Part shown: positions 1 through 64,000 of the stretch, in pieces
Numbering within the stretch: the first letter of the stretch is position 1
How the letters are laid out: every line of letters begins with the position of its first letter
DNA from: Hyphomicrobiales bacterium
GTDB lineage: Bacteria > Pseudomonadota > Alphaproteobacteria > Rhizobiales > Xanthobacteraceae
Assembly: GCA_009377755.1 (NCBI GenBank)
Contig: WHTM01000023.1
Location: forward strand, 5,977-69,976
Direction: 5' to 3'
Length of the DNA: 64,000 nt
The notes under the pieces: model-generated
What the model saw: the letters and a program-made list of their open reading frames with translations, nothing else
The model's database searches: none
What the model was told of the DNA's origin: nothing
Program-made: the position numbers and the translations under genes

Positions 1-62
1 CGGCCCGGGCCGTCGCCCTTCGAGGGCCGCCTACGGCGGCCGCCTCAGGGTGACGGAGCGGC
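1..62. repeat. Partial palindromic intergenic repeat at window edge
   Basis: GC-rich sequence with short inverted arms (GGCCGCC / GGCGGCC around 26-43) followed by CTCAGGGTGACGG. It resembles the palindromic intergenic repeats common in Bradyrhizobiaceae-like genomes. It is cut by the window edge, so its extent is unknown. It lies just downstream of the histidinol-dehydrogenase-family gene. Confidence 0.4.
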
Positions 63-63
63 G

Positions 64-1371
64 TCACTCCGCAGCCTCCGCATACGGCACATTCCGGCCG
101 CCGTAGCGGCGGACGCGGATGTTGGCCTGCTCGGCGTGGCCGCGGAAGCCTTCCAGGATGCACAGGCGCGAGCAGTATTCGCCGATCATGGCGCTCGCCT
201 CGTCGGTGAGCACCTTCTGATACGTGCAGGTCTTGAGGAATTTTCCCACCCACAGGCCCCCGGTATAGCGCGCCGCCTTTCTGGTCGGCAGGGTGTGATT
301 GGTGCCGATCACCTTGTCGCCATAGGCGACGTTGGTGCGCGGGCCGAGGAACAGCGAACCGTAGTTGCTCATGCCATTGAGAAAGACATCCGGGTCGCGC
401 GTCATCACCTGCACGTGCTCCGACGCGATGCGGTCGGCCGCGGCGATCATCTCCGCTTCGCTTTCGCAGACGATCACTTCGCCGAAATCCTTCCAGGCCT
501 GGCCGGCGGCGTCGGCGGTCGGCAGGATCGTCAACAGCCGCTCCACCTCAGCCATCGTGGCGCGCGCAAGCTTCTCCGAAGTAGTGATCAGCACCGCCGG
601 GGAGGTCGGTCCGTGCTCGGCCTGACCAAGCAGGTCGGTGGCGCAGATTTCCGCATCGACCGTGTCGTCGGCGATGATCAGCGTCTCGGTCGGGCCGGCG
701 AGCAGATCGATGCCGACGCGGCCGAACAATTGCCGCTTGGCCTCCGCCACATAGGCGTTGCCGGGGCCGACGATCATGTCGACGGGCGCGATCGACTGCG
801 TGCCGAGCGCCATGGCGGCGACCGCCTGCACCCCGCCGAGCACGTAGATTTCGTCGGCGCCGCCGAAATGCATCGCGGCAACGATCGCCGGATGCGGCCC
901 GCCCTTGAATGGGGGCGCGCAGGCGATGATGCGTTTCACGCCGGCGACCCGCGCGGTGACGATCGACATGTGCGCGGAGGCGACCATCGGGTAGCGGCCG
1001 CCCGGCACGTAGCAGCCGATCGAGTTCACCGGGATGTGGCGATGGCCGAGGATCACGCCGGGCAGCGTCTCGACTTCGAGATCGTGCATGGTCTCGCGCT
1101 GCTTCTGCGCGAAGTTGCGCACTTGGGCCTGGGCGAACTTGATGTCGTCGAGGTCGCGCTTGGCGACCTGGCCGATTGCCCGCTCGACCTCCTGTGGGGT
1201 GAGCCGGAACGACGCTGGCGACCAATTGTCGAATTTCTGCGAGAGATCGCGTACCGCATCGTCCTTGCGCGCGTCGATCTCGGCGAGGATCTGCTCGACC
1301 GTCTCGCGCACCTTGGCGTCGGCGGCCTTGATCTCGCTTGCGTCCATTCCGCGTTTGAGCCAGCGGGGCAT
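64..1371 (-). CDS. Histidinol dehydrogenase-family NAD-dependent dehydrogenase, probably catabolic
   Basis: A 435-residue protein with the HisD fold: the glycine-rich stretch [13 protein letters not shown], the [10 protein letters not shown] region, [17 protein letters not shown], the [11 protein letters not shown] block and [13 protein letters not shown] carrying the Gln-His metal/substrate pair. Another His-containing block follows at EHVQVMTRD. These motifs establish the family. The N-terminus (MPRWLKRGM) resembles non-biosynthetic relatives such as sulfopropanediol 3-dehydrogenase (HpsN type) better than true HisD, and no his gene is nearby. The neighbours are catabolic genes on the same strand. 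The exact substrate is not determinable. A role in histidine synthesis is unlikely but not excluded. Confidence 0.85.
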
Positions 1372-1390
1372 GGGGGCCTCCTATTCCAGA

Positions 1391-1504
1391 GCTGTCGTCC
1401 CGCGAAAGCGGGGACCCATAACCACAGGTCGCACGGAAATCGCGAGGACGGTGGTTATGGGTCCCGGGTCTCTGTCGCTGCGCTCCGTCGTCCGGGACGA
1501 CAGC
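1391..1504. repeat. Nested palindromic repeat (REP-like)
   Basis: Outer arms GCTGTCGTCCCG (1391-1402) and CGGGACGACAGC (1493-1504) are perfect inverted repeats. Inner 15-bp arms at 1411-1425 and 1451-1465 (GGGACCCATAACCAC and its complement) are also perfect. The element fills the gap between two codirectional genes. It could fold as an RNA hairpin and attenuate the downstream dehydrogenase gene, or simply be a dispersed genomic repeat. Confidence 0.85.
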
Positions 1505-1516
1505 GGAGAGGCATAT

Positions 1517-2266
1517 TCACTTTATCGCCTGCGGATTGATCGGCGGCCAAGTGCGCTCGCCGACCACCGGTGAGCCCGGCGTGTGAATGGTGTAACGGAT
1601 CACGCGCCCGGTCCATTCCTTGGCATCCATCGCCAACGCCTCGTGCGGCTCCTCGAATTGCTCCAGGCGTGCCTGCAGGGATACGAATTCATACAGGATC
1701 GCATGCTTAGCCCAGCCAGCGACCGACACGAGCTTGCGCGTCGCGATGCAGCCAGGCATCTGCGCCATATGCGGCAGCCGGTACTGAGCATACCAGCAGC
1801 CGAGATCGAATTCTTCCGCGAGGCTGCGCACGCGGAAGCTGCCCATCTGAATCGCCGGGCCCGGCGTCGCGCCTTGCGGCCGATGCCGGATCGCGGGACC
1901 GTTGACGCGGGTTTCCTCGGCGAAGATCGCGGTGCGCACGCCATGGCGCAGCGCCAGCATGTCGCGGTAATCCGCTGACGCCTCGATCTCGAGCACTGAC
2001 GGTGCCAGGAATGTATGCGGGGAGGGCGCGCCGACCAGCATCACGTACTGGCTGCCCTGGCCAATCTCGTCCTGCGGCCGGACGATGACGGTTTCGCCGA
2101 GCGCGCGCATGGCGGTACCGCCACCCTGATTACGGTAGTGCGCCGCCCAGGCAAACCCGGGCCGGCGTTGCAGTGCGGGGAGGTATGTCCCGTGCAGCCA
2201 GTCGAGGAACCGCCCGCGCGTATCGTCGGCGAGATCGTACCAGGTGGCCCAGATTCCGTGGTCCAT
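1517..2266 (-). CDS. Two-repeat dimeric alpha/beta-barrel protein (EthD-like), function unknown
   Basis: A 249-residue soluble protein with no signal peptide. Two halves look related: an N-terminal half (ATWYDLADDTRGRFLDWLHG...FAWAAHYR) and a C-terminal half (GCWYAQYRLPHMAQMPG...HAILYEFVS). Both follow a strand / helix with W-Y-and-P pattern / strand layout typical of the dimeric alpha/beta-barrel (EthD/ABM-like) superfamily, so a tandem duplication of that fold is inferred. No catalytic motif was recognised. It lies 4 nt downstream of the cyclase-family gene, so the two are probably one operon. Its C-terminal tail (PINPQAIK) nearly matches the tail of that neighbour (PINPQAMK). Confidence 0.7.
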   Translation of the reverse strand: MDHGIWATWYDLADDTRGRFLDWLHGTYLPALQRRPGFAWAAHYRNQGGGTAMRALGETVIVRPQDEIGQGSQYVMLVGAPSPHTFLAPSVLEIEASADYRDMLALRHGVRTAIFAEETRVNGPAIRHRPQGATPGPAIQMGSFRVRSLAEEFDLGCWYAQYRLPHMAQMPGCIATRKLVSVAGWAKHAILYEFVSLQARLEQFEEPHEALAMDAKEWTGRVIRYTIHTPGSPVVGERTWPPINPQAIK

Positions 2267-2270
2267 GCTG

Positions 2271-3230
2271 TTATTTCATCGCCTGCGGATTGATCGGGCT
2301 TCCGGTGCCGCCGGTGATGATCAGCGGTGGGCCGCAGAAGAAGAATTCGAACACGCCGTCCTGCTCGCAGTCTTCCGCCAGTTCCTTCAAAAAGAAAATT
2401 TCGCCCATGCACAGGCCCATGGCCGGGATCACCACCCAGTGCCACGGCTGGTTGGCCTCCGCGGTCTCGTTCGGCCGAACCTCGACGCCCCAGGTATCGG
2501 TGCAGATCGCAGCGATCTGCTTGTCCTGGCACCAGTAGCAGTTCTCGAACTTGACGCCCGGCGCGTCGCCGCCAGCATAGCCGCCCCACTGGCCTTCCTT
2601 GAGGCAGCGTTCCATCTGCCCGGTGCGGACGACGACGAAGTCGCCGCGCCTGATGTCAACGTTCTGGTTCTTGGCGCATTTGTCGAGTTCGTCATTTGAG
2701 ATGCCTTCGCCGTCCTTGAGCCAATCGACGCCACGGAAGCGGGCGATGTCGAGCAGCACGCCACGGCCGACCATCTTGCTCTTGGAATGCTCGATGCCGA
2801 GCACGCTCAGGCCGCGGGAATCGATCAGCTTGGCGTCGAATCCGTTGTAGGCCTTGTCCTCGTAGAAGATGTGGCCGAGCGCATCCCAGTGCGTCGCACC
2901 CTGGACGCAGAGGTTGAGCGTGTCGTCGGCGTAGCGAATCTTGTTCCAGTCCTGCCGGCCGGCGATGGCGTCGGTGCCGGTGGCGAGCATCTGGTGGATC
3001 GGATTGAAGCGTCCGCCGAACAGGCCGGTCTGCGGGCCGTTGCGATCGAGCGGGATGCCGAGCGCGAACACCTTGCCGGTGCGGATCAGGCCCGCGGCAT
3101 TGACGATGTCCTCGGGCTGCACATGATTGAGTGTACCGACCTGGTCGTCCTTGCCCCAGCGCCCCCAATTGCTGAGCTTCTTGCTGGCCTCCGCGATTGC
3201 TTCCTTGCCGACCTTGATGTCCATCGTCAT
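2271..3230 (-). CDS. Cyclase family protein (kynurenine formamidase-like metal hydrolase)
   Basis: A 319-residue member of the bacterial cyclase / kynurenine-formamidase-like family. The metal-site motif is visible as GATHWDALGHIFYED (near residue 110), equivalent to the family's HxGTHxDxPxH signature. Later strands GVLLDIARFRG and RRGDFVVVRTGQ are also characteristic. Family members hydrolyse cyclic or N-formyl amide and lactone bonds; the substrate here is unknown. The start is supported by a GGGAG ribosome-binding site before ATG (MTMDIKVG); the second ATG six bases on is possible. It is the first gene of the minus-strand group that continues into the alpha/beta-barrel and dehydrogenase genes. 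Confidence 0.85.
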   Translation of the reverse strand: MTMDIKVGKEAIAEASKKLSNWGRWGKDDQVGTLNHVQPEDIVNAAGLIRTGKVFALGIPLDRNGPQTGLFGGRFNPIHQMLATGTDAIAGRQDWNKIRYADDTLNLCVQGATHWDALGHIFYEDKAYNGFDAKLIDSRGLSVLGIEHSKSKMVGRGVLLDIARFRGVDWLKDGEGISNDELDKCAKNQNVDIRRGDFVVVRTGQMERCLKEGQWGGYAGGDAPGVKFENCYWCQDKQIAAICTDTWGVEVRPNETAEANQPWHWVVIPAMGLCMGEIFFLKELAEDCEQDGVFEFFFCGPPLIITGGTGSPINPQAMK

Positions 3231-3312
3231 GCGTCTCCCGATTCAATTTTCCATGATAGTGGACCGAGGCAGCGCAGGGACGCAACTGAATGTCGCCACA
3301 AACCGATACTTT

Positions 3313-3344
3313 GATATGCCACTACAACGATATGCCACTACAAC
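3313..3344 (+). repeat. Perfect 16-bp tandem duplication in a leader
   Basis: GATATGCCACTACAAC occurs twice back to back (3313-3328 and 3329-3344), ending 13 bases before the ATG at 3358. It sits in the 5' leader of the DUF6152-like gene and could be a replication-slippage product or a doubled regulator site. Confidence 0.9.
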
Positions 3345-3357
3345 GGGAAACGGACAG

Positions 3358-3744
3358 ATGCACGACAGACGCCGCTTTATCCTCGCTTGCGGGGCCTTCG
3401 TCCTGGTAGGTTCTTCGGCCTTCACGACCGGATCGCTCGCCCATCACGGCTGGTCGTGGGCCGACGGTGAGATGTACGAGCTGACCGGCGTGATCAGGTC
3501 CGCGAAGCTCGGCAATCCTCATGGAATGTTGAAGGTCACGGCGAAGGACGGGGAGTGGACCGTCGAGGTCGGCCAGCCTTGGCGAAACGCACGCGCCGGC
3601 TTGAAGGACTCGATGCTGGCGAAAGGCGTCCGACTGACGATCCTTGGGAACCGCGCTACCGATAAGAAGCTCAAGGTCCTCAAAGCGGTGCGCGTCGTCA
3701 TTAATGGGAAGAACCACGACCTGTATCCCGAGCGTATCTCGTAG
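3358..3744 (+). CDS. Exported DUF6152-like small protein
   Basis: A 128-residue protein starting MHDRRRFILACGAFVLVG, with a signal sequence (basic start, hydrophobic core) ending near SLAHHGW. The HHGWSW motif immediately after the signal and the GVIRSAKLGNPHGMLKV strand region match the DUF6152 family of exported proteins, whose members begin with a His-His motif. A periplasmic location is inferred. An earlier in-frame extension exists, but the chosen ATG gives a clean signal peptide. It is followed without a gap by the membrane protein at 3745 (TAG then ATG), so the two are translationally linked. Confidence 0.75.
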   Translation: MHDRRRFILACGAFVLVGSSAFTTGSLAHHGWSWADGEMYELTGVIRSAKLGNPHGMLKVTAKDGEWTVEVGQPWRNARAGLKDSMLAKGVRLTILGNRATDKKLKVLKAVRVVINGKNHDLYPERIS

Positions 3745-4230
3745 ATGCTGGTCGAAGGTCTGACCGCGATCCAGGACTGGGCGCCGGTCGCCGCGTTACG
3801 GTCCTCGCGTTGGACGTACGCCTCGGTCAACACCGCCCACATCGTGGGATTTGCGATCCTGTTTGGGTCCATCCTGCCAATGGACCTGCGGTTGATGGGA
3901 TGGCGGCGGGCAATCCCCATCGGAACGTTCGCCCGCGTTCTCGTGCCGGTTTCGATCGCGGGCCTGGTGTTGGCGATCACGGCCGGTGCATTGCTATTTT
4001 CCATTCGCGCGGTCGAATACGCCGAGACGACGCTGTTTCAGGTCAAGATGGCGCTGGTTGTTTGCGCTATCGGGAACGCCGTGCTGTTGCGCAGGGCCGC
4101 CCAGTGGGAGGCGCAGCAGACGGCCGCCAACGTCATGCCGCCGCTACGATTGCAGCTTGCCGGTGCCTTGTCGCTGGTTCTGTGGCTGTCGGTGATCGTC
4201 TGCGGCCGGATGATTGCGTTTCTGGACTGA
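3745..4230 (+). CDS. Four-helix inner-membrane protein (DUF6644-like)
   Basis: A 161-residue protein with about four hydrophobic segments: around residues 30-48 (AHIVGFAILFGSILPMDLR), 68-88, 100-118 and 138-158. The first segment carries His and Asp residues (NTAHIVG, PMDLRLMG) that could bind a cofactor. The length and pattern match DUF6644-type membrane proteins that neighbour DUF6152 genes. It begins immediately after the stop of the exported protein, so a membrane plus periplasm pair is inferred. The biochemical function is unknown. Confidence 0.7.
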   Translation: MLVEGLTAIQDWAPVAALRSSRWTYASVNTAHIVGFAILFGSILPMDLRLMGWRRAIPIGTFARVLVPVSIAGLVLAITAGALLFSIRAVEYAETTLFQVKMALVVCAIGNAVLLRRAAQWEAQQTAANVMPPLRLQLAGALSLVLWLSVIVCGRMIAFLD

Positions 4231-4240
4231 GTTGCCGCCG

Positions 4241-6637
4241 CTACACCTTCCCGAGCGCTCTCAGAATCTTTCCCGGTGTGAACGGCATGTCGGTGAGCGG
4301 CGCGGCGCCGAGCGGGCGCAGCGCGTCGTTGATCGCGTTCATCACCGAGGCCGGCGCGCCGGCGGTGCCGGCCTCGCCCGCGCCCTTGGCGCCGAGCTCG
4401 GAATCCGCCGTCGGCGAGACCACGTGACCGCATTCGATGTCCGGCATTTCCGCCGCCATCGGCACCAGGTAGTCGGCCATGTTGCCATTGAGCAGTTGCC
4501 CGCGCTCGTCATAGAGGCAGTGCTCGAACAGCGCAGCGCCGATGCCCTGCACGACCCCGCCGCGGATCTGCTCGTCGACAAGCTGCGGATTGATCACCGT
4601 GCCGCAGTCCTCGACGCACCAGTGCTTGATGAGCGTGACGAAGCCGGTGTCTATATCGACTTCGAGATAGGCCGCCTGGATGCCATTGGTGAACGCGAAC
4701 GGCCAGGCGCGCGGCACGTAGTGGCGCGTCGCCATCAGCTCGGCTTGAAAACCGGGCGGCAGCGTGTCGGGACGGAAGTAGCAGACGCGCGCGACTTCAT
4801 CGAGGCCGATGCGCTCGTTGCCGGTGTCGGCGTCGATCACGATCCCGTTGCGGATATCGAGCGCCTCCGGCCGCGCCTGCAGGATCGAGCCGGCCGCGGT
4901 GAGCACGTTTTGCCGCAGCGCCTTGCCGGCCTGCCATGCGGCTTCGCCGCCGATACCGGCGGCACGCGAGGCCCAGGTGCCGCCGCCATACGGTGTATTG
5001 TCGGTATCGCCCATGACGACGCGTACCCGCTCCATCGGCACGCCGAAGGCGGTGGCGGCGACCTGCGCGATCACGGCTTCCGCGCCCTGGCCCTGCTCGC
5101 TGACGCCGGTATGGCAGGAGATCGACCCCTGCGCGTCCAGCTTCATGGTGACGCCGTCCTGCGAGGAAATCTTGGCGCCGCCGACGCCGTAGAAGGCGGC
5201 CGACGGATTGGTCACCTCGATGAAGCTCGCGAAGCCAATGCCGCGGCAGATGCCTTGCCCGCGCAGCCGCTGTTGTTCTGTGCGCAAGGCCGGATAGTCC
5301 ATCATCTTGACGAGCTTGTCGGTCGAGGCGTGATGCGACAGCGCCTCGAACTTTAGGCCCGCGGCGGACGCGGCAGGATAGGCGTCATCGGCGAACAGGT
5401 TCTTACGCCGCAGGTCGACCGGGTCCATGCCGATCTTGGCCGCCGCCAGCTCGACCAGCCCTTCCGTGACTGCGACCGCGATCGGATGGCCGACGGCGCG
5501 GTACTGGCACATCACGTTCTTGTTCATGAATACGACGCGGGCAAGCGCGCGATAGTTCATGCAGGTGTAAGGGCCACCAACCAGATTGACGATCTGATTC
5601 GCCTCGATCCCGGAGGTACGCGGATAGACCGAATAGGGGCCGATACCGGTCAGATCGTCGATTTCGAAGGCGGTGATGGTGCCGTCGTTCTTGACGCCGA
5701 TCTTCGCCTTGATGCGGTGATCGCGCGCATGGATGTCGGTGACGAAGCTTTCGACCCGGTCGGCGACGAATTTCACCGGCCGTTTGAGGAGCTTCGACAG
5801 CGCCACCGTCGCCATCTCGTCGGCGTAAGTGTGCACCTTGATGCCGAACGAGCCGCCGACGTCCTTGGTCAGCACGCGCACCTGATGTTCCGCCAGGTCG
5901 AGATGCTTGGCGAACAGGTTCTGCATCATGTGCGGCGCCTGGGTGCCATGATACACGGTCAGCCGCTGCTCGCCTGGGTTCCAGTCGGCGACCACGGCGC
6001 GCGGCTCGTTGCAGACGCCGGTATGGCGGCCGAACATGAAGGTGGTCTCGACCACGGCGTCGGATTCGGCGAATGCTTTATCCACCTCGCCGGCGTCGAG
6101 CTTGCGCTCGAAACAGAGATTGTCGCCGAGCTCGGGCTGGATCAGCGGCGTCTTGGGATCGAGCGCCGTTTCCGGATCGGTGACGGCGGGCAGCGGCTCG
6201 TATTCGACCTCGACCAGCTCGCAGGCATCTTCCGCCTCCGCGCGCGTGCGCGCGACCACGGCGCACACGGCCTCGCCTTGCCAGCAGGCGCGGTCGATCG
6301 CGATGGCGTGCTGCGGCGCCGACTTCAGGCCTTTGAGATGCGTCAGCACACCGACCCAGGGTGTGATCACCTTCGCGAGTTCCGCGCCGGTGACGACAGC
6401 GATCACGCTGGGCGCCTTCTTCGCCGCCGCTGTGTCAACATGCTTGATGCGGGCATGCGCATGCGGCGAGCGCACGAAGACCGCATGCGCCATGCGCGGC
6501 AGAACGACATCGCTCACGTACTGTGCGCGGCCCTGCGCCAGCCGCGCGAGGTTCGGCCGCGGCACCGAGCGGCCGATGTATGAATTCGGCCGGTCGAGGG
6601 CGGTCAGGCCGGGCGGGACGTCGTCGGCGATTTGCAT
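4241..6637 (-). CDS. Molybdenum hydroxylase large subunit (CoxL/XDH family, Mo-cofactor binding)
   Basis: A 798-residue molybdopterin-binding subunit of the xanthine dehydrogenase / aerobic CO dehydrogenase family. Recognisable blocks are the N-terminal a/b hammerhead (GRSVPRPN...VFVRSPHAHARIKHV), GGSFGIKVH, EQGQGAEAVIAQVAA, and the catalytic glutamate motif GAKGAGEAGTAGAP near the C-terminus. The active-site loop reads QYRAVGHP. True CO dehydrogenases have AYxCSFR and the common form II has AYRGAGR, so CO is not the expected substrate; an aldehyde, purine or aromatic substrate is inferred. It starts 4 nt after the HD-type gene in the operon FAD subunit, 2Fe-2S subunit, HD protein, Mo subunit. 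Confidence 0.93.
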   Translation of the reverse strand: MQIADDVPPGLTALDRPNSYIGRSVPRPNLARLAQGRAQYVSDVVLPRMAHAVFVRSPHAHARIKHVDTAAAKKAPSVIAVVTGAELAKVITPWVGVLTHLKGLKSAPQHAIAIDRACWQGEAVCAVVARTRAEAEDACELVEVEYEPLPAVTDPETALDPKTPLIQPELGDNLCFERKLDAGEVDKAFAESDAVVETTFMFGRHTGVCNEPRAVVADWNPGEQRLTVYHGTQAPHMMQNLFAKHLDLAEHQVRVLTKDVGGSFGIKVHTYADEMATVALSKLLKRPVKFVADRVESFVTDIHARDHRIKAKIGVKNDGTITAFEIDDLTGIGPYSVYPRTSGIEANQIVNLVGGPYTCMNYRALARVVFMNKNVMCQYRAVGHPIAVAVTEGLVELAAAKIGMDPVDLRRKNLFADDAYPAASAAGLKFEALSHHASTDKLVKMMDYPALRTEQQRLRGQGICRGIGFASFIEVTNPSAAFYGVGGAKISSQDGVTMKLDAQGSISCHTGVSEQGQGAEAVIAQVAATAFGVPMERVRVVMGDTDNTPYGGGTWASRAAGIGGEAAWQAGKALRQNVLTAAGSILQARPEALDIRNGIVIDADTGNERIGLDEVARVCYFRPDTLPPGFQAELMATRHYVPRAWPFAFTNGIQAAYLEVDIDTGFVTLIKHWCVEDCGTVINPQLVDEQIRGGVVQGIGAALFEHCLYDERGQLLNGNMADYLVPMAAEMPDIECGHVVSPTADSELGAKGAGEAGTAGAPASVMNAINDALRPLGAAPLTDMPFTPGKILRALGKV

Positions 6638-6641
6638 GAGC

Positions 6642-7466
6642 TCACAGGAACCGTGTCGGCCACATCAACGTGCGCCACATGTGCGCGGACGGGCTGTTGT
6701 CCCAGCCGAGCCCTTCTTTAGGCTGCTTGAAGTTGCGGCCGATGATGTCGACGAAGTCGTCGAGATTGACCTTGGCATTGGGATCGAACGAATAGATGTC
6801 GTTCACGGTGATCAGCCGGGACGTCATGTACCACTTGTGCTTCCGCGCCCGCTCGTACTCGGCGACGATGTAGGGCTCCGGCTTGTAGTCCGGGCCGAAC
6901 AGCTTCACGTACATCTCCGGGTAGCCGTAGCCGACCGATTCGTCTGGGAAAAAACGCAGCGCCTGGTGCATCCGAATGGCCCAGCTCACTTCCTGTTCGA
7001 CATACGGCTCGATCATCTGCGCGCCCCAGTAACCGTGGTCGCAGCGGATGAAGCCGACGACGGCGATGTCGTGCAACAGGCAGGCCATCACCACCTTCTC
7101 CGGGTGGCCGCCTTTGAGCGCGTGCGTCGCGCTCTGCAGCAGGTGGTTGGTCGAGGCGAAACGGCAGCGGAAATAGTCGACCAGCGTCGGCTTCTCGGGC
7201 ATCTGCGGCAGCCGCGGGTCGGCACCCATCAGGAAGCGCGCCTTCGGATTTTTGGCCCAGGCGGCTTGGCTGGTGTCGACCTTGACCTCGCCGTCAGCGA
7301 GATGGAACAGCGACGACTTGGTCGCGACGAGTTCCTCTAGTTCGTGCATTGCCGCCTCTTCGGCGGCGTCGGCGCGGTCGGACATGGTCATCGTCGTCGG
7401 ATCGCCGTGGTGATGATGATGGTGATCCGTGTGGGGATGCGGGTGTTCGTCATCCATGACTGTCAT
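6642..7466 (-). CDS. HD-domain-like metalloprotein with His-rich N-terminus, inside the Mo-hydroxylase operon
   Basis: A 274-residue soluble protein. The ATG at 7466 overlaps the stop of the 2Fe-2S subunit gene (ATGA). Residues 8-20 form a natural histidine tract (HPHPHTD then six His), followed by an acidic helix. The body contains FASTNHLLQSATHALKGGHPEKVVMACLLHDIAVVG with His-Asp at 132-133, CDHGYWGAQ with His144, and AIRMHQALRF with His167. This spacing resembles the HD / PhnZ-MIOX-like metal-dependent fold. Its place between the 2Fe-2S and Mo subunits suggests a pathway or cofactor role, for example metal handling or a second catabolic step. The substrate is unknown. Confidence 0.65.
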   Translation of the reverse strand: MTVMDDEHPHPHTDHHHHHHGDPTTMTMSDRADAAEEAAMHELEELVATKSSLFHLADGEVKVDTSQAAWAKNPKARFLMGADPRLPQMPEKPTLVDYFRCRFASTNHLLQSATHALKGGHPEKVVMACLLHDIAVVGFIRCDHGYWGAQMIEPYVEQEVSWAIRMHQALRFFPDESVGYGYPEMYVKLFGPDYKPEPYIVAEYERARKHKWYMTSRLITVNDIYSFDPNAKVNLDDFVDIIGRNFKQPKEGLGWDNSPSAHMWRTLMWPTRFL

Positions 7467-7951
7467 CCTTGTTGCGCCCGAGCCTGGGCGACGGATTCGA
7501 TGGCATCGACAATAGCGTGATAGCCGGTGCAGCGGCAGTAGTTGCCGGAGATATGCGCGCGAATTGTGTCGCGGCTGGGGACGCCGCCAGCAGCGAGCAG
7601 TTCCTGGGCGGTGAGCATCATACCCGGCGTGCAGAAGCCGCATTGCAGCGCGTTGCGTCGTTCGAACGCCGCCTGCAGATCGGCAAGCTCGCCGGAGTCC
7701 GAGAGCCCTTCGATAGTCTCGACTCGCCTGCCGTCGCACTGCACGGCAAGCGTCAGGCAGCCGCGCACGATGACGCCGTCGAGGCGTACCGTGCAGGCGC
7801 CGCACACGCCGTGCTCGCAGCCGACATGACTGCCGGTGAGGCCAAGCGCCTCACGCAGGAAATCGACCAATGTCGTGCGCGGCTCGACAGATTCGGCTAT
7901 CGCTTCGCCGTTCACCATAAGGGTGATGTCGTGGGCCGGCTGAGGGCTCAT
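7463..7951 (-). CDS. Molybdenum hydroxylase small subunit, two [2Fe-2S] clusters
   Basis: A 162-residue protein with the standard layout. The N-terminal plant-type [2Fe-2S] domain carries CEHGVCGAC and a fourth Cys in VRGC. The C-terminal helical domain carries LQCGFCTPGM and YCRCTGY for the second cluster. It passes electrons from the Mo site to FAD. Its start overlaps the stop of the FAD-subunit gene, and its stop overlaps the start of the HD-type gene (both ATGA), so translation is tightly coupled. Confidence 0.96.
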   Translation of the reverse strand: MSPQPAHDITLMVNGEAIAESVEPRTTLVDFLREALGLTGSHVGCEHGVCGACTVRLDGVIVRGCLTLAVQCDGRRVETIEGLSDSGELADLQAAFERRNALQCGFCTPGMMLTAQELLAAGGVPSRDTIRAHISGNYCRCTGYHAIVDAIESVAQARAQQG

Positions 7952-8793
7952 TGCCGGCCCTCCATCAACTGCTTCGCCACCCGCCGCAGCAGCACGCCGG
8001 CAAGGTGCCGCTTCACTGCGCCGGTTTCTTGCACGTCGTCAGGCGGATCGAGGTCGTCGGCGAGCGCAGCGACGGCATCGTCAAGCGCGCCGCGCGCAAG
8101 CTCAGCCTCGGCCTTGCGGGCGCGCACCGGCGTCGCGCCGACACCGAAATAGGCGAGCCGGATATCGGCCAGGCCGTCTCCTTCGGCACGCGCTGCCGCC
8201 GCGAGGCCGACCAAGGCGTAGTCGCCGTGCCGGCGCGCCAGCTCGGCGAAGCCGATGCGTGTCGCTGCATTCGCGGCCGGCACGCGGATCGCCTTGAGCA
8301 CGTCGTCCGAGCCCAGCTCCGTTTCGAACAGGCCCGTGAAGAAGTCGTCGGCCTTGACGGTGCGCTCGCCTCTGCCGCCCGCAATCACCACCTCGCCGCC
8401 GAGCGCCACGAGGCAGGCGGGCAGTTCCGCCGCTGGATCGGCAAAGGCGATCGAGCCGCCGATCGTGCCGCGGTTGCGGATGGCAGGATGGCCGATGTGA
8501 GGTATCGCCTTGGCGATCAGCGGGGCATTCTTGGCGATGATGTCGGAGCGCCCAGCCTGGGCGTGACGTACCAGCGCGCCGATCTCCACCGCGCCGTCCT
8601 TGAGCGCGAGGCCGTCGAGGCCGTCGAGGCCGTTGATATCGACCAGCAGCGTCGGCCGCGACAGCCGCATGTTGAGCGTTGCGATCAGGCTCTGGCCGCC
8701 GGCCAGAATCCGCGCCTCGCCGTCGCGCCCGGCGAGCTCGACGGCATGCTCGACCGAGCGAGCCTTCGTATAAGCGAACGGCGCTGGCTTCAC
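7948..8793 (-). CDS. Molybdenum hydroxylase FAD-binding medium subunit (CoxM-like)
   Basis: A 281-residue FAD subunit. FAD-binding motifs are ILAGGQSLIATLNMRL near residue 32 and TIGGSIAFADPAAELPA near residue 110, as in CoxM and the middle domain of xanthine dehydrogenase. The C-terminal CO_deh_flav_C region follows. It is the first gene of the operon, preceded by a 77-bp gap to the dioxygenase gene upstream. A good ribosome-binding site (GGGAGGAAT on the minus strand) precedes the ATG. Confidence 0.95.
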   Translation of the reverse strand: MKPAPFAYTKARSVEHAVELAGRDGEARILAGGQSLIATLNMRLSRPTLLVDINGLDGLDGLALKDGAVEIGALVRHAQAGRSDIIAKNAPLIAKAIPHIGHPAIRNRGTIGGSIAFADPAAELPACLVALGGEVVIAGGRGERTVKADDFFTGLFETELGSDDVLKAIRVPAANAATRIGFAELARRHGDYALVGLAAAARAEGDGLADIRLAYFGVGATPVRARKAEAELARGALDDAVAALADDLDPPDDVQETGAVKRHLAGVLLRRVAKQLMEGRQ

Positions 8794-8870
8794 CGATTCC
8801 TCCCGGCATCAACCAGGGATGATTGTGGCTGATTGGCGCGAGGCGTCAACACGCCCGCGGCCGTTTGGCC

Positions 8871-9854
8871 TCAGCGCGCGACGATTGGCTGAGCCTCCAG
8901 CACCGGCTCGTGCACCGGGGTCCCTGCGAACGCCGAGCCTTCCTCGAACCAGGACCGTGGCGCCGGGTGTCCCCACAGCGTCTGGCGCTGCGGGTCCTGC
9001 AACGACCAGCGCAGCGGCTCCAGGTCCGGATCGACGGTGAGGTAGTCGCTGGTGAACAGTTCGACCCGGTGGCCGTCGGGATCGCGCGTATAGAGAAAGA
9101 AGGCATTGGAAATGCCGTGCCGGCCGGGCCCGCGCTCCATGTTGGCGAGAAAGCCGCTCGACGCCATCACGTCGCAAATATGCAAAATGTCGAGCGCGCT
9201 CGCGGTCCAGACGCCGATGTGGTGCAGGCGCGGCCCGCGCCCGTTGGTGAAGGCGAGGTCGTGGACGTTGCCCTTGCGATGCATCCACACCGCCCACAGC
9301 TTGGGATCGGGATCGTCGGTTTCGGTGTACTCGGTCAGGCGAAAGCCGAGGTCGGCGTAGAAGTCGTAGCTCGTCTGCACGTCCGGCGTGAAGCAGTTGA
9401 GGTGGTCGATGCGCTGGATGCGCGCGCCCTGATAGGCGGCATACTTGCGCAGCATGGAGGGGACTTGGTCCATGCGCGCATAGAAATCGAGCGGCATGCC
9501 GAGCGTGTCGCAGGTGCGCAGCGTACGGCCCTGGTGCGGCACCTCGGGGAACGAGGTGGGCAGGCCTTTGCGCGCAAACCAGAAGGCGGCGCGGTCGAGG
9601 TCCTCTTCGCTCGCCACCTTGAAGCCCAGCGCCTCGACGCTCGGTGCCATTCCCTTGCGCAGGACGATCGAGTGATGATTGCGTTCCTCGACCGCGCGCA
9701 GATAGATCGCTTCTCTGTTTTCCTCAGTGACCAGATACCCGAGGCAGTCCACATAGAACGCCCGCGACGCGGAAAGGTCGCGCACGTCGAGCACCGCATG
9801 ACTCGCACGCACGATGTTGAACGGCGGGTTGAGGACGGGCTTGCGGATGGGCAT
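8871..9854 (-). CDS. hpaD: Extradiol catechol dioxygenase, homoprotocatechuate 2,3-dioxygenase type
   Basis: A 327-residue type I extradiol dioxygenase built from two vicinal-oxygen-chelate modules. The iron ligands are seen as RIDHLN (His), RLHHIGVW (His) and HRVELFTSDY (Glu), with the conserved GRHGISNAFFLYTRDPDG before the Glu. That block and the overall length match 3,4-dihydroxyphenylacetate 2,3-dioxygenases. The enzyme would cleave homoprotocatechuate to a 2-hydroxymuconate semialdehyde. An HpaF-type isomerase is adjacent and an HpaG-like hydrolase is divergent, which supports the assignment. A related catechol substrate remains possible. Confidence 0.85.
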   Translation of the reverse strand: MPIRKPVLNPPFNIVRASHAVLDVRDLSASRAFYVDCLGYLVTEENREAIYLRAVEERNHHSIVLRKGMAPSVEALGFKVASEEDLDRAAFWFARKGLPTSFPEVPHQGRTLRTCDTLGMPLDFYARMDQVPSMLRKYAAYQGARIQRIDHLNCFTPDVQTSYDFYADLGFRLTEYTETDDPDPKLWAVWMHRKGNVHDLAFTNGRGPRLHHIGVWTASALDILHICDVMASSGFLANMERGPGRHGISNAFFLYTRDPDGHRVELFTSDYLTVDPDLEPLRWSLQDPQRQTLWGHPAPRSWFEEGSAFAGTPVHEPVLEAQPIVAR

Positions 9855-9871
9855 CGTTTGTTATGGCTTTG

Positions 9872-10037
9872 CGTGTCCCGGACGCGGTGCAGCACCATAG
9901 CCGACGCGAATGCGTCGGCGTCAAGACGGCCGCCAGAGGCGGCCTGATGGTTGTGCACCGCTGATCCGGGACCGTTCCAGTGTTTGGCGGTCCCGGTTCT
10001 GCACAGCAGCACTACGTGCTGCAGTGCGCCCGGGACA
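9872..10037. repeat. Long imperfect palindromic repeat between hpaD-like and hpaF-like genes
   Basis: The gap between the two catabolic genes is bounded by GTGTCCCGG (9873) and its near-complement CCCGGGACAC ending at 10037, with nested palindromes such as GCAGCACTACGTGCTGC inside. The arrangement resembles a Bradyrhizobiaceae-type dispersed palindrome. It separates two otherwise codirectional genes and could end or stabilise their mRNA. Confidence 0.7.
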
Positions 10038-10039
10038 CA

Positions 10040-10438
10040 CTAAGCCGCGCTCTCCCGAGTCTTCATCCAGTTGCGGACGTTGCTCTTATTGATCCGCATC
10101 TCCGGAACGATCTCCTGCACTTCACACGAGAACGAAATCGGTGCCGCCGCGAACACTGGTTCGAGGTAGCTTGTTGCTGCCGCGGTGACGGTTTCGAGCA
10201 GGTTCTTGAGATCCTCTGCCGATCGTCCGCGGGCCACCCGGATGGTGATCGCCACGAAACAGTTGACCGGATCCGCGTCGGCGACGCGGTATTGGTCGCG
10301 CCGCTCAGCGCGGGTGCGAAAGCCGGCAAGTTCGGCCACGCCAGTGGAGAACGCGGCCTCGTGCAGCACCTTGAGCAAGCCGTCGATTCGAGCTCTTTCC
10401 TCGATATTGGCCGAGTATTCGACGATTATGTGCGGCAT
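10040..10438 (-). CDS. hpaF: 5-carboxymethyl-2-hydroxymuconate delta-isomerase
   Basis: A 132-residue small enzyme of the CHMI branch of the tautomerase superfamily. It begins MPHIIVEYSANIEER; after removal of Met, Pro1 is the catalytic base. The family strands PVNCFVAITIRVARGRS and FSCEVQEIVPE are present. It would isomerise the dehydrogenated ring-cleavage product in homoprotocatechuate degradation, acting between the HpaE and HpaG steps. No hpaE aldehyde dehydrogenase is seen in the window. Confidence 0.88.
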   Translation of the reverse strand: MPHIIVEYSANIEERARIDGLLKVLHEAAFSTGVAELAGFRTRAERRDQYRVADADPVNCFVAITIRVARGRSAEDLKNLLETVTAAATSYLEPVFAAAPISFSCEVQEIVPEMRINKSNVRNWMKTRESAA

Positions 10439-10564
10439 CGGCGGTCCTCCGGCGGATCATGAATTTGACGGTGATTTTTCCCGCGACTAACGTTGCGATT
10501 ATCGAGCCCACCTGCGGACCGGTCAAGGCGATGCGCCCGATCGGGTCCTGGCGGAACATCCCGA

Positions 10565-11425
10565 ATGAAACTGGCAAGCTACCGTTACGGCGGCAGAATG
10601 AGCTACGGTACGGTCACGGACGATGGCATTGTCGATCTCGGACGAAGGCTGCCGCAATACCCGAGCCTGTTCGAGGTGTTGCGCGCCGGCGCGCTCGGCG
10701 CCGCCAAGGCGGTCGCTGAAGGCGCGGGGCCCGATGTGGCGCTCGCCGACGTTGAGTTGCAGCCGCCGGTGACCGCGCCGGGCAAGATCATCTGCGTCGG
10801 CGTCAACTACGCCAACCGCAATGCCGAGTACCAGGACAACACCGACGAAGCGAAGTATCCGAGCCTGTTCTACCGATCGACCCATTCCTTCGTCGGGGCT
10901 GAGGCACCGCTGGTGCGGCCGCCGGAATCGGAGCAGCTCGACTACGAGGGCGAGATCGTGCTGGTGATCGGCAGGCAGGGTCGGCGCATCCCGAAAGACC
11001 AGGCCCTCGACTATGTCGCGGGCTATACGCTCGCCAACGAAGGTACGATCCGCGACTGGCTGCGCCACGCCAAGTTCAACGTCACGCAGGGCAAGAATTT
11101 CGACAACACCGGCAGCGTCGGTCCCTGGATGGTGACCAACGACGCCATCGATCCCGCCAGGCCGCTGCACCTGACCACGCGGGTCAACGGCGAGATCCGG
11201 CAGGACGACACCACGGCGAGCATCATCTTCGATTTCTCGTATCTGCTGAATTACATCAGCACCTTCATGACGCTTGATCCCGGTGATCTGATCCTCACCG
11301 GCACGCCGACCGGCGCCGGTGCTCGTTTCGATCCGCCGCGCTGGCTCAAGCCGGGGGATGTGGTGGAGGTCGAGGTTCCAGAGATCGGGCTGTTGCGCAA
11401 CACCGTCATCGACGAGACGCGATAG
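10565..11425 (+). CDS. Fumarylacetoacetate hydrolase-family protein, HpaG-like
   Basis: A 286-residue FAH-family protein. The metal/substrate core is seen as PGKIICVGVNYANRNAEY, LDYEGEIVLVIGRQGRRI (Glu ligands), a Asn-Glu segment LANEGTIRDW, and the C-terminal DLILTGTPTGAGA. The ATG at 10565 (MKLASYRYGG) is chosen because it matches the family N-terminus. By context it may act as the 2-oxo-hept-3-ene-dioate decarboxylase/isomerase of the homoprotocatechuate pathway, but the family also includes acylpyruvate hydrolases. It is divergent from the hpaF-like gene; the 126-bp gap contains a perfect palindrome CCCGATCGGG (10536-10545), a possible operator. Confidence 0.85.
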   Translation: MKLASYRYGGRMSYGTVTDDGIVDLGRRLPQYPSLFEVLRAGALGAAKAVAEGAGPDVALADVELQPPVTAPGKIICVGVNYANRNAEYQDNTDEAKYPSLFYRSTHSFVGAEAPLVRPPESEQLDYEGEIVLVIGRQGRRIPKDQALDYVAGYTLANEGTIRDWLRHAKFNVTQGKNFDNTGSVGPWMVTNDAIDPARPLHLTTRVNGEIRQDDTTASIIFDFSYLLNYISTFMTLDPGDLILTGTPTGAGARFDPPRWLKPGDVVEVEVPEIGLLRNTVIDETR

Positions 11426-11463
11426 CTCCAGCATTCAACACTCAAAATTCATCGGAAGGAACC

Positions 11464-12252
11464 ATGGCACCACAATTTTCCGGCAAGGTCGCGGTCATCA
11501 CCGGTGCGAGCCGCGGCATCGGACGCGGCATCGCCTTGGCCCTTGCCAAGGAGGGAGCGCAGACCGTGCTGGCGGCGTCGTCGGCTGAGAATCTGGCCGA
11601 CGCGGCCAAGAGCGTCGGCCAGGCGGGCGGACCGCAGCCGATGACGGTGGCGGCCGATCTGCGCACGCTGCCCGGCTGCGAGCAGCTGTTCAACAGCGTG
11701 AAGGAGCGCTTCGGCCGCTGTGACATTCTCGTGAACTCGGCCGGCGCGACCCAGGCGGGCAATTTCGTCGATCTGTCCGACGATACTTGGCTCGACGGCT
11801 ATGCGCTCAAGCTGTTCGGTTGCGTGCGGCTCTGCCGGCTGTTCTGGCCGATGCTGAAGGAGGCGCGGGGCGCCGTCATCAACATCGACGGCGGCGCGGC
11901 GCGGACGCCGGGACCCGACTTCCTGATCGGCGGGTCAGTCAACGCCGCCATGGCCAATTTCTCCAAGGGCTTGTCCAAGCTCGGGCTGCGCGATGACGTT
12001 AACGTGAATGTGATCCATCCTGGGATGACCGAGACTGAGCGGACAACCCAGTTGTTCCAGCAGCGAGCCGCGGCGGCCGGCAAGAGTCCAGACGATTTGC
12101 GCAAGGAAGCGATCGCCAGGAATGGATTGCGGCGTCTTGGCCAGCCCGATGATATCGCGGCGCTGACGCTGTTTCTGTGTAGTCCCGCGGCGCGCCACAT
12201 CCAAGGGACCGCCATTTCGGTGGACGGCGGCGGTACGCCTGGTGTCTACTGA
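11464..12252 (+). CDS. Atypical short-chain dehydrogenase/reductase lacking the catalytic tetrad
   Basis: A 262-residue Rossmann protein with intact cofactor motifs TGASRGIG (13-20) and NSAG (91-94), and a normal C-terminus (RLGQPDDIAALTLFLCSPAARHIQGTAISVDGG). The positions that should hold Asn, Ser, Tyr and Lys read K (YALKLFG), D/G (NIDGG), G and N (IGGSVNAAM, 155-162). The YxxxK signature is therefore absent. A subgroup of SDRs sharing the GGSVNAA motif is known, so this is probably a real variant and not decay. Activity must be different or lost. A good GGAAGGA ribosome-binding site precedes the ATG. It follows the FAH-family gene by 38 nt. Confidence 0.8.
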   Translation: MAPQFSGKVAVITGASRGIGRGIALALAKEGAQTVLAASSAENLADAAKSVGQAGGPQPMTVAADLRTLPGCEQLFNSVKERFGRCDILVNSAGATQAGNFVDLSDDTWLDGYALKLFGCVRLCRLFWPMLKEARGAVINIDGGAARTPGPDFLIGGSVNAAMANFSKGLSKLGLRDDVNVNVIHPGMTETERTTQLFQQRAAAAGKSPDDLRKEAIARNGLRRLGQPDDIAALTLFLCSPAARHIQGTAISVDGGGTPGVY

Positions 12253-12344
12253 TTTCGCCCAACCGGGGTGGAATAATCCACCTGGTTCGGTGTTCACCGC
12301 ACATTCGACCGGCGTAAAACGGCCGGCGGCTCAGGGAGGAGCAC

Positions 12345-12965
12345 ATGAACAGTAAGATTTGGCACGGGCTCGGCGCTGCGGGCCTTGCTTTGGTCCTTGG
12401 CGCTTCCGCGGCGCTGGCGCAGCAGCCGCAGATGATGCGCGTGCGCGGGACCATTGAGAAGGTCGACGGCAACACACTGACGGTCAAGGCGCGTGACGGC
12501 GTCAATCTGACGATCAAGACGACCGACACTGTCCGCGTGCTAGGCTTGGCCAAGGCTTCGCTCGCGGATATCGGCGTCGATTCCTACATCGGCGTGACCG
12601 CCATGCCGCAACCGGATGGAAGCCAAAAGGCGGTTGCGATCCATATCTTCACGCCGCAACAGCGCGGCGTGGCCGAGGGACATCGGCCCTGGGATCTGCA
12701 GCCCAACAGCACCATGACCAATGCGGCGGTCGGCTCCAAGGTGGCGGCGGCCGAAGGCAACGTGTTGATGATGAAGTACAAGGGCGGCGAGAAGAAGGTT
12801 GTTGTGACGCCGCAGACCTCGATCGTGAAGGTCGTCCCTGGCGAAAAGAGCGAGATCAAGGCCGGCGCCAAGATCATCATCATGGGCGCGGCCAAGCAGC
12901 CCGACGGCACGCTGCAGGCTGCGGCACTCTATGTCGGCAAGGACGGAATCACGCCGCCGATGTAA
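12345..12965 (+). CDS. Periplasmic DUF5666-like protein, paralogue 1
   Basis: A 206-residue exported protein with a signal peptide cut near ALAQQ. Two similar beta-rich modules follow (VRGTIEKVDGNTLTVKARDG...GVTAMPQPDGSQKAV and VAAAEGNVLMMKYKGGEKKVVV...GAAKQPDGTLQAAAL), which resemble DUF5666-type small barrel domains. The start is supported by an AGGGAGGAG ribosome-binding site. It is the upstream member of a tandem pair; the next gene shares the blocks MPQPDGSQ, GHRPWD and NSTMTNA. Function unknown. Confidence 0.7.
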   Translation: MNSKIWHGLGAAGLALVLGASAALAQQPQMMRVRGTIEKVDGNTLTVKARDGVNLTIKTTDTVRVLGLAKASLADIGVDSYIGVTAMPQPDGSQKAVAIHIFTPQQRGVAEGHRPWDLQPNSTMTNAAVGSKVAAAEGNVLMMKYKGGEKKVVVTPQTSIVKVVPGEKSEIKAGAKIIIMGAAKQPDGTLQAAALYVGKDGITPPM

Positions 12966-13063
12966 CGGCTGATGATATCAGGTCGGGGGCGACCGGTGTG
13001 ATCGGAAAACGATCCGTGCGCCGTCGGACAGCGGCGGCGCAACACCGCTATTTGGGGGACGAC

Positions 13064-13672
13064 ATGACCAGATGGACTTCGTATATCGCTGCCGCATCGG
13101 TTCTCACCGCCGTTGCGGCGACAGCGGCCTGGGCGCAGCAGTCGAGGTCGGTTCCCGTGAGCGGAAGCATCACCGCAGTGGACGGGGCAATGCTCACCGT
13201 CAAGGCGAAAGACAGCGCCGTGCTGAAGATCAAACTGAAGGACAACGCCGCGGTGTTCGGCGTCGTCAAGGCTACGCTTGCGGACGTCAAGCCTGGCTCG
13301 TTCATCGGCGTCGGCGCCATGCCGCAACCGGACGGTAGTCAGCGCGCCATCCGGGTGACGATCTTCGCCGAGACGCAACGCGGCCTTGGTGAAGGCCACC
13401 GTCCTTGGGATCGGCCCAACAGCACGATGACCAACGCCACAGTCGATGAGACGGTCAAGAGCGTCGACGGCCAGGTGCTGATGGTCAAGTACAAGGGCGG
13501 CGAGAAGAAGATCGTCGTTCCCCCGGAGGCGGCGATCCTCGCCTACCTCGTCGGCGACAAGAACGAGCTCAAGCCTGGCGCGAACATCCGTATCACCCGC
13601 GCCGTGAAGCAGGCGGATGGGACGTATGAAGCGGATCGGGTGAATGTCGGCCGCGGCGGCGTGGTGCCGTAA
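13064..13672 (+). CDS. Periplasmic DUF5666-like protein, paralogue 2
   Basis: A 202-residue exported paralogue of the preceding gene. It has a signal peptide ending AWAQQ, then SGSITAVDGAMLTVKAKD, VGAMPQPDGSQ, GEGHRPWDRPNSTMTNA and QVLMVKYKGGEKKIVV. The near-identical central block shows it arose by tandem duplication. The chosen ATG gives the signal peptide; a longer reading upstream is unlikely. Function unknown. Confidence 0.7.
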   Translation: MTRWTSYIAAASVLTAVAATAAWAQQSRSVPVSGSITAVDGAMLTVKAKDSAVLKIKLKDNAAVFGVVKATLADVKPGSFIGVGAMPQPDGSQRAIRVTIFAETQRGLGEGHRPWDRPNSTMTNATVDETVKSVDGQVLMVKYKGGEKKIVVPPEAAILAYLVGDKNELKPGANIRITRAVKQADGTYEADRVNVGRGGVVP

Positions 13673-13766
13673 GCGGGCGCTGCACCTGCGCTGGATGTAC
13701 CAACGACTCCGTGTCAGGCCGGACTTGTTCCGGTCATCTCGATTGGGACCCACTGCCCCAAGCGAG

Positions 13767-13789
13767 GTCACCGGGGCAAGCCTGGTGAC
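13767..13789. terminator. Hairpin between convergent genes
   Basis: GTCACC (13767-13772) pairs with GGTGAC (13784-13789), with extra weak pairing inside. It lies in the 136-bp gap between the plus-strand paralogue and the minus-strand amidohydrolase remnant. There is no strong T-run, so it may be a bidirectional hairpin or a repeat remnant. Confidence 0.4.
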
Positions 13790-13808
13790 GACAGTCTTTG
13801 CGTTTGCG

Positions 13809-15312
13809 CTATCCCAGCACGTCGAGCTTGACGCCGCGCCGCACGAACAGCCGGTCGCGTGACGCGTGCACCGATTGCCGGACCCGGTTCAAGTCGTGCC
13901 CGACGAGCTTGCCGCGCCACTTGCGCGCATTTCCAGCGATGAATACGGCATCGATGTTACCGGTGTGGGCATAGGATACGACCGTGCTCACTGCATTGGT
14001 CAGCGGCATCGTGTTGATGTCCTCCGCGCGGACGACGACGATATCGGCCTCCTTCCCGGGAGTGAGTGTCCCGACCTTCTTCTGGAGAGCGGCATTCTCG
14101 GCGCCGCGGACGGTGGCGAATTCGAGCAGGTCGCGCATCTTCAATGGCGCCGACGGGTTGGGCTCCTTGCGGGCTCTCGCCTGATGGGAACCCCACCGCT
14201 GCAAGTGGAATGCGACGCGCATTTCCGTGAACATGTCGGTGCTGTAGCTGGTCTCGTTGTCCACGCTGAGGCCGGGCCGGATGCCGTGGTTCAGCGAGTC
14301 CTGCAGGCCCATCGTCGCTCCGCCGAGCGACCATTGCGTATCCGAGCGCGGGCAGGCGTTGATGGAAATTCCGGCGTCCCGGATCAACTGCCAGGCGGCA
14401 TCGGACAAGCCATAGCCGTGATTGATGGAGCAGCGCTCGCTGAGCAGTCCGGCGCCCTTGAGGTCGGCCAGCACCTCGGCCGAGTTGGGGCGGCCGGCGC
14501 CGTCGATGGACACCCAGAGACCGCCGAGACGACGCGCCGTCTCCCAATCCGCCTTCATGAGGCCGCGCGAAAAAATTCGCAGGGTCACCAGTTGGTCCTC
14601 GGAGGAAAAGAACTCGCGCTGCAGCCGCGGCAGGTCCTGCGGCCACTGCTTGTCCCACTCGCCGAACGTTGCGGCGTCGGAGGCGTGCACAGCGCGGATG
14701 CCGGAGTCGAACAGCGCCTTCACCGCCGCGTCGGAGTGCGCTGCCGAACGCGAATTGTGCGAGTTGTCGACCATGCAGGTGATGCCCGCATCGATGCAGC
14801 CGAGCGCGGTGATGAAGTTGCCGACATACATGTCGTCGGCCTGGTAATGCGGCGCGAATCCGCGATGCGTCGCGCCCATGTACTCGCCGATCGTTGCGCT
14901 CCCAGGCATGGCGATGACAATCGATCATGCCTGGAACGAGAACCGAATCCTTGGCATCGACTACAATGGCGTTGCCGTTCTGGGCGGCGGCGCCGAGATC
15001 GCGGCCGACGGCGGAGATTTTCTTGCCCTCGATCAGAATATCGCCTTGCACGAAATCGCCGACCGCGGAATCCATGCTGATGATGGTCCCGCCCTTTAGC
15101 AGAATGCGGCGCGTGGCCGGATTGGCACGCGTGAGGCGTTCGAGCGTGGCGGTGTCTGCATCCACCGTCTGCGCCGCGGCTGCGCCTGGCAGCAGCGGCA
15201 ATACCGCCGCGCCCGCGGCAACGCCGGTTGCCGCCTGCAACACATCGCGCCGCGATGCTCCATTAGCGTCAAGCTCCGATTTGCGATCATCAGTTGATTT
15301 GATCTTTGCCAT
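13809..15312 (-). pseudogene. Frameshifted TAT-exported amidohydrolase
   Basis: The first reading frame (from 15312) gives SRRDVLQAATGVAAGAAVLPL, a twin-arginine signal, then the metal-dependent hydrolase start KDSVLVPGMIDCHRHAWE. The reading then moves to another frame, which continues from about 14909 (SATIGEYMGATHRGFAPHYQADD) through DAGITCMVDNSHN, INHGYGLSD, a late CPRSDTQ and LTPGKEADIVVVRAEDI to a normal C-terminus. The join falls at 14895-14925, right after the HxH metal motif. Relatives appear to carry several residues between HxW-E and the ATxxEYM block, so a small deletion rather than one lost base is inferred. An error in the sequence is the alternative. Confidence 0.75.
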
Positions 15313-15414
15313 TCGCCCCTCCCGTCGTCGTGGTTGACGTCAGAACGCGCGGCCGAACGTGGCCAGCGCGATCCTGCTGGGGACGATGATACTCCTGCGA
15401 CGTCTGCGAGGAAA

Positions 15415-17001
15415 TCAAAACCGCAGCGGCTTCGCCGACTGCACCTGCGGCAGCGCCTGCACCCTCTTGAGGACCTCAGCCGGAATCTCGCCGTCGACCT
15501 CAATCAGCGCGACCGCGTTGCCGCCGGGCGCCTCGCGGCCGACATGAAAGGTCGCGATGTTGATGTCCGCGTCGCCGAGCGTCGAAGAGAACCGGCCGAT
15601 GAAGCCTGGTTTGTCGAGATTGGTGATGTAGATCATCGACGGGCCGAATTCTGCGTCCATGCGGATACCCTTGATGTTGACGATGCGCGGGCGGCCGTCG
15701 GCGAATACCGTGCCGGACACGTGGCGCGACTGCCGCTCGGTCGTCACCGTGACGGTAACAAGGCTCTCGTAGTCGCCCGCGGCCTCGCGTGTCACCTCCT
15801 CGACAATGATGCCGCGCTCCTTGGCGACAGTCGGCGCCGAGACCACGTTCACCTCCTGCAGCATCGGCCGCAGCAGGCCCGCCACCGCGGCGGAGGTGAG
15901 CGCCTTGGTGTTCATCTGCGCGACTGCGCCTTCGTAGCAGAGCTGCACCTTGGTGATGCCGGTCTCGGTGAGCTGTCCGGCGAACGAGCCGAGCTTCTCG
16001 GCCAGCGATATGAACGGCCTGAGCTTCGGTGCCTCTTCGGCTGTGATCGAGGGGAAATTGACCGCATTGGAGATCGCGCCGCGCAGCAGATAGTCCGACA
16101 TCTGCTCGGCGACCTGCAGCGCTACGTTCTCCTGCGCCTCGGTTGTCGCCGCGCCGAGATGTGGCGTGCAGACGACGTTGGGATGACCGAACAGCGGATT
16201 GTTGACGGCCGGTTCATCGACGAACACGTCGAAGGCGGCACCGGCGACATGGCCGGAATCGAGCGCCGCCCGCAACGCCTGCTCGTCGGCCAGTCCGCCG
16301 CGCGCGCAATTGATGATACGCACGCCCTTCCTCATCGCCGCCAATGCATTGGCGTCGATGATGTTGCGGGTCTTGTCTGTCAGCGGCGTGTGCAGCGTGA
16401 TGAAGTCGGCGCGACGGAACAACTCGTCGAGCTCGACCTTCTCGACGCCGATGTTCATCGCTCGTTCCGGTGACAGGAAGGGATCGTAGGCGATCACCTT
16501 CATACGCAGGCCGAGCGCGCGGTCGGCGACGATCGCGCCAATGTTGCCGCAGCCGATAATGCCGAGCGTCTTGCCGGTGATTTCCACGCCCATGAAGCGG
16601 TTCTTCTCCCACTTGCCGGCCTGGGTGGACGCGTCCGCCTGCGGAATCTCGCGAGCCAACGCCAGCATCATGGTGATGGCATGCTCCGCCGTCGTGATCG
16701 AATTTCCGAACGGCGTGTTCATCACGATGATGCCCTTGGCGGTCGCCGCCGGGATGTCGACATTGTCGACACCGATGCCGGCGCGTCCGATGACCCTTAG
16801 ACTCTTCGCGCGTTCGAGGATTTTCGGCGTGACCTTGGTCGCCGAACGGATCGCCAGCCCGTCGAAGCCGCCGATCATGTCGGCAAGCCTGTCCTTGTCC
16901 TTGCCGAGGTTGGGTTGGAATTCGACGGCGACGCCGCGATCCTTGAATATCTGCACGGCGGCCGGCGAGAGGGCATCGGAGATGAGAACACGAGGGGACA
17001 T
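15415..17001 (-). CDS. serA: D-3-phosphoglycerate dehydrogenase
   Basis: A 528-residue long-form SerA, the first step of serine synthesis. The layout is a 2-hydroxyacid dehydrogenase catalytic domain split by the NAD-binding domain (GKTLGIIGCGNIGAIVADRA), with INCARGGLADE supplying the active Arg and CTPHLGAATTEAQ the active His. An intervening ASB domain follows (AVNFPSITAEEAPKLRPFI). The C-terminal ACT domain begins at PSMIYITNLDKPGFIGR and is the usual serine-sensing part. It lies 144 nt downstream of serC, with a palindromic repeat between them. Confidence 0.97.
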   Translation of the reverse strand: MSPRVLISDALSPAAVQIFKDRGVAVEFQPNLGKDKDRLADMIGGFDGLAIRSATKVTPKILERAKSLRVIGRAGIGVDNVDIPAATAKGIIVMNTPFGNSITTAEHAITMMLALAREIPQADASTQAGKWEKNRFMGVEITGKTLGIIGCGNIGAIVADRALGLRMKVIAYDPFLSPERAMNIGVEKVELDELFRRADFITLHTPLTDKTRNIIDANALAAMRKGVRIINCARGGLADEQALRAALDSGHVAGAAFDVFVDEPAVNNPLFGHPNVVCTPHLGAATTEAQENVALQVAEQMSDYLLRGAISNAVNFPSITAEEAPKLRPFISLAEKLGSFAGQLTETGITKVQLCYEGAVAQMNTKALTSAAVAGLLRPMLQEVNVVSAPTVAKERGIIVEEVTREAAGDYESLVTVTVTTERQSRHVSGTVFADGRPRIVNIKGIRMDAEFGPSMIYITNLDKPGFIGRFSSTLGDADINIATFHVGREAPGGNAVALIEVDGEIPAEVLKRVQALPQVQSAKPLRF

Positions 17002-17023
17002 GGGGAGCTTCTGCCTATGTTGT

Positions 17024-17123
17024 TGTCATCATCCGCGAAGGCGGATGATCCAGTAGCCCCTGCGCTCACGATCGGTATGAAGCGTTGGTGTTTACGGGAT
17101 GCCCCCCTGCGCGGGGCATGACA
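17024..17123. repeat. Palindromic repeat in the serC-serA gap
   Basis: TGTCATCATCCGCGAAGGCGGATGATCC at the left end carries its own hairpin (ATCATCCGC / GCGGATGAT), and the right end reads GGATGCCCCCCTGCGCGGGGCATGACA. The outer ends (TGTCAT and ATGACA) are complementary. This is another family of dispersed palindrome, placed between two genes likely to share a transcript. Confidence 0.7.
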
Positions 17124-17145
17124 AGCTGATGAATGGGAATGCGAG

Positions 17146-18315
17146 CTACGCCGCCTTGGGCAGCGCATCCTTGGTCTTGGCGAACGCCCAGTCGAGCCAG
17201 AGCGTCAGCGCCTCGACGTCGCTCGTCTCAACGGTCGCGCCGCACCAGATGCGCAGGCCGGGCGGTGCATCGCGGTAATACGCGATGTCGTAGGCGACGC
17301 CCTCCCGCTCCAGCGCCGCAGCCAAGGCCTTGGCGAAGGCCGCCTGCGCGTCCAACGGCAACGATGTCACGGCCCGATCGACCACTCTCAGGCATACGGA
17401 CGTGTTTGAGCGGATCGCCGGATCGTCGGCAAGATTGGCGATCCAGGGCGTTCGCGCGGCCCAGTCGTCGATCGCCTTGGCATTGGCGTCGCAGCGGGCG
17501 ATCAGCGCCGGCAGGCCGCCGACACCCTTCGCCCATAGCAGCGTGTCCAGATAGTCCTCGACGCAGAGCATCGAGGGGGTGTTGATGGTATCGCCGTCGA
17601 AAATCGCCTCGTTGATCTTGCCGCCCTTGGTCAGCCGGAAGATTTTCGGCAGCGGCCATGCGGGCTTATGCGTCTCGATCCGTTCTACGGCGCGCGGCGA
17701 AAGAATGATCATGCCGTGCGCCGCCTCGCCGCCGAGCACCTTCTGCCAGGACAGCGTCACCACGTCGAGCTTGGGAAAGTCGAGCGCTTGCGCGAAGCAG
17801 GCCGACGTGGCGTCGCAAATCGTCAGACCCTGCCGGTTGCCGGCGATCCAATCGCCGTTCGGCACCCGCACGCCCGAGGTCGTGCCGTTCCAGGTGAACA
17901 CCACGTCGGTCGCAAAATCGACCTTGGACAGATCGGGCAAGGCTCCGTATGGGGCCTTGATGACCGTGGCGTCGAGCTTGAGTTCCTTGAGGACGTCGCT
18001 GACCCAGCCCTCGCCGAAGGATTCCCAGGCCAGCATCGTCACCGGCCGTGCGCCGAGCAGCGACCACAGCGCCATCTCGACGGCGCCGGTATCGGAGGCC
18101 GGCACGATGCCGATGCGATAGTCGGCGGGGACTTCGAGGATTTGGCGCGTGAGGTCGATGGCGCGCTTCAGCTTCGCCTTGCCGATCTTCGATCGGTGCG
18201 AGCGGCCGAGCACTGCGTCGGTGAGGGCTTGGAGGCTCCAGCCGGGGCGCTTGGCGCAGGGGCCGGACGAAAAGTGAGGACAGACCGGCCGCACGCCGGG
18301 CACCACGTTGGTCAT
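17146..18315 (-). CDS. serC: Phosphoserine aminotransferase
   Basis: A 389-residue class V PLP aminotransferase of the longer alphaproteobacterial SerC type. Key blocks are [15 protein letters not shown] at the N-terminus, [28 protein letters not shown] (Asp for the PLP nitrogen) and [16 protein letters not shown] (Lys for PLP). It makes phosphoserine from phosphohydroxypyruvate. The start at 18315 ([10 protein letters not shown]) is chosen from the family N-terminus and length; the upstream in-frame stretch of about 100 codons is leader. It is upstream of serA and probably cotranscribed with it. Confidence 0.95.
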
Positions 18316-18640
18316 GGCATCTACCCTTCCAGATAGGCGCCCCTCGTTGGGGAGGGGTGTCCCATGGATGGGAATACGCGAGCCGCGGCGCGCGGTCAAT
18401 GCTTCAATCTTCGATAGCGATTCGCAGCGGGCGACGGCGCGATCGGGGCGCGAGAGCGGTGCTCCGGGCGGGACGCAGGCCGCTGAAGTCAGAACTTCAC
18501 CCCGGACGCCGACGCGGCCAACCCGTCTCGCCGTGCGTAAGGCGTTTCTTAACCACGAACATTCACCGCGTTCGTTAACCCGCCATGGCCTTCCAGCCGG
18601 ACCGTGCGACGTCACCGTCCGGCGCGGTCACGACGCGGTG
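18316..18640 (-). promoter_or_regulatory. serC 5' leader, candidate serC RNA motif region
   Basis: This roughly 325-bp gap before serC has no gene. Close to the start codon the minus strand can form a hairpin with CCCCTC and GAGGGG arms around 18335-18356. A structured serC leader RNA is known from alphaproteobacteria directly upstream of serC, so this position fits, but the match was not tested. Farther up (18548-18582) TTAAC and GAAC/GTTC half-sites form an imperfect inverted repeat that could bind a regulator or be part of the promoter. Confidence 0.3.
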
Positions 18641-18642
18641 CG

Positions 18643-18673
18643 AAAAGCAAGACGGCGCGGAAGGCCCGCGCCG
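18643..18673 (-). terminator. Rho-independent terminator of the outer-membrane protein gene
   Basis: On the minus strand an 8-bp GC stem (CGGCGCGG / CCGCGCCG) with loop GCCTT is followed by TCTTGCTTTT. It begins about 28 bases after the stop codon of the gene at 18701-19585, the position expected for its terminator. Confidence 0.8.
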
Positions 18674-18700
18674 CTGCATCGTTCAAACGGGATAATGGTT

Positions 18701-19585
18701 TCAGCCGCGGGGGCCGATCGGAGGCGCGTAGATCGACGGCGGCTCCACGTAGGTCGGCGGTGGCTCGTGCACCGGCGCGGTGTAGGATGGGCCGTCTTCA
18801 TAGCCGCCACCGAACGCCCAGCGCACGCCGAGCTTGACGTCGTGGGAAGAGAGGTTCCTGAACTCCATCGGGTTGTTGACGTTGTTGGTGCCGTCAAAGG
18901 CGATGATGTCGCCGGATTTTCCGTGGCCGAGATTGACGTAGCGGTACGCCAACTCGATGGTCAGGTTCTTCGTCGCCTGATAGGCGAGGCCGGCATGCAG
19001 GGCCCAGGCGAAGTTCCACCGCGAGGCGGCGTCGGCATAGGCCATGGTCGGGAAACCGGGGTTGCCGGTGGTGCCGGCATCGCGGAAACTGTGAATTGTC
19101 ACACGCGACGCGCCGACGCCGGCGCCAACGAATGGGGTCAGGTTCCACCACGTGCCGAGATCGAGGTAGGCGTTGGCGAGGAACAGCCATTCCGATTTTT
19201 TGGCGGTGTAGTTGTTGAATCGCGCCCCGGCGCCGGAACCCCAGGTATCGAAGCCGTGGAAGCCGGTCTCGCCGCGATATTCGCCGGTGATGTCGGTGCG
19301 CAGCCAGTTGTTCCACTGATAGCCGACACCAATCCCGAACAGCATGCCGCTTTCGAAATTCTTGTCGTGGATCACCAGATTCGGGGTGCCGGGAAACAGC
19401 ACGTTGTCGAGCTTGCCGACCGTTTGGTTGGTCATGCCGATGTCGCCGCGCAGATACCAGCTGCTGAAGCTTACCGGCGGCGCGTAGATCGGCGGCTCAA
19501 TGATCGGCCCCAGGTCGGCGGCAAGCGAGGCCGTCGCGGACAGCACGGTCGCTCCGGCGACGGCCAGGACTTGGGCGTAACGCAT
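18701..19585 (-). CDS. Outer-membrane beta-barrel protein (Omp25/porin-like) with proline-rich tail
   Basis: A 294-residue exported protein with a signal peptide ending SLAAD. A small beta-barrel follows: SSWYLRGDIGM, GIGVGYQWNNWLRTDITGEYRG, WLFLANAYLDLGTWWNLTPFVGAGVG, LTIELAYRYVNLGHG and HDVKLGVRWAFGG, typical of the Omp25/Omp31 eight-strand family. In most relatives the chain ends at the last strand with an aromatic residue. Here about 35 Pro/Tyr-rich residues follow. The motif PPIYAPP near the N-terminus reappears as PPSIYAPP in the tail. A CtrA-type box lies upstream and a clear terminator downstream. Confidence 0.88.
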   Translation of the reverse strand: MRYAQVLAVAGATVLSATASLAADLGPIIEPPIYAPPVSFSSWYLRGDIGMTNQTVGKLDNVLFPGTPNLVIHDKNFESGMLFGIGVGYQWNNWLRTDITGEYRGETGFHGFDTWGSGAGARFNNYTAKKSEWLFLANAYLDLGTWWNLTPFVGAGVGASRVTIHSFRDAGTTGNPGFPTMAYADAASRWNFAWALHAGLAYQATKNLTIELAYRYVNLGHGKSGDIIAFDGTNNVNNPMEFRNLSSHDVKLGVRWAFGGGYEDGPSYTAPVHEPPPTYVEPPSIYAPPIGPRG

Positions 19586-19660
19586 GGCTCATCCTTTCGT
19601 TCGCAGGCATATGGCGCATCCGCGCGCTTGCAGAATCAAAAGAACGATCGCACCAAAACC

Positions 19661-19676
19661 TTAAGCGAAGCTTAAC
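19661..19676. promoter_or_regulatory. CtrA-type binding box
   Basis: TTAAGCGAAGCTTAAC matches the consensus TTAA-N7-TTAAC of the alphaproteobacterial cell-cycle regulator CtrA exactly. It lies 75 bases upstream of the outer-membrane protein start (19585) and may regulate that gene. More TTAA half-sites follow at 19684-19700. Confidence 0.55.
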
Positions 19677-19804
19677 CATAGATATTAACTACGCTGATTA
19701 ACTGGTCGGATTGCGATGCATCGCCCCGTGTGTCGGCGTTGCCGGAAGGGCTTTGCCAGCGCTCGGAATTGCCGGCGGTAGGACTTCGTTCCGCAGGAGA
19801 CCAC

Positions 19805-20107
19805 ATGCCGCACGAAGGAGGAGTGGGGCTCGGCGCCCTTCATCAGATCATCGACGCTCGGGGGCGGAGGGGATGGGCATCGGTCTTCATGTGGATTGGG
19901 GCGAGCGCCATCACGCTCTACCTGATCAACATGATCGTGGGTTTCGAGCGGATCGCGATCCGGCTGGTTGGTGGGGACGTCGGCCGCTTGCTCGATCAAT
20001 ATGTGTCGCAGGGCGCGGGACGTTTTGTCGCCCATGCCGTCGGGCTGACATTGGCGATCGCGTTGGCGTGCTTTCTCTCCCGCCGCAAGATATTCCTGCG
20101 GGTTTGA
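19805..20107 (+). pseudogene. C-terminal fragment of a DUF5009/NagX-like multi-pass acyltransferase
   Basis: A 100-codon reading frame with an AGGAG site before ATG. From GRRGWASVFMWIGASAITLYLINMIVGF onward, with two hydrophobic helices and the ending LSRRKIFLRV, it resembles the last two helices of the HGSNAT/DUF5009 family, which normally has about 350-450 residues and 10-12 helices. The first 25 residues do not match that family. It is therefore probably a relic of a larger gene. It could still be translated as a small membrane protein. Confidence 0.5.
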
Positions 20108-20236
20108 TGGGCGGCCGTCGCCGAGTTGGTCACGCCGAGTTCGTGCCGCATGTGCCCCGTATCGTCAGCTTGAGCGAGATGGCCGGGACGAAGCCCGGCA
20201 ATGATGATGGAAGACGAGACGGAGAGCAGGTTCCGC

Positions 20237-20719
20237 TCAGTCCTCGTCCATCTCGCCGATGTAGTGCTGCGCATAGAGCTGCAGGCCGAGTTTCTCCACC
20301 AGGTCGAGCTGGGTCTCCAGGAAATCGATGTGCTCTTCCTCGTCCTTCATCAGTTTCTCGAAAAGATCGCGCGAAACGTAGTCCTTGACCGAATGGCAGT
20401 AGGTTGCGGCCTCCTGGTAGAGGGAGCGGGCGCTGATCTCTGCCTGCAGGTCGCAGTCGAGCACTTCCTTCACATTCTGCCCGATATGCAATGGGTCGAG
20501 TACCTGCATGTTCGGGAAGCCTTCGAGGAAGATGATACGGACCGTAAACTTGTCCGCGTGCTGCATTTCCTCGATCGATTCTTTGCGCCATTTTTTGGCC
20601 AGGTCCGTGTAGCCCCAATTGTCCAGCATCCGATAATGGATCCAGTACTGATTGATCGCGGTCAGCTCGCTGCGAAGGCCCTTGTTGAGGTACTCAATGA
20701 CTTTGGGGTCGCCTTTCAT
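20237..20719 (-). CDS. bfr: Bacterioferritin
   Basis: A 160-residue haem-binding ferritin. With the ATG at 20719 ([14 protein letters not shown]) the numbering matches the family: Glu18, Glu51, His54, Glu94, Glu127 and His130 for the diiron ferroxidase site, and Met52 ([11 protein letters not shown]) for haem between subunits. A GTG two codons earlier is less likely, because AGGAG lies 7 bases before the ATG. It stores iron as a 24-mer in the cytoplasm. It lies downstream of bfd in the same direction. Confidence 0.97.
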
Positions 20720-20842
20720 CGGCACGCTCCTGTCCAGCGTCGGGCAAAACGCCCCCCGCGCAAGTTAGAACAAGTCTAGCCAGCGGCGAAGGTTCCGCAA
20801 GAGCGGAGCGTGCCTGGACGAACGCAAGTGTGTGGATTGGGG

Positions 20843-21058
20843 TCAGGTCGTCGGTGCGTGTGGATGGCACTTGCAGCCGGGACCGCACGCGGCGCTCAAC
20901 GCCTCGGTCATGATCTTCTTGATGGTGCGTGCGCAACGGCCGCATTGTGGACTGCAGCCGAGGCAGCCATAGACCTGACCTGGGGTTCGGGGCATATCCG
21001 CGCTGACGGCCGTCCGAACCGCGTGATCGGTGAGAACATTACAAGAACAAACGATCAT
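20843..21058 (-). CDS. bfd: Bacterioferritin-associated [2Fe-2S] ferredoxin
   Basis: A 71-residue protein beginning MIVCSCNVLTDHAVR, with the family's four cluster cysteines as CxC near the start and CLGCSPQCGRC near residue 33. It reduces stored ferric iron in Bfr for release. The C-terminal extension is Cys/His-rich (CGPGCKCHPHAP), with three further Cys beyond the usual four. It is upstream of bfr with a gap of 123 bases. Confidence 0.93.
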   Translation of the reverse strand: MIVCSCNVLTDHAVRTAVSADMPRTPGQVYGCLGCSPQCGRCARTIKKIMTEALSAACGPGCKCHPHAPTT

Positions 21059-21139
21059 CGCCGTCCCGGCGGCTTTAGTTGCGGAGCGCAACTATTAGCT
21101 AACGGCTCGCGGGCCCCGGTGCAAATCGAAATCGCCGCA

Positions 21140-21156
21140 TTTCTAGCTATTCCAAA
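21140..21156. promoter_or_regulatory. Candidate Irr-type iron box upstream of bfd-bfr
   Basis: TTTCTAGCTATTCCAAA lies 82 bases upstream of the bfd start in an AT-rich patch of an otherwise GC-rich gap. It has the imperfect TTT...AAA dyad form of the ICE box used by the haem-dependent regulator Irr in Hyphomicrobiales, where bfr is a common target. The match is loose. Confidence 0.3.
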
Positions 21157-21249
21157 CTGGGAGGAACGGCGACGCCGCCTATCCGGGACCCGTAAACGGC
21201 AGTCGCGAGGGGCACTTTGATAGCAGTCACATTCAGGCGGGCCGCATAG

Positions 21250-22596
21250 TCAGGCGGCAGCGCGCGTGAGCGCCTCGACGATCTCGTCGACAACCTCCTC
21301 GATCAGGTTCTGGTCATCGCCTTCGCCCATCACCCGGATCACCGGCTCGGTTCCGGAAGGCCGGACGATCAACCGGCCTTGGCCGTTGAGTCGCCGCTCG
21401 GCCCCGGCGATCGCCGAGCGCACCGACGGCACCTCCAGCACCGGCGCACCGTTGCGGTAGCGCACGTTCCTGAGCACCTGCGGCAGCGGGTCGAAGCGGT
21501 GGCAGACCTCCGAAACCGGGCGCCTGAGCTTCTTGACCACGGCAAGAATCTGCAACGCGGCGACGAACCCGTCCCCTGTCGTGGTATGATCCGCCATGAT
21601 GATATGGCCGGACTGCTCGCCGCCGACGTTGTAGCCATCCTGGCGCATCCGTTCGAGCACGTAGCGGTCGCCGACCGGCGTGCGCACCAGATCGAGGCCG
21701 AGGCCCGCCAGATAGCGTTCGAGCCCGAGATTCGACATCACGGTGGCGACGATGCCGGGCTTGGCCAGCAAGCCGTCCGATTTCCAGCTTTCGGCGATCA
21801 CCGCCATCAGCTGATCGCCGTCGACGATCCGTCCCTGCTCGTCGGCGATGACGAGCCGGTCGGCATCGCCGTCAAGCGCGATGCCGACGTCGGCGCGCAC
21901 CTCGCGTACTTTGTGGCACAGCGCCTTCGGCTTGGTCGAACCGCAGTCCTTGTTGATATTGAAGCCGTCGGGCTCGACGCCGATGGCGATCACGTCGGCG
22001 CCGAGTTCCCACAGCGCCGCCGGCGCAACGCGGTAGGCGGCGCCGTTGGCGCAGTCGATCACGACGCGCAACCCGTCGAGACTCAGCGTCTTCGGGAGCG
22101 TACGCTTGGCGAATTCGACGTAGCGGTCCTGCACGCCGTCGATACGCTTTGCCCGGCCGAGGTCATCGCTCTTGGCGAGCTTCTTGGCGAGATCGCCATC
22201 GATCAGGCGCTCGATTTCGAGCTCTACCTCGTCGGAGAGCTTGTAGCCGTCCGGGCCGAACAGCTTGATGCCGTTGTCCTCGTAAGGATTGTGCGAAGCG
22301 GAGATCATCACCCCGAGATCGGCGCGCATCGAGCGGGTGAGCATGCCGACCGCCGGCGTCGGGATCGGGCCGGTGAGCAACACATCCATGCCGACCGAGG
22401 TGAAGCCGGCGACCAGCGCATTCTCGATCATGTAGCCGGACAGCCGTGTGTCCTTGCCGATCAGCACGCGGTGGCGGTGATCGCCGTTCTGGAACATCAG
22501 TCCGGCCGCCTGGCCGACCTTCAGCGCAAGCTCTGGTGTGATGACACGGTTGGCGGCGCCGCGAATTCCGTCGGTGCCGAAATAGCTGCGAACCAT
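21250..22596 (-). CDS. glmM: Phosphoglucosamine mutase
   Basis: A 448-residue alpha-D-phosphohexomutase. Diagnostic blocks are [10 protein letters not shown] at the N-terminus, the phosphoserine loop [17 protein letters not shown], the metal loop ALDGDADRL, the sugar-binding GGEQSGHII and the C-terminal phosphate-binding [15 protein letters not shown]. It converts glucosamine-6-phosphate to glucosamine-1-phosphate, feeding UDP-GlcNAc for peptidoglycan and lipid A. The start at 22596 is chosen from the family N-terminus. The usual neighbours ftsH and folP are not adjacent on the upstream side. Confidence 0.97.
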
Positions 22597-22777
22597 CCTA
22601 AGGGGCCTCGTCCTGCGCGACGGCCAACGGCCGGGCGGGAGCATTGAATACGCCGTTCAGTATACGATCGGGACGGTTAATGGTGGCAAAAAAGCGGGTG
22701 ATGGTTTCCGATCCGGCTGGACGGCGCTGCCGTCGGGATATCATTTGTTTTGAATCAATGGCTTGCAGGTATCCGGC

Positions 22778-22945
22778 TCAAGGCTCGCACTTCTCGGCGG
22801 GACTCTTTCGCGGTTGCGTCACCGCGACCGGATCGGATGCTGGAAAAGTGTCTTCGAGTCCCTTTTCAAGCGACTCTTCCTCGCGCTCCTTCCTGTGGCG
22901 CATTTTTTCGTCAGAGGCTGGTCGCATCTTGGTGCCGGCAATCAT
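22778..22945 (-). CDS. Small charged protein with [10 protein letters not shown] motif, copy 1
   Basis: A 55-residue, highly charged protein (MIAGTKMRPASDEKMRHRK...[16 protein letters not shown]). A GAGGAG site precedes the ATG. The LE-TFPASDP motif recurs in small rhizobial hypothetical proteins. A paralogue with the same MxAxTKMRP start and [10 protein letters not shown] end lies just upstream. No function is known. Confidence 0.65.
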   Translation of the reverse strand: MIAGTKMRPASDEKMRHRKEREEESLEKGLEDTFPASDPVAVTQPRKSPAEKCEP

Positions 22946-23034
22946 GATTCGGCTCCTCTCGTTGGATCGGGCCGGTATCGTCACGAAATGGTGATGCCGA
23001 TCCAATTCGGGTAGTCTTCACGCTCATCGTCAGG

Positions 23035-23956
<922 letters not shown>

Positions 23957-24284
23957 TTTGTTCGGCTCCACGCGATTAGCTCCGCTGAGGAGCTTTCGGC
24001 GTTGAGGCATGATTTCCCAACGGAATTGCCCCTGTTCATGGCTTTGACAAGATGCTTGGCGCCGGCGGCAGCGGACTTTATCCGTGTGCAAAAGGGGCTC
24101 GATTCCTTGACCCATAATCAACGTACTCTGGACCTCCTCGCGCACCTTGCGCAAGCTTGTGCGCGACGCGCTTGCCGAAGCCGGAATCGCGAAGGGCATC
24201 GACGCGCTGGTTGCGCGGCTGCTGGACGGGAAATAGACGCGGATTACCGGCATGGGCGGTGCGGCGCGGTCACGAAGCTATCGC
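23957..24284. other. Gene-free gap between lutB and lutC
   Basis: About 330 bp with no convincing gene. A 39-codon plus-strand stretch ending at a TAG near 24236 reads like a natural helix (LRKLVRDALAEAGIAKGID) but has no start or homologue that I recognise. It may be debris of a lost gene. Confidence 0.35.
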
Positions 24285-24331
24285 GATTGTCATCCCGGAT
24301 CGGCTCGCTACGCCCGTCCGGGATGACAATC
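24285..24331. repeat. Perfect 15-bp inverted repeat overlapping the lutB stop codon
   Basis: Arms GATTGTCATCCCGGA (24285-24299) and its exact complement (24317-24331) enclose a 17-base loop. The lutB stop codon (24330-24332) overlaps the right arm, so the repeat supplies part of the 3' end of that gene. It may act as a transcription barrier between lutB and lutC. Confidence 0.9.
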
Positions 24332-25751
24332 ATGGAAGCTTCCGCTTCCGCCACATCGCCTGGAACGTCGCGCCTTGCGGCGCCGGGAAGTCGCGGTGCC
24401 CGGTCCATCCGGAGGCGAGCGGCAGCCGGCGGAAGCGGCCGACGCGCCTGGCGAACGCAGCGAGTGTCCATGCGGCGATGCTGGTGGCAAACCCATAGAG
24501 CCGCGGGCGCTTGGCGAAGTAGCCCCACAACGCCAAGCCGCCGCGGACGGTGGCGGGCGACAGATGCCGTTCGAACTCACGCTCGCGCCAGGCGCGCAGC
24601 ATGCGCGGCAGCGGGATGCGAACAGGGCAGACTTCCTCGCAGCGTCCGCAGAACGTCGACGCGTTTGGCAGGTGCTTGGCGTTCTCGATGCCGATCACCG
24701 CGGGCGTCAGTACCGCGCCCATCGGCCCTGGATAAACCCAGCCATAGGCATGGCCGCCGACCGCATTGTAGACCGGGCAGTGGTTCATGCAGGCACCGCA
24801 GCGGATGCAGCGGAGCATGTCCTGGAACGGGCCGCCGAGCATCGCTGAGCGGCCATTGTCGAGAAGGACGACGTGGTACGCCTCCGGTCCGTCGGGATCG
24901 CTCGCGCGGCGCGGGCCGGTCGACAGCGTGGTGTAGACCGACATTTCCTGCCCGGTGGCGGAACGCGCCAGCACCCGGAACAACTGCGCCACGTCTTCGA
25001 GCGTCGGCACCAGCTTCTCGATGGAGGCGAGAACGATGTGCACCTTCGGCAGCGTCTGGGTGAGGTCGCCGTTGCCTTCGTTGGTGACGATGATCGATGA
25101 GCCGGTTTCCGCGACCAGAAAGTTGGCGCCGGTGATGCCGACGTCGGCGGCAAGGAATTTCTCGCGCAAAACGCCGCGCGCCTCGGTCAGCATGGTGGTC
25201 GACTCGTCGAGGTCGCGGTCGGCCGGCAAGTGCGTGTGCACGCGGCGGAAGTCGGCCTGGACTTGCTGCTTGGTGACGTGGATCGCCGGCGCGATGATGT
25301 GCGACGGCGCCTCGTTGCGAATCTGGATGATGTATTCGCCGAGGTCGGTCTCGACCGGCGTGATCCCGTTTGCCTCCAGGAACGCGTTGAGCCCGATCTC
25401 CTCGGAGACCATGCTCTTGCCCTTGGTGACAGTGCGCGCGTTCGCCTTGCGGCAGATGTCGAGCACGATCGCGCGGGCCTCCTCGGCGTTCACCGCGAAA
25501 TGCACCTTGCCGCCCTGCGCCGTCACGCGCTCCTCGTAAGCGTCGAGGTAGAGGTCGAGATGCGCGAGCGTATGGTCCTTGATGGCGCGTGCGGAGTCGC
25601 GCAGCCGGTCGAATTCCACGAGCTTGTCCGCGGCATTTTGTCGGCGCGAGACGAAACCGCCGCCAGCGTCGCGCACGGCGCGCTGCAATTGCGCGTCGGC
25701 GAGTGCTGCCCGTGCATTCTCCTGGAACCGCGGCGAGGTGATGGTACTCAT
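24330..25751 (-). CDS. lutB: Iron-sulfur protein LutB of L-lactate oxidation
   Basis: A 473-residue protein with an N-terminal LUD domain (TVTKGKSMVSEEIGLNAFLE, TEARGVLREKFLAADVGITGANFLVAETG) and two [4Fe-4S] motifs of ferredoxin type, CIRCGACMNHCP and FCGRCEEVCPV. A C-terminal LutB extension follows. The ATG at 25751 overlaps the lutA stop (ATGA). Its last codons run into a palindromic repeat, so the extreme C-terminus may be altered relative to relatives. Confidence 0.93.
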   Translation of the reverse strand: MSTITSPRFQENARAALADAQLQRAVRDAGGGFVSRRQNAADKLVEFDRLRDSARAIKDHTLAHLDLYLDAYEERVTAQGGKVHFAVNAEEARAIVLDICRKANARTVTKGKSMVSEEIGLNAFLEANGITPVETDLGEYIIQIRNEAPSHIIAPAIHVTKQQVQADFRRVHTHLPADRDLDESTTMLTEARGVLREKFLAADVGITGANFLVAETGSSIIVTNEGNGDLTQTLPKVHIVLASIEKLVPTLEDVAQLFRVLARSATGQEMSVYTTLSTGPRRASDPDGPEAYHVVLLDNGRSAMLGGPFQDMLRCIRCGACMNHCPVYNAVGGHAYGWVYPGPMGAVLTPAVIGIENAKHLPNASTFCGRCEEVCPVRIPLPRMLRAWREREFERHLSPATVRGGLALWGYFAKRPRLYGFATSIAAWTLAAFARRVGRFRRLPLASGWTGHRDFPAPQGATFQAMWRKRKLP

Positions 25752-26512
25752 CGCGGTGCCTCGCCGATCGCCGGCGTGTCGGCCATGTCGGCCAGCACCT
25801 CGGCAATATGACGGACCTGTACCTTGCGTCCCTCGCGCCGCAGCTTGCCGGCCATGTTCATCAGGCAGCCGAGATCGCCGGCCAGCAGCGTCTCGGCGCC
25901 GCTCGCCGCGATGCATTCCGTCTTCTTGGCGACGATGGCGTTGGAAATGTCCGGGTACTTGACGCAGAAGGTGCCGCCGAAGCCGCAGCAGACGTCCGCG
26001 TCGATCATTTCCTTGAGCGTCAGGCCGTCGACGCCCGCCAGCAGCCGCCGCGGCTGCGCCCGGATGCCGAGCTCACGCAGACCCGAGCATGAGTCGTGAT
26101 AAGTGACAGAGGCGTCGAAGCGGGCGTTGATGCGAGTGACTTTCAGCACGTCGGTGAGGAAACTGACGAGTTCATAGGTCTTGGCGCAGAAGCTCTCGAT
26201 GCGGCTGGTCCATAGGGCATCGGCCTCGAACAATTCCGGATAATGCGTCTTCAGCATGCCGGCGCAGGAGCCGGACGGCGCGACGACATAGTCGAATGGC
26301 TCGAATGCGGTGACCACCTGCTCGGCGATGGCGCGCGTCGTCGAGCGGTCGCCGGAGTTGAACGCCGGCTGCCCGCAGCATGACTGCAGCGGTACGCCGA
26401 CCGTGCAGCCGGCGTCTTCCAGGAGTTTCACGGCGGCGAATCCGACCGACGGCCGGATCAGGTCGACCAGACAGGTGACGAATAGCCCGACGCGTTTGCT
26501 CGGCACGGCCAT
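25748..26512 (-). CDS. lutA: LutA-type CCG-domain oxidoreductase subunit
   Basis: A 254-residue protein with two cysteine-rich CCG domains: LQSCCGQPAFNSGD and, in the second half, YHDSCSGLRELG plus DVCCGFGGTFCVKYPDIS. These cysteines bind iron-sulfur clusters. It is the first gene of lutABC. The start at 26512 (MAVPSKRVGLFVTCLVD) matches the family N-terminus; no strong ribosome-binding site is visible. It is 103 bp downstream of the hydantoinase gene. Confidence 0.93.
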   Translation of the reverse strand: MAVPSKRVGLFVTCLVDLIRPSVGFAAVKLLEDAGCTVGVPLQSCCGQPAFNSGDRSTTRAIAEQVVTAFEPFDYVVAPSGSCAGMLKTHYPELFEADALWTSRIESFCAKTYELVSFLTDVLKVTRINARFDASVTYHDSCSGLRELGIRAQPRRLLAGVDGLTLKEMIDADVCCGFGGTFCVKYPDISNAIVAKKTECIAASGAETLLAGDLGCLMNMAGKLRREGRKVQVRHIAEVLADMADTPAIGEAPR

Positions 26513-26615
26513 GAAAACGTTGCGGCCGTGGCGAACCGCGGCGCATCTCCGTTCAACGTGCCGGTGAGAGTGGCGGAAAGGAAACGCTGGAGCAAGCGTC
26601 AGGCGCAGCGGTGCG

Positions 26616-30500
<3,885 letters not shown>

Positions 30501-30561
30501 CCGAAACGTCGGGGGAGAGGAAGCCGATGGCCCGGTGCCTATCGGAAGACGGAGCGTTTGC

Positions 30562-31593
30562 CTAGCCGATCGTCAGCGCCGCGCGTCCGATCACCTCGGC
30601 GCGGGCGAGCCGCGCGTGTACCTTCTCGGCATCGGCCAGGGGATGAACCTCGGTGACCATCGGCCAAAAGTCGCCGCGGGCGGCCAATGCGAGGGTGTCG
30701 AGGCACTCCTGCCTGGTAGCGTAGCGGCTGCCGAGCACGACCGCCTCCTTGTTCAGCAGCGCCCGTGCCGAAACCTTGAAGTCCTCCCCGGACCCGCCGA
30801 GCGTCACCAGCCGCCCGCCCGGGGCGAGCGCGACGAAGCCGGTCTCCAGCGATGATTGGCTCGACACGAAGTCGATCACCACGTCGACACCGGCTCCGCC
30901 GGTCGCTTCCATCAGCGCGCCGGCGACGTCGTTGCCGCTCGCGTCGACCACCGCATCGGCGCCGGCCTTGCGGCAGCCTTCGAATTTTCCGGCGCTGCGC
31001 TCCACCGCAATGACGCGCGCACCGGCCCACTTGGCCATCATGATCATGTGGATGCCGAGGCCACCGCCGGCGCCGACCACCGCAACCTGCTCCAGCGGCC
31101 GCACGTTGGCGTAACGCACCACCTTGAATGGCGTCGCCAATGCGTCGACGATCACCGCGACCTCCGGTGCCTTGGCCCTGTGGTCGAGGCCCTCGGGCAG
31201 CTTGAGGAAGTTGTGCGCCGGAAGCTTGATCAGCTCGGCATAGCCGCCGTCGATCTGATAGCCGACGCGCGGACCCTGGTTGGGGCAAATCGTCTGCCGG
31301 TTCTCGCGGCACCAGCGGCAGTGCCCGCACGAGGTGTAGAAGTAGCAGGTCACCGGATCGCCAACGCGAAGCTCGGTGACGCCCGCGCCGACATCGACGA
31401 TCTCAGCGGAAATCTCGTGGCCGATGATCCGCGGAAACGTCGCCGGCGCACGGCCGGCGCGGATGTGCTCGATCGTCAGCCCAGCGCCGCAGGCAAACAC
31501 CCGCGCCACCGCTTCGCCCGGTCCCGCCTTCGGATCGGGGCGTTCCTCCATGACGAACGGCGCGTTCGGCGCACGCAGGACCATGGCTTTCAT
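30562..31593 (-). CDS. Zinc-dependent alcohol dehydrogenase (MDR family)
   Basis: A 343-residue medium-chain dehydrogenase. Catalytic zinc ligands are Cys in VFACGAGLT and His-Glu in [11 protein letters not shown]. The structural zinc cysteines are in [15 protein letters not shown]. The Rossmann motif is [14 protein letters not shown]. It oxidises an alcohol or reduces an aldehyde with NAD(P); the substrate is not evident. It is followed at 62 nt by the hydantoinase gene in the same direction, so the two may be cotranscribed. Confidence 0.9.
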
Positions 31594-31654
31594 GGGGAGT
31601 GGCTCACATCGGGATCGCGATCGGTCGACGGAAGCCTATCGACGCGCCCACGCA

Positions 31655-31805
31655 GGCGGAAGCATGAAATTGATTTGAGGAGGAGCATCAAGCTGCTGTG
31701 CTGCCGTGCGCAGGTCGTTGTCGAGGGTTGCAAGTGGCAAGCCGCGCCCCGTTGTGCCAGCTCCATATAGCAAGCGTCGTAGAGCGTGAGAAAGCGGTCC
31801 TTGGG
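31655..31805 (-). pseudogene. Remnant of a VapC-type PIN-domain toxin
   Basis: Two minus-strand frames give the C-terminal half of a PIN domain. RFLTLYDACYMELAQRG is in one frame and GLPLATLDNDLRTAAQQLDA continues in the next. They correspond to the usual LTxYDAxYLELAxR and LPLATLDxxLRxAA motifs of VapC ribonucleases. A single-base indel near 31745 separates them, and the N-terminal half is absent. No antitoxin gene is seen. It lies between the alcohol dehydrogenase gene and rnpB. Confidence 0.6.
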
Positions 31806-31807
31806 CG

Positions 31808-31847
31808 AAAAATTGGCGGGGGCCCGGTGGTTTCCCACCGAGCCCCC
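31808..31847 (-). terminator. Rho-independent terminator of rnpB
   Basis: On the minus strand a long stem GGGGGCTCGGTGG / CCACCGGGCCCCC (31818-31847) is followed by GCCAATTTTT. It stands immediately after the 3' end of the RNase P RNA. Confidence 0.8.
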
Positions 31848-31854
31848 TCAACAC

Positions 31855-32294
31855 ATCAGCCGGCCTGTAAGCCGGGTTCTGTAGGGCATGACCCGAGAGC
31901 CATGCGTGACGGCCATTCCTCTGGGACGCCGGTTACCCGGCGCCTCAAGCAACCTACCCGGGCGGCTGATCTGGACCGATCCGGGTCTTCTCCTTGCTTT
32001 CGCGAGGAGGAGCCCGCGCCGCCCCTATTCGGTCTTGCTCCCGGTGGGGTTTGCCGTGCCGGTTCCGTTGCCGGTCCCGCGGTGCGCTCTTACCGCACCG
32101 TTTCACCCTTGCCGCCCCGCCGAAGCGGGGCAGGCGGTCTGTTCTCTGTGGCACTATCCCTGGGGCCTCTCCCCGCGAAAGCGGGGATCAACCCCGCCGG
32201 ACGTTATCCGGCACCGTTTGTCCATGGAGCCCGGACTTTCCTCCACGGCCACCTTTCGGTGAGTGCCGCAGCGGCCGTCCGGCCGACTGACAGT
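31855..32294 (-). ncRNA. rnpB: RNase P RNA (class A)
   Basis: The catalytic RNA of ribonuclease P, which matures tRNA 5' ends. The conserved 5' core reads GAGGAAAGTCCGGGCTCCAT on the minus strand (around 32220-32243). The conserved 3' part ACAGAACCCGGCTTACAGGC lies around 31861-31882. The 5' segment AGTCGGCC and the 3' segment GGCCGGCT can pair to form helix P1, giving about 440 nt. The ends are estimated from that pairing and may be off by a few bases. A short CG-rich hairpin near 32120 and another near 32170 are variable arms. Confidence 0.96.
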
Positions 32295-32322
32295 TTAGGA
32301 GTGGGAAGAGTTCCCCGCTGCG

Positions 32323-33141
32323 TCAAGTAGATAATCGTGCGGCAGGGTCTTCGGCGGGCTGGGCCGTGTCGGTGCTTTCGGCCCCGCGGCGCTTTTCGAG
32401 TAAAGCGGCAAGCGTTTTCCACGTCGACTCGTCGGCCTCGCCGTCGACCTGCGCCGGACGGAAATGTCGCTGGAAGGCGGCGACCGTATCGTGGGTTCCA
32501 GCGTCAAACTCGCCACTGACCTCGATCCCGTAGCCAAAGGCCGCCAGGTCTTGCTGCAGATCGTGCACCGGCGGACCGCTGGCACCGGCCGACAGCCGCG
32601 GCGCGCCATTTCCGATCCGCACCGGCGGCACCCATAGGCCAACGCCGGAATCGGCGAGGAGGCGCCAGGGAAATTTTTCGCCCGGATCTCGCTTGCGCGC
32701 TGGTGCAACGTCGGAATGCGCCAGCACACGGTCCGTGCGGATGCCGCGGCGAGCGATGATGCCGCGGCACAGCGCGATCACCGCTGCGACTTGACGCGAA
32801 GGGAAGTCGGGATAGCCGAAATCGTGACCGGGATTGGCAATCTCAATTCCGATCGAGCAGGAATTGATGTCAGTCTCTCCTGCCCAGTAGGACAAGCCCG
32901 CATGCCAGGCGCGTTCGGATTCCGGTACACATTGGATAATGCCCCCATCCTCGAACACGACGTAGTGCGCAGATACCTTGCTGTCCAGCGAGCACAGGCG
33001 TCGCAACGCCGCCTGCGCATCGAGCATCCCGGTGTAGTGCAGCAGGATCATGTCGGGGACATGCCCGTTGAGACGCTGCCCGCAGTTCGGTGATGGAACG
33101 ACATCCGAGACGACGGACGAATCCGGGTTGAAGGCGAACAT
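32323..33141 (-). CDS. N-acetylmuramoyl-L-alanine amidase with peptidoglycan-binding domain
   Basis: A 272-residue protein. The N-terminal amidase_2 (AmpD/AmiD) domain shows the zinc ligands in MILLHYTGM, SERAWHAGLSYW and the late LAHSDVAPARKRDPG. A C-terminal PG_binding_1 domain follows (VHDLQQDLAAFGYGIEVSGEFDAGTHDTVAAFQRHF). It cleaves the bond between MurNAc and the stem peptide in wall turnover. No signal peptide is evident, so cytoplasmic recycling (AmpD-like) or an unrecognised export route are both possible. Its 3' end lies just upstream of rnpB. Confidence 0.92.
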   Translation of the reverse strand: MFAFNPDSSVVSDVVPSPNCGQRLNGHVPDMILLHYTGMLDAQAALRRLCSLDSKVSAHYVVFEDGGIIQCVPESERAWHAGLSYWAGETDINSCSIGIEIANPGHDFGYPDFPSRQVAAVIALCRGIIARRGIRTDRVLAHSDVAPARKRDPGEKFPWRLLADSGVGLWVPPVRIGNGAPRLSAGASGPPVHDLQQDLAAFGYGIEVSGEFDAGTHDTVAAFQRHFRPAQVDGEADESTWKTLAALLEKRRGAESTDTAQPAEDPAARLST

Positions 33142-33253
33142 GCGATCCTGGAGGCTCGCGTTGGAAATGGCGGCACGCGGTGCGCTGTGATTTCGAGATA
33201 GCAGCGCGGGCGCATGGTCTATTTTAGCGCTTTAAGACTTGATGAAGGCATGA

Positions 33254-33288
33254 ACACGGCGGCCCGGGCAAAGCCCGGGCCGCCGTGT
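33254..33288. terminator. Perfect 16-bp hairpin downstream of the PRC-barrel gene
   Basis: ACACGGCGGCCCGGGC (33254-33269) and its exact complement (33273-33288) flank a three-base loop. It lies 30 bases past the stop of the PRC-barrel gene. No T-run follows, so it could also be a dispersed palindrome that stabilises the mRNA end. Confidence 0.65.
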
Positions 33289-33317
33289 CGTACGTTACTC
33301 ACCAAATGACGACTGCC

Positions 33318-33878
33318 CTAGCGGATGCTGCCGCCTGTCGGCCGACTCGGTCCGCCGCCCGGCGCGGTGCCTGTCGTCGTCGCCCGCGGAGGCTGGTACG
33401 GTTGGAAGCTTGCCATCTGCTTCAGTTGGTCCTGGGTCATCGAAACCTTCAGCGTATCCTCGCTGCCTTCCGATCCCTTTACAACCTCGAACGCGCTCGG
33501 GGCGAGGGCCACGTCCTTGCTGCCGACGCCAAGGAAGCCGCCGATGCTGACGATGTAGGCTTCGATCTTGCCCTGTTTGTCGAACAGGACGTCGGAAACG
33601 TCGCCGATCTTCTGGTCATCGACGCCGACCACATCCATGCCTCTGAATTTCGACCCCAGCCATTGGTCGGGCCTCTGCGACGTCACCACCTGTTGGCCGG
33701 CAGGCGCAGTCGCAGATGGCTTTGACGGGGTCTGCGGCTGGCTGGCTGCGGGCGGGGTTGCAACCGGCGGACTGGCCGGGGGCGGGCTCTGGCTCTGGGC
33801 AAGGGCGGTTGATAGCACAAAACCGCTCGCCGCTGTGGCCATTAACAGCTTGTTGATCATGAACAGCTTCTTGATCAT
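33318..33878 (-). CDS. Exported PRC-barrel domain protein
   Basis: A 186-residue protein with a signal peptide (MIKKLFMINKLLMATAASGF...ALAQS), a Pro/Ala/Gln-rich linker of about 45 residues, and a PRC-barrel domain (WLGSKFRGMDVVGVDDQKIGDVSDVLFDKQGKIEAYIVSIGGFLG). The GGAGG site supports ATG at 33878; MINKLL six codons on is an alternative start. PRC barrels bind partners in RNA processing, photosynthesis and stress proteins, but the role of exported forms is unclear. Confidence 0.8.
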   Translation of the reverse strand: MIKKLFMINKLLMATAASGFVLSTALAQSQSPPPASPPVATPPAASQPQTPSKPSATAPAGQQVVTSQRPDQWLGSKFRGMDVVGVDDQKIGDVSDVLFDKQGKIEAYIVSIGGFLGVGSKDVALAPSAFEVVKGSEGSEDTLKVSMTQDQLKQMASFQPYQPPRATTTGTAPGGGPSRPTGGSIR

Positions 33879-34121
33879 GGAAGGCCTCCAGTACGGTTGA
33901 AGAGGTCCAGCCCCTGTCCCGCCTACCGTGCGCTGGCGCGGTGACGAGCTTGCCTGAGATAACGTGTCGCATGGCGAACCTGTTCCGCCCGTAACGCCTT
34001 TTCTGAAATCGAAGGGGCGCCGGCACATCCCCGTCGCCGGCAACCGTTCCTTAAGTTTAACCGTCATTAATGAGCGTTGACTCGCTGCAGCCAGACCGTC
34101 TCGACCGGCCGCATGCATTGA

Positions 34122-34160
34122 CGCCCATAGTGCCCCATGCTAGCCCATATCTACCCATAC
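34122..34160 (-). promoter_or_regulatory. MraZ operator: four TGGG repeats at 10-bp spacing
   Basis: On the minus strand TGGG occurs four times with exact 10-bp spacing (complement CCCA at 34124, 34134, 34144 and 34154), each preceded by A or T. Direct TGGG repeats one helical turn apart are the known binding sites of MraZ, which represses its own dcw operon. The array is 140 bp upstream of the mraZ start and overlaps a TTGACG that could be a -35 element at 34119. Confidence 0.8.
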
Positions 34161-34299
34161 CGATGGAGTGCTTCGCGCGCGTCCGGGGCTCGGTCGGCGG
34201 AAGGCGATACCGTCGGGCTGACGTTCCCATTGGGGTATGCAGCTACCAGCCCAGGAACGCGAAGAACCGCGACGAGTTACGATGTCAGTCAGGGCCGCG

Positions 34300-34779
34300 A
34301 TGGTCCAGTTTGTATCCAACTATACGCTGCGTCTCGATGCCAAAGGACGTGTGTCGATCCCGGCGCCGTTTCGTGGAGTACTGGCGCGCGACGGGTTCAA
34401 CGGTCTCTATTGCTACCCGGCGCTCGACCAATCGGCGCTGGATGCAGGGGGCAACGCGCTGCTCGCGGAAATCGAGGCCTTGATTGGGCGGTTTCCGCCC
34501 TATTCGGAGGAACGGGACCAGTTCTCGGTGGCGTTGCTCGGTACCAGCGAGACGCTGAGTGTCGATGGGGAGGGACGCGTTGTCTTGACCGAGCCGTTGA
34601 AGGCGCATGCCGGGATCAAAGACGCAGTGGCGTTTGTTGGTCTCGGTCAGAAATTTCAGATCTGGGAGCCCGGGCGTTTTCGTGCGCATCTTGCGGAGGC
34701 CACCGAGACGGTGCGTACACTCAAGACGCGTCTGGGCGATCGGATGGCGGCGCGCGAAGCGTCTGGAGCGCGGGAATGA
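34300..34779 (+). CDS. mraZ: Transcriptional regulator MraZ
   Basis: A 159-residue double-AbrB-fold regulator of the division cluster. Both copies of the DNA-binding loop are visible: [20 protein letters not shown] near the start and [20 protein letters not shown] in the second half. It probably binds the TGGG array upstream to repress the operon. The ATG at 34300 (MVQFVSNYT) fits the family; ATG at 34282 (MSVRAAMVQ) is a possible alternative, and neither has a strong ribosome-binding site. Its stop overlaps the rsmH start (ATGA). Confidence 0.95.
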
Positions 34780-35813
34780 CGGCGGGCAGCGGCCCCGGAA
34801 CTCCGGTGGTCGCTGGCGGACTGGCCCGGCACATTCCCGTGCTCGCGCGCGCGGCGATCGGCTATCTCTCGGTGCGTGACGGCGGCATCTACCTCGACGC
34901 CACCTTTGGCGCCGGCGGATATGCCCGGCTGATACTCGACACCGCCGGCAGCGCCGTTCTCGCCATCGATCGCGATCCCGATGCCATCGCGGCCGGCGCC
35001 GATCTCGTCGAAACGAGCGGCGGCCGGCTGACGCTGACGCAGGGGCACTTCTCCGAGCTCGATGCGATCGCGCAGGCGCACGACATCGCCGCAACCAATG
35101 GCGTCGTACTCGACGTCGGCGTCTCCTCGATGCAGCTCGACGATCCGTCGCGCGGCTTCTCGTTCCGTCACGATGGCCCGCTCGATATGCGCATGGGTGC
35201 GGACGGCCCGAGCGCCGCTGATGTGATCGCTGCCGCCTCAGAACGCAACCTCGCGGCCGTCATCGCGACGCTCGGCGAGGAACGCCACGCGCGCGCGGTT
35301 GCCCGCGCCATTGTGCGTGCCCGCCGCGAGGTACCGATCCGGACCACCGCTGCGCTGGCCGATGTCGTCAGCCGCGTCGTGCATTCGCGGCCGGGCGACA
35401 TCCATCCGGCGACGCGGACGTTTCAGGCGCTGCGCATCTTGGTCAACAACGAGCTTGGTGAACTCGCCGCCGCTCTCGCTGCCGCCGAACGCATCCTCAA
35501 ACCGGGCGGGCGCCTCGTGGTCGTCGCCTTCCATTCGCTCGAGGACCGCATCGTCAAGACGTTCCTCGCCGACCGCAGCCGGACCGGCGGCGGGTCGCGC
35601 CATCAGCCGGAGATCGTGCGTCCATTGCCGACGTTCACTGTGCTCACACGCCGTCCGGTCACGGCGGAGCCGTCCGAGATCGCCGCCAATCCCCGCGCCC
35701 GCTCGGCAAAACTGAGGGCCGCTGAGCGCACCACCGCGCCGCCGCGAGCCGACGACGTTGCATCATTGCTGCCACGGCTGCCGTCCCTGGCCGACATCCT
35801 GAGGGGAGACTGA
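34776..35813 (+). CDS. rsmH: 16S rRNA (cytosine(1402)-N(4))-methyltransferase
   Basis: A 345-residue SAM-dependent enzyme (MraW). Motifs include [17 protein letters not shown], the SAM site [16 protein letters not shown] with the acidic [36 protein letters not shown], and [15 protein letters not shown]. The last part, [12 protein letters not shown], is also typical. It modifies C1402 of 16S rRNA. The start is fixed by overlap with the mraZ stop. Confidence 0.97.
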
Positions 35814-35815
35814 CC

Positions 35816-36196
35816 ATGTTGCGCCTCCTCCACCTTGTCGTCATCGCGGGCCTCGTGTCGGCGGCAGCCTATGTTTACAAGATCAAGTTCGACGCGACGG
35901 TCCAGGTCGAAAAGGCCGCCAAGGTGCGCCGGGACATTCGCCGCGAGCGCGATGCAATTGCGATGCTACGCGCCGAATGGGCACGGCTCGACAATCCCAC
36001 CCGCATTCAAGATTTGGCCGACCGCCACCTGAACTTGCGCCCGGTCGAGGCGACGCAGTTCGACGATTTTGGCCGGTTGCCGCAGCGGCCGCCGCAGATC
36101 GTGCCGCCCGACGCTTCCGACGCGATCGCGGCGCTGCTCGAGCAAGTCGACGTGCTCGACGTGCCGACCGGCAGCACTCAGCAGGGTGGGAACTGA
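35816..36196 (+). CDS. ftsL: Cell division protein FtsL
   Basis: A 126-residue bitopic membrane protein: a short cytoplasmic start, a transmembrane helix (LLHLVVIAGLVSAAAYVY) and a periplasmic coiled coil (VRRDIRRERDAIAMLRAEWARLDNP) ending in IQDLADRHLNLRPV, the conserved FtsL/DivIC block. It forms the FtsQLB complex that activates FtsWI. It starts 2 nt after rsmH and ends 1 nt before ftsI. Confidence 0.94.
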   Translation: MLRLLHLVVIAGLVSAAAYVYKIKFDATVQVEKAAKVRRDIRRERDAIAMLRAEWARLDNPTRIQDLADRHLNLRPVEATQFDDFGRLPQRPPQIVPPDASDAIAALLEQVDVLDVPTGSTQQGGN

Positions 36197-36197
36197 G

Positions 36198-37949
36198 ATG
36201 GATGCGATGCAGCCGCCTGCCGCCGTGACGCCGTCCGAACCATGGCGCCGCCGACTCGTGCGCAGCCTGCTCTATGGCCGCAATGTCGACCGCCGCGCCA
36301 AGGCGGCTGCCCGTGTCGGCCTCGTCATCCTCGTCTTCTCGCTGGTCTACACGGTCATTGCCGTACGTCTGATCATCTTCGGCGTCACGTCCGACCCGCA
36401 TGGCCCGCGCCGGATCAATACCCAGGACAGGGTGGCGACCGCTCGGCCCGACATCCTTGATCGCAACGGCGAAATCCTCGCCACGGACGTGATCGTACCG
36501 TCGCTCTTCGGTGAGCCGCGCAAGATCATCGACGTCGACGAGGCCGTCGAGCTGTTGACCGCGGTCATGCCGGACCTCGACTCGCGCGAGATGCGAGACC
36601 GGCTCTCGTCGCAGAAGGGCTTCGTCTGGCTCAAGCGCGAGATTTCGCCGAAGCAGATGCGCGAGATTCACCGGCTCGGCATCCCAAGCATCGGCTTCCT
36701 CAACGAGAACAAACGAATCTATCCGAACGGGCCGACGGTGTCGCATCTTATCGGCCACGTGAACATCGACAACCAGGGCATCGCCGGCATCGAGAAATGG
36801 CTCGACAGCCGCGGGCTGGCCGCGCTGCACATGGCGGGCTTTGCCACCGACCGGCTGCAGAAGCCAGTCGAGCTGGCGGTCGACCTGCGGGTCGAACATG
36901 CACTGCGCGACGAACTGATCGCGGCCCGGAAAAAGTTCAAGGCCCAGGCCGCCGCCGGGCTGATTACCGACGTGAATACCGGCGAAGTCGTCGCCATGGT
37001 GTCGGTGCCGGACTACAACCCCAACAATCCCGGCGAAGCGCTGGATCCGACCCGCATCAACCGGCTCACCACCGGCGTCTACGAGATGGGCTCGACGTTC
37101 AAGCTGCTGACCATTGGCATGGGACTCGATTCCGGCAAGGTGACCCTCGCGTCGTCATTCGACGCGAGGTCGTCACTGCGTTACGGCCGCTTCAACATCA
37201 GCGACTATCACGCGCAGCGCCGCATTCTGACGGTGCCGGAGATATTCACCTATTCGTCGAACATCGGCACCGCGCGCATCGCACTGGCCATGGGTGTCGA
37301 GCACCATCAATGGTACTTGAAAAAGATGGGCCAGCTCGACCGGCTGCGCACCGAGCTGCCGGAAAGCGCCGAGCCACTGGTGCCGAAGCGCTGGAAGGAA
37401 ATCAACACGGTGACCATCGCCTTCGGTCATGGGCTGTCGGTGGCGCCGCTGCAGGCGGTGATGGGGATATCCGCGCTGATGAACGGCGGCCTGCTGGTCC
37501 CCCCGACGTTCCTCAAACGCACGCCCGACGAGGCGGCCAAGCTCGCCAAGCGCGTCGTCAAGCCCGAAACCAGCGAGATGATGCGCTACCTGATGCGGCT
37601 GAATGCCGAAAAGGGCACCGCCGCCAAGGCCAACGTCACGGGCTACTACATCGGCGGCAAGACCGGCACCTCGGAGAAGGTCATCAACGGGCGCTACTCC
37701 AAGACGAAGCTGCTCAACAGCTTCACCGCCGTGCTGCCTGCCGACAAGCCGCGCTATCTGATCTTGATCATGCTCGACGAGCCGCAGGCGATCCCCGGCA
37801 CCCACGGCTATGCCACCTCCGGCTGGAACGCGGTCCCAACGGGCGGCAAGGTGATCGCCCGGATCGCCCCGCTTCTTGGAGTCGCGCCACGCTTCGACCT
37901 GCCGACGGCCGACAAGCTGATCCTTGCAAGCGCAAGGGGGAATCGGTAA
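36198..37949 (+). CDS. ftsI: Septal peptidoglycan transpeptidase FtsI (PBP3)
   Basis: A 583-residue class B penicillin-binding protein. One membrane helix lies near residues 33-55 ([19 protein letters not shown]). A dimerisation domain follows, then the transpeptidase with active-site STFK (GSTFKLL), the SSN motif ([11 protein letters not shown]) and KTGT (GGKTGTSEK). It crosslinks septal peptidoglycan with FtsW. The start at 36198 follows the ftsL stop directly. A palindromic repeat separates it from murE. Confidence 0.97.
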
Positions 37950-37961
37950 CGCCGGCCGCGT

Positions 37962-38100
37962 GTCGTTCCGGGGGCGCGGGCGTGGCCGGCGCGCCCGGAA
38001 CCCTAGCCACTGTCGTTCCAATATGGCACTGGCCGAGTACAAACGCGTCTTCAGTGGTTATGGATTCCGGGCTCGCCGCTTCGCGGCGCCCCGGAATGAC
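37962..38100. repeat. Palindromic repeat between ftsI and murE
   Basis: GTCGTTCCGGGG (37962) and CCCCGGAATGAC (ending 38100) are complementary at 11 of 12 positions. A second GTCGTTCC occurs at 38013, and GGTTATGGATTCCGGGCTCGCC near the right end matches the general form of Bradyrhizobiaceae palindromes. The element makes up nearly the whole 159-bp gap inside an otherwise compact operon. Confidence 0.75.
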
Positions 38101-38108
38101 GACGGCCG

Positions 38109-39560
38109 ATGAAACTTCGCGATCTCCTTCCCGACGCCCAGCTCGATCCGCGGTCCGCGGAGATGGATGTGCGTGGCATCACGGCGGACAGCCGCACGGT
38201 GCAGCAGGGTGACGTGTTCGTCGCCATCGCCGGCGCTAAGGCGGATGGTGCAAGATTCGTTGCGTCGGCGGTTGCCGCCGGCGCCGTCGCCGTCGTCACG
38301 GAACAGCCGTGGTCCGCAGCCGTTTCCGATGGCGTTGCTGTCGTGCGTGTCGCCAACGCGCGCCTAGCGCTTGCGCTTGCCGCGGCACGAATGTTTCCGA
38401 AGCAGCCGCCCGTGATCGCGGCCGTGACCGGCACGAGCGGCAAGACCTCGGTCGCCGCCTTCACACGCCAGATCTGGTCGATGCTCGGCCATCCGTCCGC
38501 GAGCATCGGCACCATCGGCATCGTCTCGCCGAAGGGGGAAACCTACGGCTCGTTGACCACCCCCGATCCGGTGGCGTTGCATCGCTCGCTGCAGGAGCTT
38601 GCCGATGACGGCGTCTCCCATCTGGCGATGGAAGCGTCCTCGCACGGGCTCGACCAGCACCGGCTCGACGGCGTGCGGGTTGCAGCCGCCGGCTTCACCA
38701 ATCTCTCCCGTGATCACCTCGATTATCATCCGACCATCGAGGCCTATCTCGCCGCCAAGCTACGCCTGTTCGAGACGCTTGTCGTGCCGGGCGGCGGCGC
38801 CGTGATCAATGTCGATGACGCGCACGCGGCCGCCGTGGTCGCCGCCGCCGAGCGCCGGGGCCTGCGGCTGTTGACCGTCGGGCGCGACGGCAGCGGTATC
38901 CGTCTCCTCGATGCGACTATCGACGGCTTTGCACAGCGGCTGCGACTCTCGTATGCCGGCCGCATGCATACCGTCCGGTTGCCGCTTGCGGGCACTTTCC
39001 AGGTCGAAAACGCGCTGGTCGCAGCGGGCCTTGCTGTTGCGACCGGCAGCGAGGCCAATGCCGTGCTTTCCGCGCTTGAACGCCTCGAAGGCGCCAAGGG
39101 CCGCCTCGAACGAGTGGGCGAGCACAACGGCGCGCCGATCATCGTCGACTATGCGCACAAGCCCGACGCGCTCGCCAAGGCGCTGGATGCGCTACGCCCC
39201 TATGTGACCGGCCGACTTGTCGTCGTGCTCGGCGCCGGCGGCGACCGGGACCCGGGGAAACGGCCGATGATGGGTGCGATTGCCGCGGAAAAGGCCGACC
39301 GGGTGATCGTCACCGACGACAATCCGCGCAGCGAAGATGCCGGGGCGATCCGCGCTGCGATCATGGCGGCGGCGCCCAGCGCCAGCGAGATCGGCGACCG
39401 CGGCGCGGCGATCCGCAAGGCGGTCGGTGAGTTGAAGACCGGCGATGTTCTTCTGGTGGCCGGAAAGGGCCATGAAACGGGCCAAATCATCGGCGACCGG
39501 GTGCTGCCGTTCAGTGACCACGAGGCAGTTGCCGCGGCGCTCAAGGAGATCGGGACATGA
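38109..39560 (+). CDS. murE: UDP-MurNAc-L-Ala-D-Glu:meso-diaminopimelate ligase
   Basis: A 483-residue Mur ligase. The ATP site is AAVTGTSGKTSVAAF, the carbamate-lysine region follows, and the diaminopimelate-binding DNPRSEDAGAI identifies a meso-Dap-adding enzyme. GKGHETGQI at the C-terminus is also diagnostic. It adds the third amino acid of the stem peptide. Its stop overlaps the murF start (ATGA). Confidence 0.98.
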   Translation: MKLRDLLPDAQLDPRSAEMDVRGITADSRTVQQGDVFVAIAGAKADGARFVASAVAAGAVAVVTEQPWSAAVSDGVAVVRVANARLALALAAARMFPKQPPVIAAVTGTSGKTSVAAFTRQIWSMLGHPSASIGTIGIVSPKGETYGSLTTPDPVALHRSLQELADDGVSHLAMEASSHGLDQHRLDGVRVAAAGFTNLSRDHLDYHPTIEAYLAAKLRLFETLVVPGGGAVINVDDAHAAAVVAAAERRGLRLLTVGRDGSGIRLLDATIDGFAQRLRLSYAGRMHTVRLPLAGTFQVENALVAAGLAVATGSEANAVLSALERLEGAKGRLERVGEHNGAPIIVDYAHKPDALAKALDALRPYVTGRLVVVLGAGGDRDPGKRPMMGAIAAEKADRVIVTDDNPRSEDAGAIRAAIMAAAPSASEIGDRGAAIRKAVGELKTGDVLLVAGKGHETGQIIGDRVLPFSDHEAVAAALKEIGT

Positions 39561-40999
39561 GCGCGCGTCCGCTGTGGACCGTCGACGCGATGGCGGCCGC
39601 CATGGCCGCGCGGCAAAGTGGTGCCGTGCCGGCTTCGATCACCGGCATCTCCATCGACACCCGCACCATCGCACCTGGCGAAGCCTTCTTCGCGATCACC
39701 GGCGAGAACCGTGATGGGCACGACTTCGTCGCTGCGGCATTGCAGGCCGGGGCCGGTCTCGCCGTCGTGTCGGCGGCGCGGTTCGGGGACACGCCAGCCA
39801 GTGCGCCGCTGCTCGTCGTCGACGACGTGCTCGACGGTTTGCGCGATCTCGCCAAGGCGGCGCGGGCACGCTCGCAGGCAAGGATCGTCGCCGTTACCGG
39901 CTCGGTCGGCAAGACCGGCACCAAGGACGCGTTGCGGCTGGTGCTCGAACGGCAAGGCGAGACGCACGCGTCGGCCGCCTCCTACAACAATCACTGGGGC
40001 GTGCCGCTGTCGCTCGCCCGATGTCCCGAGACTGCCGAGTTCGCGGTGTTGGAGATGGGCATGAATCACGCGGGCGAGATCGAGCCGCTGTCGCGACTCG
40101 TTCGCCCGCACGTGGCCATCGTCACCGCCGTCGAGCCCGTGCACCTGGAATTCTTTGACTCGGTCGACGCGATTGCCGACGCCAAAGCGGAAATCTTTTC
40201 AGGTGTCGCCCCGCGTGGGGCGGCGGTGATCAATCGCGACAACGCGCACTTCGAGCGCCTCCGATGCGCGGCGCAAGCCTCCGGCATCGCCCACATCGTG
40301 TCGTTCGGCGAGCATGCGGAAGCGGATGCCCGGCTCGACAAGATCGCACTGCATGCGGATTGCTCGACGGTCGCGGCCTCAATCCTTGGTGTCGAGGTGA
40401 CCTACAAGGTCGGGGCGCCCGGGCGCCACATCGTCCAGAACTCCTTGGCGGTGCTGGCGGCCACCTCCCTGCTGGGCGCCGATCTGGCATTGGCGGCGCT
40501 GGCGCTCGCCGACCTGCAGCCGCCGGCCGGACGCGGCGCGCGGCAAACGCTGACGGTTCCCGGCGGCACGGCGCTCCTGATCGACGAGAGCTACAATGCA
40601 AATCCCGCCTCAATGCGGGCGGCCTTGGCGTTGCTCGGTCACGTCCCGATGGGACCGCGCGGCCGGCGCATCGCGGTGCTTGGCGACATGCTCGAGCTCG
40701 GGCCGCGTGGCCGGGACCTGCATCATGCGCTGGTCGAGCCGGTGCTGGCGCACGGAATCGAACTGGTATTCTGCTCCGGGCCGCTGATGCGGGCGTTGTG
40801 GGAGGCTCTTCCGCCCGAGCGTCGCGGCGGCTATGCCGAGACCGCGGCCGCCATTGAACCGGCGGTGGTCGCCGAAATCCACGCCGGCGATGCCGTCATG
40901 GTGAAGGGTTCTCTGGGCTCGAAAATGGGCCCGATCGTCACAGCGCTCGCGCGCAAGTATTCATCTCAGTGGCCGGCCACGGCGACCGCACAAGGCTGA
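39557..40999 (+). CDS. murF: UDP-MurNAc-tripeptide:D-Ala-D-Ala ligase
   Basis: A 480-residue Mur ligase. The ATP site reads [21 protein letters not shown], followed by [29 protein letters not shown], the nucleotide contact [17 protein letters not shown] and GDMLELG. It completes the UDP-MurNAc pentapeptide. It is translationally coupled to murE and followed by mraY after 4 nt. Confidence 0.97.
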
Positions 41000-41003
41000 T
41001 CCG

Positions 41004-42089
41004 ATGCTCTACTGGCTGGTCGACCTCTCCGACAAGGTCTCAATCTTCAACGTCTTTCGCTACATCACCTTCCGCACCGGCGGATCGGTAGTGACGGCTC
41101 TGCTGTTCGTGTTCCTGTTCGGCAGCAAGATCATCGACCTTCTGCGCCTCAAGCAGGGCAAGGGCCAGCCGATCCGTGCCGACGGGCCGCCGTCGCATCT
41201 GCTGACCAAGACCGGAACGCCGACGATGGGCGGCCTGATGATCCTTTCGGGGCTCGTGGTCTCGACCGTACTGTGGGCGAACCCGTCCAATCCCTACGTC
41301 TGGATCGTGCTCGGCGTGACGCTCGGCTTCGGCCTCGTCGGCTTCTACGACGACTACCTGAAGGTGACGCGCCAAAGCCACAACGGATTTTCCGGCCGTA
41401 CCCGCCTCGCCGTCGAGGCGCTGATCGCGGCGGTGGCATGCTTCGCCCTGTCGCAGATCGGACGCGCTCCCTTCGCCACCTCGCTCGCCTTTCCGTTCTT
41501 CAAGGATATGGTCATCGATCTCGGCTGGTTCTTCATCGTGTTCGGCGCCTTCATCATCGTGGGTGCCGGAAACGCAGTGAACCTGACCGACGGGCTCGAC
41601 GGTCTCGCCATCGTCCCGGTGATGATCGCGGCGTCGACCTACACCGCGATCGCCTATCTCGCGGGCAATGCGGTATTCGCGGACTATCTGCAAATTCACT
41701 TCACGCCGGGTACCGGCGAGCTTGCAGTCTTGTGCGGGGCGATGGTCGGCGCGGGCCTAGGTTTCCTCTGGTTCAACGCGCCGCCGGCGTCGATCTTCAT
41801 GGGCGACACGGGCTCGCTCGCGCTCGGCGGCATGCTCGGGGCGATTGCGGTCGCGACCAAGCACGAGATCACGCTGGCCATCGTCGGCGGGCTGTTCGTG
41901 CTCGAGGCGGTGTCGGTGATCGTGCAGGTCGTATCGTTCAAGCTGACCGGCAAGCGCGTGTTCAAGATGGCGCCGATCCACCATCACTTCGAGCAACTCG
42001 GCTGGACCGAATCGCAGATCGTGATCCGGTTCTGGATCATCGCCCTGGTGCTTGCGCTCGCGGGCCTCGCCACGCTGAAGCTGCGATGA
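41004..42089 (+). CDS. mraY: Phospho-N-acetylmuramoyl-pentapeptide transferase
   Basis: A 361-residue integral membrane enzyme with ten predicted helices. Diagnostic cytoplasmic loops are [14 protein letters not shown], the Asp-Asp pair in [31 protein letters not shown], and [13 protein letters not shown] near the C-terminus. It makes lipid I by moving phospho-MurNAc-pentapeptide to undecaprenyl phosphate. Its stop overlaps the murD start. Confidence 0.98.
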
Positions 42090-43480
42090 CGCCCGTCACG
42101 GTTTTTTCCGGCCGGACCGTCGCGGTCTTCGGCCTCGGTAAGTCGGGCCGCATGACCTGTCAGGCGCTGATTGCCGGTGGGGCAAGGGTGGTCGCAGCCG
42201 ACGACAACGCAGCGTCGCTTGCGGAGGCCGCGGCAGCCGGCATCCCCATCGGCGATCTACGCACCATCGACTGGTCGACGGTCGCCGTGCTGGTGCTCGC
42301 GCCCGGCGCGCCGCTGACGCATCCGGCGCCGCATTGGGCGGTCCTGTTGGCGCAGCGCGCGAATGTCCCGGTGATCGGCGACATTGACCTGTTCTGCCGC
42401 GAGCGCGCCAAGTCTGCACCCGGCGCTCCGTTCGTCGCCATCACCGGCACCAACGGCAAGTCGACCACGACGGCCCTGGTTGCGCACATCCTGCGCAGCG
42501 CGGGGCGCGACGTGCAGATGGGCGGCAATATCGGCGTGCCCATCCTCTCTCTCGAGCCGTCGTCGCGCGCCCGCGTGCACGTGATCGAAATGTCGTCGTT
42601 CCAGATCGACCTTGCGCCCGCGCTCGATCCGACGGTCGGCGTATTGCTCAATGTGTCCGAGGATCATCTCGACCGCCATGGTACGATGGAGAACTATGCG
42701 GCCATCAAGGAGCGGCTGGTCGCGGGGGTCCAGGGTGGCGGCATCGCTATCGTCGGCGTTGACGACGACTGGTGCCGTGCCATTGCCGACCGGCTGGAGA
42801 AGCAATGCCGTCGGCTTGTCCGCATTTCAGTGCATCAAGCATTGGTGCAAGGCGTGACCGTCGAGGGCAATCGCATCGTTGCCGCAACGGAGCGTGGCCG
42901 TGAGACCGTCGCCGAACTTGCCGGGATTTCTTCGCTGCGCGGCGTCCACAATGCGCAGAATGCTGCTTGCGCGGCCGCGGCGATGCTTGCGCTCGGTCTG
43001 TCGCCGCACGACATCCAGCAAGGGCTCCGCTCCTTTCCCGGCCTCGCGCACCGCATGGAAGAAGTGGGGCGCAGGGGGGCGGTGCTGTTCGTCAATGATT
43101 CGAAGGCGACCAACGTCGACTCGGCGGCTGTCGCATTGGTCTGCTTCACCGACATTTTCTGGATCCTGGGCGGCAAGGCGAAGACCGGCGGCATCGCCAG
43201 CCTGACGCAATTCTTTCCGCGCGTCGCGAAGGCCTACCTGATCGGCGAGGCGACCGAGGAGTTCGCCGCGACGCTCGAGGGGCGCGTGCCCTACGTCCGC
43301 TGCGGCACAATGGATCGTGCCGTGGTGGCGGCCGCCTTCGATGCTGAAAGCTCCGGCTTGGCCGCACCTGTGGTGCTGCTGTCGCCGGCCTGCGCCTCGT
43401 TCGACCAGTACCGGAACTTCGAGGTGCGCGGGGACGCCTTCCGCAAGCTGGTGCAGGCGCTGCCGGGTAAAAGACCCTAG
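42086..43480 (+). CDS. murD: UDP-MurNAc-L-alanine:D-glutamate ligase
   Basis: A 464-residue Mur ligase. The N-terminal Rossmann part starts [17 protein letters not shown], the ATP site is [16 protein letters not shown], and further motifs are [48 protein letters not shown] and [19 protein letters not shown]. It adds D-glutamate. The start is set by ATGA overlap with mraY. A partial palindrome follows its stop. Confidence 0.98.
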
Positions 43481-43482
43481 CC

Positions 43483-43497
43483 GGCGTCATGGCCGGG
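43483..43497. repeat. Truncated copy of the GIY-YIG-flanking palindrome
   Basis: GGCGTCATGGCCGGG is identical to the first 15 bases of the 34-bp palindrome at 47396. Only this left half is present, 2 bases after the murD stop. It is a solo remnant of the same repeat family in the same operon. Confidence 0.65.
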
Positions 43498-43626
43498 CCC
43501 CATCGTCTTTCTTGCTGTACCGCCCTGAGGCTGGATGCCCGGCACAACGAAGAGGGAATTGTTAATCCCCCTTAAACCATAACGCGTCAGGACTATCCTC
43601 GCACAATCCCGCTTCGAGGATGTCTC

Positions 43627-44778
43627 ATGGTCTCGCGGACGGAACGCACGACCTTCGGCGAGTGGTGGTGGACCGTCGACAAGATGATGCTCGCCGCGCT
43701 GGCGGCGCTAATGTTGGCCGGCACCGTGCTGTCACTGGCAGCAAGCCCACCGGTCGCCGCGCGCATCGGCCTCGACCCTTTCCATTTCGTCAACCGGCAC
43801 ATCCTGTTCCTGGCGCCCGCGATCGCGGTGCTGATCGGCACCTCGTTCCTGACGCCGCACCATATCCGCCGCGTGTCGCTGATCGTCTTCATTCTCAGCC
43901 TGGCATTGGTCGGTGCCGCCATCCTGTTCGGGGCGGAGATCAAGGGCGCGCGCCGCTGGATCGTAATCCTCGGACTCAACATACAACCGTCCGAGTTCCT
44001 CAAGCCGGCGTTCGTCGTGCTGATCGCCTGGTTGTTCGGCGAGTCCGCGCGCCGGCCAGAAATGCCGGCCAACACCATCGCGCTGGCGCTTTTGGGGCTC
44101 GTGGTGCCGCTGCTGGTGCTGCAGCCCGACTTCGGCCAGACCATGCTGATTGCGCTAGTGTGGGGGGCGCTGTTCTTCATGGCCGGAATGCGCATGATCT
44201 GGGTGATGGGCCTTGCCGGCGTTGCCGCCGCTGGCCTGGCGGGCGCCTATTTCACGGTTTCGCACGTCACCAAGCGCATCAACCGATTCCTCGATCCCGC
44301 AACCGGGGACAGCTTCAACATCACTATCGCACTGGAATCATTCTCGCGTGGCGGATGGTTCGGCCAGGGGCCGGGTGAGGGAACCGTCAAGCGCGTTCTT
44401 CCGGAGGCGCATACCGACTTCGTCTTCGCGGTGGCAGCCGAGGAATTCGGCGTGGTGCTCTGCCTGACGCTGCTGGCGCTGGTGGCCTTCGTCGTCATCC
44501 GCGCGCTGGCGAAGGCGATGCACAACGAGGAGCCGTTCGTACGGTTCGCCGCGTCAGGCCTGGCGATGCTGTTCGGCATGCAGGCCGCGATCAACATGGC
44601 GGTGAACTTGCATCTGATCCCGGCCAAGGGCATGACGTTTCCGTTCGTCTCCTATGGCGGCTCCTCGATGATCTCCATGGCCTTCGGCATGGGCATGCTG
44701 CTGGCGCTGACCCGCGAGCGCCCGCGCGCCGAACAGCTGGCGAGTCAGGATGCCGCGCTCGCCGGAAGCCCGGCTTGA
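43627..44778 (+). CDS. ftsW: Lipid II-polymerising SEDS protein FtsW
   Basis: A 383-residue protein with about ten helices. The SEDS landmarks are IKGARRWIVILGLNIQPSEFLKPA, LQPDFGQTMLI, the catalytic Asp in LPEAHTDFVFAVAAEEFG, and KGMTFPFVSYGGSSMISMAFGMG. It polymerises septal glycan strands with FtsI. GAGGATG lies before the ATG. The 146-bp gap upstream holds a repeat remnant and an AT-rich GTTAATCCCCCTTAAACC patch that might contain a promoter. Confidence 0.97.
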   Translation: MVSRTERTTFGEWWWTVDKMMLAALAALMLAGTVLSLAASPPVAARIGLDPFHFVNRHILFLAPAIAVLIGTSFLTPHHIRRVSLIVFILSLALVGAAILFGAEIKGARRWIVILGLNIQPSEFLKPAFVVLIAWLFGESARRPEMPANTIALALLGLVVPLLVLQPDFGQTMLIALVWGALFFMAGMRMIWVMGLAGVAAAGLAGAYFTVSHVTKRINRFLDPATGDSFNITIALESFSRGGWFGQGPGEGTVKRVLPEAHTDFVFAVAAEEFGVVLCLTLLALVAFVVIRALAKAMHNEEPFVRFAASGLAMLFGMQAAINMAVNLHLIPAKGMTFPFVSYGGSSMISMAFGMGMLLALTRERPRAEQLASQDAALAGSPA

Positions 44779-45896
44779 TGATCGACGCTACGCCGATGGT
44801 GATGGTCGCCGCCGGCGGAACCGGCGGGCATCTGTTTCCGGCCGAAGCCCTGAGCGTTGCACTGGCGGGCCGCGGGGTCGCGGTCGAGCTTGCAACCGAC
44901 GAGCGCGCTAGCCGCTACGGGCATACGTTTCCGGCGCGCGCCACTCATCTTATCCCGAGCGCGACGATCCGTGGCCGCGATCCGCTGTCGCTGGCGCGGA
45001 CGGCGGCGACGCTTACGCTCGGCGTCAGCAAGGCTTGGCTGGTGCTCGGCCGTGCGCGGCCGGCGGTGGTGGTCGGCTTCGGCGGCTATCCGAGCATTCC
45101 GCCGGTGCTGGCGGCAACGCTGCGCGGTATTCCGACGGTCATTCATGAGCAGAACGGCGTCATGGGCCGCGCCAACCGCTTCCTCGCCAAGCGCGTCATC
45201 GCCATCGCCACCGGCTTTTCCGGGGTGACCGATCGCGACTCCGTGCTGGCCGCGAAGGCGACGCACGTGGGCAACCCGGTGCGGCCGGCGATCATCGAGG
45301 CGGCGAAGGTGCCGTATGTCGTGCCGGGGGCCGGTGGGCGCCTGAATCTTCTGGTCTTTGGTGGCAGCCAGGGCGCGCGGGTGATGGCCGATATCGTGCC
45401 GCCGGCGATCGAGGCGCTCGATCCCTCGCTGCGCGCTCGCCTCTCGGTCATTCAGCAGGCACGCGAGGAAGATGCAGCGCGCGTGCAGACGGCCTATGCA
45501 CGGTTAGGCATCGAGGCGGAGGTTACGCCGTTCTTCGCCGATCTGCCGGCGCGCATGGCGGCGAGTCATATGGTCATCTCGCGCTCCGGCGCCTCGACGG
45601 TCGCGGAACTGGCGGCGATCGGCAGGCCCGCCTTCCTCGTACCGCTGCCAACTGCCCTCGACCAGGACCAGCACGCTAATGCGTCGGCGCTGGAGCAGGT
45701 CGGTGGGGCAATCCTGATCACCCAGGACGATTTTACCCCGGCCCGCCTTGCTTCCGACATCGCCGCACTGATGAATGCGCCGGATCGGCTCGCCGCCATG
45801 GCTGCCGCAGCCAGGACTGCCGGCACCATTGACGCGGCCGACCGTTTGGCGGAACTGGTCTTGAAGGTAGCGGGTGTGCTACCCGCAACGCACTGA
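44778..45896 (+). CDS. murG: UDP-GlcNAc:lipid I N-acetylglucosaminyltransferase
   Basis: A 372-residue GT-B glycosyltransferase. Motifs are VAAGGTGGHLFPAEAL, GFGGYPSIPPVLAA, IHEQNGVMGRANRFLA, LNLLVFGGSQGARVM and, in the donor site, HMVISRSGASTVAELAAIGRPAFLVPLP with ALDQDQHANA. It makes lipid II. The ATG at 44778 overlaps the ftsW stop (TGATG). Confidence 0.98.
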   Translation: MIDATPMVMVAAGGTGGHLFPAEALSVALAGRGVAVELATDERASRYGHTFPARATHLIPSATIRGRDPLSLARTAATLTLGVSKAWLVLGRARPAVVVGFGGYPSIPPVLAATLRGIPTVIHEQNGVMGRANRFLAKRVIAIATGFSGVTDRDSVLAAKATHVGNPVRPAIIEAAKVPYVVPGAGGRLNLLVFGGSQGARVMADIVPPAIEALDPSLRARLSVIQQAREEDAARVQTAYARLGIEAEVTPFFADLPARMAASHMVISRSGASTVAELAAIGRPAFLVPLPTALDQDQHANASALEQVGGAILITQDDFTPARLASDIAALMNAPDRLAAMAAAARTAGTIDAADRLAELVLKVAGVLPATH

Positions 45897-45959
45897 TTCC
45901 GTGTCCCGCGCTGCAGCGTGAAGCGCTGCGCCCGGGGAACGAATTCGGGAATTTCCCAC

Positions 45960-47369
<1,410 letters not shown>

Positions 47370-47395
47370 TGGGTATTCGGCACGAGGCCAACCAC

Positions 47396-47429
47396 GGCGT
47401 CATGGCCGGGGTTGTCCCGGCCATCCACG
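47396..47429. repeat. Left palindromic repeat flanking the GIY-YIG gene
   Basis: A 34-bp element, itself palindromic (ATGGCCGGG...CCCGGCCAT), 26 bases after the murC stop. It matches the reverse complement of the right copy at 47743 at 32 of 34 positions, so the two are inverted around the GIY-YIG gene. Confidence 0.9.
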
Positions 47430-47446
47430 TTTTTTCGTCCTTCATG

Positions 47447-47725
47447 TCAATTCTTCGAACAAATCGCGCCAGGTTGGATTCGCCCTGAGAATCGCGCTTT
47501 CCAAGTGCGAGGCCAATGCTTCATGTTGTGCTCGCGCTGGATGGCATACTGAATATCTTCGTATCGCTCAAAGTACACGAGCCGCTTAAGCCCGTACCGC
47601 TTGGTGAACCCACGGACCAGTCCTTCACGATGCTCATAAACCCGCCGGATCAAATCATTTGTCACGCCAACGTACAGCGTTCCATTGGCGTGGTTGGTCA
47701 TGATGTAGACGTATCCTCCCCGCAT
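47447..47725 (-). CDS. GIY-YIG endonuclease-like protein, C-terminus frameshifted
   Basis: A 92-residue GIY-YIG domain of the YhbQ/UPF0213-like size. The motif is MRGGYVYIMTNHANGTLYVGVTNDL (Tyr/Gly core), followed by RRVYEHREG with Arg and the first catalytic helix, FTKRYGLKRLVYFE and EDIQYAIQREHNMKHWPRTWK with the catalytic Glu in AIQREH. Relatives end with a block like LRANPTWRDLFEELT. That peptide is present in the DNA here but in a shifted frame, so the last 14 residues (SGRIQPGAICSKN) are out of frame. It opposes murC and murB and lies between two inverted palindromes. Nicking or cutting activity is plausible but unproven. Confidence 0.85.
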   Translation of the reverse strand: MRGGYVYIMTNHANGTLYVGVTNDLIRRVYEHREGLVRGFTKRYGLKRLVYFERYEDIQYAIQREHNMKHWPRTWKARFSGRIQPGAICSKN

Positions 47726-47742
47726 GCGGCGATTTTGGAAGA

Positions 47743-47776
47743 CGTGGATGGCCGGGACAAGCCCGGCCATGACGGC
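47743..47776. repeat. Right palindromic repeat flanking the GIY-YIG gene
   Basis: CGTGGATGGCCGGGACAAGC and the following 14 bases are the inverted partner of 47396-47429 (32 of 34 matches). It ends 24 bases before the murB start. In frame it encodes the peptide AGLVPAIHVF directly upstream of the GIY-YIG start. Confidence 0.9.
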
Positions 47777-47799
47777 CGCGGATGCGCTTCGGCCTACCA

Positions 47800-48717
47800 A
47801 TGACCTTTCCCGACATCGTCACGGACCTGAAATCGCGCATGCCGCAATTGCGCGGCCGCCTCATCGCCAACGAGCCGCTCGCGCCGCTGACCTGGTTCCG
47901 GGTCGGCGGTTCGGCGCAGGTGCTATTCATGCCGGAGGACGAGGCGGACCTCGCGCATGTCTTGGCCAACCTCGCGCCCGAGATTCCGGTTACCGTCATC
48001 GGCCTCGGCTCCAACCTGATCGTGCGCGAGGGCGGCGTGCCCGGCGTCGTCATCCGGCTTGGGCGCGGCTTCAATGAGGTGCGTGTCGAGAGCGGCAATT
48101 GCATCCTCGCCGGCGCTGCCGTGCCGGACGTGAAGGTTGCACGCACCGCTCAGGAGGCGGGCACCGGCGGCTTATCGTTCATGCGCGGCATTCCCGGCGG
48201 GATCGGCGGCGCTCTGCGAATGAACGGTGGGGCGTATGGTCGCGAGACCAAGGATACGCTCGTCGAGGCGCGGGCGGTCGATAGGCAGGGCCGCATCCAT
48301 GTGCTCACGAATGCCGACATGCACTACACCTACCGTCACTGCGGGGCGCCGGAAGACCTCGTCTTCACCTCGGCACTGTTTCAGGGGGCCCCCGGCGATC
48401 CCGCCGTCATCGCCGCGGAGATGAACTCCATCACCGAGGCGCGCGAGGCGACGCAGCCGATCAAGAGCCGCACCGGCGGATCGACCTTCAAGAACCCACC
48501 GGGGCAGAAGGCGTGGCAGCTGATCGACGCCGCCGGCTGCCGAGGGCTGGCCGTTGGCGACGCGCAGGTCTCCGAGCTGCACTGCAATTTTCTCATCAAT
48601 CGCGGCAGCTCCACGGCCGCCGACATCGAGACGCTCGGCGAGACGGTGCGCGCCCGGGTGAAGGAAGCGTCGGGCGTAGAACTTGAGTGGGAGATCAAAC
48701 GGATTGGGATCGCATAG
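47800..48717 (+). CDS. murB: UDP-N-acetylenolpyruvoylglucosamine reductase
   Basis: A 305-residue FAD enzyme of the type lacking the E. coli insert. FAD-binding blocks are [34 protein letters not shown] and [22 protein letters not shown]; the late [24 protein letters not shown] and [11 protein letters not shown] are also typical. The catalytic Ser/Cys is in the [12 protein letters not shown] block. The start at 47800 ([10 protein letters not shown]) is preferred; ATG at 47782 is possible. No clear ribosome-binding site is visible, which may reflect the inserted repeat just upstream. Confidence 0.95.
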
Positions 48718-48718
48718 C

Positions 48719-49915
48719 GTGGCAACCAACGACCATCCCATCATCGTCGTCGGCGGCGGGCTCGGCGGGGCTGCCGTCGCGCTTGCGCTCGGCCGCAAGG
48801 GTCGGCGCGTGCGCCTGCTGGAAAGCGCGCCGGAGCTTGGCGTGATCGGCTACGGCATCCAGCTTGGTCCGAACGTGTTCCCGATGTTCGACCGACTAGG
48901 GGTGCGCGACGCGGTGATGCAGGTCGCGACTGTCCCGTCCACCGTGCGCATGCGTGACGCCTTCACCGGGGAGGATATCACGGAGTTGCCGACCGGGAAG
49001 CCGTCGTTCATCGCGCGGTTCAAGGACCCCTACATCATCATTCACCGAGTCGACCTGCATATGGCGCTGCTCGATGCCTGCCGGCAGATTCCGTCGATCT
49101 CGCTCGAGCCCGACATGACGGTCACCGGATTCGAAGATCACGGCGACCGGGTCACAGTCACCATCCAGGATGGCCGCACCATCGACGGCGCCGCCGTCAT
49201 CGGCGCGGACGGCCTCGGCTCGCGCATTCGCGCCCAGCTCCTGAACGAAGGGAGGCCGCGGCTCAATGGCTACGTCGCGCACCGCACGATCGTGCCGATG
49301 GAGGCGTTGAAGGCCGACGTGTCGCGCGACGACGTGGTGCTGTGGGCCGGCCCCGGATTCCACATCGTGCATTATCCCCTGCGTCATTGCGCGTTGTTCA
49401 ACATCGTCGCGGTGTTCCGCACGTCGACGTATTTGGAAAAAGGCGAGATCGAGAAGTATCGTGCCGAGCTGATCCACACTTACCGCGACGCGCACCCCGG
49501 CATGAAGGGTCTGCTGACGATGATGGATCTGGAGCGGCGCTGGGCAATCTCCGACCGCGATCCGATCCGGAACTGGAGCAGGGGCCGGGCGACGCTGCTC
49601 GGCGATGCGGCGCATCCGACGCTGCAGTCATACGCGCAAGGCGCCTGCATGGCGATCGAGGATGCCGTCTACCTCGGCGAATTGGTCGATCTGGCCGGCG
49701 ACGACTTCGCCGCCGCGTTCCAGCGCTACCAGGCCGCACGCTGCGTGCGCACCGCGCGGCTGCAACTGGAGTCGCGCTCGCTCTGGGAGATCTATCATGC
49801 CGAAGATCTCGCCCGCGAGGCGCTGTGGCAGGAATTGTCAGAGCGCTCCGACGAGGACGTCTACCAGTGCCTCGCCTGGCTCTATGACGGCGTGTCGCTG
49901 CCGTGGGCGTCCTGA
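48719..49915 (+). CDS. FAD-dependent aromatic monooxygenase, 3-hydroxybenzoate 6-hydroxylase-like
   Basis: A 398-residue group A flavoprotein hydroxylase. The FAD motif is IIVVGGGLGGAAVALALGRKG, then the family GIQLGPNVFPMFDRLGV, the DG motif VIGADGLGSRIRAQLL and the second FAD motif RATLLGDAAHPTLQSYAQGACMAIEDAVYL. Overall it resembles 3-hydroxybenzoate 6-hydroxylase (gentisate route) and salicylate hydroxylases. It starts with GTG one base after the murB stop. Its 3' end overlaps the convergent TRAP permease gene by 34 bp. By position it begins the accessory island in the dcw cluster. Confidence 0.88.
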   Translation: MATNDHPIIVVGGGLGGAAVALALGRKGRRVRLLESAPELGVIGYGIQLGPNVFPMFDRLGVRDAVMQVATVPSTVRMRDAFTGEDITELPTGKPSFIARFKDPYIIIHRVDLHMALLDACRQIPSISLEPDMTVTGFEDHGDRVTVTIQDGRTIDGAAVIGADGLGSRIRAQLLNEGRPRLNGYVAHRTIVPMEALKADVSRDDVVLWAGPGFHIVHYPLRHCALFNIVAVFRTSTYLEKGEIEKYRAELIHTYRDAHPGMKGLLTMMDLERRWAISDRDPIRNWSRGRATLLGDAAHPTLQSYAQGACMAIEDAVYLGELVDLAGDDFAAAFQRYQAARCVRTARLQLESRSLWEIYHAEDLAREALWQELSERSDEDVYQCLAWLYDGVSLPWAS

Positions 49916-52149
49916 AGGCGCGCCGTCCGCATCGCGAGCCACTGCCTGCCGAGTACGGCGACCCCGACCGCAACACCGGCCACGGCCATATGCTCGATGT
50001 TGCGGCCGATGATCGGCTCGACGAAGGCTTCGACAATGCTCGGGAATATCAGCAACAGGCCCGACAGCAACAACAGCCAGCGCTCCAGCGACGTGGTCTT
50101 GCGCAACGCCCAGCCCTGTGCAGCGGCGCCGAGAGCGATCATGCCGAGCGCGGCCTTTATGACGACCGCGACGATGTCGATCCACGAACCGTCCTTCGGC
50201 ATGGTCAGCAAGAGCCCGACGCCCTGCGGGTCGAGCACGAACACGAACGGCAACAGAAATGCCGGCATGGTGTACTTCCACGCCTGTAGCGTGGTCTTGT
50301 AGGGATCGCCGCCGGTGATCGCCGCGGCAGCGAACGGCGACAGCGCCGTCGGCGGTGAGACCTCGGACAGCACCGCGTAATAGAAGATGAACATGTGGGC
50401 GGCAAAGTCCGGCACGCCGAGCTTGATCAGCGCCGGCGCGGCGATGACCGCGCACATGATGTAGGACGCCGTCACCGGCACGGCGAGGCCGACGATCCAG
50501 ACGATGGCGCCTGTGAAGATGGTGGTCAGCAGCAGGCTGCCCTGCGCATAGCCGATGATGATGTCGGCAAAGCGCTGGGCGAGGCCGGTGAGCGTGACGA
50601 CGCCGACGATGATCCCGGCGGTGGCGCAAGTGGCGGCGACATTGAGAACGCCGGTGGTGCCGTCGCGCATCGCATGCACGAAGCGCGCGGTGGTCGGCGC
50701 AAGTCGCGGCGCAAACAGGCCGGTCAGCGCCGCCGCGAGCAGCGACACGAACACCAATGGCGTGATCAGCGGTGTGAGCGACGCGGAGCCGGGAACCCTG
50801 AGCAGGTCGAGAACCACGATCACCAGGCACGCCGTCAGTGCCAGCGCCGCCCACCAGGGCACGATGGCGGAATCCGAGCGAAGCCTGCTCGCCGCGATTG
50901 CCAATATCGTCGCCCAGAAGACCGCCAGCACCGGCGAGAAGCCGAGCAGCATGAAGGCGATGATTGAGATGAGCGAGCCGAAGTGGAACCAGTAGCTCTT
51001 GGTCAGCCGCCACACCTCACCCTTGGCCACCAAGAGCTCGCCTGAACCGCCGAGCTTGCGCGCGTCCATCTCCACCATGACGAGAATGGCGAGATAGTAA
51101 AGGACCGTTGGAATCGCCGCCATCAGGATCACGTCGAAGTACGATATCTTGAGGAACTCGGCGATCAGGAAGGCGGCGGCGCCGAGCACCGGCGGCGAGA
51201 TGATGGCGCCGATGCCACCGGCGGACAAAAGGCCGCCGGCGGCATTCTTCTCGTAACCGGCTTTCTCCAGCAGCGGATAGGCGACCGTGCCGATCGTCAC
51301 CGTCGTCGCGACGCCGGAGCCGGACGGGCCGCCGAGCAGGAACGACGACAACACCACGGCGCGGCCCGCAGCATTGCGCTTGCCGCCCATTGCGGCGAAT
51401 GAGAAGTCGATGAAGAAGCGGCCCGCCCCCGAATGGTGCAGGACCGCGCCGAAGATCGTGAACAGGATGATCAGGCTCGACGCCACATCGACCGTGGTGC
51501 CGAAGATGCCTTCCAGCGTCATGTAGAGGTGGGCGACCAGGTCTTCCAGCGCGTAGCCGCGGTGCGTCCACGGCGCTGGAAGATGGTTGCCGAAGATTGC
51601 GTAGAGCAGAAAGGCGACCGCCACGGTCGGCATGATGAAGCCGGTGGCGCGCCGCGTTCCCTCCAGCAGCAGCACGATGAAGGCGACACCGACGAGATAG
51701 TCGGTCGTCTCCGGCATCGTCGCGCGGTCGCCGAAGTAGGCGCCTTGCGAGAGCACGTAGAGGATGGTGCCGACGCTCGCCGCGGCGAGCAGATAGTCCC
51801 ACCAGCGGATGCGGTCACGGAACCGATGCGCCATCGGGAACAGGAGGAAGCAGAGCAGCAGCACCATGCCGACGTGCGCCGGACGCAGCACGTGCGCCGG
51901 CACGATCTCGTAGGCGGCGTAGAGGTGGAAGAACGAGACGCAGACCGCGATCGTCGTGATCATCGTGCCGATGCGGCCGCCGAGGCGATTGAATGCGCCT
52001 TCCTCCTCTTCGATGTACCGCTCGATCTTCTCGCGGGCGTCCAGCGACAGCGCGCCCGCGGCACGCGCCGACGCCAGTTCGGCCATCGAAGGGCTAGGTT
52101 CCACGGAAGGCTCCCCTGCGGGCGTTTCCGTCATTGCCGGGCTTGCCAT
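49882..52149 (-). CDS. TRAP transporter fused 4TM/12TM permease, TAXI type
   Basis: A 755-residue membrane protein. A cytoplasmic N-terminus with an acidic helix (LDAREKIERYIEEEEGAF) leads to the small-subunit-like helices, then the large DctM-like part: FLLGGPSGSGVATTVTIGTVAYPLLEKAGY, GGIGAIISPPVLGAAAF, AVPVTASYIMCAVIAAPAL, VLSEVSPPTALSPFAAAAITGG. These mark the TAXI-TRAP fused permease family. With the binding protein encoded next to it, it would take up an organic acid, perhaps the aromatic acid used by the adjacent monooxygenase. The start codon could also be the ATG six codons later. Confidence 0.92.
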   Translation of the reverse strand: MASPAMTETPAGEPSVEPSPSMAELASARAAGALSLDAREKIERYIEEEEGAFNRLGGRIGTMITTIAVCVSFFHLYAAYEIVPAHVLRPAHVGMVLLLCFLLFPMAHRFRDRIRWWDYLLAAASVGTILYVLSQGAYFGDRATMPETTDYLVGVAFIVLLLEGTRRATGFIMPTVAVAFLLYAIFGNHLPAPWTHRGYALEDLVAHLYMTLEGIFGTTVDVASSLIILFTIFGAVLHHSGAGRFFIDFSFAAMGGKRNAAGRAVVLSSFLLGGPSGSGVATTVTIGTVAYPLLEKAGYEKNAAGGLLSAGGIGAIISPPVLGAAAFLIAEFLKISYFDVILMAAIPTVLYYLAILVMVEMDARKLGGSGELLVAKGEVWRLTKSYWFHFGSLISIIAFMLLGFSPVLAVFWATILAIAASRLRSDSAIVPWWAALALTACLVIVVLDLLRVPGSASLTPLITPLVFVSLLAAALTGLFAPRLAPTTARFVHAMRDGTTGVLNVAATCATAGIIVGVVTLTGLAQRFADIIIGYAQGSLLLTTIFTGAIVWIVGLAVPVTASYIMCAVIAAPALIKLGVPDFAAHMFIFYYAVLSEVSPPTALSPFAAAAITGGDPYKTTLQAWKYTMPAFLLPFVFVLDPQGVGLLLTMPKDGSWIDIVAVVIKAALGMIALGAAAQGWALRKTTSLERWLLLLSGLLLIFPSIVEAFVEPIIGRNIEHMAVAGVAVGVAVLGRQWLAMRTARLQDAHGSDTPS

Positions 52150-52296
52150 CGCAGGTAGGGTCTACCCGACTTGCGACATTTCATAACCTCGGAACTCGGG
52201 CGAGCCCGGGTTCCGATGCAATCCATCCGTTCGAAAAAAGATGGACCTCCCGGTCAAGCCCGGAGGTGACGCGCGCGCTGATGAGCGGCAAGGCCG

Positions 52297-53265
52297 CTAT
52301 TCGACCTTGATGCCCTTCTCCTTGAAGTATTTCAGCGCACCCGGATGCCACGGAATCCCGGCGCGGCTCGAGGTCTGCCATTCCGGCTTGACGTTGAGCG
52401 CTTCCTTGTGAACGAGGGCGAGGTCCGCCCGCTTCTCCAGCATCACCTTGGTGAGATTGTAGGCGAGGTCATCGGGCATATTGGCGTTCACCGCCATGAT
52501 GTTCCAGACGGTGTTGTTCTTTGCATCCTTCTCCATGCCCTTGTAGGTGGTGGCTGGGATCGTAGCCTCGGCATAGAGCGGGCCGTACTTGGCGTTCATC
52601 TTCGAGGTGAAGTGTGCAATGTCGATAATCTTGATCTCGGTGTTCGGCGTCGAGGCGAGGTCCGTTACCGCAGCCGTTGGCAACCCGCCGACCCAGAAGA
52701 ACGCCGAAATTTTCTTGTCCTTGAGAGCATTCACGCTCTCAGCGACGCCAAGGCGCTCTTTCGTGATGTCCTTCGTGTCGCTGAGATCGGCCGCTTCGAG
52801 AACGCGGACGGCATAGACCTCGGTCGCGCTGCCGGGCGAGCCGGTCGAGACGCGTTTGCCCTTCATGTCCTCGATCGTGCTGATGCCGGTGCCTTCGACC
52901 GTTACCGCGTGCATGTGGTTGGGATACATCACCGCCAGCGCTCTGACTGGCAGCTTCGAGGGAAACTTGCCCTTGCCGTTGATGGCATCCCAGGCGGCAT
53001 CAACCTGGCTGAAGCAGAGATCGGCCTTGCCGGACGCGATGAGCTGGAGGTTCGCCACTGAGCCGCCGGTGACTTGGGCGGTTGCCGTGACCCCGGGAAT
53101 CTCCTTGCCGAGAATATTGCCGAAGCCACCGCCAAGCGGATAGTAGACGCCGCCGGTCCCGCCGGTCGCGATCGACAGGATTGTCTTCTGCTGCGCCAGC
53201 GCGCCGCCGGCAAGCGTGCCGGTCGCCAGCACGACGCATCCCGCAAGCCAAATCTTTCTCAGCAT
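52297..53265 (-). CDS. TAXI-family TRAP transporter solute-binding protein
   Basis: A 322-residue periplasmic binding protein with a signal peptide ending GGALAQQ. TAXI hallmarks are SIATGGTGGVYYPLGGGFGNIL, GSVANLQLIASGKADLCFSQ, GKRVSTGSPGSATEVYAVRVLEA and, near the end, HPGALKYFKEKGI. GGAGG before the ATG supports the start. It lies upstream of the permease gene, 147 nt apart, in the same direction. The ligand cannot be told from sequence. Confidence 0.94.
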   Translation of the reverse strand: MLRKIWLAGCVVLATGTLAGGALAQQKTILSIATGGTGGVYYPLGGGFGNILGKEIPGVTATAQVTGGSVANLQLIASGKADLCFSQVDAAWDAINGKGKFPSKLPVRALAVMYPNHMHAVTVEGTGISTIEDMKGKRVSTGSPGSATEVYAVRVLEAADLSDTKDITKERLGVAESVNALKDKKISAFFWVGGLPTAAVTDLASTPNTEIKIIDIAHFTSKMNAKYGPLYAEATIPATTYKGMEKDAKNNTVWNIMAVNANMPDDLAYNLTKVMLEKRADLALVHKEALNVKPEWQTSSRAGIPWHPGALKYFKEKGIKVE

Positions 53266-53579
53266 CGTCTTTTCCTCCCTGGTCACCCCTTGAGGGGCGT
53301 CAAACCCCATTGTCCGCGAGGTCAGGGTGTTAATCCAGCAACAAATTGACGCTGTCGCGCCTGTTCGCCCGACCCCTTACGGGATCCTGATTCTCGGCCG
53401 TGTGCCGGCTTCATCGCAGGTGATGCGGAAAGGCACTGCGCTATTCCGCCCGACGAACTCTCTGGCCGGCCGAACGTACGTCATCACCGAGTTGTGACTG
53501 ATTTTTTGCTTGTCGGCCAAAGTTGCAGAGCTCTCGACGGCTATCCTGTCATGAACACCTGGTTGGTAGGAGTATCCCT
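53266..53579. other. Divergent intergenic region
   Basis: This 314-bp gap separates the minus-strand binding protein gene from the plus-strand DUF302 gene, so it must hold both promoters. No gene and no strong operator were recognised. A T-rich patch (GACTGATTTTTTGCTTGTC, near 53497) lies about 75 bases before the DUF302 start. Confidence 0.4.
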
Positions 53580-54026
53580 ATGCGCCTTTTGAGCGTGACG
53601 ATGATGGCCCTCGCCCTGTCGCTACCGGCAATGGCTGCGGACGAGTTGACCATCAAGCCGAGCAAGTACCCGGTCAAAGAGACGCTCGACCGGCTAACGG
53701 CCGCACTCAAGGACAAGGGGATCGCGCCCGTTGCCCGGGTCGACCACGCAGCGGCAGCCAAGGCTGCCGGACTCGCGCTCAAGCCCACCGAGGTCCTGCT
53801 GTTCGGCAATCCCAAGCTCGGCACGCCGCTGATGCAGGCCAACCGCCACATTGCGATCGAGTTGCCGATGAAGGTGCTCGTCTGGGAGGACGATGCGGGT
53901 AAAGTGTGGCTCGGCTATACGGCGCCGGCGACGCTCAAGGCGCGCTACACGATCGAGGGCCGCGACGACGTCCTGAAAACCATGGCGGGCGCACTTGCGG
54001 CGTTCACGAGCGCGGCCGCGAACTGA
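53580..54026 (+). CDS. Exported DUF302-domain protein
   Basis: A 148-residue protein with a signal peptide ending AMAADE. The DUF302 fold is shown by SKYPVKETLDRLTAALKDKGIAPVARVDH, the middle block EVLLFGNPKLGTPLMQANRHIAIELPMKVLVWED and GKVWLGY. An AGGAG site precedes the ATG. DUF302 proteins are small periplasmic proteins with unknown function, sometimes linked to metal or stress response. It is the last intact gene of the murB-ddl insertion. Confidence 0.85.
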   Translation: MRLLSVTMMALALSLPAMAADELTIKPSKYPVKETLDRLTAALKDKGIAPVARVDHAAAAKAAGLALKPTEVLLFGNPKLGTPLMQANRHIAIELPMKVLVWEDDAGKVWLGYTAPATLKARYTIEGRDDVLKTMAGALAAFTSAAAN

Positions 54027-54038
54027 CCATCGCGCCGG

Positions 54039-54106
54039 CATCTGTTTCATCGATGCTCCCACCGCGGTCGTTTGGGACAGGCTCGCGCGGCTGGAGAACC
54101 TCCAAC
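54039..54106 (+). pseudogene. N-terminal fragment of an SRPBCC-family protein
   Basis: A short stretch reads CFIDAPTAVVWDRLARLENLQLWS, the pattern of the first strand and helix of polyketide-cyclase/START-type SRPBCC proteins (IDAPxxxVWxxLxDxxxxxxW). It ends in unrelated sequence after about 25 codons and has no start codon. It is debris just after the DUF302 gene. Confidence 0.5.
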
Positions 54107-54114
54107 TCTGGTCG

Positions 54115-54257
54115 CACCTCATTCGCCGTGCCTGCCCCACGCCCTCCGGCGACATGGCGTAGACCGCGCCCGTGCATCGCTCGTAGCCGTCCGGCTGGCC
54201 TTCAGCCCAGGTCAAGTATTTGTCCGTGGTGAGAGGCGCTCGCGACAAGGCGGTCAT
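54115..54257 (-). pseudogene. N-terminal fragment of a Uma2-family (DUF820) endonuclease
   Basis: From ATG at 54257 the minus strand reads MTALSRAPLTTDKYLTWAEG followed by QPDGYERCTGAVYAMSPE, the typical start of Uma2/DUF820 proteins (MTxDEFLxWAExQPxRYELxDGxVxAMSPE). Similarity stops after about 45 codons, then unrelated sequence follows. The catalytic PD-(D/E)xK core is missing, so it is a remnant. It abuts the SRPBCC remnant on the other strand. Confidence 0.7.
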
Positions 54258-54365
54258 GGCGCCACGGTCGGATCATGAAGGCGTGGCATGCGCGAGCGCG
54301 CGGGGCTATGTCCACTGACTCAAATCAGTGATTCGATCCCAACTGATTCGGAGAGACCCCAGCGC

Positions 54366-55283
54366 ATGCAGCACGTCGCGGTTTTGATGGGTGGATGGTC
54401 CGCGGAACGCGAGGTGTCGCTGCACTCAGGCCAAGCCAGCGCCGATGCCCTGGAACGCCAGGGCTATCGGGTGAGCCGGGTCGACGTCGGGCGCGACATC
54501 GCCTCCGTGCTCGACGGCCTCCGGCCGGACGTGGCGCTCAACATGCTGCATGGCCGGCCTGGTGAGGACGGCACAATCCAGGGTCTGCTGGAAATCCTGG
54601 GCATCCCCTACAGCCATTCCGGGGTGCTCGCCTCGTCGATGGCGATGCAGAAGGATGTCTCCAAGGTGTTGTTCCATGCCGCGGGGGTGCCGGTCGCCGA
54701 GGGTGTCGTGGCGACGCGGTTGGAGGCGGCCAAGGCGCACCTGCTGCCGCCGCCCTATGTTATCAAGCCGATCGCCGAGGGATCGAGCGTCGGCGTCTTC
54801 ATCGTCACCGAGGCGCATGCCCACCCGCCGCAGGAGCTCTACCGCGACGACTGGGCATTCGGCGACTGGGTGATCGTCGAGACCTACGTTGCAGGCAAGG
54901 AGATCACCTGCGCGGTGGTCAAGGATCAGCCGACCGACGTGATCGAGATTGTCCCGGCCGTCCGGTTCTACGACTATGAGGCCAAATACGCCCCCGGCGG
55001 CTCGAAACATCTGCTGCCCGCTCAAATTTTATCAAAAGTTTACCAAGAGGTCCGAAGACTGACGCTTGCGGCGCATCGCGCCCTCGGCTGCCGAGGCGTG
55101 AGCCGCGCCGACTTCCGTTATGACGATCGCATGGAGGGGACCAGCGGTCTGGTCTGCCTGGAAGTGAACACCCAGCCCGGCATGACCGAGACGTCGCTCG
55201 TGCCCGAGCTAGCCGCCCACGCGGGCATAACGTTCGATGAGCTGGTGAAATGGATGGTGGACGACGCCTCGCTCAATCGCTGA
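54366..55283 (+). CDS. ddl: D-alanine--D-alanine ligase
   Basis: A 305-residue ATP-grasp ligase. Motifs are VLMGGWSAEREVSLHSG, LHGRPGEDGTIQGLLEILGIPYSHSG, YVIKPIAEGSSVGVFIV (ATP-grasp lysine) and CLEVNTQPGMTETSLVPELA (metal ligands). It makes the D-Ala-D-Ala used by MurF. The start at 54366 (MQHVAVLMGG) follows a GGAGA. Its stop overlaps the ftsQ ATG (TGATG). Confidence 0.97.
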   Translation: MQHVAVLMGGWSAEREVSLHSGQASADALERQGYRVSRVDVGRDIASVLDGLRPDVALNMLHGRPGEDGTIQGLLEILGIPYSHSGVLASSMAMQKDVSKVLFHAAGVPVAEGVVATRLEAAKAHLLPPPYVIKPIAEGSSVGVFIVTEAHAHPPQELYRDDWAFGDWVIVETYVAGKEITCAVVKDQPTDVIEIVPAVRFYDYEAKYAPGGSKHLLPAQILSKVYQEVRRLTLAAHRALGCRGVSRADFRYDDRMEGTSGLVCLEVNTQPGMTETSLVPELAAHAGITFDELVKWMVDDASLNR

Positions 55284-56218
55284 TGCAGGCGAGGCGCAAA
55301 TACGCCGCAGCTTTGGGGTGGGCGAAGGCGCCGAGGGCGCCGCGCCCGCGCGGAGCATTGCGGTGGGCACGCTTCGCTTTGCCCACCCTACGAATCGCAC
55401 GGGCGTTGGCGCGCCGCCGTGGCGCCGGTGTCGTCGCTTCGGCGCTGCTGCTTGCAGGAAGCCTGGGCTACGGCGTGATCCGCGGCGGCCACATGCCAGC
55501 CGTCGCCGAGGCTCTCACCGATGCCCGCGACGCCGTGGCGAATACCGCCGGCTTCCGCATTGCTGCAGTCGCGCTTAGCGGCAATCAGCAGATTACGCGC
55601 GAGGAGATCCTGGCGACCGCGGGCATCACCGGCCGCAAGTCGCTGTTCTTCTTTGACGTCGACGTGGCGCGGGCGAAGCTCAAGACCAATCCCTGGATCG
55701 CCGACGCGACCGTGCTCAAGCTTTATCCCGACCGGCTGCAGATCGGGATTACCGAACGTCGGCCGTTCGCGCTGTGGCAGATCAACGGCAAGGTGTTGGT
55801 CGTCGCCGATGACGGGACCGTGCTGGAGCCCTATGTCGCCCGGCGCTTCACGCGGCTGCCGTTCATCGTCGGTCGTGGTGCGCAGACCCGTGCCAAGGCC
55901 TTCGTGGCGCAGCTCGACCGCTATCCTTCCATCCGGGAGCAGGTGCGCGCCTCGGTCCTGGTGGCGGAACGGCGCTGGAACCTGCGGCTCAAGAGCGGGA
56001 TCGATGTGCGGCTGCCGGAGGATGAGGTCGAGCGGGCCCTGGAGCGGCTGGTCAGGCTCGACAACGAAAAGAAGCTGTTGTCACGTGACATCGTCGCAAT
56101 CGATCTGCGTCTTGCGGACCGCGTGGCGGTACGGCTGTCCGAGGACGCCGCCAAGGCGCGCGAGGACGCCCTGAAGGCCGCCGAGAAGAAGGCCAAGCGC
56201 AAGGGAGGCGATGCATGA
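55283..56218 (+). CDS. ftsQ: Cell division protein FtsQ with repeat-derived N-terminal segment
   Basis: A 311-residue bitopic protein. After a basic cytoplasmic N-terminus there is one helix (GAGVVASALLLAGSLGYGVI), then the POTRA domain (FRIAAVALSGNQQITREEILATAGI...NPWIADATVLKLYPDRLQIGITERRPFALWQ) and the FtsQ domain. It recruits FtsL/FtsB. The ATG at 55283 overlaps the ddl stop. Codons about 11-37 (AALGWAKAPRAPRPRGALRW...) are encoded by a palindromic repeat with GGGTGGGC/GCCCACCC arms, so this part is probably not ancestral. Confidence 0.94.
   Translation: MQARRKYAAALGWAKAPRAPRPRGALRWARFALPTLRIARALARRRGAGVVASALLLAGSLGYGVIRGGHMPAVAEALTDARDAVANTAGFRIAAVALSGNQQITREEILATAGITGRKSLFFFDVDVARAKLKTNPWIADATVLKLYPDRLQIGITERRPFALWQINGKVLVVADDGTVLEPYVARRFTRLPFIVGRGAQTRAKAFVAQLDRYPSIREQVRASVLVAERRWNLRLKSGIDVRLPEDEVERALERLVRLDNEKKLLSRDIVAIDLRLADRVAVRLSEDAAKAREDALKAAEKKAKRKGGDA
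55315..55392. repeat. Palindromic repeat inside the ftsQ N-terminal coding region
   Basis: GGGTGGGC (55316-55323) and GCCCACCC (55381-55388) are perfect inverted arms. The right part, GTGGGCACGCTTCGCTTTGC, is a hairpin of its own (GGGC..GCCC, AAGCG). The sequence fits a common dispersed repeat and encodes 26 in-frame residues of the cytoplasmic tail. Confidence 0.75.
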
Positions 56219-56244
56219 GTCGCCGCGTACGCGGGCAGCAGATG

Positions 56245-57345
56245 CTATGATGCAGCGCTGCCGCTCGTGTCGCCCAGCCATTCGCGGAGCAGGGTGTCAT
56301 AGGCTCCGCTCTCCATGATTTTCAGGAGCGCCTCGTCGACGGGGCGGCGCAACGGCGAGCCGACCGGAAACGCGATGCCGTAGTTCTCTGGCCGGAACGG
56401 CTTGCCGGCAATGTGGACCCGCCCCTCCTTCAGGGCGTAGTGCTGGATCACCGGCGTGTCGTAGACCACGGCATCGACGGTGCCGTCGAGCAGGCTCGCG
56501 GCGCAGGCGGAAAAGTCGGCGTGCTCCACGATCCGCGCCCTGAACCCGGCAATATATTCGGCGCTCGTCGAACCCTTCACTACCGCCACGCGCTTGCCCG
56601 CCAGATCGTTCGGGCCGTTGATGTGCCCGTGCAACGTGCTCAGCGTGAGCGAGGTGGTCGCGAAGGCGGTGAAGTACGCGATGAACAGGATTCCGGCATA
56701 GAGCCAGATCATCGCGACGACGCGGGGGAACACGCGCCGCGGATAGCCCTGCGGCGCTCCGCCCATGGATTCGGCGCACCAGAACGTGGCGTCGAAAATG
56801 CCGGGAAAGTAGGGCTCGCGGATCGGCAGCCCCTCGTCGCGCCCGCGCGCGATCCACCAGAAGATATGCGCGGGAACCAGGATGACGAGCGCGAGAATGC
56901 CGAGCACCACCAGCATCGTACGCGAGAACATCATGCCGACCACGTCGACGTGCCGGTCGTCGGCGCGCACCATGATCGACAGGCCCGACCGGAACATGGG
57001 CTGGGAGAAGGCCATCACCGCCGCCCGTTCGGCGGTGATCGAGATGGCGGAAATCCCAACCGGGTTCTTGCCGGTGCGCACGGCCTCGAGCAGGGCGGGA
57101 AGGCTGTCGTAGGTTTGGAAACGGGTCTTCAGTCCGAGATCGGTGGCGATCGCGCGCCAGAGGTCGATGCTGAGGCCGGTCAATTGCCCATCCGCGCGCG
57201 CATTGACGAAGGGCGACACGACGCGCGTGGCAACGACGATTTCGCCACCAGTCGCCCGCTCGCCCGCCGGCTGTGCTGCGAGCGGCCCGTTGAACCAGGC
57301 CGCGGCCAGCAGGACGATAGCGAATGTGGTCAGAGCGCGCTGCAT
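56245..57345 (-). CDS. Ionotropic glutamate receptor-like channel with substrate-binding domain
   Basis: A 366-residue membrane protein. The layout is: signal peptide; first lobe of a family 3 solute-binding domain (GEIVVATRVVSPFVNARADGQLTGLSIDLWRAIA); helix (MLVVLGILALVILVPAHIFWW); a pore-like hairpin (YFPGIFDATFWCAESMGGAP); a helix (VVAMIWLYAGILFIAYFTAFATTSLTL); and the second binding lobe (NDLAGKRVAVVKGSTSAEYIAG...DAVVYDTPVIQHYAL). This is the order of bacterial GluR0-type ligand-gated channels. The potassium signature TVGYG is absent. It is antisense between ftsQ and ftsA. A GTG at 57363 is an alternative start. Confidence 0.82.
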   Translation of the reverse strand: MQRALTTFAIVLLAAAWFNGPLAAQPAGERATGGEIVVATRVVSPFVNARADGQLTGLSIDLWRAIATDLGLKTRFQTYDSLPALLEAVRTGKNPVGISAISITAERAAVMAFSQPMFRSGLSIMVRADDRHVDVVGMMFSRTMLVVLGILALVILVPAHIFWWIARGRDEGLPIREPYFPGIFDATFWCAESMGGAPQGYPRRVFPRVVAMIWLYAGILFIAYFTAFATTSLTLSTLHGHINGPNDLAGKRVAVVKGSTSAEYIAGFRARIVEHADFSACAASLLDGTVDAVVYDTPVIQHYALKEGRVHIAGKPFRPENYGIAFPVGSPLRRPVDEALLKIMESGAYDTLLREWLGDTSGSAAS

Positions 57346-57631
57346 GAATGCCGGGGATCGCACCTGGAGAATCGGTCAGGCGGGCGACGAGAACGGCGAA
57401 ACACTATTCGGAAATCGCCAGCAGCGGTAGGGGCCGCGCCGCCACTGCGAGCGCGGAGCGAAGCTGGGGCGAAATCGGCTTCACACGGAGAGGAGGCCGT
57501 GCAGCGGCACTCGGAATGCCGCTTCGGTCTACGCGGCGCATGAGCCCGCCTTTCGGGAGTTGGTCGGCGAGTACGAGCCCCGTCGGCGTAGGGCGAGGCA
57601 TGCCTCTCCCCCGACCAGCGCGACATCCCTC

Positions 57632-57712
57632 AATCTTTACTAAACATTTACCAAAATTACCGAAGACTGCCGTTTGCGGCGCATTGCGCGGCTCCGGAGG
57701 CGCGCGCCGCGC
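57632..57712 (+). pseudogene. Decayed duplicate of an internal ddl segment
   Basis: Between 57647 and 57690 the sequence matches ddl (55039-55082) without gaps at 36 of 44 positions, with shared blocks TTTACCAA, CCGAAGACTG and TTGCGGCGCAT. In the matching frame it reads IYQNYRRLPFAAHCA against VYQEVRRLTLAAHRA in Ddl. No start codon or continuing gene is present. It lies in the 538-bp gene-free gap (57346-57883) before ftsA; the rest of that gap shows no gene. Confidence 0.65.
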
Positions 57713-57813
57713 TCACTTTTGGTGCGATGGTTGCGTGGCGGGGCCGGCCGGCCGGTCCGAATTCGATGGGATGGGTTGAGCGTTGAGCGCGCTTGTCGGA
57801 ACGATCGGAGCTT

Positions 57814-57852
57814 CCTCACCCCGGCCCTCTCCCCTGCGGAGAGAGCGAGAGG
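57814..57852. repeat. Palindromic repeat directly upstream of ftsA
   Basis: CCTCACCCCGGCCCTCTCCC followed by CTGCGGAGAGAGCGAGAGG forms CTCTC/GAGAG arms. It ends 31 bases before the ftsA ATG and belongs to a widely dispersed proteobacterial repeat. It may affect the ftsA leader. Confidence 0.6.
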
Positions 57853-57883
57853 AGAATCTTGCGCCTGTGGCGGGAACGGGCGC

Positions 57884-59206
57884 ATGAGCCGCATCGCCTA
57901 CGGCCTCGCCCCGAAGATGAAGCCGGTGTCGCCGAAGCGCTCCGCCGTGATCGCCGCGCTCGACGTCGGCACCAGCAAGGTCGCCTGCCTGATTGCGCGC
58001 CTCAAGCCCCGGTCGCCGCACGACGTGCTGCCGCGGCGGTCCCACGACGTCGAAGTGTTCGGCATCGGCCACGCCGGCGCCCGCGGCATGAAGGCCGGAA
58101 CCGTGGTCAATCTCGCCGAGGTCGAGGCATCGATCGGACAGGCGGTCGATGCGGCCGAGCGCATGGCGCGGGTGCAACTCGAATCCGTCATCGTCTCGGT
58201 GTCCGCGGGACGGCTCGGCAGCGATCTGTTCGCGGCATCGGTCAACGTCGCCGGTTCGGCGGTCGCCGACGCCGACATCGCCCGCGTGCTTGGTGCCGGC
58301 AGCCGGCATTCCGTCCGCCAGGGCAGGGCGGTGCTGCATTCGCTGCCGATCGGCTATTCGCTCGACGAGACCCGTGGCGTCAGCGAGCCGCGCGGCATGC
58401 TCGGGCAGCGCTTCGGCGTCGACATGCACGTCGTCACCGCCGATGTCGCCGCGATACGGAACATGATGCTGGCAATCGAGCGCTGTCACCTCGGCGTCGA
58501 AGCGTTGGTGGCGAGCCCCTACATGTCGGGACTTGCCGTGCTTGCCGACGATGAAGCCGACCTCGGCACAGCCGTCGTTGAGATGGGCGCAGGCACCACG
58601 ACGCTTGCGGTGTTCAGCAGCGACCGTTTCATTCACGCCGACGGTTTTGCACTCGGCGGTCACCATGTGACCCTGGACCTCGCGCGCGGACTCAATGCGC
58701 GTATTGCGGATGTCGAGCGAATCAAGACGTTCTATGGCAGTGTGCTCGCCGGGGCATCGGATGACCGCGACATGATCACGGTACCGCCGGGCGAGGACGA
58801 CGATCGCGACCCGCCGCAGTTCGTTCCGCGCGCCAGCCTCGTACGGATCATCAAGCCGCGCGTGGAAGAGATTCTGGAGATGGTGCGCGACCGGCTTGCC
58901 GCATCGTCGTTTGCCGCGGAGCCGCGCGGACGCGTGATTCTGACCGGCGGCGCCAGTCAGCTTACGGGGTTGACCGAGCTGGCGTCGCGCATTCTGGGCC
59001 GTCCGGTGCGGATCGGACGGCCGCTCGGTGTTTCCGGCCTCACCGAGGCTGCAAGAGGGCCGGCCTTTGCCGTCGCGGCAGGCCTTCTGGTGTACCCGCA
59101 GGCGGCACAGCTCGAACATTTCGAACCGCGGCGAACGCGGCACGTCATGACAGGAACTGGCGGTTACATCACACGGGTCGGACGATGGCTTTGCGAGAGC
59201 TTCTGA
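57884..59206 (+). CDS. ftsA: Cell division protein FtsA
   Basis: A 440-residue actin-like protein. Phosphate motifs are [46 protein letters not shown] and [21 protein letters not shown]. The FtsA-specific 1C domain ([31 protein letters not shown]) and a C-terminal amphipathic end ([15 protein letters not shown]) for membrane binding are present. It tethers FtsZ to the membrane. The ATG at 57884 fits the family length. Here it is separated from ftsQ by 1.7 kb, which is unusual. Confidence 0.96.
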
Positions 59207-59273
59207 TGACCTTCTCCGATCCATGCAGAGGCCGGTGGCGGACCGGCCCGGCCCGGGCACGAAAGAGGCACCC

Positions 59274-60986
59274 ATGACGATCAATCTGAATATCCCCGAT
59301 ATCCGTGAGCTCAGGCCGCGGATCACCGTGTTCGGGGTCGGCGGCGCCGGCGGCAACGCGGTCAACAACATGATCACGGCCGGCCTCCAGGGCGTCGATT
59401 TCGTCGTCGCCAATACCGATGCCCAGGCGCTGACCATGTCGAAGGCGGAGCGCCTCATCCAGATGGGTGTGCAGGTGACGGAAGGTCTCGGCGCCGGCTC
59501 CCAGCCGGATGTCGGTCGCGCCGCCGCCGAGGAGGTGATCGACGAAATCCGCGATCACCTGAGCGGAGCCCACATGGTGTTTGTCACCGCCGGCATGGGC
59601 GGTGGCACCGGCACCGGGTCGGCGCCGGTAATTTCGCGTGTTGCGCGCGAACTCGGGATCCTGACTGTCGGCGTCGTCACCAAGCCGTTCCATTTCGAGG
59701 GACAGCGGCGAATGCGGTTCGCCGAAACCGGCATTACCGAACTGCACAAGGTCGTCGACACGCTCTTGATCATCCCGAACCAGAACCTGTTCCGGGTCGC
59801 GAACGAGAAGACGACCTTTGCCGATGCGTTCGCCATGGCCGACCAGGTGCTCTACTCGGGCGTGGCCTGCATCACCGACCTGATGGTCAAGGAGGGGCTC
59901 ATCAATCTTGACTTCGCCGACGTCCGCGCGGTGATGCGTGAGATGGGCAAGGCGATGATGGGCACCGGCGAGGCCGCCGGCGAGAAGCGCGCGCTCACCG
60001 CCGCGGAGGCGGCGATCGCCAATCCGCTGATCGACGACTCGTCGATGAAGGGAGCCAAAGGCCTCCTGATCTCGATCACCGGCGGCAAGGATCTCACGCT
60101 CTACGAGGTCGACGAGGCCGCCACCCGCATCCGCGAGGAGGTGGACCAGGACGCCAACATCATCGTCGGCGCGACCTTCGACGAAGGGCTCGAGGGCATC
60201 ATCAGGGTATCGGTCGTCGCCACCGGCATCGACAAGTTGGCGCTCGGCCAGGCGGTGTCCAAGGACGCCAACGCCGCAGAACCGACGCAGCGCGTCAAGG
60301 GCGGACTTCCGCGCGCGCCGGAGGCGGTCGGGTCGGCCGTTGCCGCCGAGCGACCCCAGGCCGGACCGCATGCGCCGATCCCGACCATGGCAGGGCCGAC
60401 GCAACATGAGGTCGAGAACGCCGCCATCGCGGCCGTCTCCGCCGCGATCTTGCCGTCGGGTATGGCCAGGGAGGACGTGACGATCCGGCCGCTGGCCAGG
60501 TCGAAGCCTTCGCTGCTTTTGGATCAAGGGGCCGGCCAGCCACAAGATCCGCCTATGCCGCCAGCCTTCATCCCGCCGGCGCCGGAACCCGTGGCAAACC
60601 AGGCGCGGATGCCGCGGTTCGAGGAATTCCCGATTCCGGCCCAGAATGAAATGCGGGCGCAGCGCGGCGACCTGCCGGCGCCCGAGACGCCGGACAAGCG
60701 GCGGATGAGCCTGTTGCAGCGGTTGGCCGCAGTCGGCCTTGGCCGTCGCGACGAGGAGCCTGCGGCCCCGCCGCGCCAAGCGCTGCAGCCGGCCCGTCCG
60801 ATCGATCGCCCGCAGCCGCGGCCCATGGGACGCCAGCTCGATCCGCAGTCCGAGCACCCGGTTTCGCCGTACGGTAAACGGCCGCTGCAACCGCTCGACC
60901 TTCACGGGCGGCAAGTACCTGTGCATAACTCTGCGGAAGACGATCAACTGGAAATTCCGGCGTTTCTACGCCGGCAGTCGAGCTGA
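59274..60986 (+). CDS. ftsZ: Tubulin-like cell division protein FtsZ
   Basis: A 570-residue long FtsZ of the alphaproteobacterial type. The GTPase part has [18 protein letters not shown], the tubulin signature [13 protein letters not shown] and the T7 loop with [12 protein letters not shown] long Pro/Ala/Gln-rich linker (about residues 325-555) follows, then the C-terminal conserved peptide [13 protein letters not shown] for FtsA and ZipA-type partners. AGAGG precedes the ATG at 59274. It forms the division ring. It starts 67 bp after ftsA. Confidence 0.98.
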
Positions 60987-61392
60987 GCAGCCAACCCGGC
61001 GCCTGCCTGTCCGCGGGCGCCGTGGCGCGTGTCAAGATCGCGCCTGACAGACTGAAATAAAAAGAGAAATTGATTCACTTTGACGTCGACTTGGGATCGC
61101 GGGCCGCCCACCGGCACGCGAAAACAAGTCGAATCGAGGGAGACTAAAGACGGGCCGGCCGCAAAGCCGGCAGGAATGTGGCGGCATCGCGGTAACATTT
61201 AGTAAAAATCCGTGTGTTGGTCTGAAATTGGACGATGCTATGGTTAGCGCGATATCGAGTGGTGCATCGGTGTGCCGGGGGGATTTGCCGTGAAAATTGG
61301 TCGACCGACTCGCCCTGGCAGAGATGGCGAGACGGCGCCCGCGCGAGATTGGGAATCGGCTGCGTGCCCGCAAGGGCGCTTGGCGTAGGTGA
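60987..61392. other. Gene-free gap between ftsZ and lpxC
   Basis: This 406-bp gap has no gene. It holds a small palindrome (GCCGGCCGCAAAGCCGGC, near 61155), AT-rich GGTAACATTTAGTAAAA (61191-61207) and a candidate promoter for lpxC. The TTTACTAAA on its minus strand recalls TTTACTAAACATTTACC before ftsA, a possible shared regulator site. Confidence 0.4.
61217..61244 (+). promoter_or_regulatory. Candidate lpxC promoter
   Basis: TTGGTC (61217) and TATGGT (61239) are 16 bases apart and resemble -35 and -10 elements, about 150 bases before lpxC. No experimental or comparative support is available here. Confidence 0.3.
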
Positions 61393-62361
61393 ATGCGGAC
61401 ATCGAGTATGAAGGCCGGTTGCCAGACGACACTTCGCGGACACGTATCGATCGACGGAATTGGCGTTCACTCCGGATTGCCCGTCACGCTGACGTTGCAT
61501 CCGGCGGATGCAAACACTGGTATCGTGTTTGTTCGTCCCGGCAGCGATGGCTCCTACGAGCGAGAGGTGCGCGCCGACGTGCGCGCCGTTACGGCCACCG
61601 AATTTGCGACAGTGCTTGGGGATTCCTCCGGACCGCTCATTTCCACGGCCGAACATGTTTTGTCCGCGCTGCGTGGCGTCGGCGTCGACAATGTCGTTGT
61701 CGAGCTTGATGGATCCGAAGCACCCATCCTCGACGGCAGCGCGGCCCCGTTCGTGGCGGCGATCGATCAGGTGGGTCTGGCGAGTCAGTCCGCACCGCGG
61801 CGATACATCCAAGTGCTCAAGCCGGTGCGCGTCGTGAAGGACGACGCTTTCGGCGAACTGCGGCCGTATCCGCGAGGTCTTCGCATCGAAGCGGAGATCG
61901 AATTCGATCATCCGGTCATCGGCAAGCAGGCGCTCGATATCGACATAGCGCCGGCAACGTTCCGCCGCGAGATCGCGCGGGCGCGGACATTCGGTTTCTT
62001 GCGCGATGTGGCTAAACTGTGGGGCGCGGGCTATGCGCTCGGCGCCTCGTTCGACAACACGCTCGTCATCACCGAGGACCGCGTGCTCAATCCGGAGGGG
62101 CTTCGCACGCCGGACGAATTCGTTCGCCACAAGGTCCTCGATGCCGTCGGTGACATGGCCTTGGCCGGTGCGCCGCTGCTGGCCGCGTATCGGACGGTTC
62201 GTGGAGGACATCGGCTCAACCACGCCGTGCTGTCGGCATTGATGGCCGACAGCAGCGCATGGCGGGTTGTGGAGACCTCCGAGCCGGTCCGCCGCATCCG
62301 CGGCCATGCCGATGTGGCCACTGGCCTGGTAGCCCCGGCCTATGGGCCGGACATGTCCTGA
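61393..62361 (+). CDS. lpxC: UDP-3-O-acyl-N-acetylglucosamine deacetylase
   Basis: A 322-residue zinc enzyme, the first committed step of lipid A synthesis. Diagnostic blocks are TTLRGHVSIDGIGVHSGLPVTLTLHPA, the zinc His in LISTAEHVLSALRGVGVDN, the ELDGSEAPILDGSAAPFV loop, ARTFGFLRDV and the zinc His/Asp in FVRHKVLDAVGDMAL. ATG at 61393 is used; MKAGCQTTL at 61408 is an alternative. The catalytic His near the C-terminus is in RGGHRLNHAVL. Confidence 0.97.
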   Translation: MRTSSMKAGCQTTLRGHVSIDGIGVHSGLPVTLTLHPADANTGIVFVRPGSDGSYEREVRADVRAVTATEFATVLGDSSGPLISTAEHVLSALRGVGVDNVVVELDGSEAPILDGSAAPFVAAIDQVGLASQSAPRRYIQVLKPVRVVKDDAFGELRPYPRGLRIEAEIEFDHPVIGKQALDIDIAPATFRREIARARTFGFLRDVAKLWGAGYALGASFDNTLVITEDRVLNPEGLRTPDEFVRHKVLDAVGDMALAGAPLLAAYRTVRGGHRLNHAVLSALMADSSAWRVVETSEPVRRIRGHADVATGLVAPAYGPDMS

Positions 62362-62494
62362 GCGGTCAACTTCGATGCCATAATCCCGGCCTATTGTCGG
62401 CATAGTCGCATGGCGGAGGCGTGGAATATCGGACGACGTCGCTGGTCGGGGTTGCGGCGGACAGCCTGCGCACACTGGACGGAGTAAGGCGTCG

Positions 62495-63397
62495 ATGCTC
62501 GGGCGCTCAAGATCAACGTCATTGCCAGGAACATTGCCGGTCCGCGGGCGGCGCGCTGGGCCGTTGGCGACGCTCGTCGCGCTAATGCTGATCGTAGGAC
62601 CGCTCGGCGCCTGCAGCAGCCTCGACGTCTTCAACTTCTTTGGCGACAAGAACAGTCTCGCCTCGGACGAGCCCGCCGAAAAGCTCTACAACGAAGGCCT
62701 GTACCTTCTCAACGAGAAGCGGGAATACTCGGACGCGGCGAAAAAGTTCGAAGAGGTCGATCGCCAGCACCCGTATTCAGAGTGGGCCCGCAAGGCGTTG
62801 CTGATGGACGCCTACACCTATTATACGGCCTCCAACTACGAGAGCGCGATCGGCGCGGCGAAGCGGTACGTCACTCTACACCCTGGCAGTCCGGACGCTG
62901 CCTATGCGCAATACCTGATCGGCTCGTCCTATTTCGAGCAGATCCCGGACGTGACCCGCGACCAGGCCCGTTCCGAGCGGGCGTTACGCGAGCTTGAGGA
63001 GGTGGCACGGAAGTTCCCCGACTCCGAATACGCGGTCGCGGCCAAGCGCAAGATAGAAATTGCGCGCGACCAATTGGCCGGAAAAGAGATGGCAGTCGGG
63101 CGCTATTACCTGAAGAAGCGCGATTTCACGGGCGCGATCAATCGCTTCAAGGTGGTGGTGACCCACTATCAAACGACCCGTCATGTCGAAGAAGCGTTGA
63201 TGCGGCTCACCGAGGCCTACATGTCGATCGGCATCGTGCCGGAGGCGCAGACCGCGGCGGCGGTGCTCGGGCACAACTTCCCCAATAGTCGCTGGTACCA
63301 GGATGCCTACACGCTGGTAAAATCCGGCGGTCATGAGCCGCGCGAAAACCAGGGCTCCTGGATCAGCCGTGCTTTCAAGAATCTCGGTATCGGCTGA
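62495..63397 (+). CDS. bamD: Outer membrane protein assembly factor BamD
   Basis: A 300-residue lipoprotein with a lipobox LGAC after a hydrophobic signal; Cys becomes the lipid anchor. Tetratricopeptide-like repeats follow (AEKLYNEGLYLLNEKREYSDAAKKFEEVDRQHPYSEWARKALLMDAYTYY, GAAKRYVTLHPG, AINRFKVVVTHYQTTRHVEEALMRLTEAY). It works in the BAM complex for barrel assembly. GGAGTAAGG precedes the ATG. Its order lpxC-bamD-recN is standard in alphaproteobacteria. Confidence 0.96.
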   Translation: MLGRSRSTSLPGTLPVRGRRAGPLATLVALMLIVGPLGACSSLDVFNFFGDKNSLASDEPAEKLYNEGLYLLNEKREYSDAAKKFEEVDRQHPYSEWARKALLMDAYTYYTASNYESAIGAAKRYVTLHPGSPDAAYAQYLIGSSYFEQIPDVTRDQARSERALRELEEVARKFPDSEYAVAAKRKIEIARDQLAGKEMAVGRYYLKKRDFTGAINRFKVVVTHYQTTRHVEEALMRLTEAYMSIGIVPEAQTAAAVLGHNFPNSRWYQDAYTLVKSGGHEPRENQGSWISRAFKNLGIG

Positions 63398-63489
63398 CGG
63401 CGGAGGACTGAGGGCAGAGGACAGACGAGGGAATCGCGACTATCTTCTCTGTCCTCCGTCCTCTGTCGTCGTTCTCCGTCGTCTGTTCC
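63398..63489. repeat. GAGGAC-rich imperfect inverted repeat
   Basis: GGAGGACTGAGGGCAGAGGA on the left faces TCTGTCCTCCGTCCTCTGTC on the right, giving imperfect complementary arms around a short loop. It fills the bamD-recN gap. It may be a dispersed repeat or weak attenuator. Confidence 0.6.
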
Positions 63490-63490
63490 C

Positions 63491-64000
63491 ATGCTGGCCC
63501 GGCTTTCAATCCGTGACATCGTTCTCATCGATCGGCTGGACATTGAGCTGGCGCGCGGCCTGTCGGTGCTGACCGGCGAGACCGGAGCCGGAAAATCGAT
63601 CCTGCTCGACGCGTTCGCCCTGGCGCTCGGTGGCAGGGGCGATGCGGCGCTTGTCCGGCAAGGCTGCGAGCAGGGGCAGGTCACCGCGGTTTTCGATATC
63701 GCCCGGGATCATCCGGCTGCGGCGCTGCTGGCCGCGAACGACATCGCCGGCGGCGACGAGCTGATCCTGCGGCGGGTGCAATTGGCGGACGGGAGGACGC
63801 GCGCGTTCGTCAACGACCAGGCGGTCGGTGTGCAGGCGCTCAGGCAGCTCGGCAGCGTTCTGGTCGAAATTCACGGCCAGCACGACGACCGCGCCCTGAT
63901 CGATGCGGCGACGCACCGGAGCCTGCTCGATGCGTTTGGCGGGCTCGACCATGATGCGGCGCAGGTCGAAGTGCTGTGGCTGGCGCGACAGCGGGCACAG
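63491..64000 (+). CDS. recN: DNA repair protein RecN, 5' part only
   Basis: The first 170 codons of an SMC-like ATPase run to the window edge. MLARLSIRDIVLIDRLDIEL is the typical start, then the Walker A LTGETGAGKSILLDAFALALGGRG, and VLVEIHGQHDDRALID (the HGQ motif) are seen. RecN acts in double-strand break repair. The rest of the gene lies outside the window. Confidence 0.95.
   Translation, partial: MLARLSIRDIVLIDRLDIELARGLSVLTGETGAGKSILLDAFALALGGRGDAALVRQGCEQGQVTAVFDIARDHPAAALLAANDIAGGDELILRRVQLADGRTRAFVNDQAVGVQALRQLGSVLVEIHGQHDDRALIDAATHRSLLDAFGGLDHDAAQVEVLWLARQRAQ

Follow-up and report, generated by a model that had tools for sequence, protein, structure and literature searches.

The stretch of DNA analysed here, called the window, is 64 kb long, and carries between the division genes ftsQ and ftsA, on the opposite strand, a gene whose product is, judging by sequence and predicted structure, a genuine bacterial relative of the animal glutamate-receptor channels (iGluRs). 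It is of the NpGluR0-like Group 2 type, and not of the K+-selective Synechocystis GluR0 type. The best explanation overall, which we consider probable, is that of a Group 2, NpGluR0-like iGluR homolog that would form an amino-acid-gated tetrameric channel without K+ selectivity, and that owes its position to a one-off insertion.

Bacterial iGluRs have been divided by Ger et al. (2010) into two groups: Group 1 has a K+ filter, and Group 2 has a P region like that of no known selectivity; both retain an arginine in S1 and an aspartate in S2, and Group 2 was proposed to be nearer to animal receptors than Group 1 (PMC2950845). Synechocystis GluR0 (slr1257) is a Group 1 K+ channel that alters cell volume at high KCl (PMC13099474).

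Layout and identity of the receptor

The gene occupies positions 56245..57345 of the minus strand, from an ATG at 57345 to a stop at 56245, and encodes 366 aa in as many codons; on re-reading, the position and strand given by the first-pass annotation proved exact. Its codon-position GC (0.64/0.49/0.87) is a normal coding signal when compared inside the 64-kb window. The same annotation described a lobe-helix-pore-helix-lobe protein, and both Pfam and the structure model recover this order, here given with minus-strand coordinates: the S1 half of the ligand-binding domain (residues 35-128; 56962..57243), the transmembrane helix M1 (142-166; 56848..56922), a re-entrant pore helix (179-194; 56764..56811), the pore loop or filter GGAPQGYPRR (195-204; 56734..56763), the inner helix M2, equivalent to eukaryotic M3 (205-239; 56629..56733), and the S2 half of the ligand-binding domain (243-358; 56272..56619). 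Upstream of S1 lies a putative signal peptide of approximate extent (residues 1-25; 57271..57345), a hydrophobic run that is modelled as a helix at residues 2-18 followed by disorder. Between pore loop and M2, the linker carries three K/R and no D/E, a basic character that fits its expected cytoplasmic side.

The strongest Pfam match is SBP_bac_3, split across residues 37-358 (8.7e-25); the iGluR ligand-binding domain is matched more weakly (7.2e-6), and Lig_chan is matched over residues 194-251 at 6.8e-5, with a score that falls short of the Pfam cut-off when this protein is taken alone. All 28 family members scanned match both SBP_bac_3 and Lig_chan, and neither they nor the receptor have a Pfam match to the ABC permease domain BPD_transp_1. 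The best PDB match of the sequence is 2pyy, the ligand core of the Nostoc punctiforme GluR0 with L-glutamate (1e-45). Profile A2, an alignment of 14 relatives, matches the same entry at 3e-86, and also finds GluA1/2/4 and delta-1, in one unbroken alignment that covers S1, pore and S2 (best E 5.5e-36).

An AlphaFold2 model of the whole chain, built with 28 sequences, has a pLDDT of 87.9 and places helices at residues 142-166, 179-194 (a short one) and 205-239 between two lobes. The top Foldseek hits of this model are the LBD-TMD chains of AMPA receptors and 2pyy; with AMPA subunits, the alignment extends over about 375-385 columns at about 20% structural-alignment identity. VIA-align superposes the receptor on 2pyy with Z 30.5 and an rmsd of 1.4 A over 210 residues (44% identity), and on 1ii5, the Synechocystis GluR0, with Z 29.1 (28% identity). 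The membrane part was also modelled separately, so that the binding domain could not drive the fold match. It again yields a helix, a short pore helix, a loop and a helix, and all of its 50 best PDB matches are AMPA or NMDA pores, KcsA or a Kir chimera, at modest E values of 0.017-0.05: the re-entrant segment is thus retained in the pore modelling that the first-pass annotation had proposed as a check.

The residues that would hold the ligand, R107, S259-T260 and D296, are retained in the receptor (alignments A1 and A2). Ser259 and Thr260 (56566..56571, minus strand) belong to a GST motif at residues 258-260, are respectively invariant and near-invariant in A2, and are candidates for the distal-carboxylate contact, a role that we take from general knowledge of iGluRs. 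Arg107, in SITAER (57025..57027, minus strand), is invariant in A1 and is the expected alpha-carboxylate contact, and Asp296, in VYDTP (56458..56460, minus strand), near-invariant in the same alignment, is the expected alpha-amino contact (roles from PMC2950845). Arg107, Asp296 and the GST motif, together with the lack of TVGYG, are what assign the receptor to the Group 2 type. The first-pass annotation left the ligand open; R107 and D296 would narrow it to an alpha-amino acid, and since S259-T260 would be available for a side-chain carboxylate, the first candidate would be L-glutamate.

The filter and the receptor family

The pore hairpin reads CAESMGGAPQGYP at residues 190-202, just as first quoted, and has no TVGYG. 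In place of a TVGYG-type filter stands ESMGGAPQGYPR, at a site where relatives usually have TLATQADxMPR/K, so the early expectation that the channel would not select for K+ is upheld. Two substitutions stand out: the near-invariant filter glutamine of alignment A2 is A197 in the receptor, and the usual acidic residue (D/E) is Q199, an acidic residue that is also lost in two relatives, L032 and L033. The receptor does not carry the motif TLATQ[AG][DE], which is a trait of the sampled majority and lies outside the published definition of Group 2.

A maximum likelihood tree was computed for 100 sequences, namely P0001, the receptor of the window, and its relatives. Their filters are ATQ-like in 62 sequences (mostly TLATQADxMPR/K), of AMTQ type in 14, TVGYG in three, and irregular in 21. 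P0001 groups, with support 100/99, with sequences from Xanthobacteraceae MAGs (L032, L033) and from Roseiarcus (L151, L183), and every filter of this clade is irregular: ESMGGAPQGYPR, EAMIGQASATAK, EKVLLVAEGRPG and EKLVSVAEGKPE. Its exact sister, L032/L033 at support 96/63, is uncertain because of a long branch. The comparison with GluR0-type proteins that had been suggested thus places P0001 with non-K+ cyanobacterial and alphaproteobacterial sequences, away from those with a K+ filter; the closest homologs, at about 43-47% identity, include Nostoc, Rhizonema and Scytonema as well as Hyphomicrobiales. One may conjecture that P0001 and its Xanthobacteraceae and Roseiarcus relatives are a distinct class in which the filter was remodelled to suit a different ion, for example as a non-selective or divalent filter. 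We consider this unlikely; if it were true, the remodelled filter would be a parallel in nature to the change that led from the K+-selective GluR0 to the cation-selective animal receptors.

Two other sets of sequences deserve mention. The 14 AMTQ-filter receptors (for example L009, L011, L013, L049 and L050) share the layout of the receptor and form a separate, well-supported branch at about 30% identity, with AMTQRGIGNFGPR-type filters that seem to resemble neither the K+ nor the ATQ type. Four iGluR-like sequences (L168, L174, L179 and L180), with filters such as GMLAAAPDDAPRH, come from contigs labelled as Mycobacterium, Mycobacteriaceae and Bifidobacterium MAGs, and some of these labels may be wrong.

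At E <= 1e-20, homologs are found in 68 of 391 genomes and in 13 of the 47 genera of the family; a scan of genome contigs returns 111 matches when based on an alignment, and none when based on the single protein. More distant homologs are carried by Rhizobium and Agrobacterium plasmids, and this patchy spread is consistent with transfer. The nearest homologs are 47% identical to the receptor, and a genome that is close by its FtsA (G011, 73%) has a receptor from another branch (L004). In the neighbourhoods of the homologs, we found no neighbour gene family shared between clades.

The ftsQ-ftsA junction

On the plus strand, ftsQ extends over 55250..56218, with an approximate start codon (Pfam POTRA_1 and FtsQ_DivIB_C), and ftsA over 57884..59206 (TIGR01174), its start revised to the ATG at 57884 by comparison with relatives; ftsZ comes next. 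The interval between the ftsQ stop and the ftsA start, 56219..57883, is lineage-specific and measures 1,665 bp. Both genes were located in 29 relatives. In 27 of these, 17-26 nt separate the FtsQ stop from the aligned position in FtsA, and the other two have distances of 79 and 127 nt; in most, ftsA begins within the ftsQ stop, with a 4-nt overlap (ATGA, GTGA or TTGA). None of the 29 has a match to the receptor gene at this site. The first-pass annotation was therefore right that the receptor breaks a normally contiguous pair, and its question about conservation in relatives receives an answer: the site is empty in these 29, and the position belongs to this lineage. The extra sequence of the 127-nt relative resembles a short palindromic repeat. 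An independent small insertion at the same junction, of about 100 bp and with palindromic GTCCCCGCTTTCGCGGGGAC, is seen in L062 (G012), and implies that the overlap is dispensable.

At the ftsQ stop stands GCATGAGTCGC (56213..56223, plus strand), a near-copy of the ftsA start with a relic ORF, MSRRVRGQQML; the true ftsA start has GCATGAGCCGC (57882..57892, plus strand), reading MSRIAYGL. The 11-mer pattern of these two sequences occurs at these two sites only in the 64 kb. The simplest reading is that an insertion at the ftsQ/ftsA overlap would have duplicated the ftsA start, so that a copy now stands at either end of the inserted DNA. Apart from this near-copy, nothing stood out in a search for direct and inverted repeats around the receptor gene, and no mobile-element ends were found. 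Base composition is uniform across the locus, so that the insertion is either old or from a donor whose composition was close to that of the host. Among the genomes searched, this is the only one of its genus.

Upstream of ftsA lies a dispersed repeat-like element, CTCACCCCGGCCCTCTCCCC (57815..57834, plus strand), which has 13 sites in the genome at up to three mismatches, versus one for a reversed control. An AT-rich stretch, TCAATCTTTACTAAACATTTACCAAAATTACC (57628-57660 of the window), lies between the receptor and ftsA within a region of 67% GC, and could be a promoter or regulatory site of either gene; scans with promoter and terminator consensus sequences gave nothing above chance. The dcw cluster is longer than usual between murB (MurB_C at 48409-48705) and ddl as well: a block at 48706-54335 contains a fused TRAP permease (DctM), a TAXI-type binding protein (NMT1_3) and a DUF302 protein, and the distance from MurB_C to ftsA is 9.2 kb here, about 5.6 kb in G002 and G012, and about 2-3 kb in many relatives.

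In another family of the order, the genome G075 carries a distant GluR0-like gene (L105, 11548-12633) with filter SVTTSGKPPSRKN; it is antisense, and lies past the far end of the division cluster, some 1.7 kb from bamD. Its product belongs to another subfamily, at 31% identity, and we take its placement to be a coincidence. No sampled homolog lies at the ftsQ-ftsA site, and the dcw genes tested are absent from the other homolog neighbourhoods, about 98 loci, G075 excepted.

Rival readings, proposed working and significance

Because of the filter changes, the main rival to a conducting channel is an amino-acid sensor anchored in the membrane: it would have the iGluR fold, but a pore that no longer conducts and a filter that has drifted free of selection. 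The alanine at the near-invariant glutamine, the acidic residue missing from the receptor and from L032/L033, and the irregular filters of the clade (EAMIGQASATAK, EKVLLVAEGRPG, EKLVSVAEGKPE) all speak for it. However, the pore helix, the length of the loop, the proline and basic residues that follow it, and the gate stretch of M2 are intact, and the protein has no extra cytoplasmic domain, hence no obvious output; the homolog neighbourhoods contain no signalling domain or partner that could read it out. We regard such a sensor as somewhat unlikely. An ordinary periplasmic binding protein, or a fusion of one with a permease, which would have refuted the first-pass annotation, could be suggested by the top rank of SBP_bac_3 and by the pipelines that annotate relatives as 'transporter substrate-binding domain-containing protein', but M1, P and M2 split the SBP domain, no permease family is matched, and both profile and structure match iGluR subunits through the pore, which leaves the idea a negligible chance. 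The fusion with a permease is ruled out by Pfam, by profile A2, and by the whole and membrane-only models.

The seat of the gene in the dcw cluster raises two further possibilities. That the receptor works in cell division could be read from its place between ftsQ and ftsA, and from the distant relative of G075 near bamD in the same cluster. Yet it is antisense to the cluster, the site is vacant in the 29 relatives, the G075 protein is of a different subfamily, none of the other homolog loci has any of the dcw genes tested, and neighbours are not shared between clades; we consider a division role very unlikely. The location could also be an artefact of the assembly, which comes in 95 contigs, for a genus known from one genome among those searched. 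But the joins on both sides are clean and leave ftsQ and ftsA whole; the near-copy of the ftsA start stands at the ftsQ stop, GC and codon-position GC are continuous, and the locus is about 10 kb from the nearer end of a 73.7-kb contig, all of which make an artefact extremely unlikely. The position probably reflects one chance insertion event, and not a role in division.

From sequence and models, the protein is thus most likely an amino-acid-gated channel with an altered, non-K+ selectivity. Its binding lobes would face the periplasm, and four subunits would assemble into an inverted pore-loop channel. The clamshell would close on an alpha-amino acid gripped by R107 and D296, and closure of the lobes would pull the M2 helices apart and open the pore; the M2 stretch FTAFATTSLTLSTL can be aligned with the gate region SYTANLAAFLTV of animal receptors. 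Ions would then cross a filter lined by the small residues Met-Gly-Gly-Ala, not selective for K+. As for ftsA, it must now be translated from a start of its own, and perhaps transcribed from a separate promoter.

Among known systems, Group 2 and its Nostoc representative 2pyy are closest, with the same domain order and ligand residues, no K+ filter, and the nearest solved core; the receptor differs by its filter, ESMGGAPQGYPR instead of TLATQADxMPR/K, and by its seat in the dcw cluster. Synechocystis GluR0 (1ii5) shares the S1-M1-P-M2-S2 order and the fold of the ligand-binding domain, but has a GYG K+ filter that the receptor lacks. With AMPA, kainate and NMDA receptors, the ligand-binding domain and a pore of M1-M3 type are shared, and matched by the family profile in one stretch, whereas the N-terminal domain, M4 and the cytoplasmic tail are missing here. 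In a literature search that covered few subscription journals, we found no paper with functional work on NpGluR0 or on conduction by bacterial receptors with a non-K+ filter.

Receptors of this kind have been catalogued since 2010, and what sets this one apart is its unusual filter and lineage-specific position; it does not represent a novel type of system. In automatic annotation, receptors like this one are concealed under the label of substrate-binding transporter components. The locus indicates that a tightly overlapping pair such as ftsQ-ftsA can be split by another gene, and the small clade with a differing filter, which includes the cultured Roseiarcus fermentans DSM 24875 (L151), offers natural variants for the question of selectivity.
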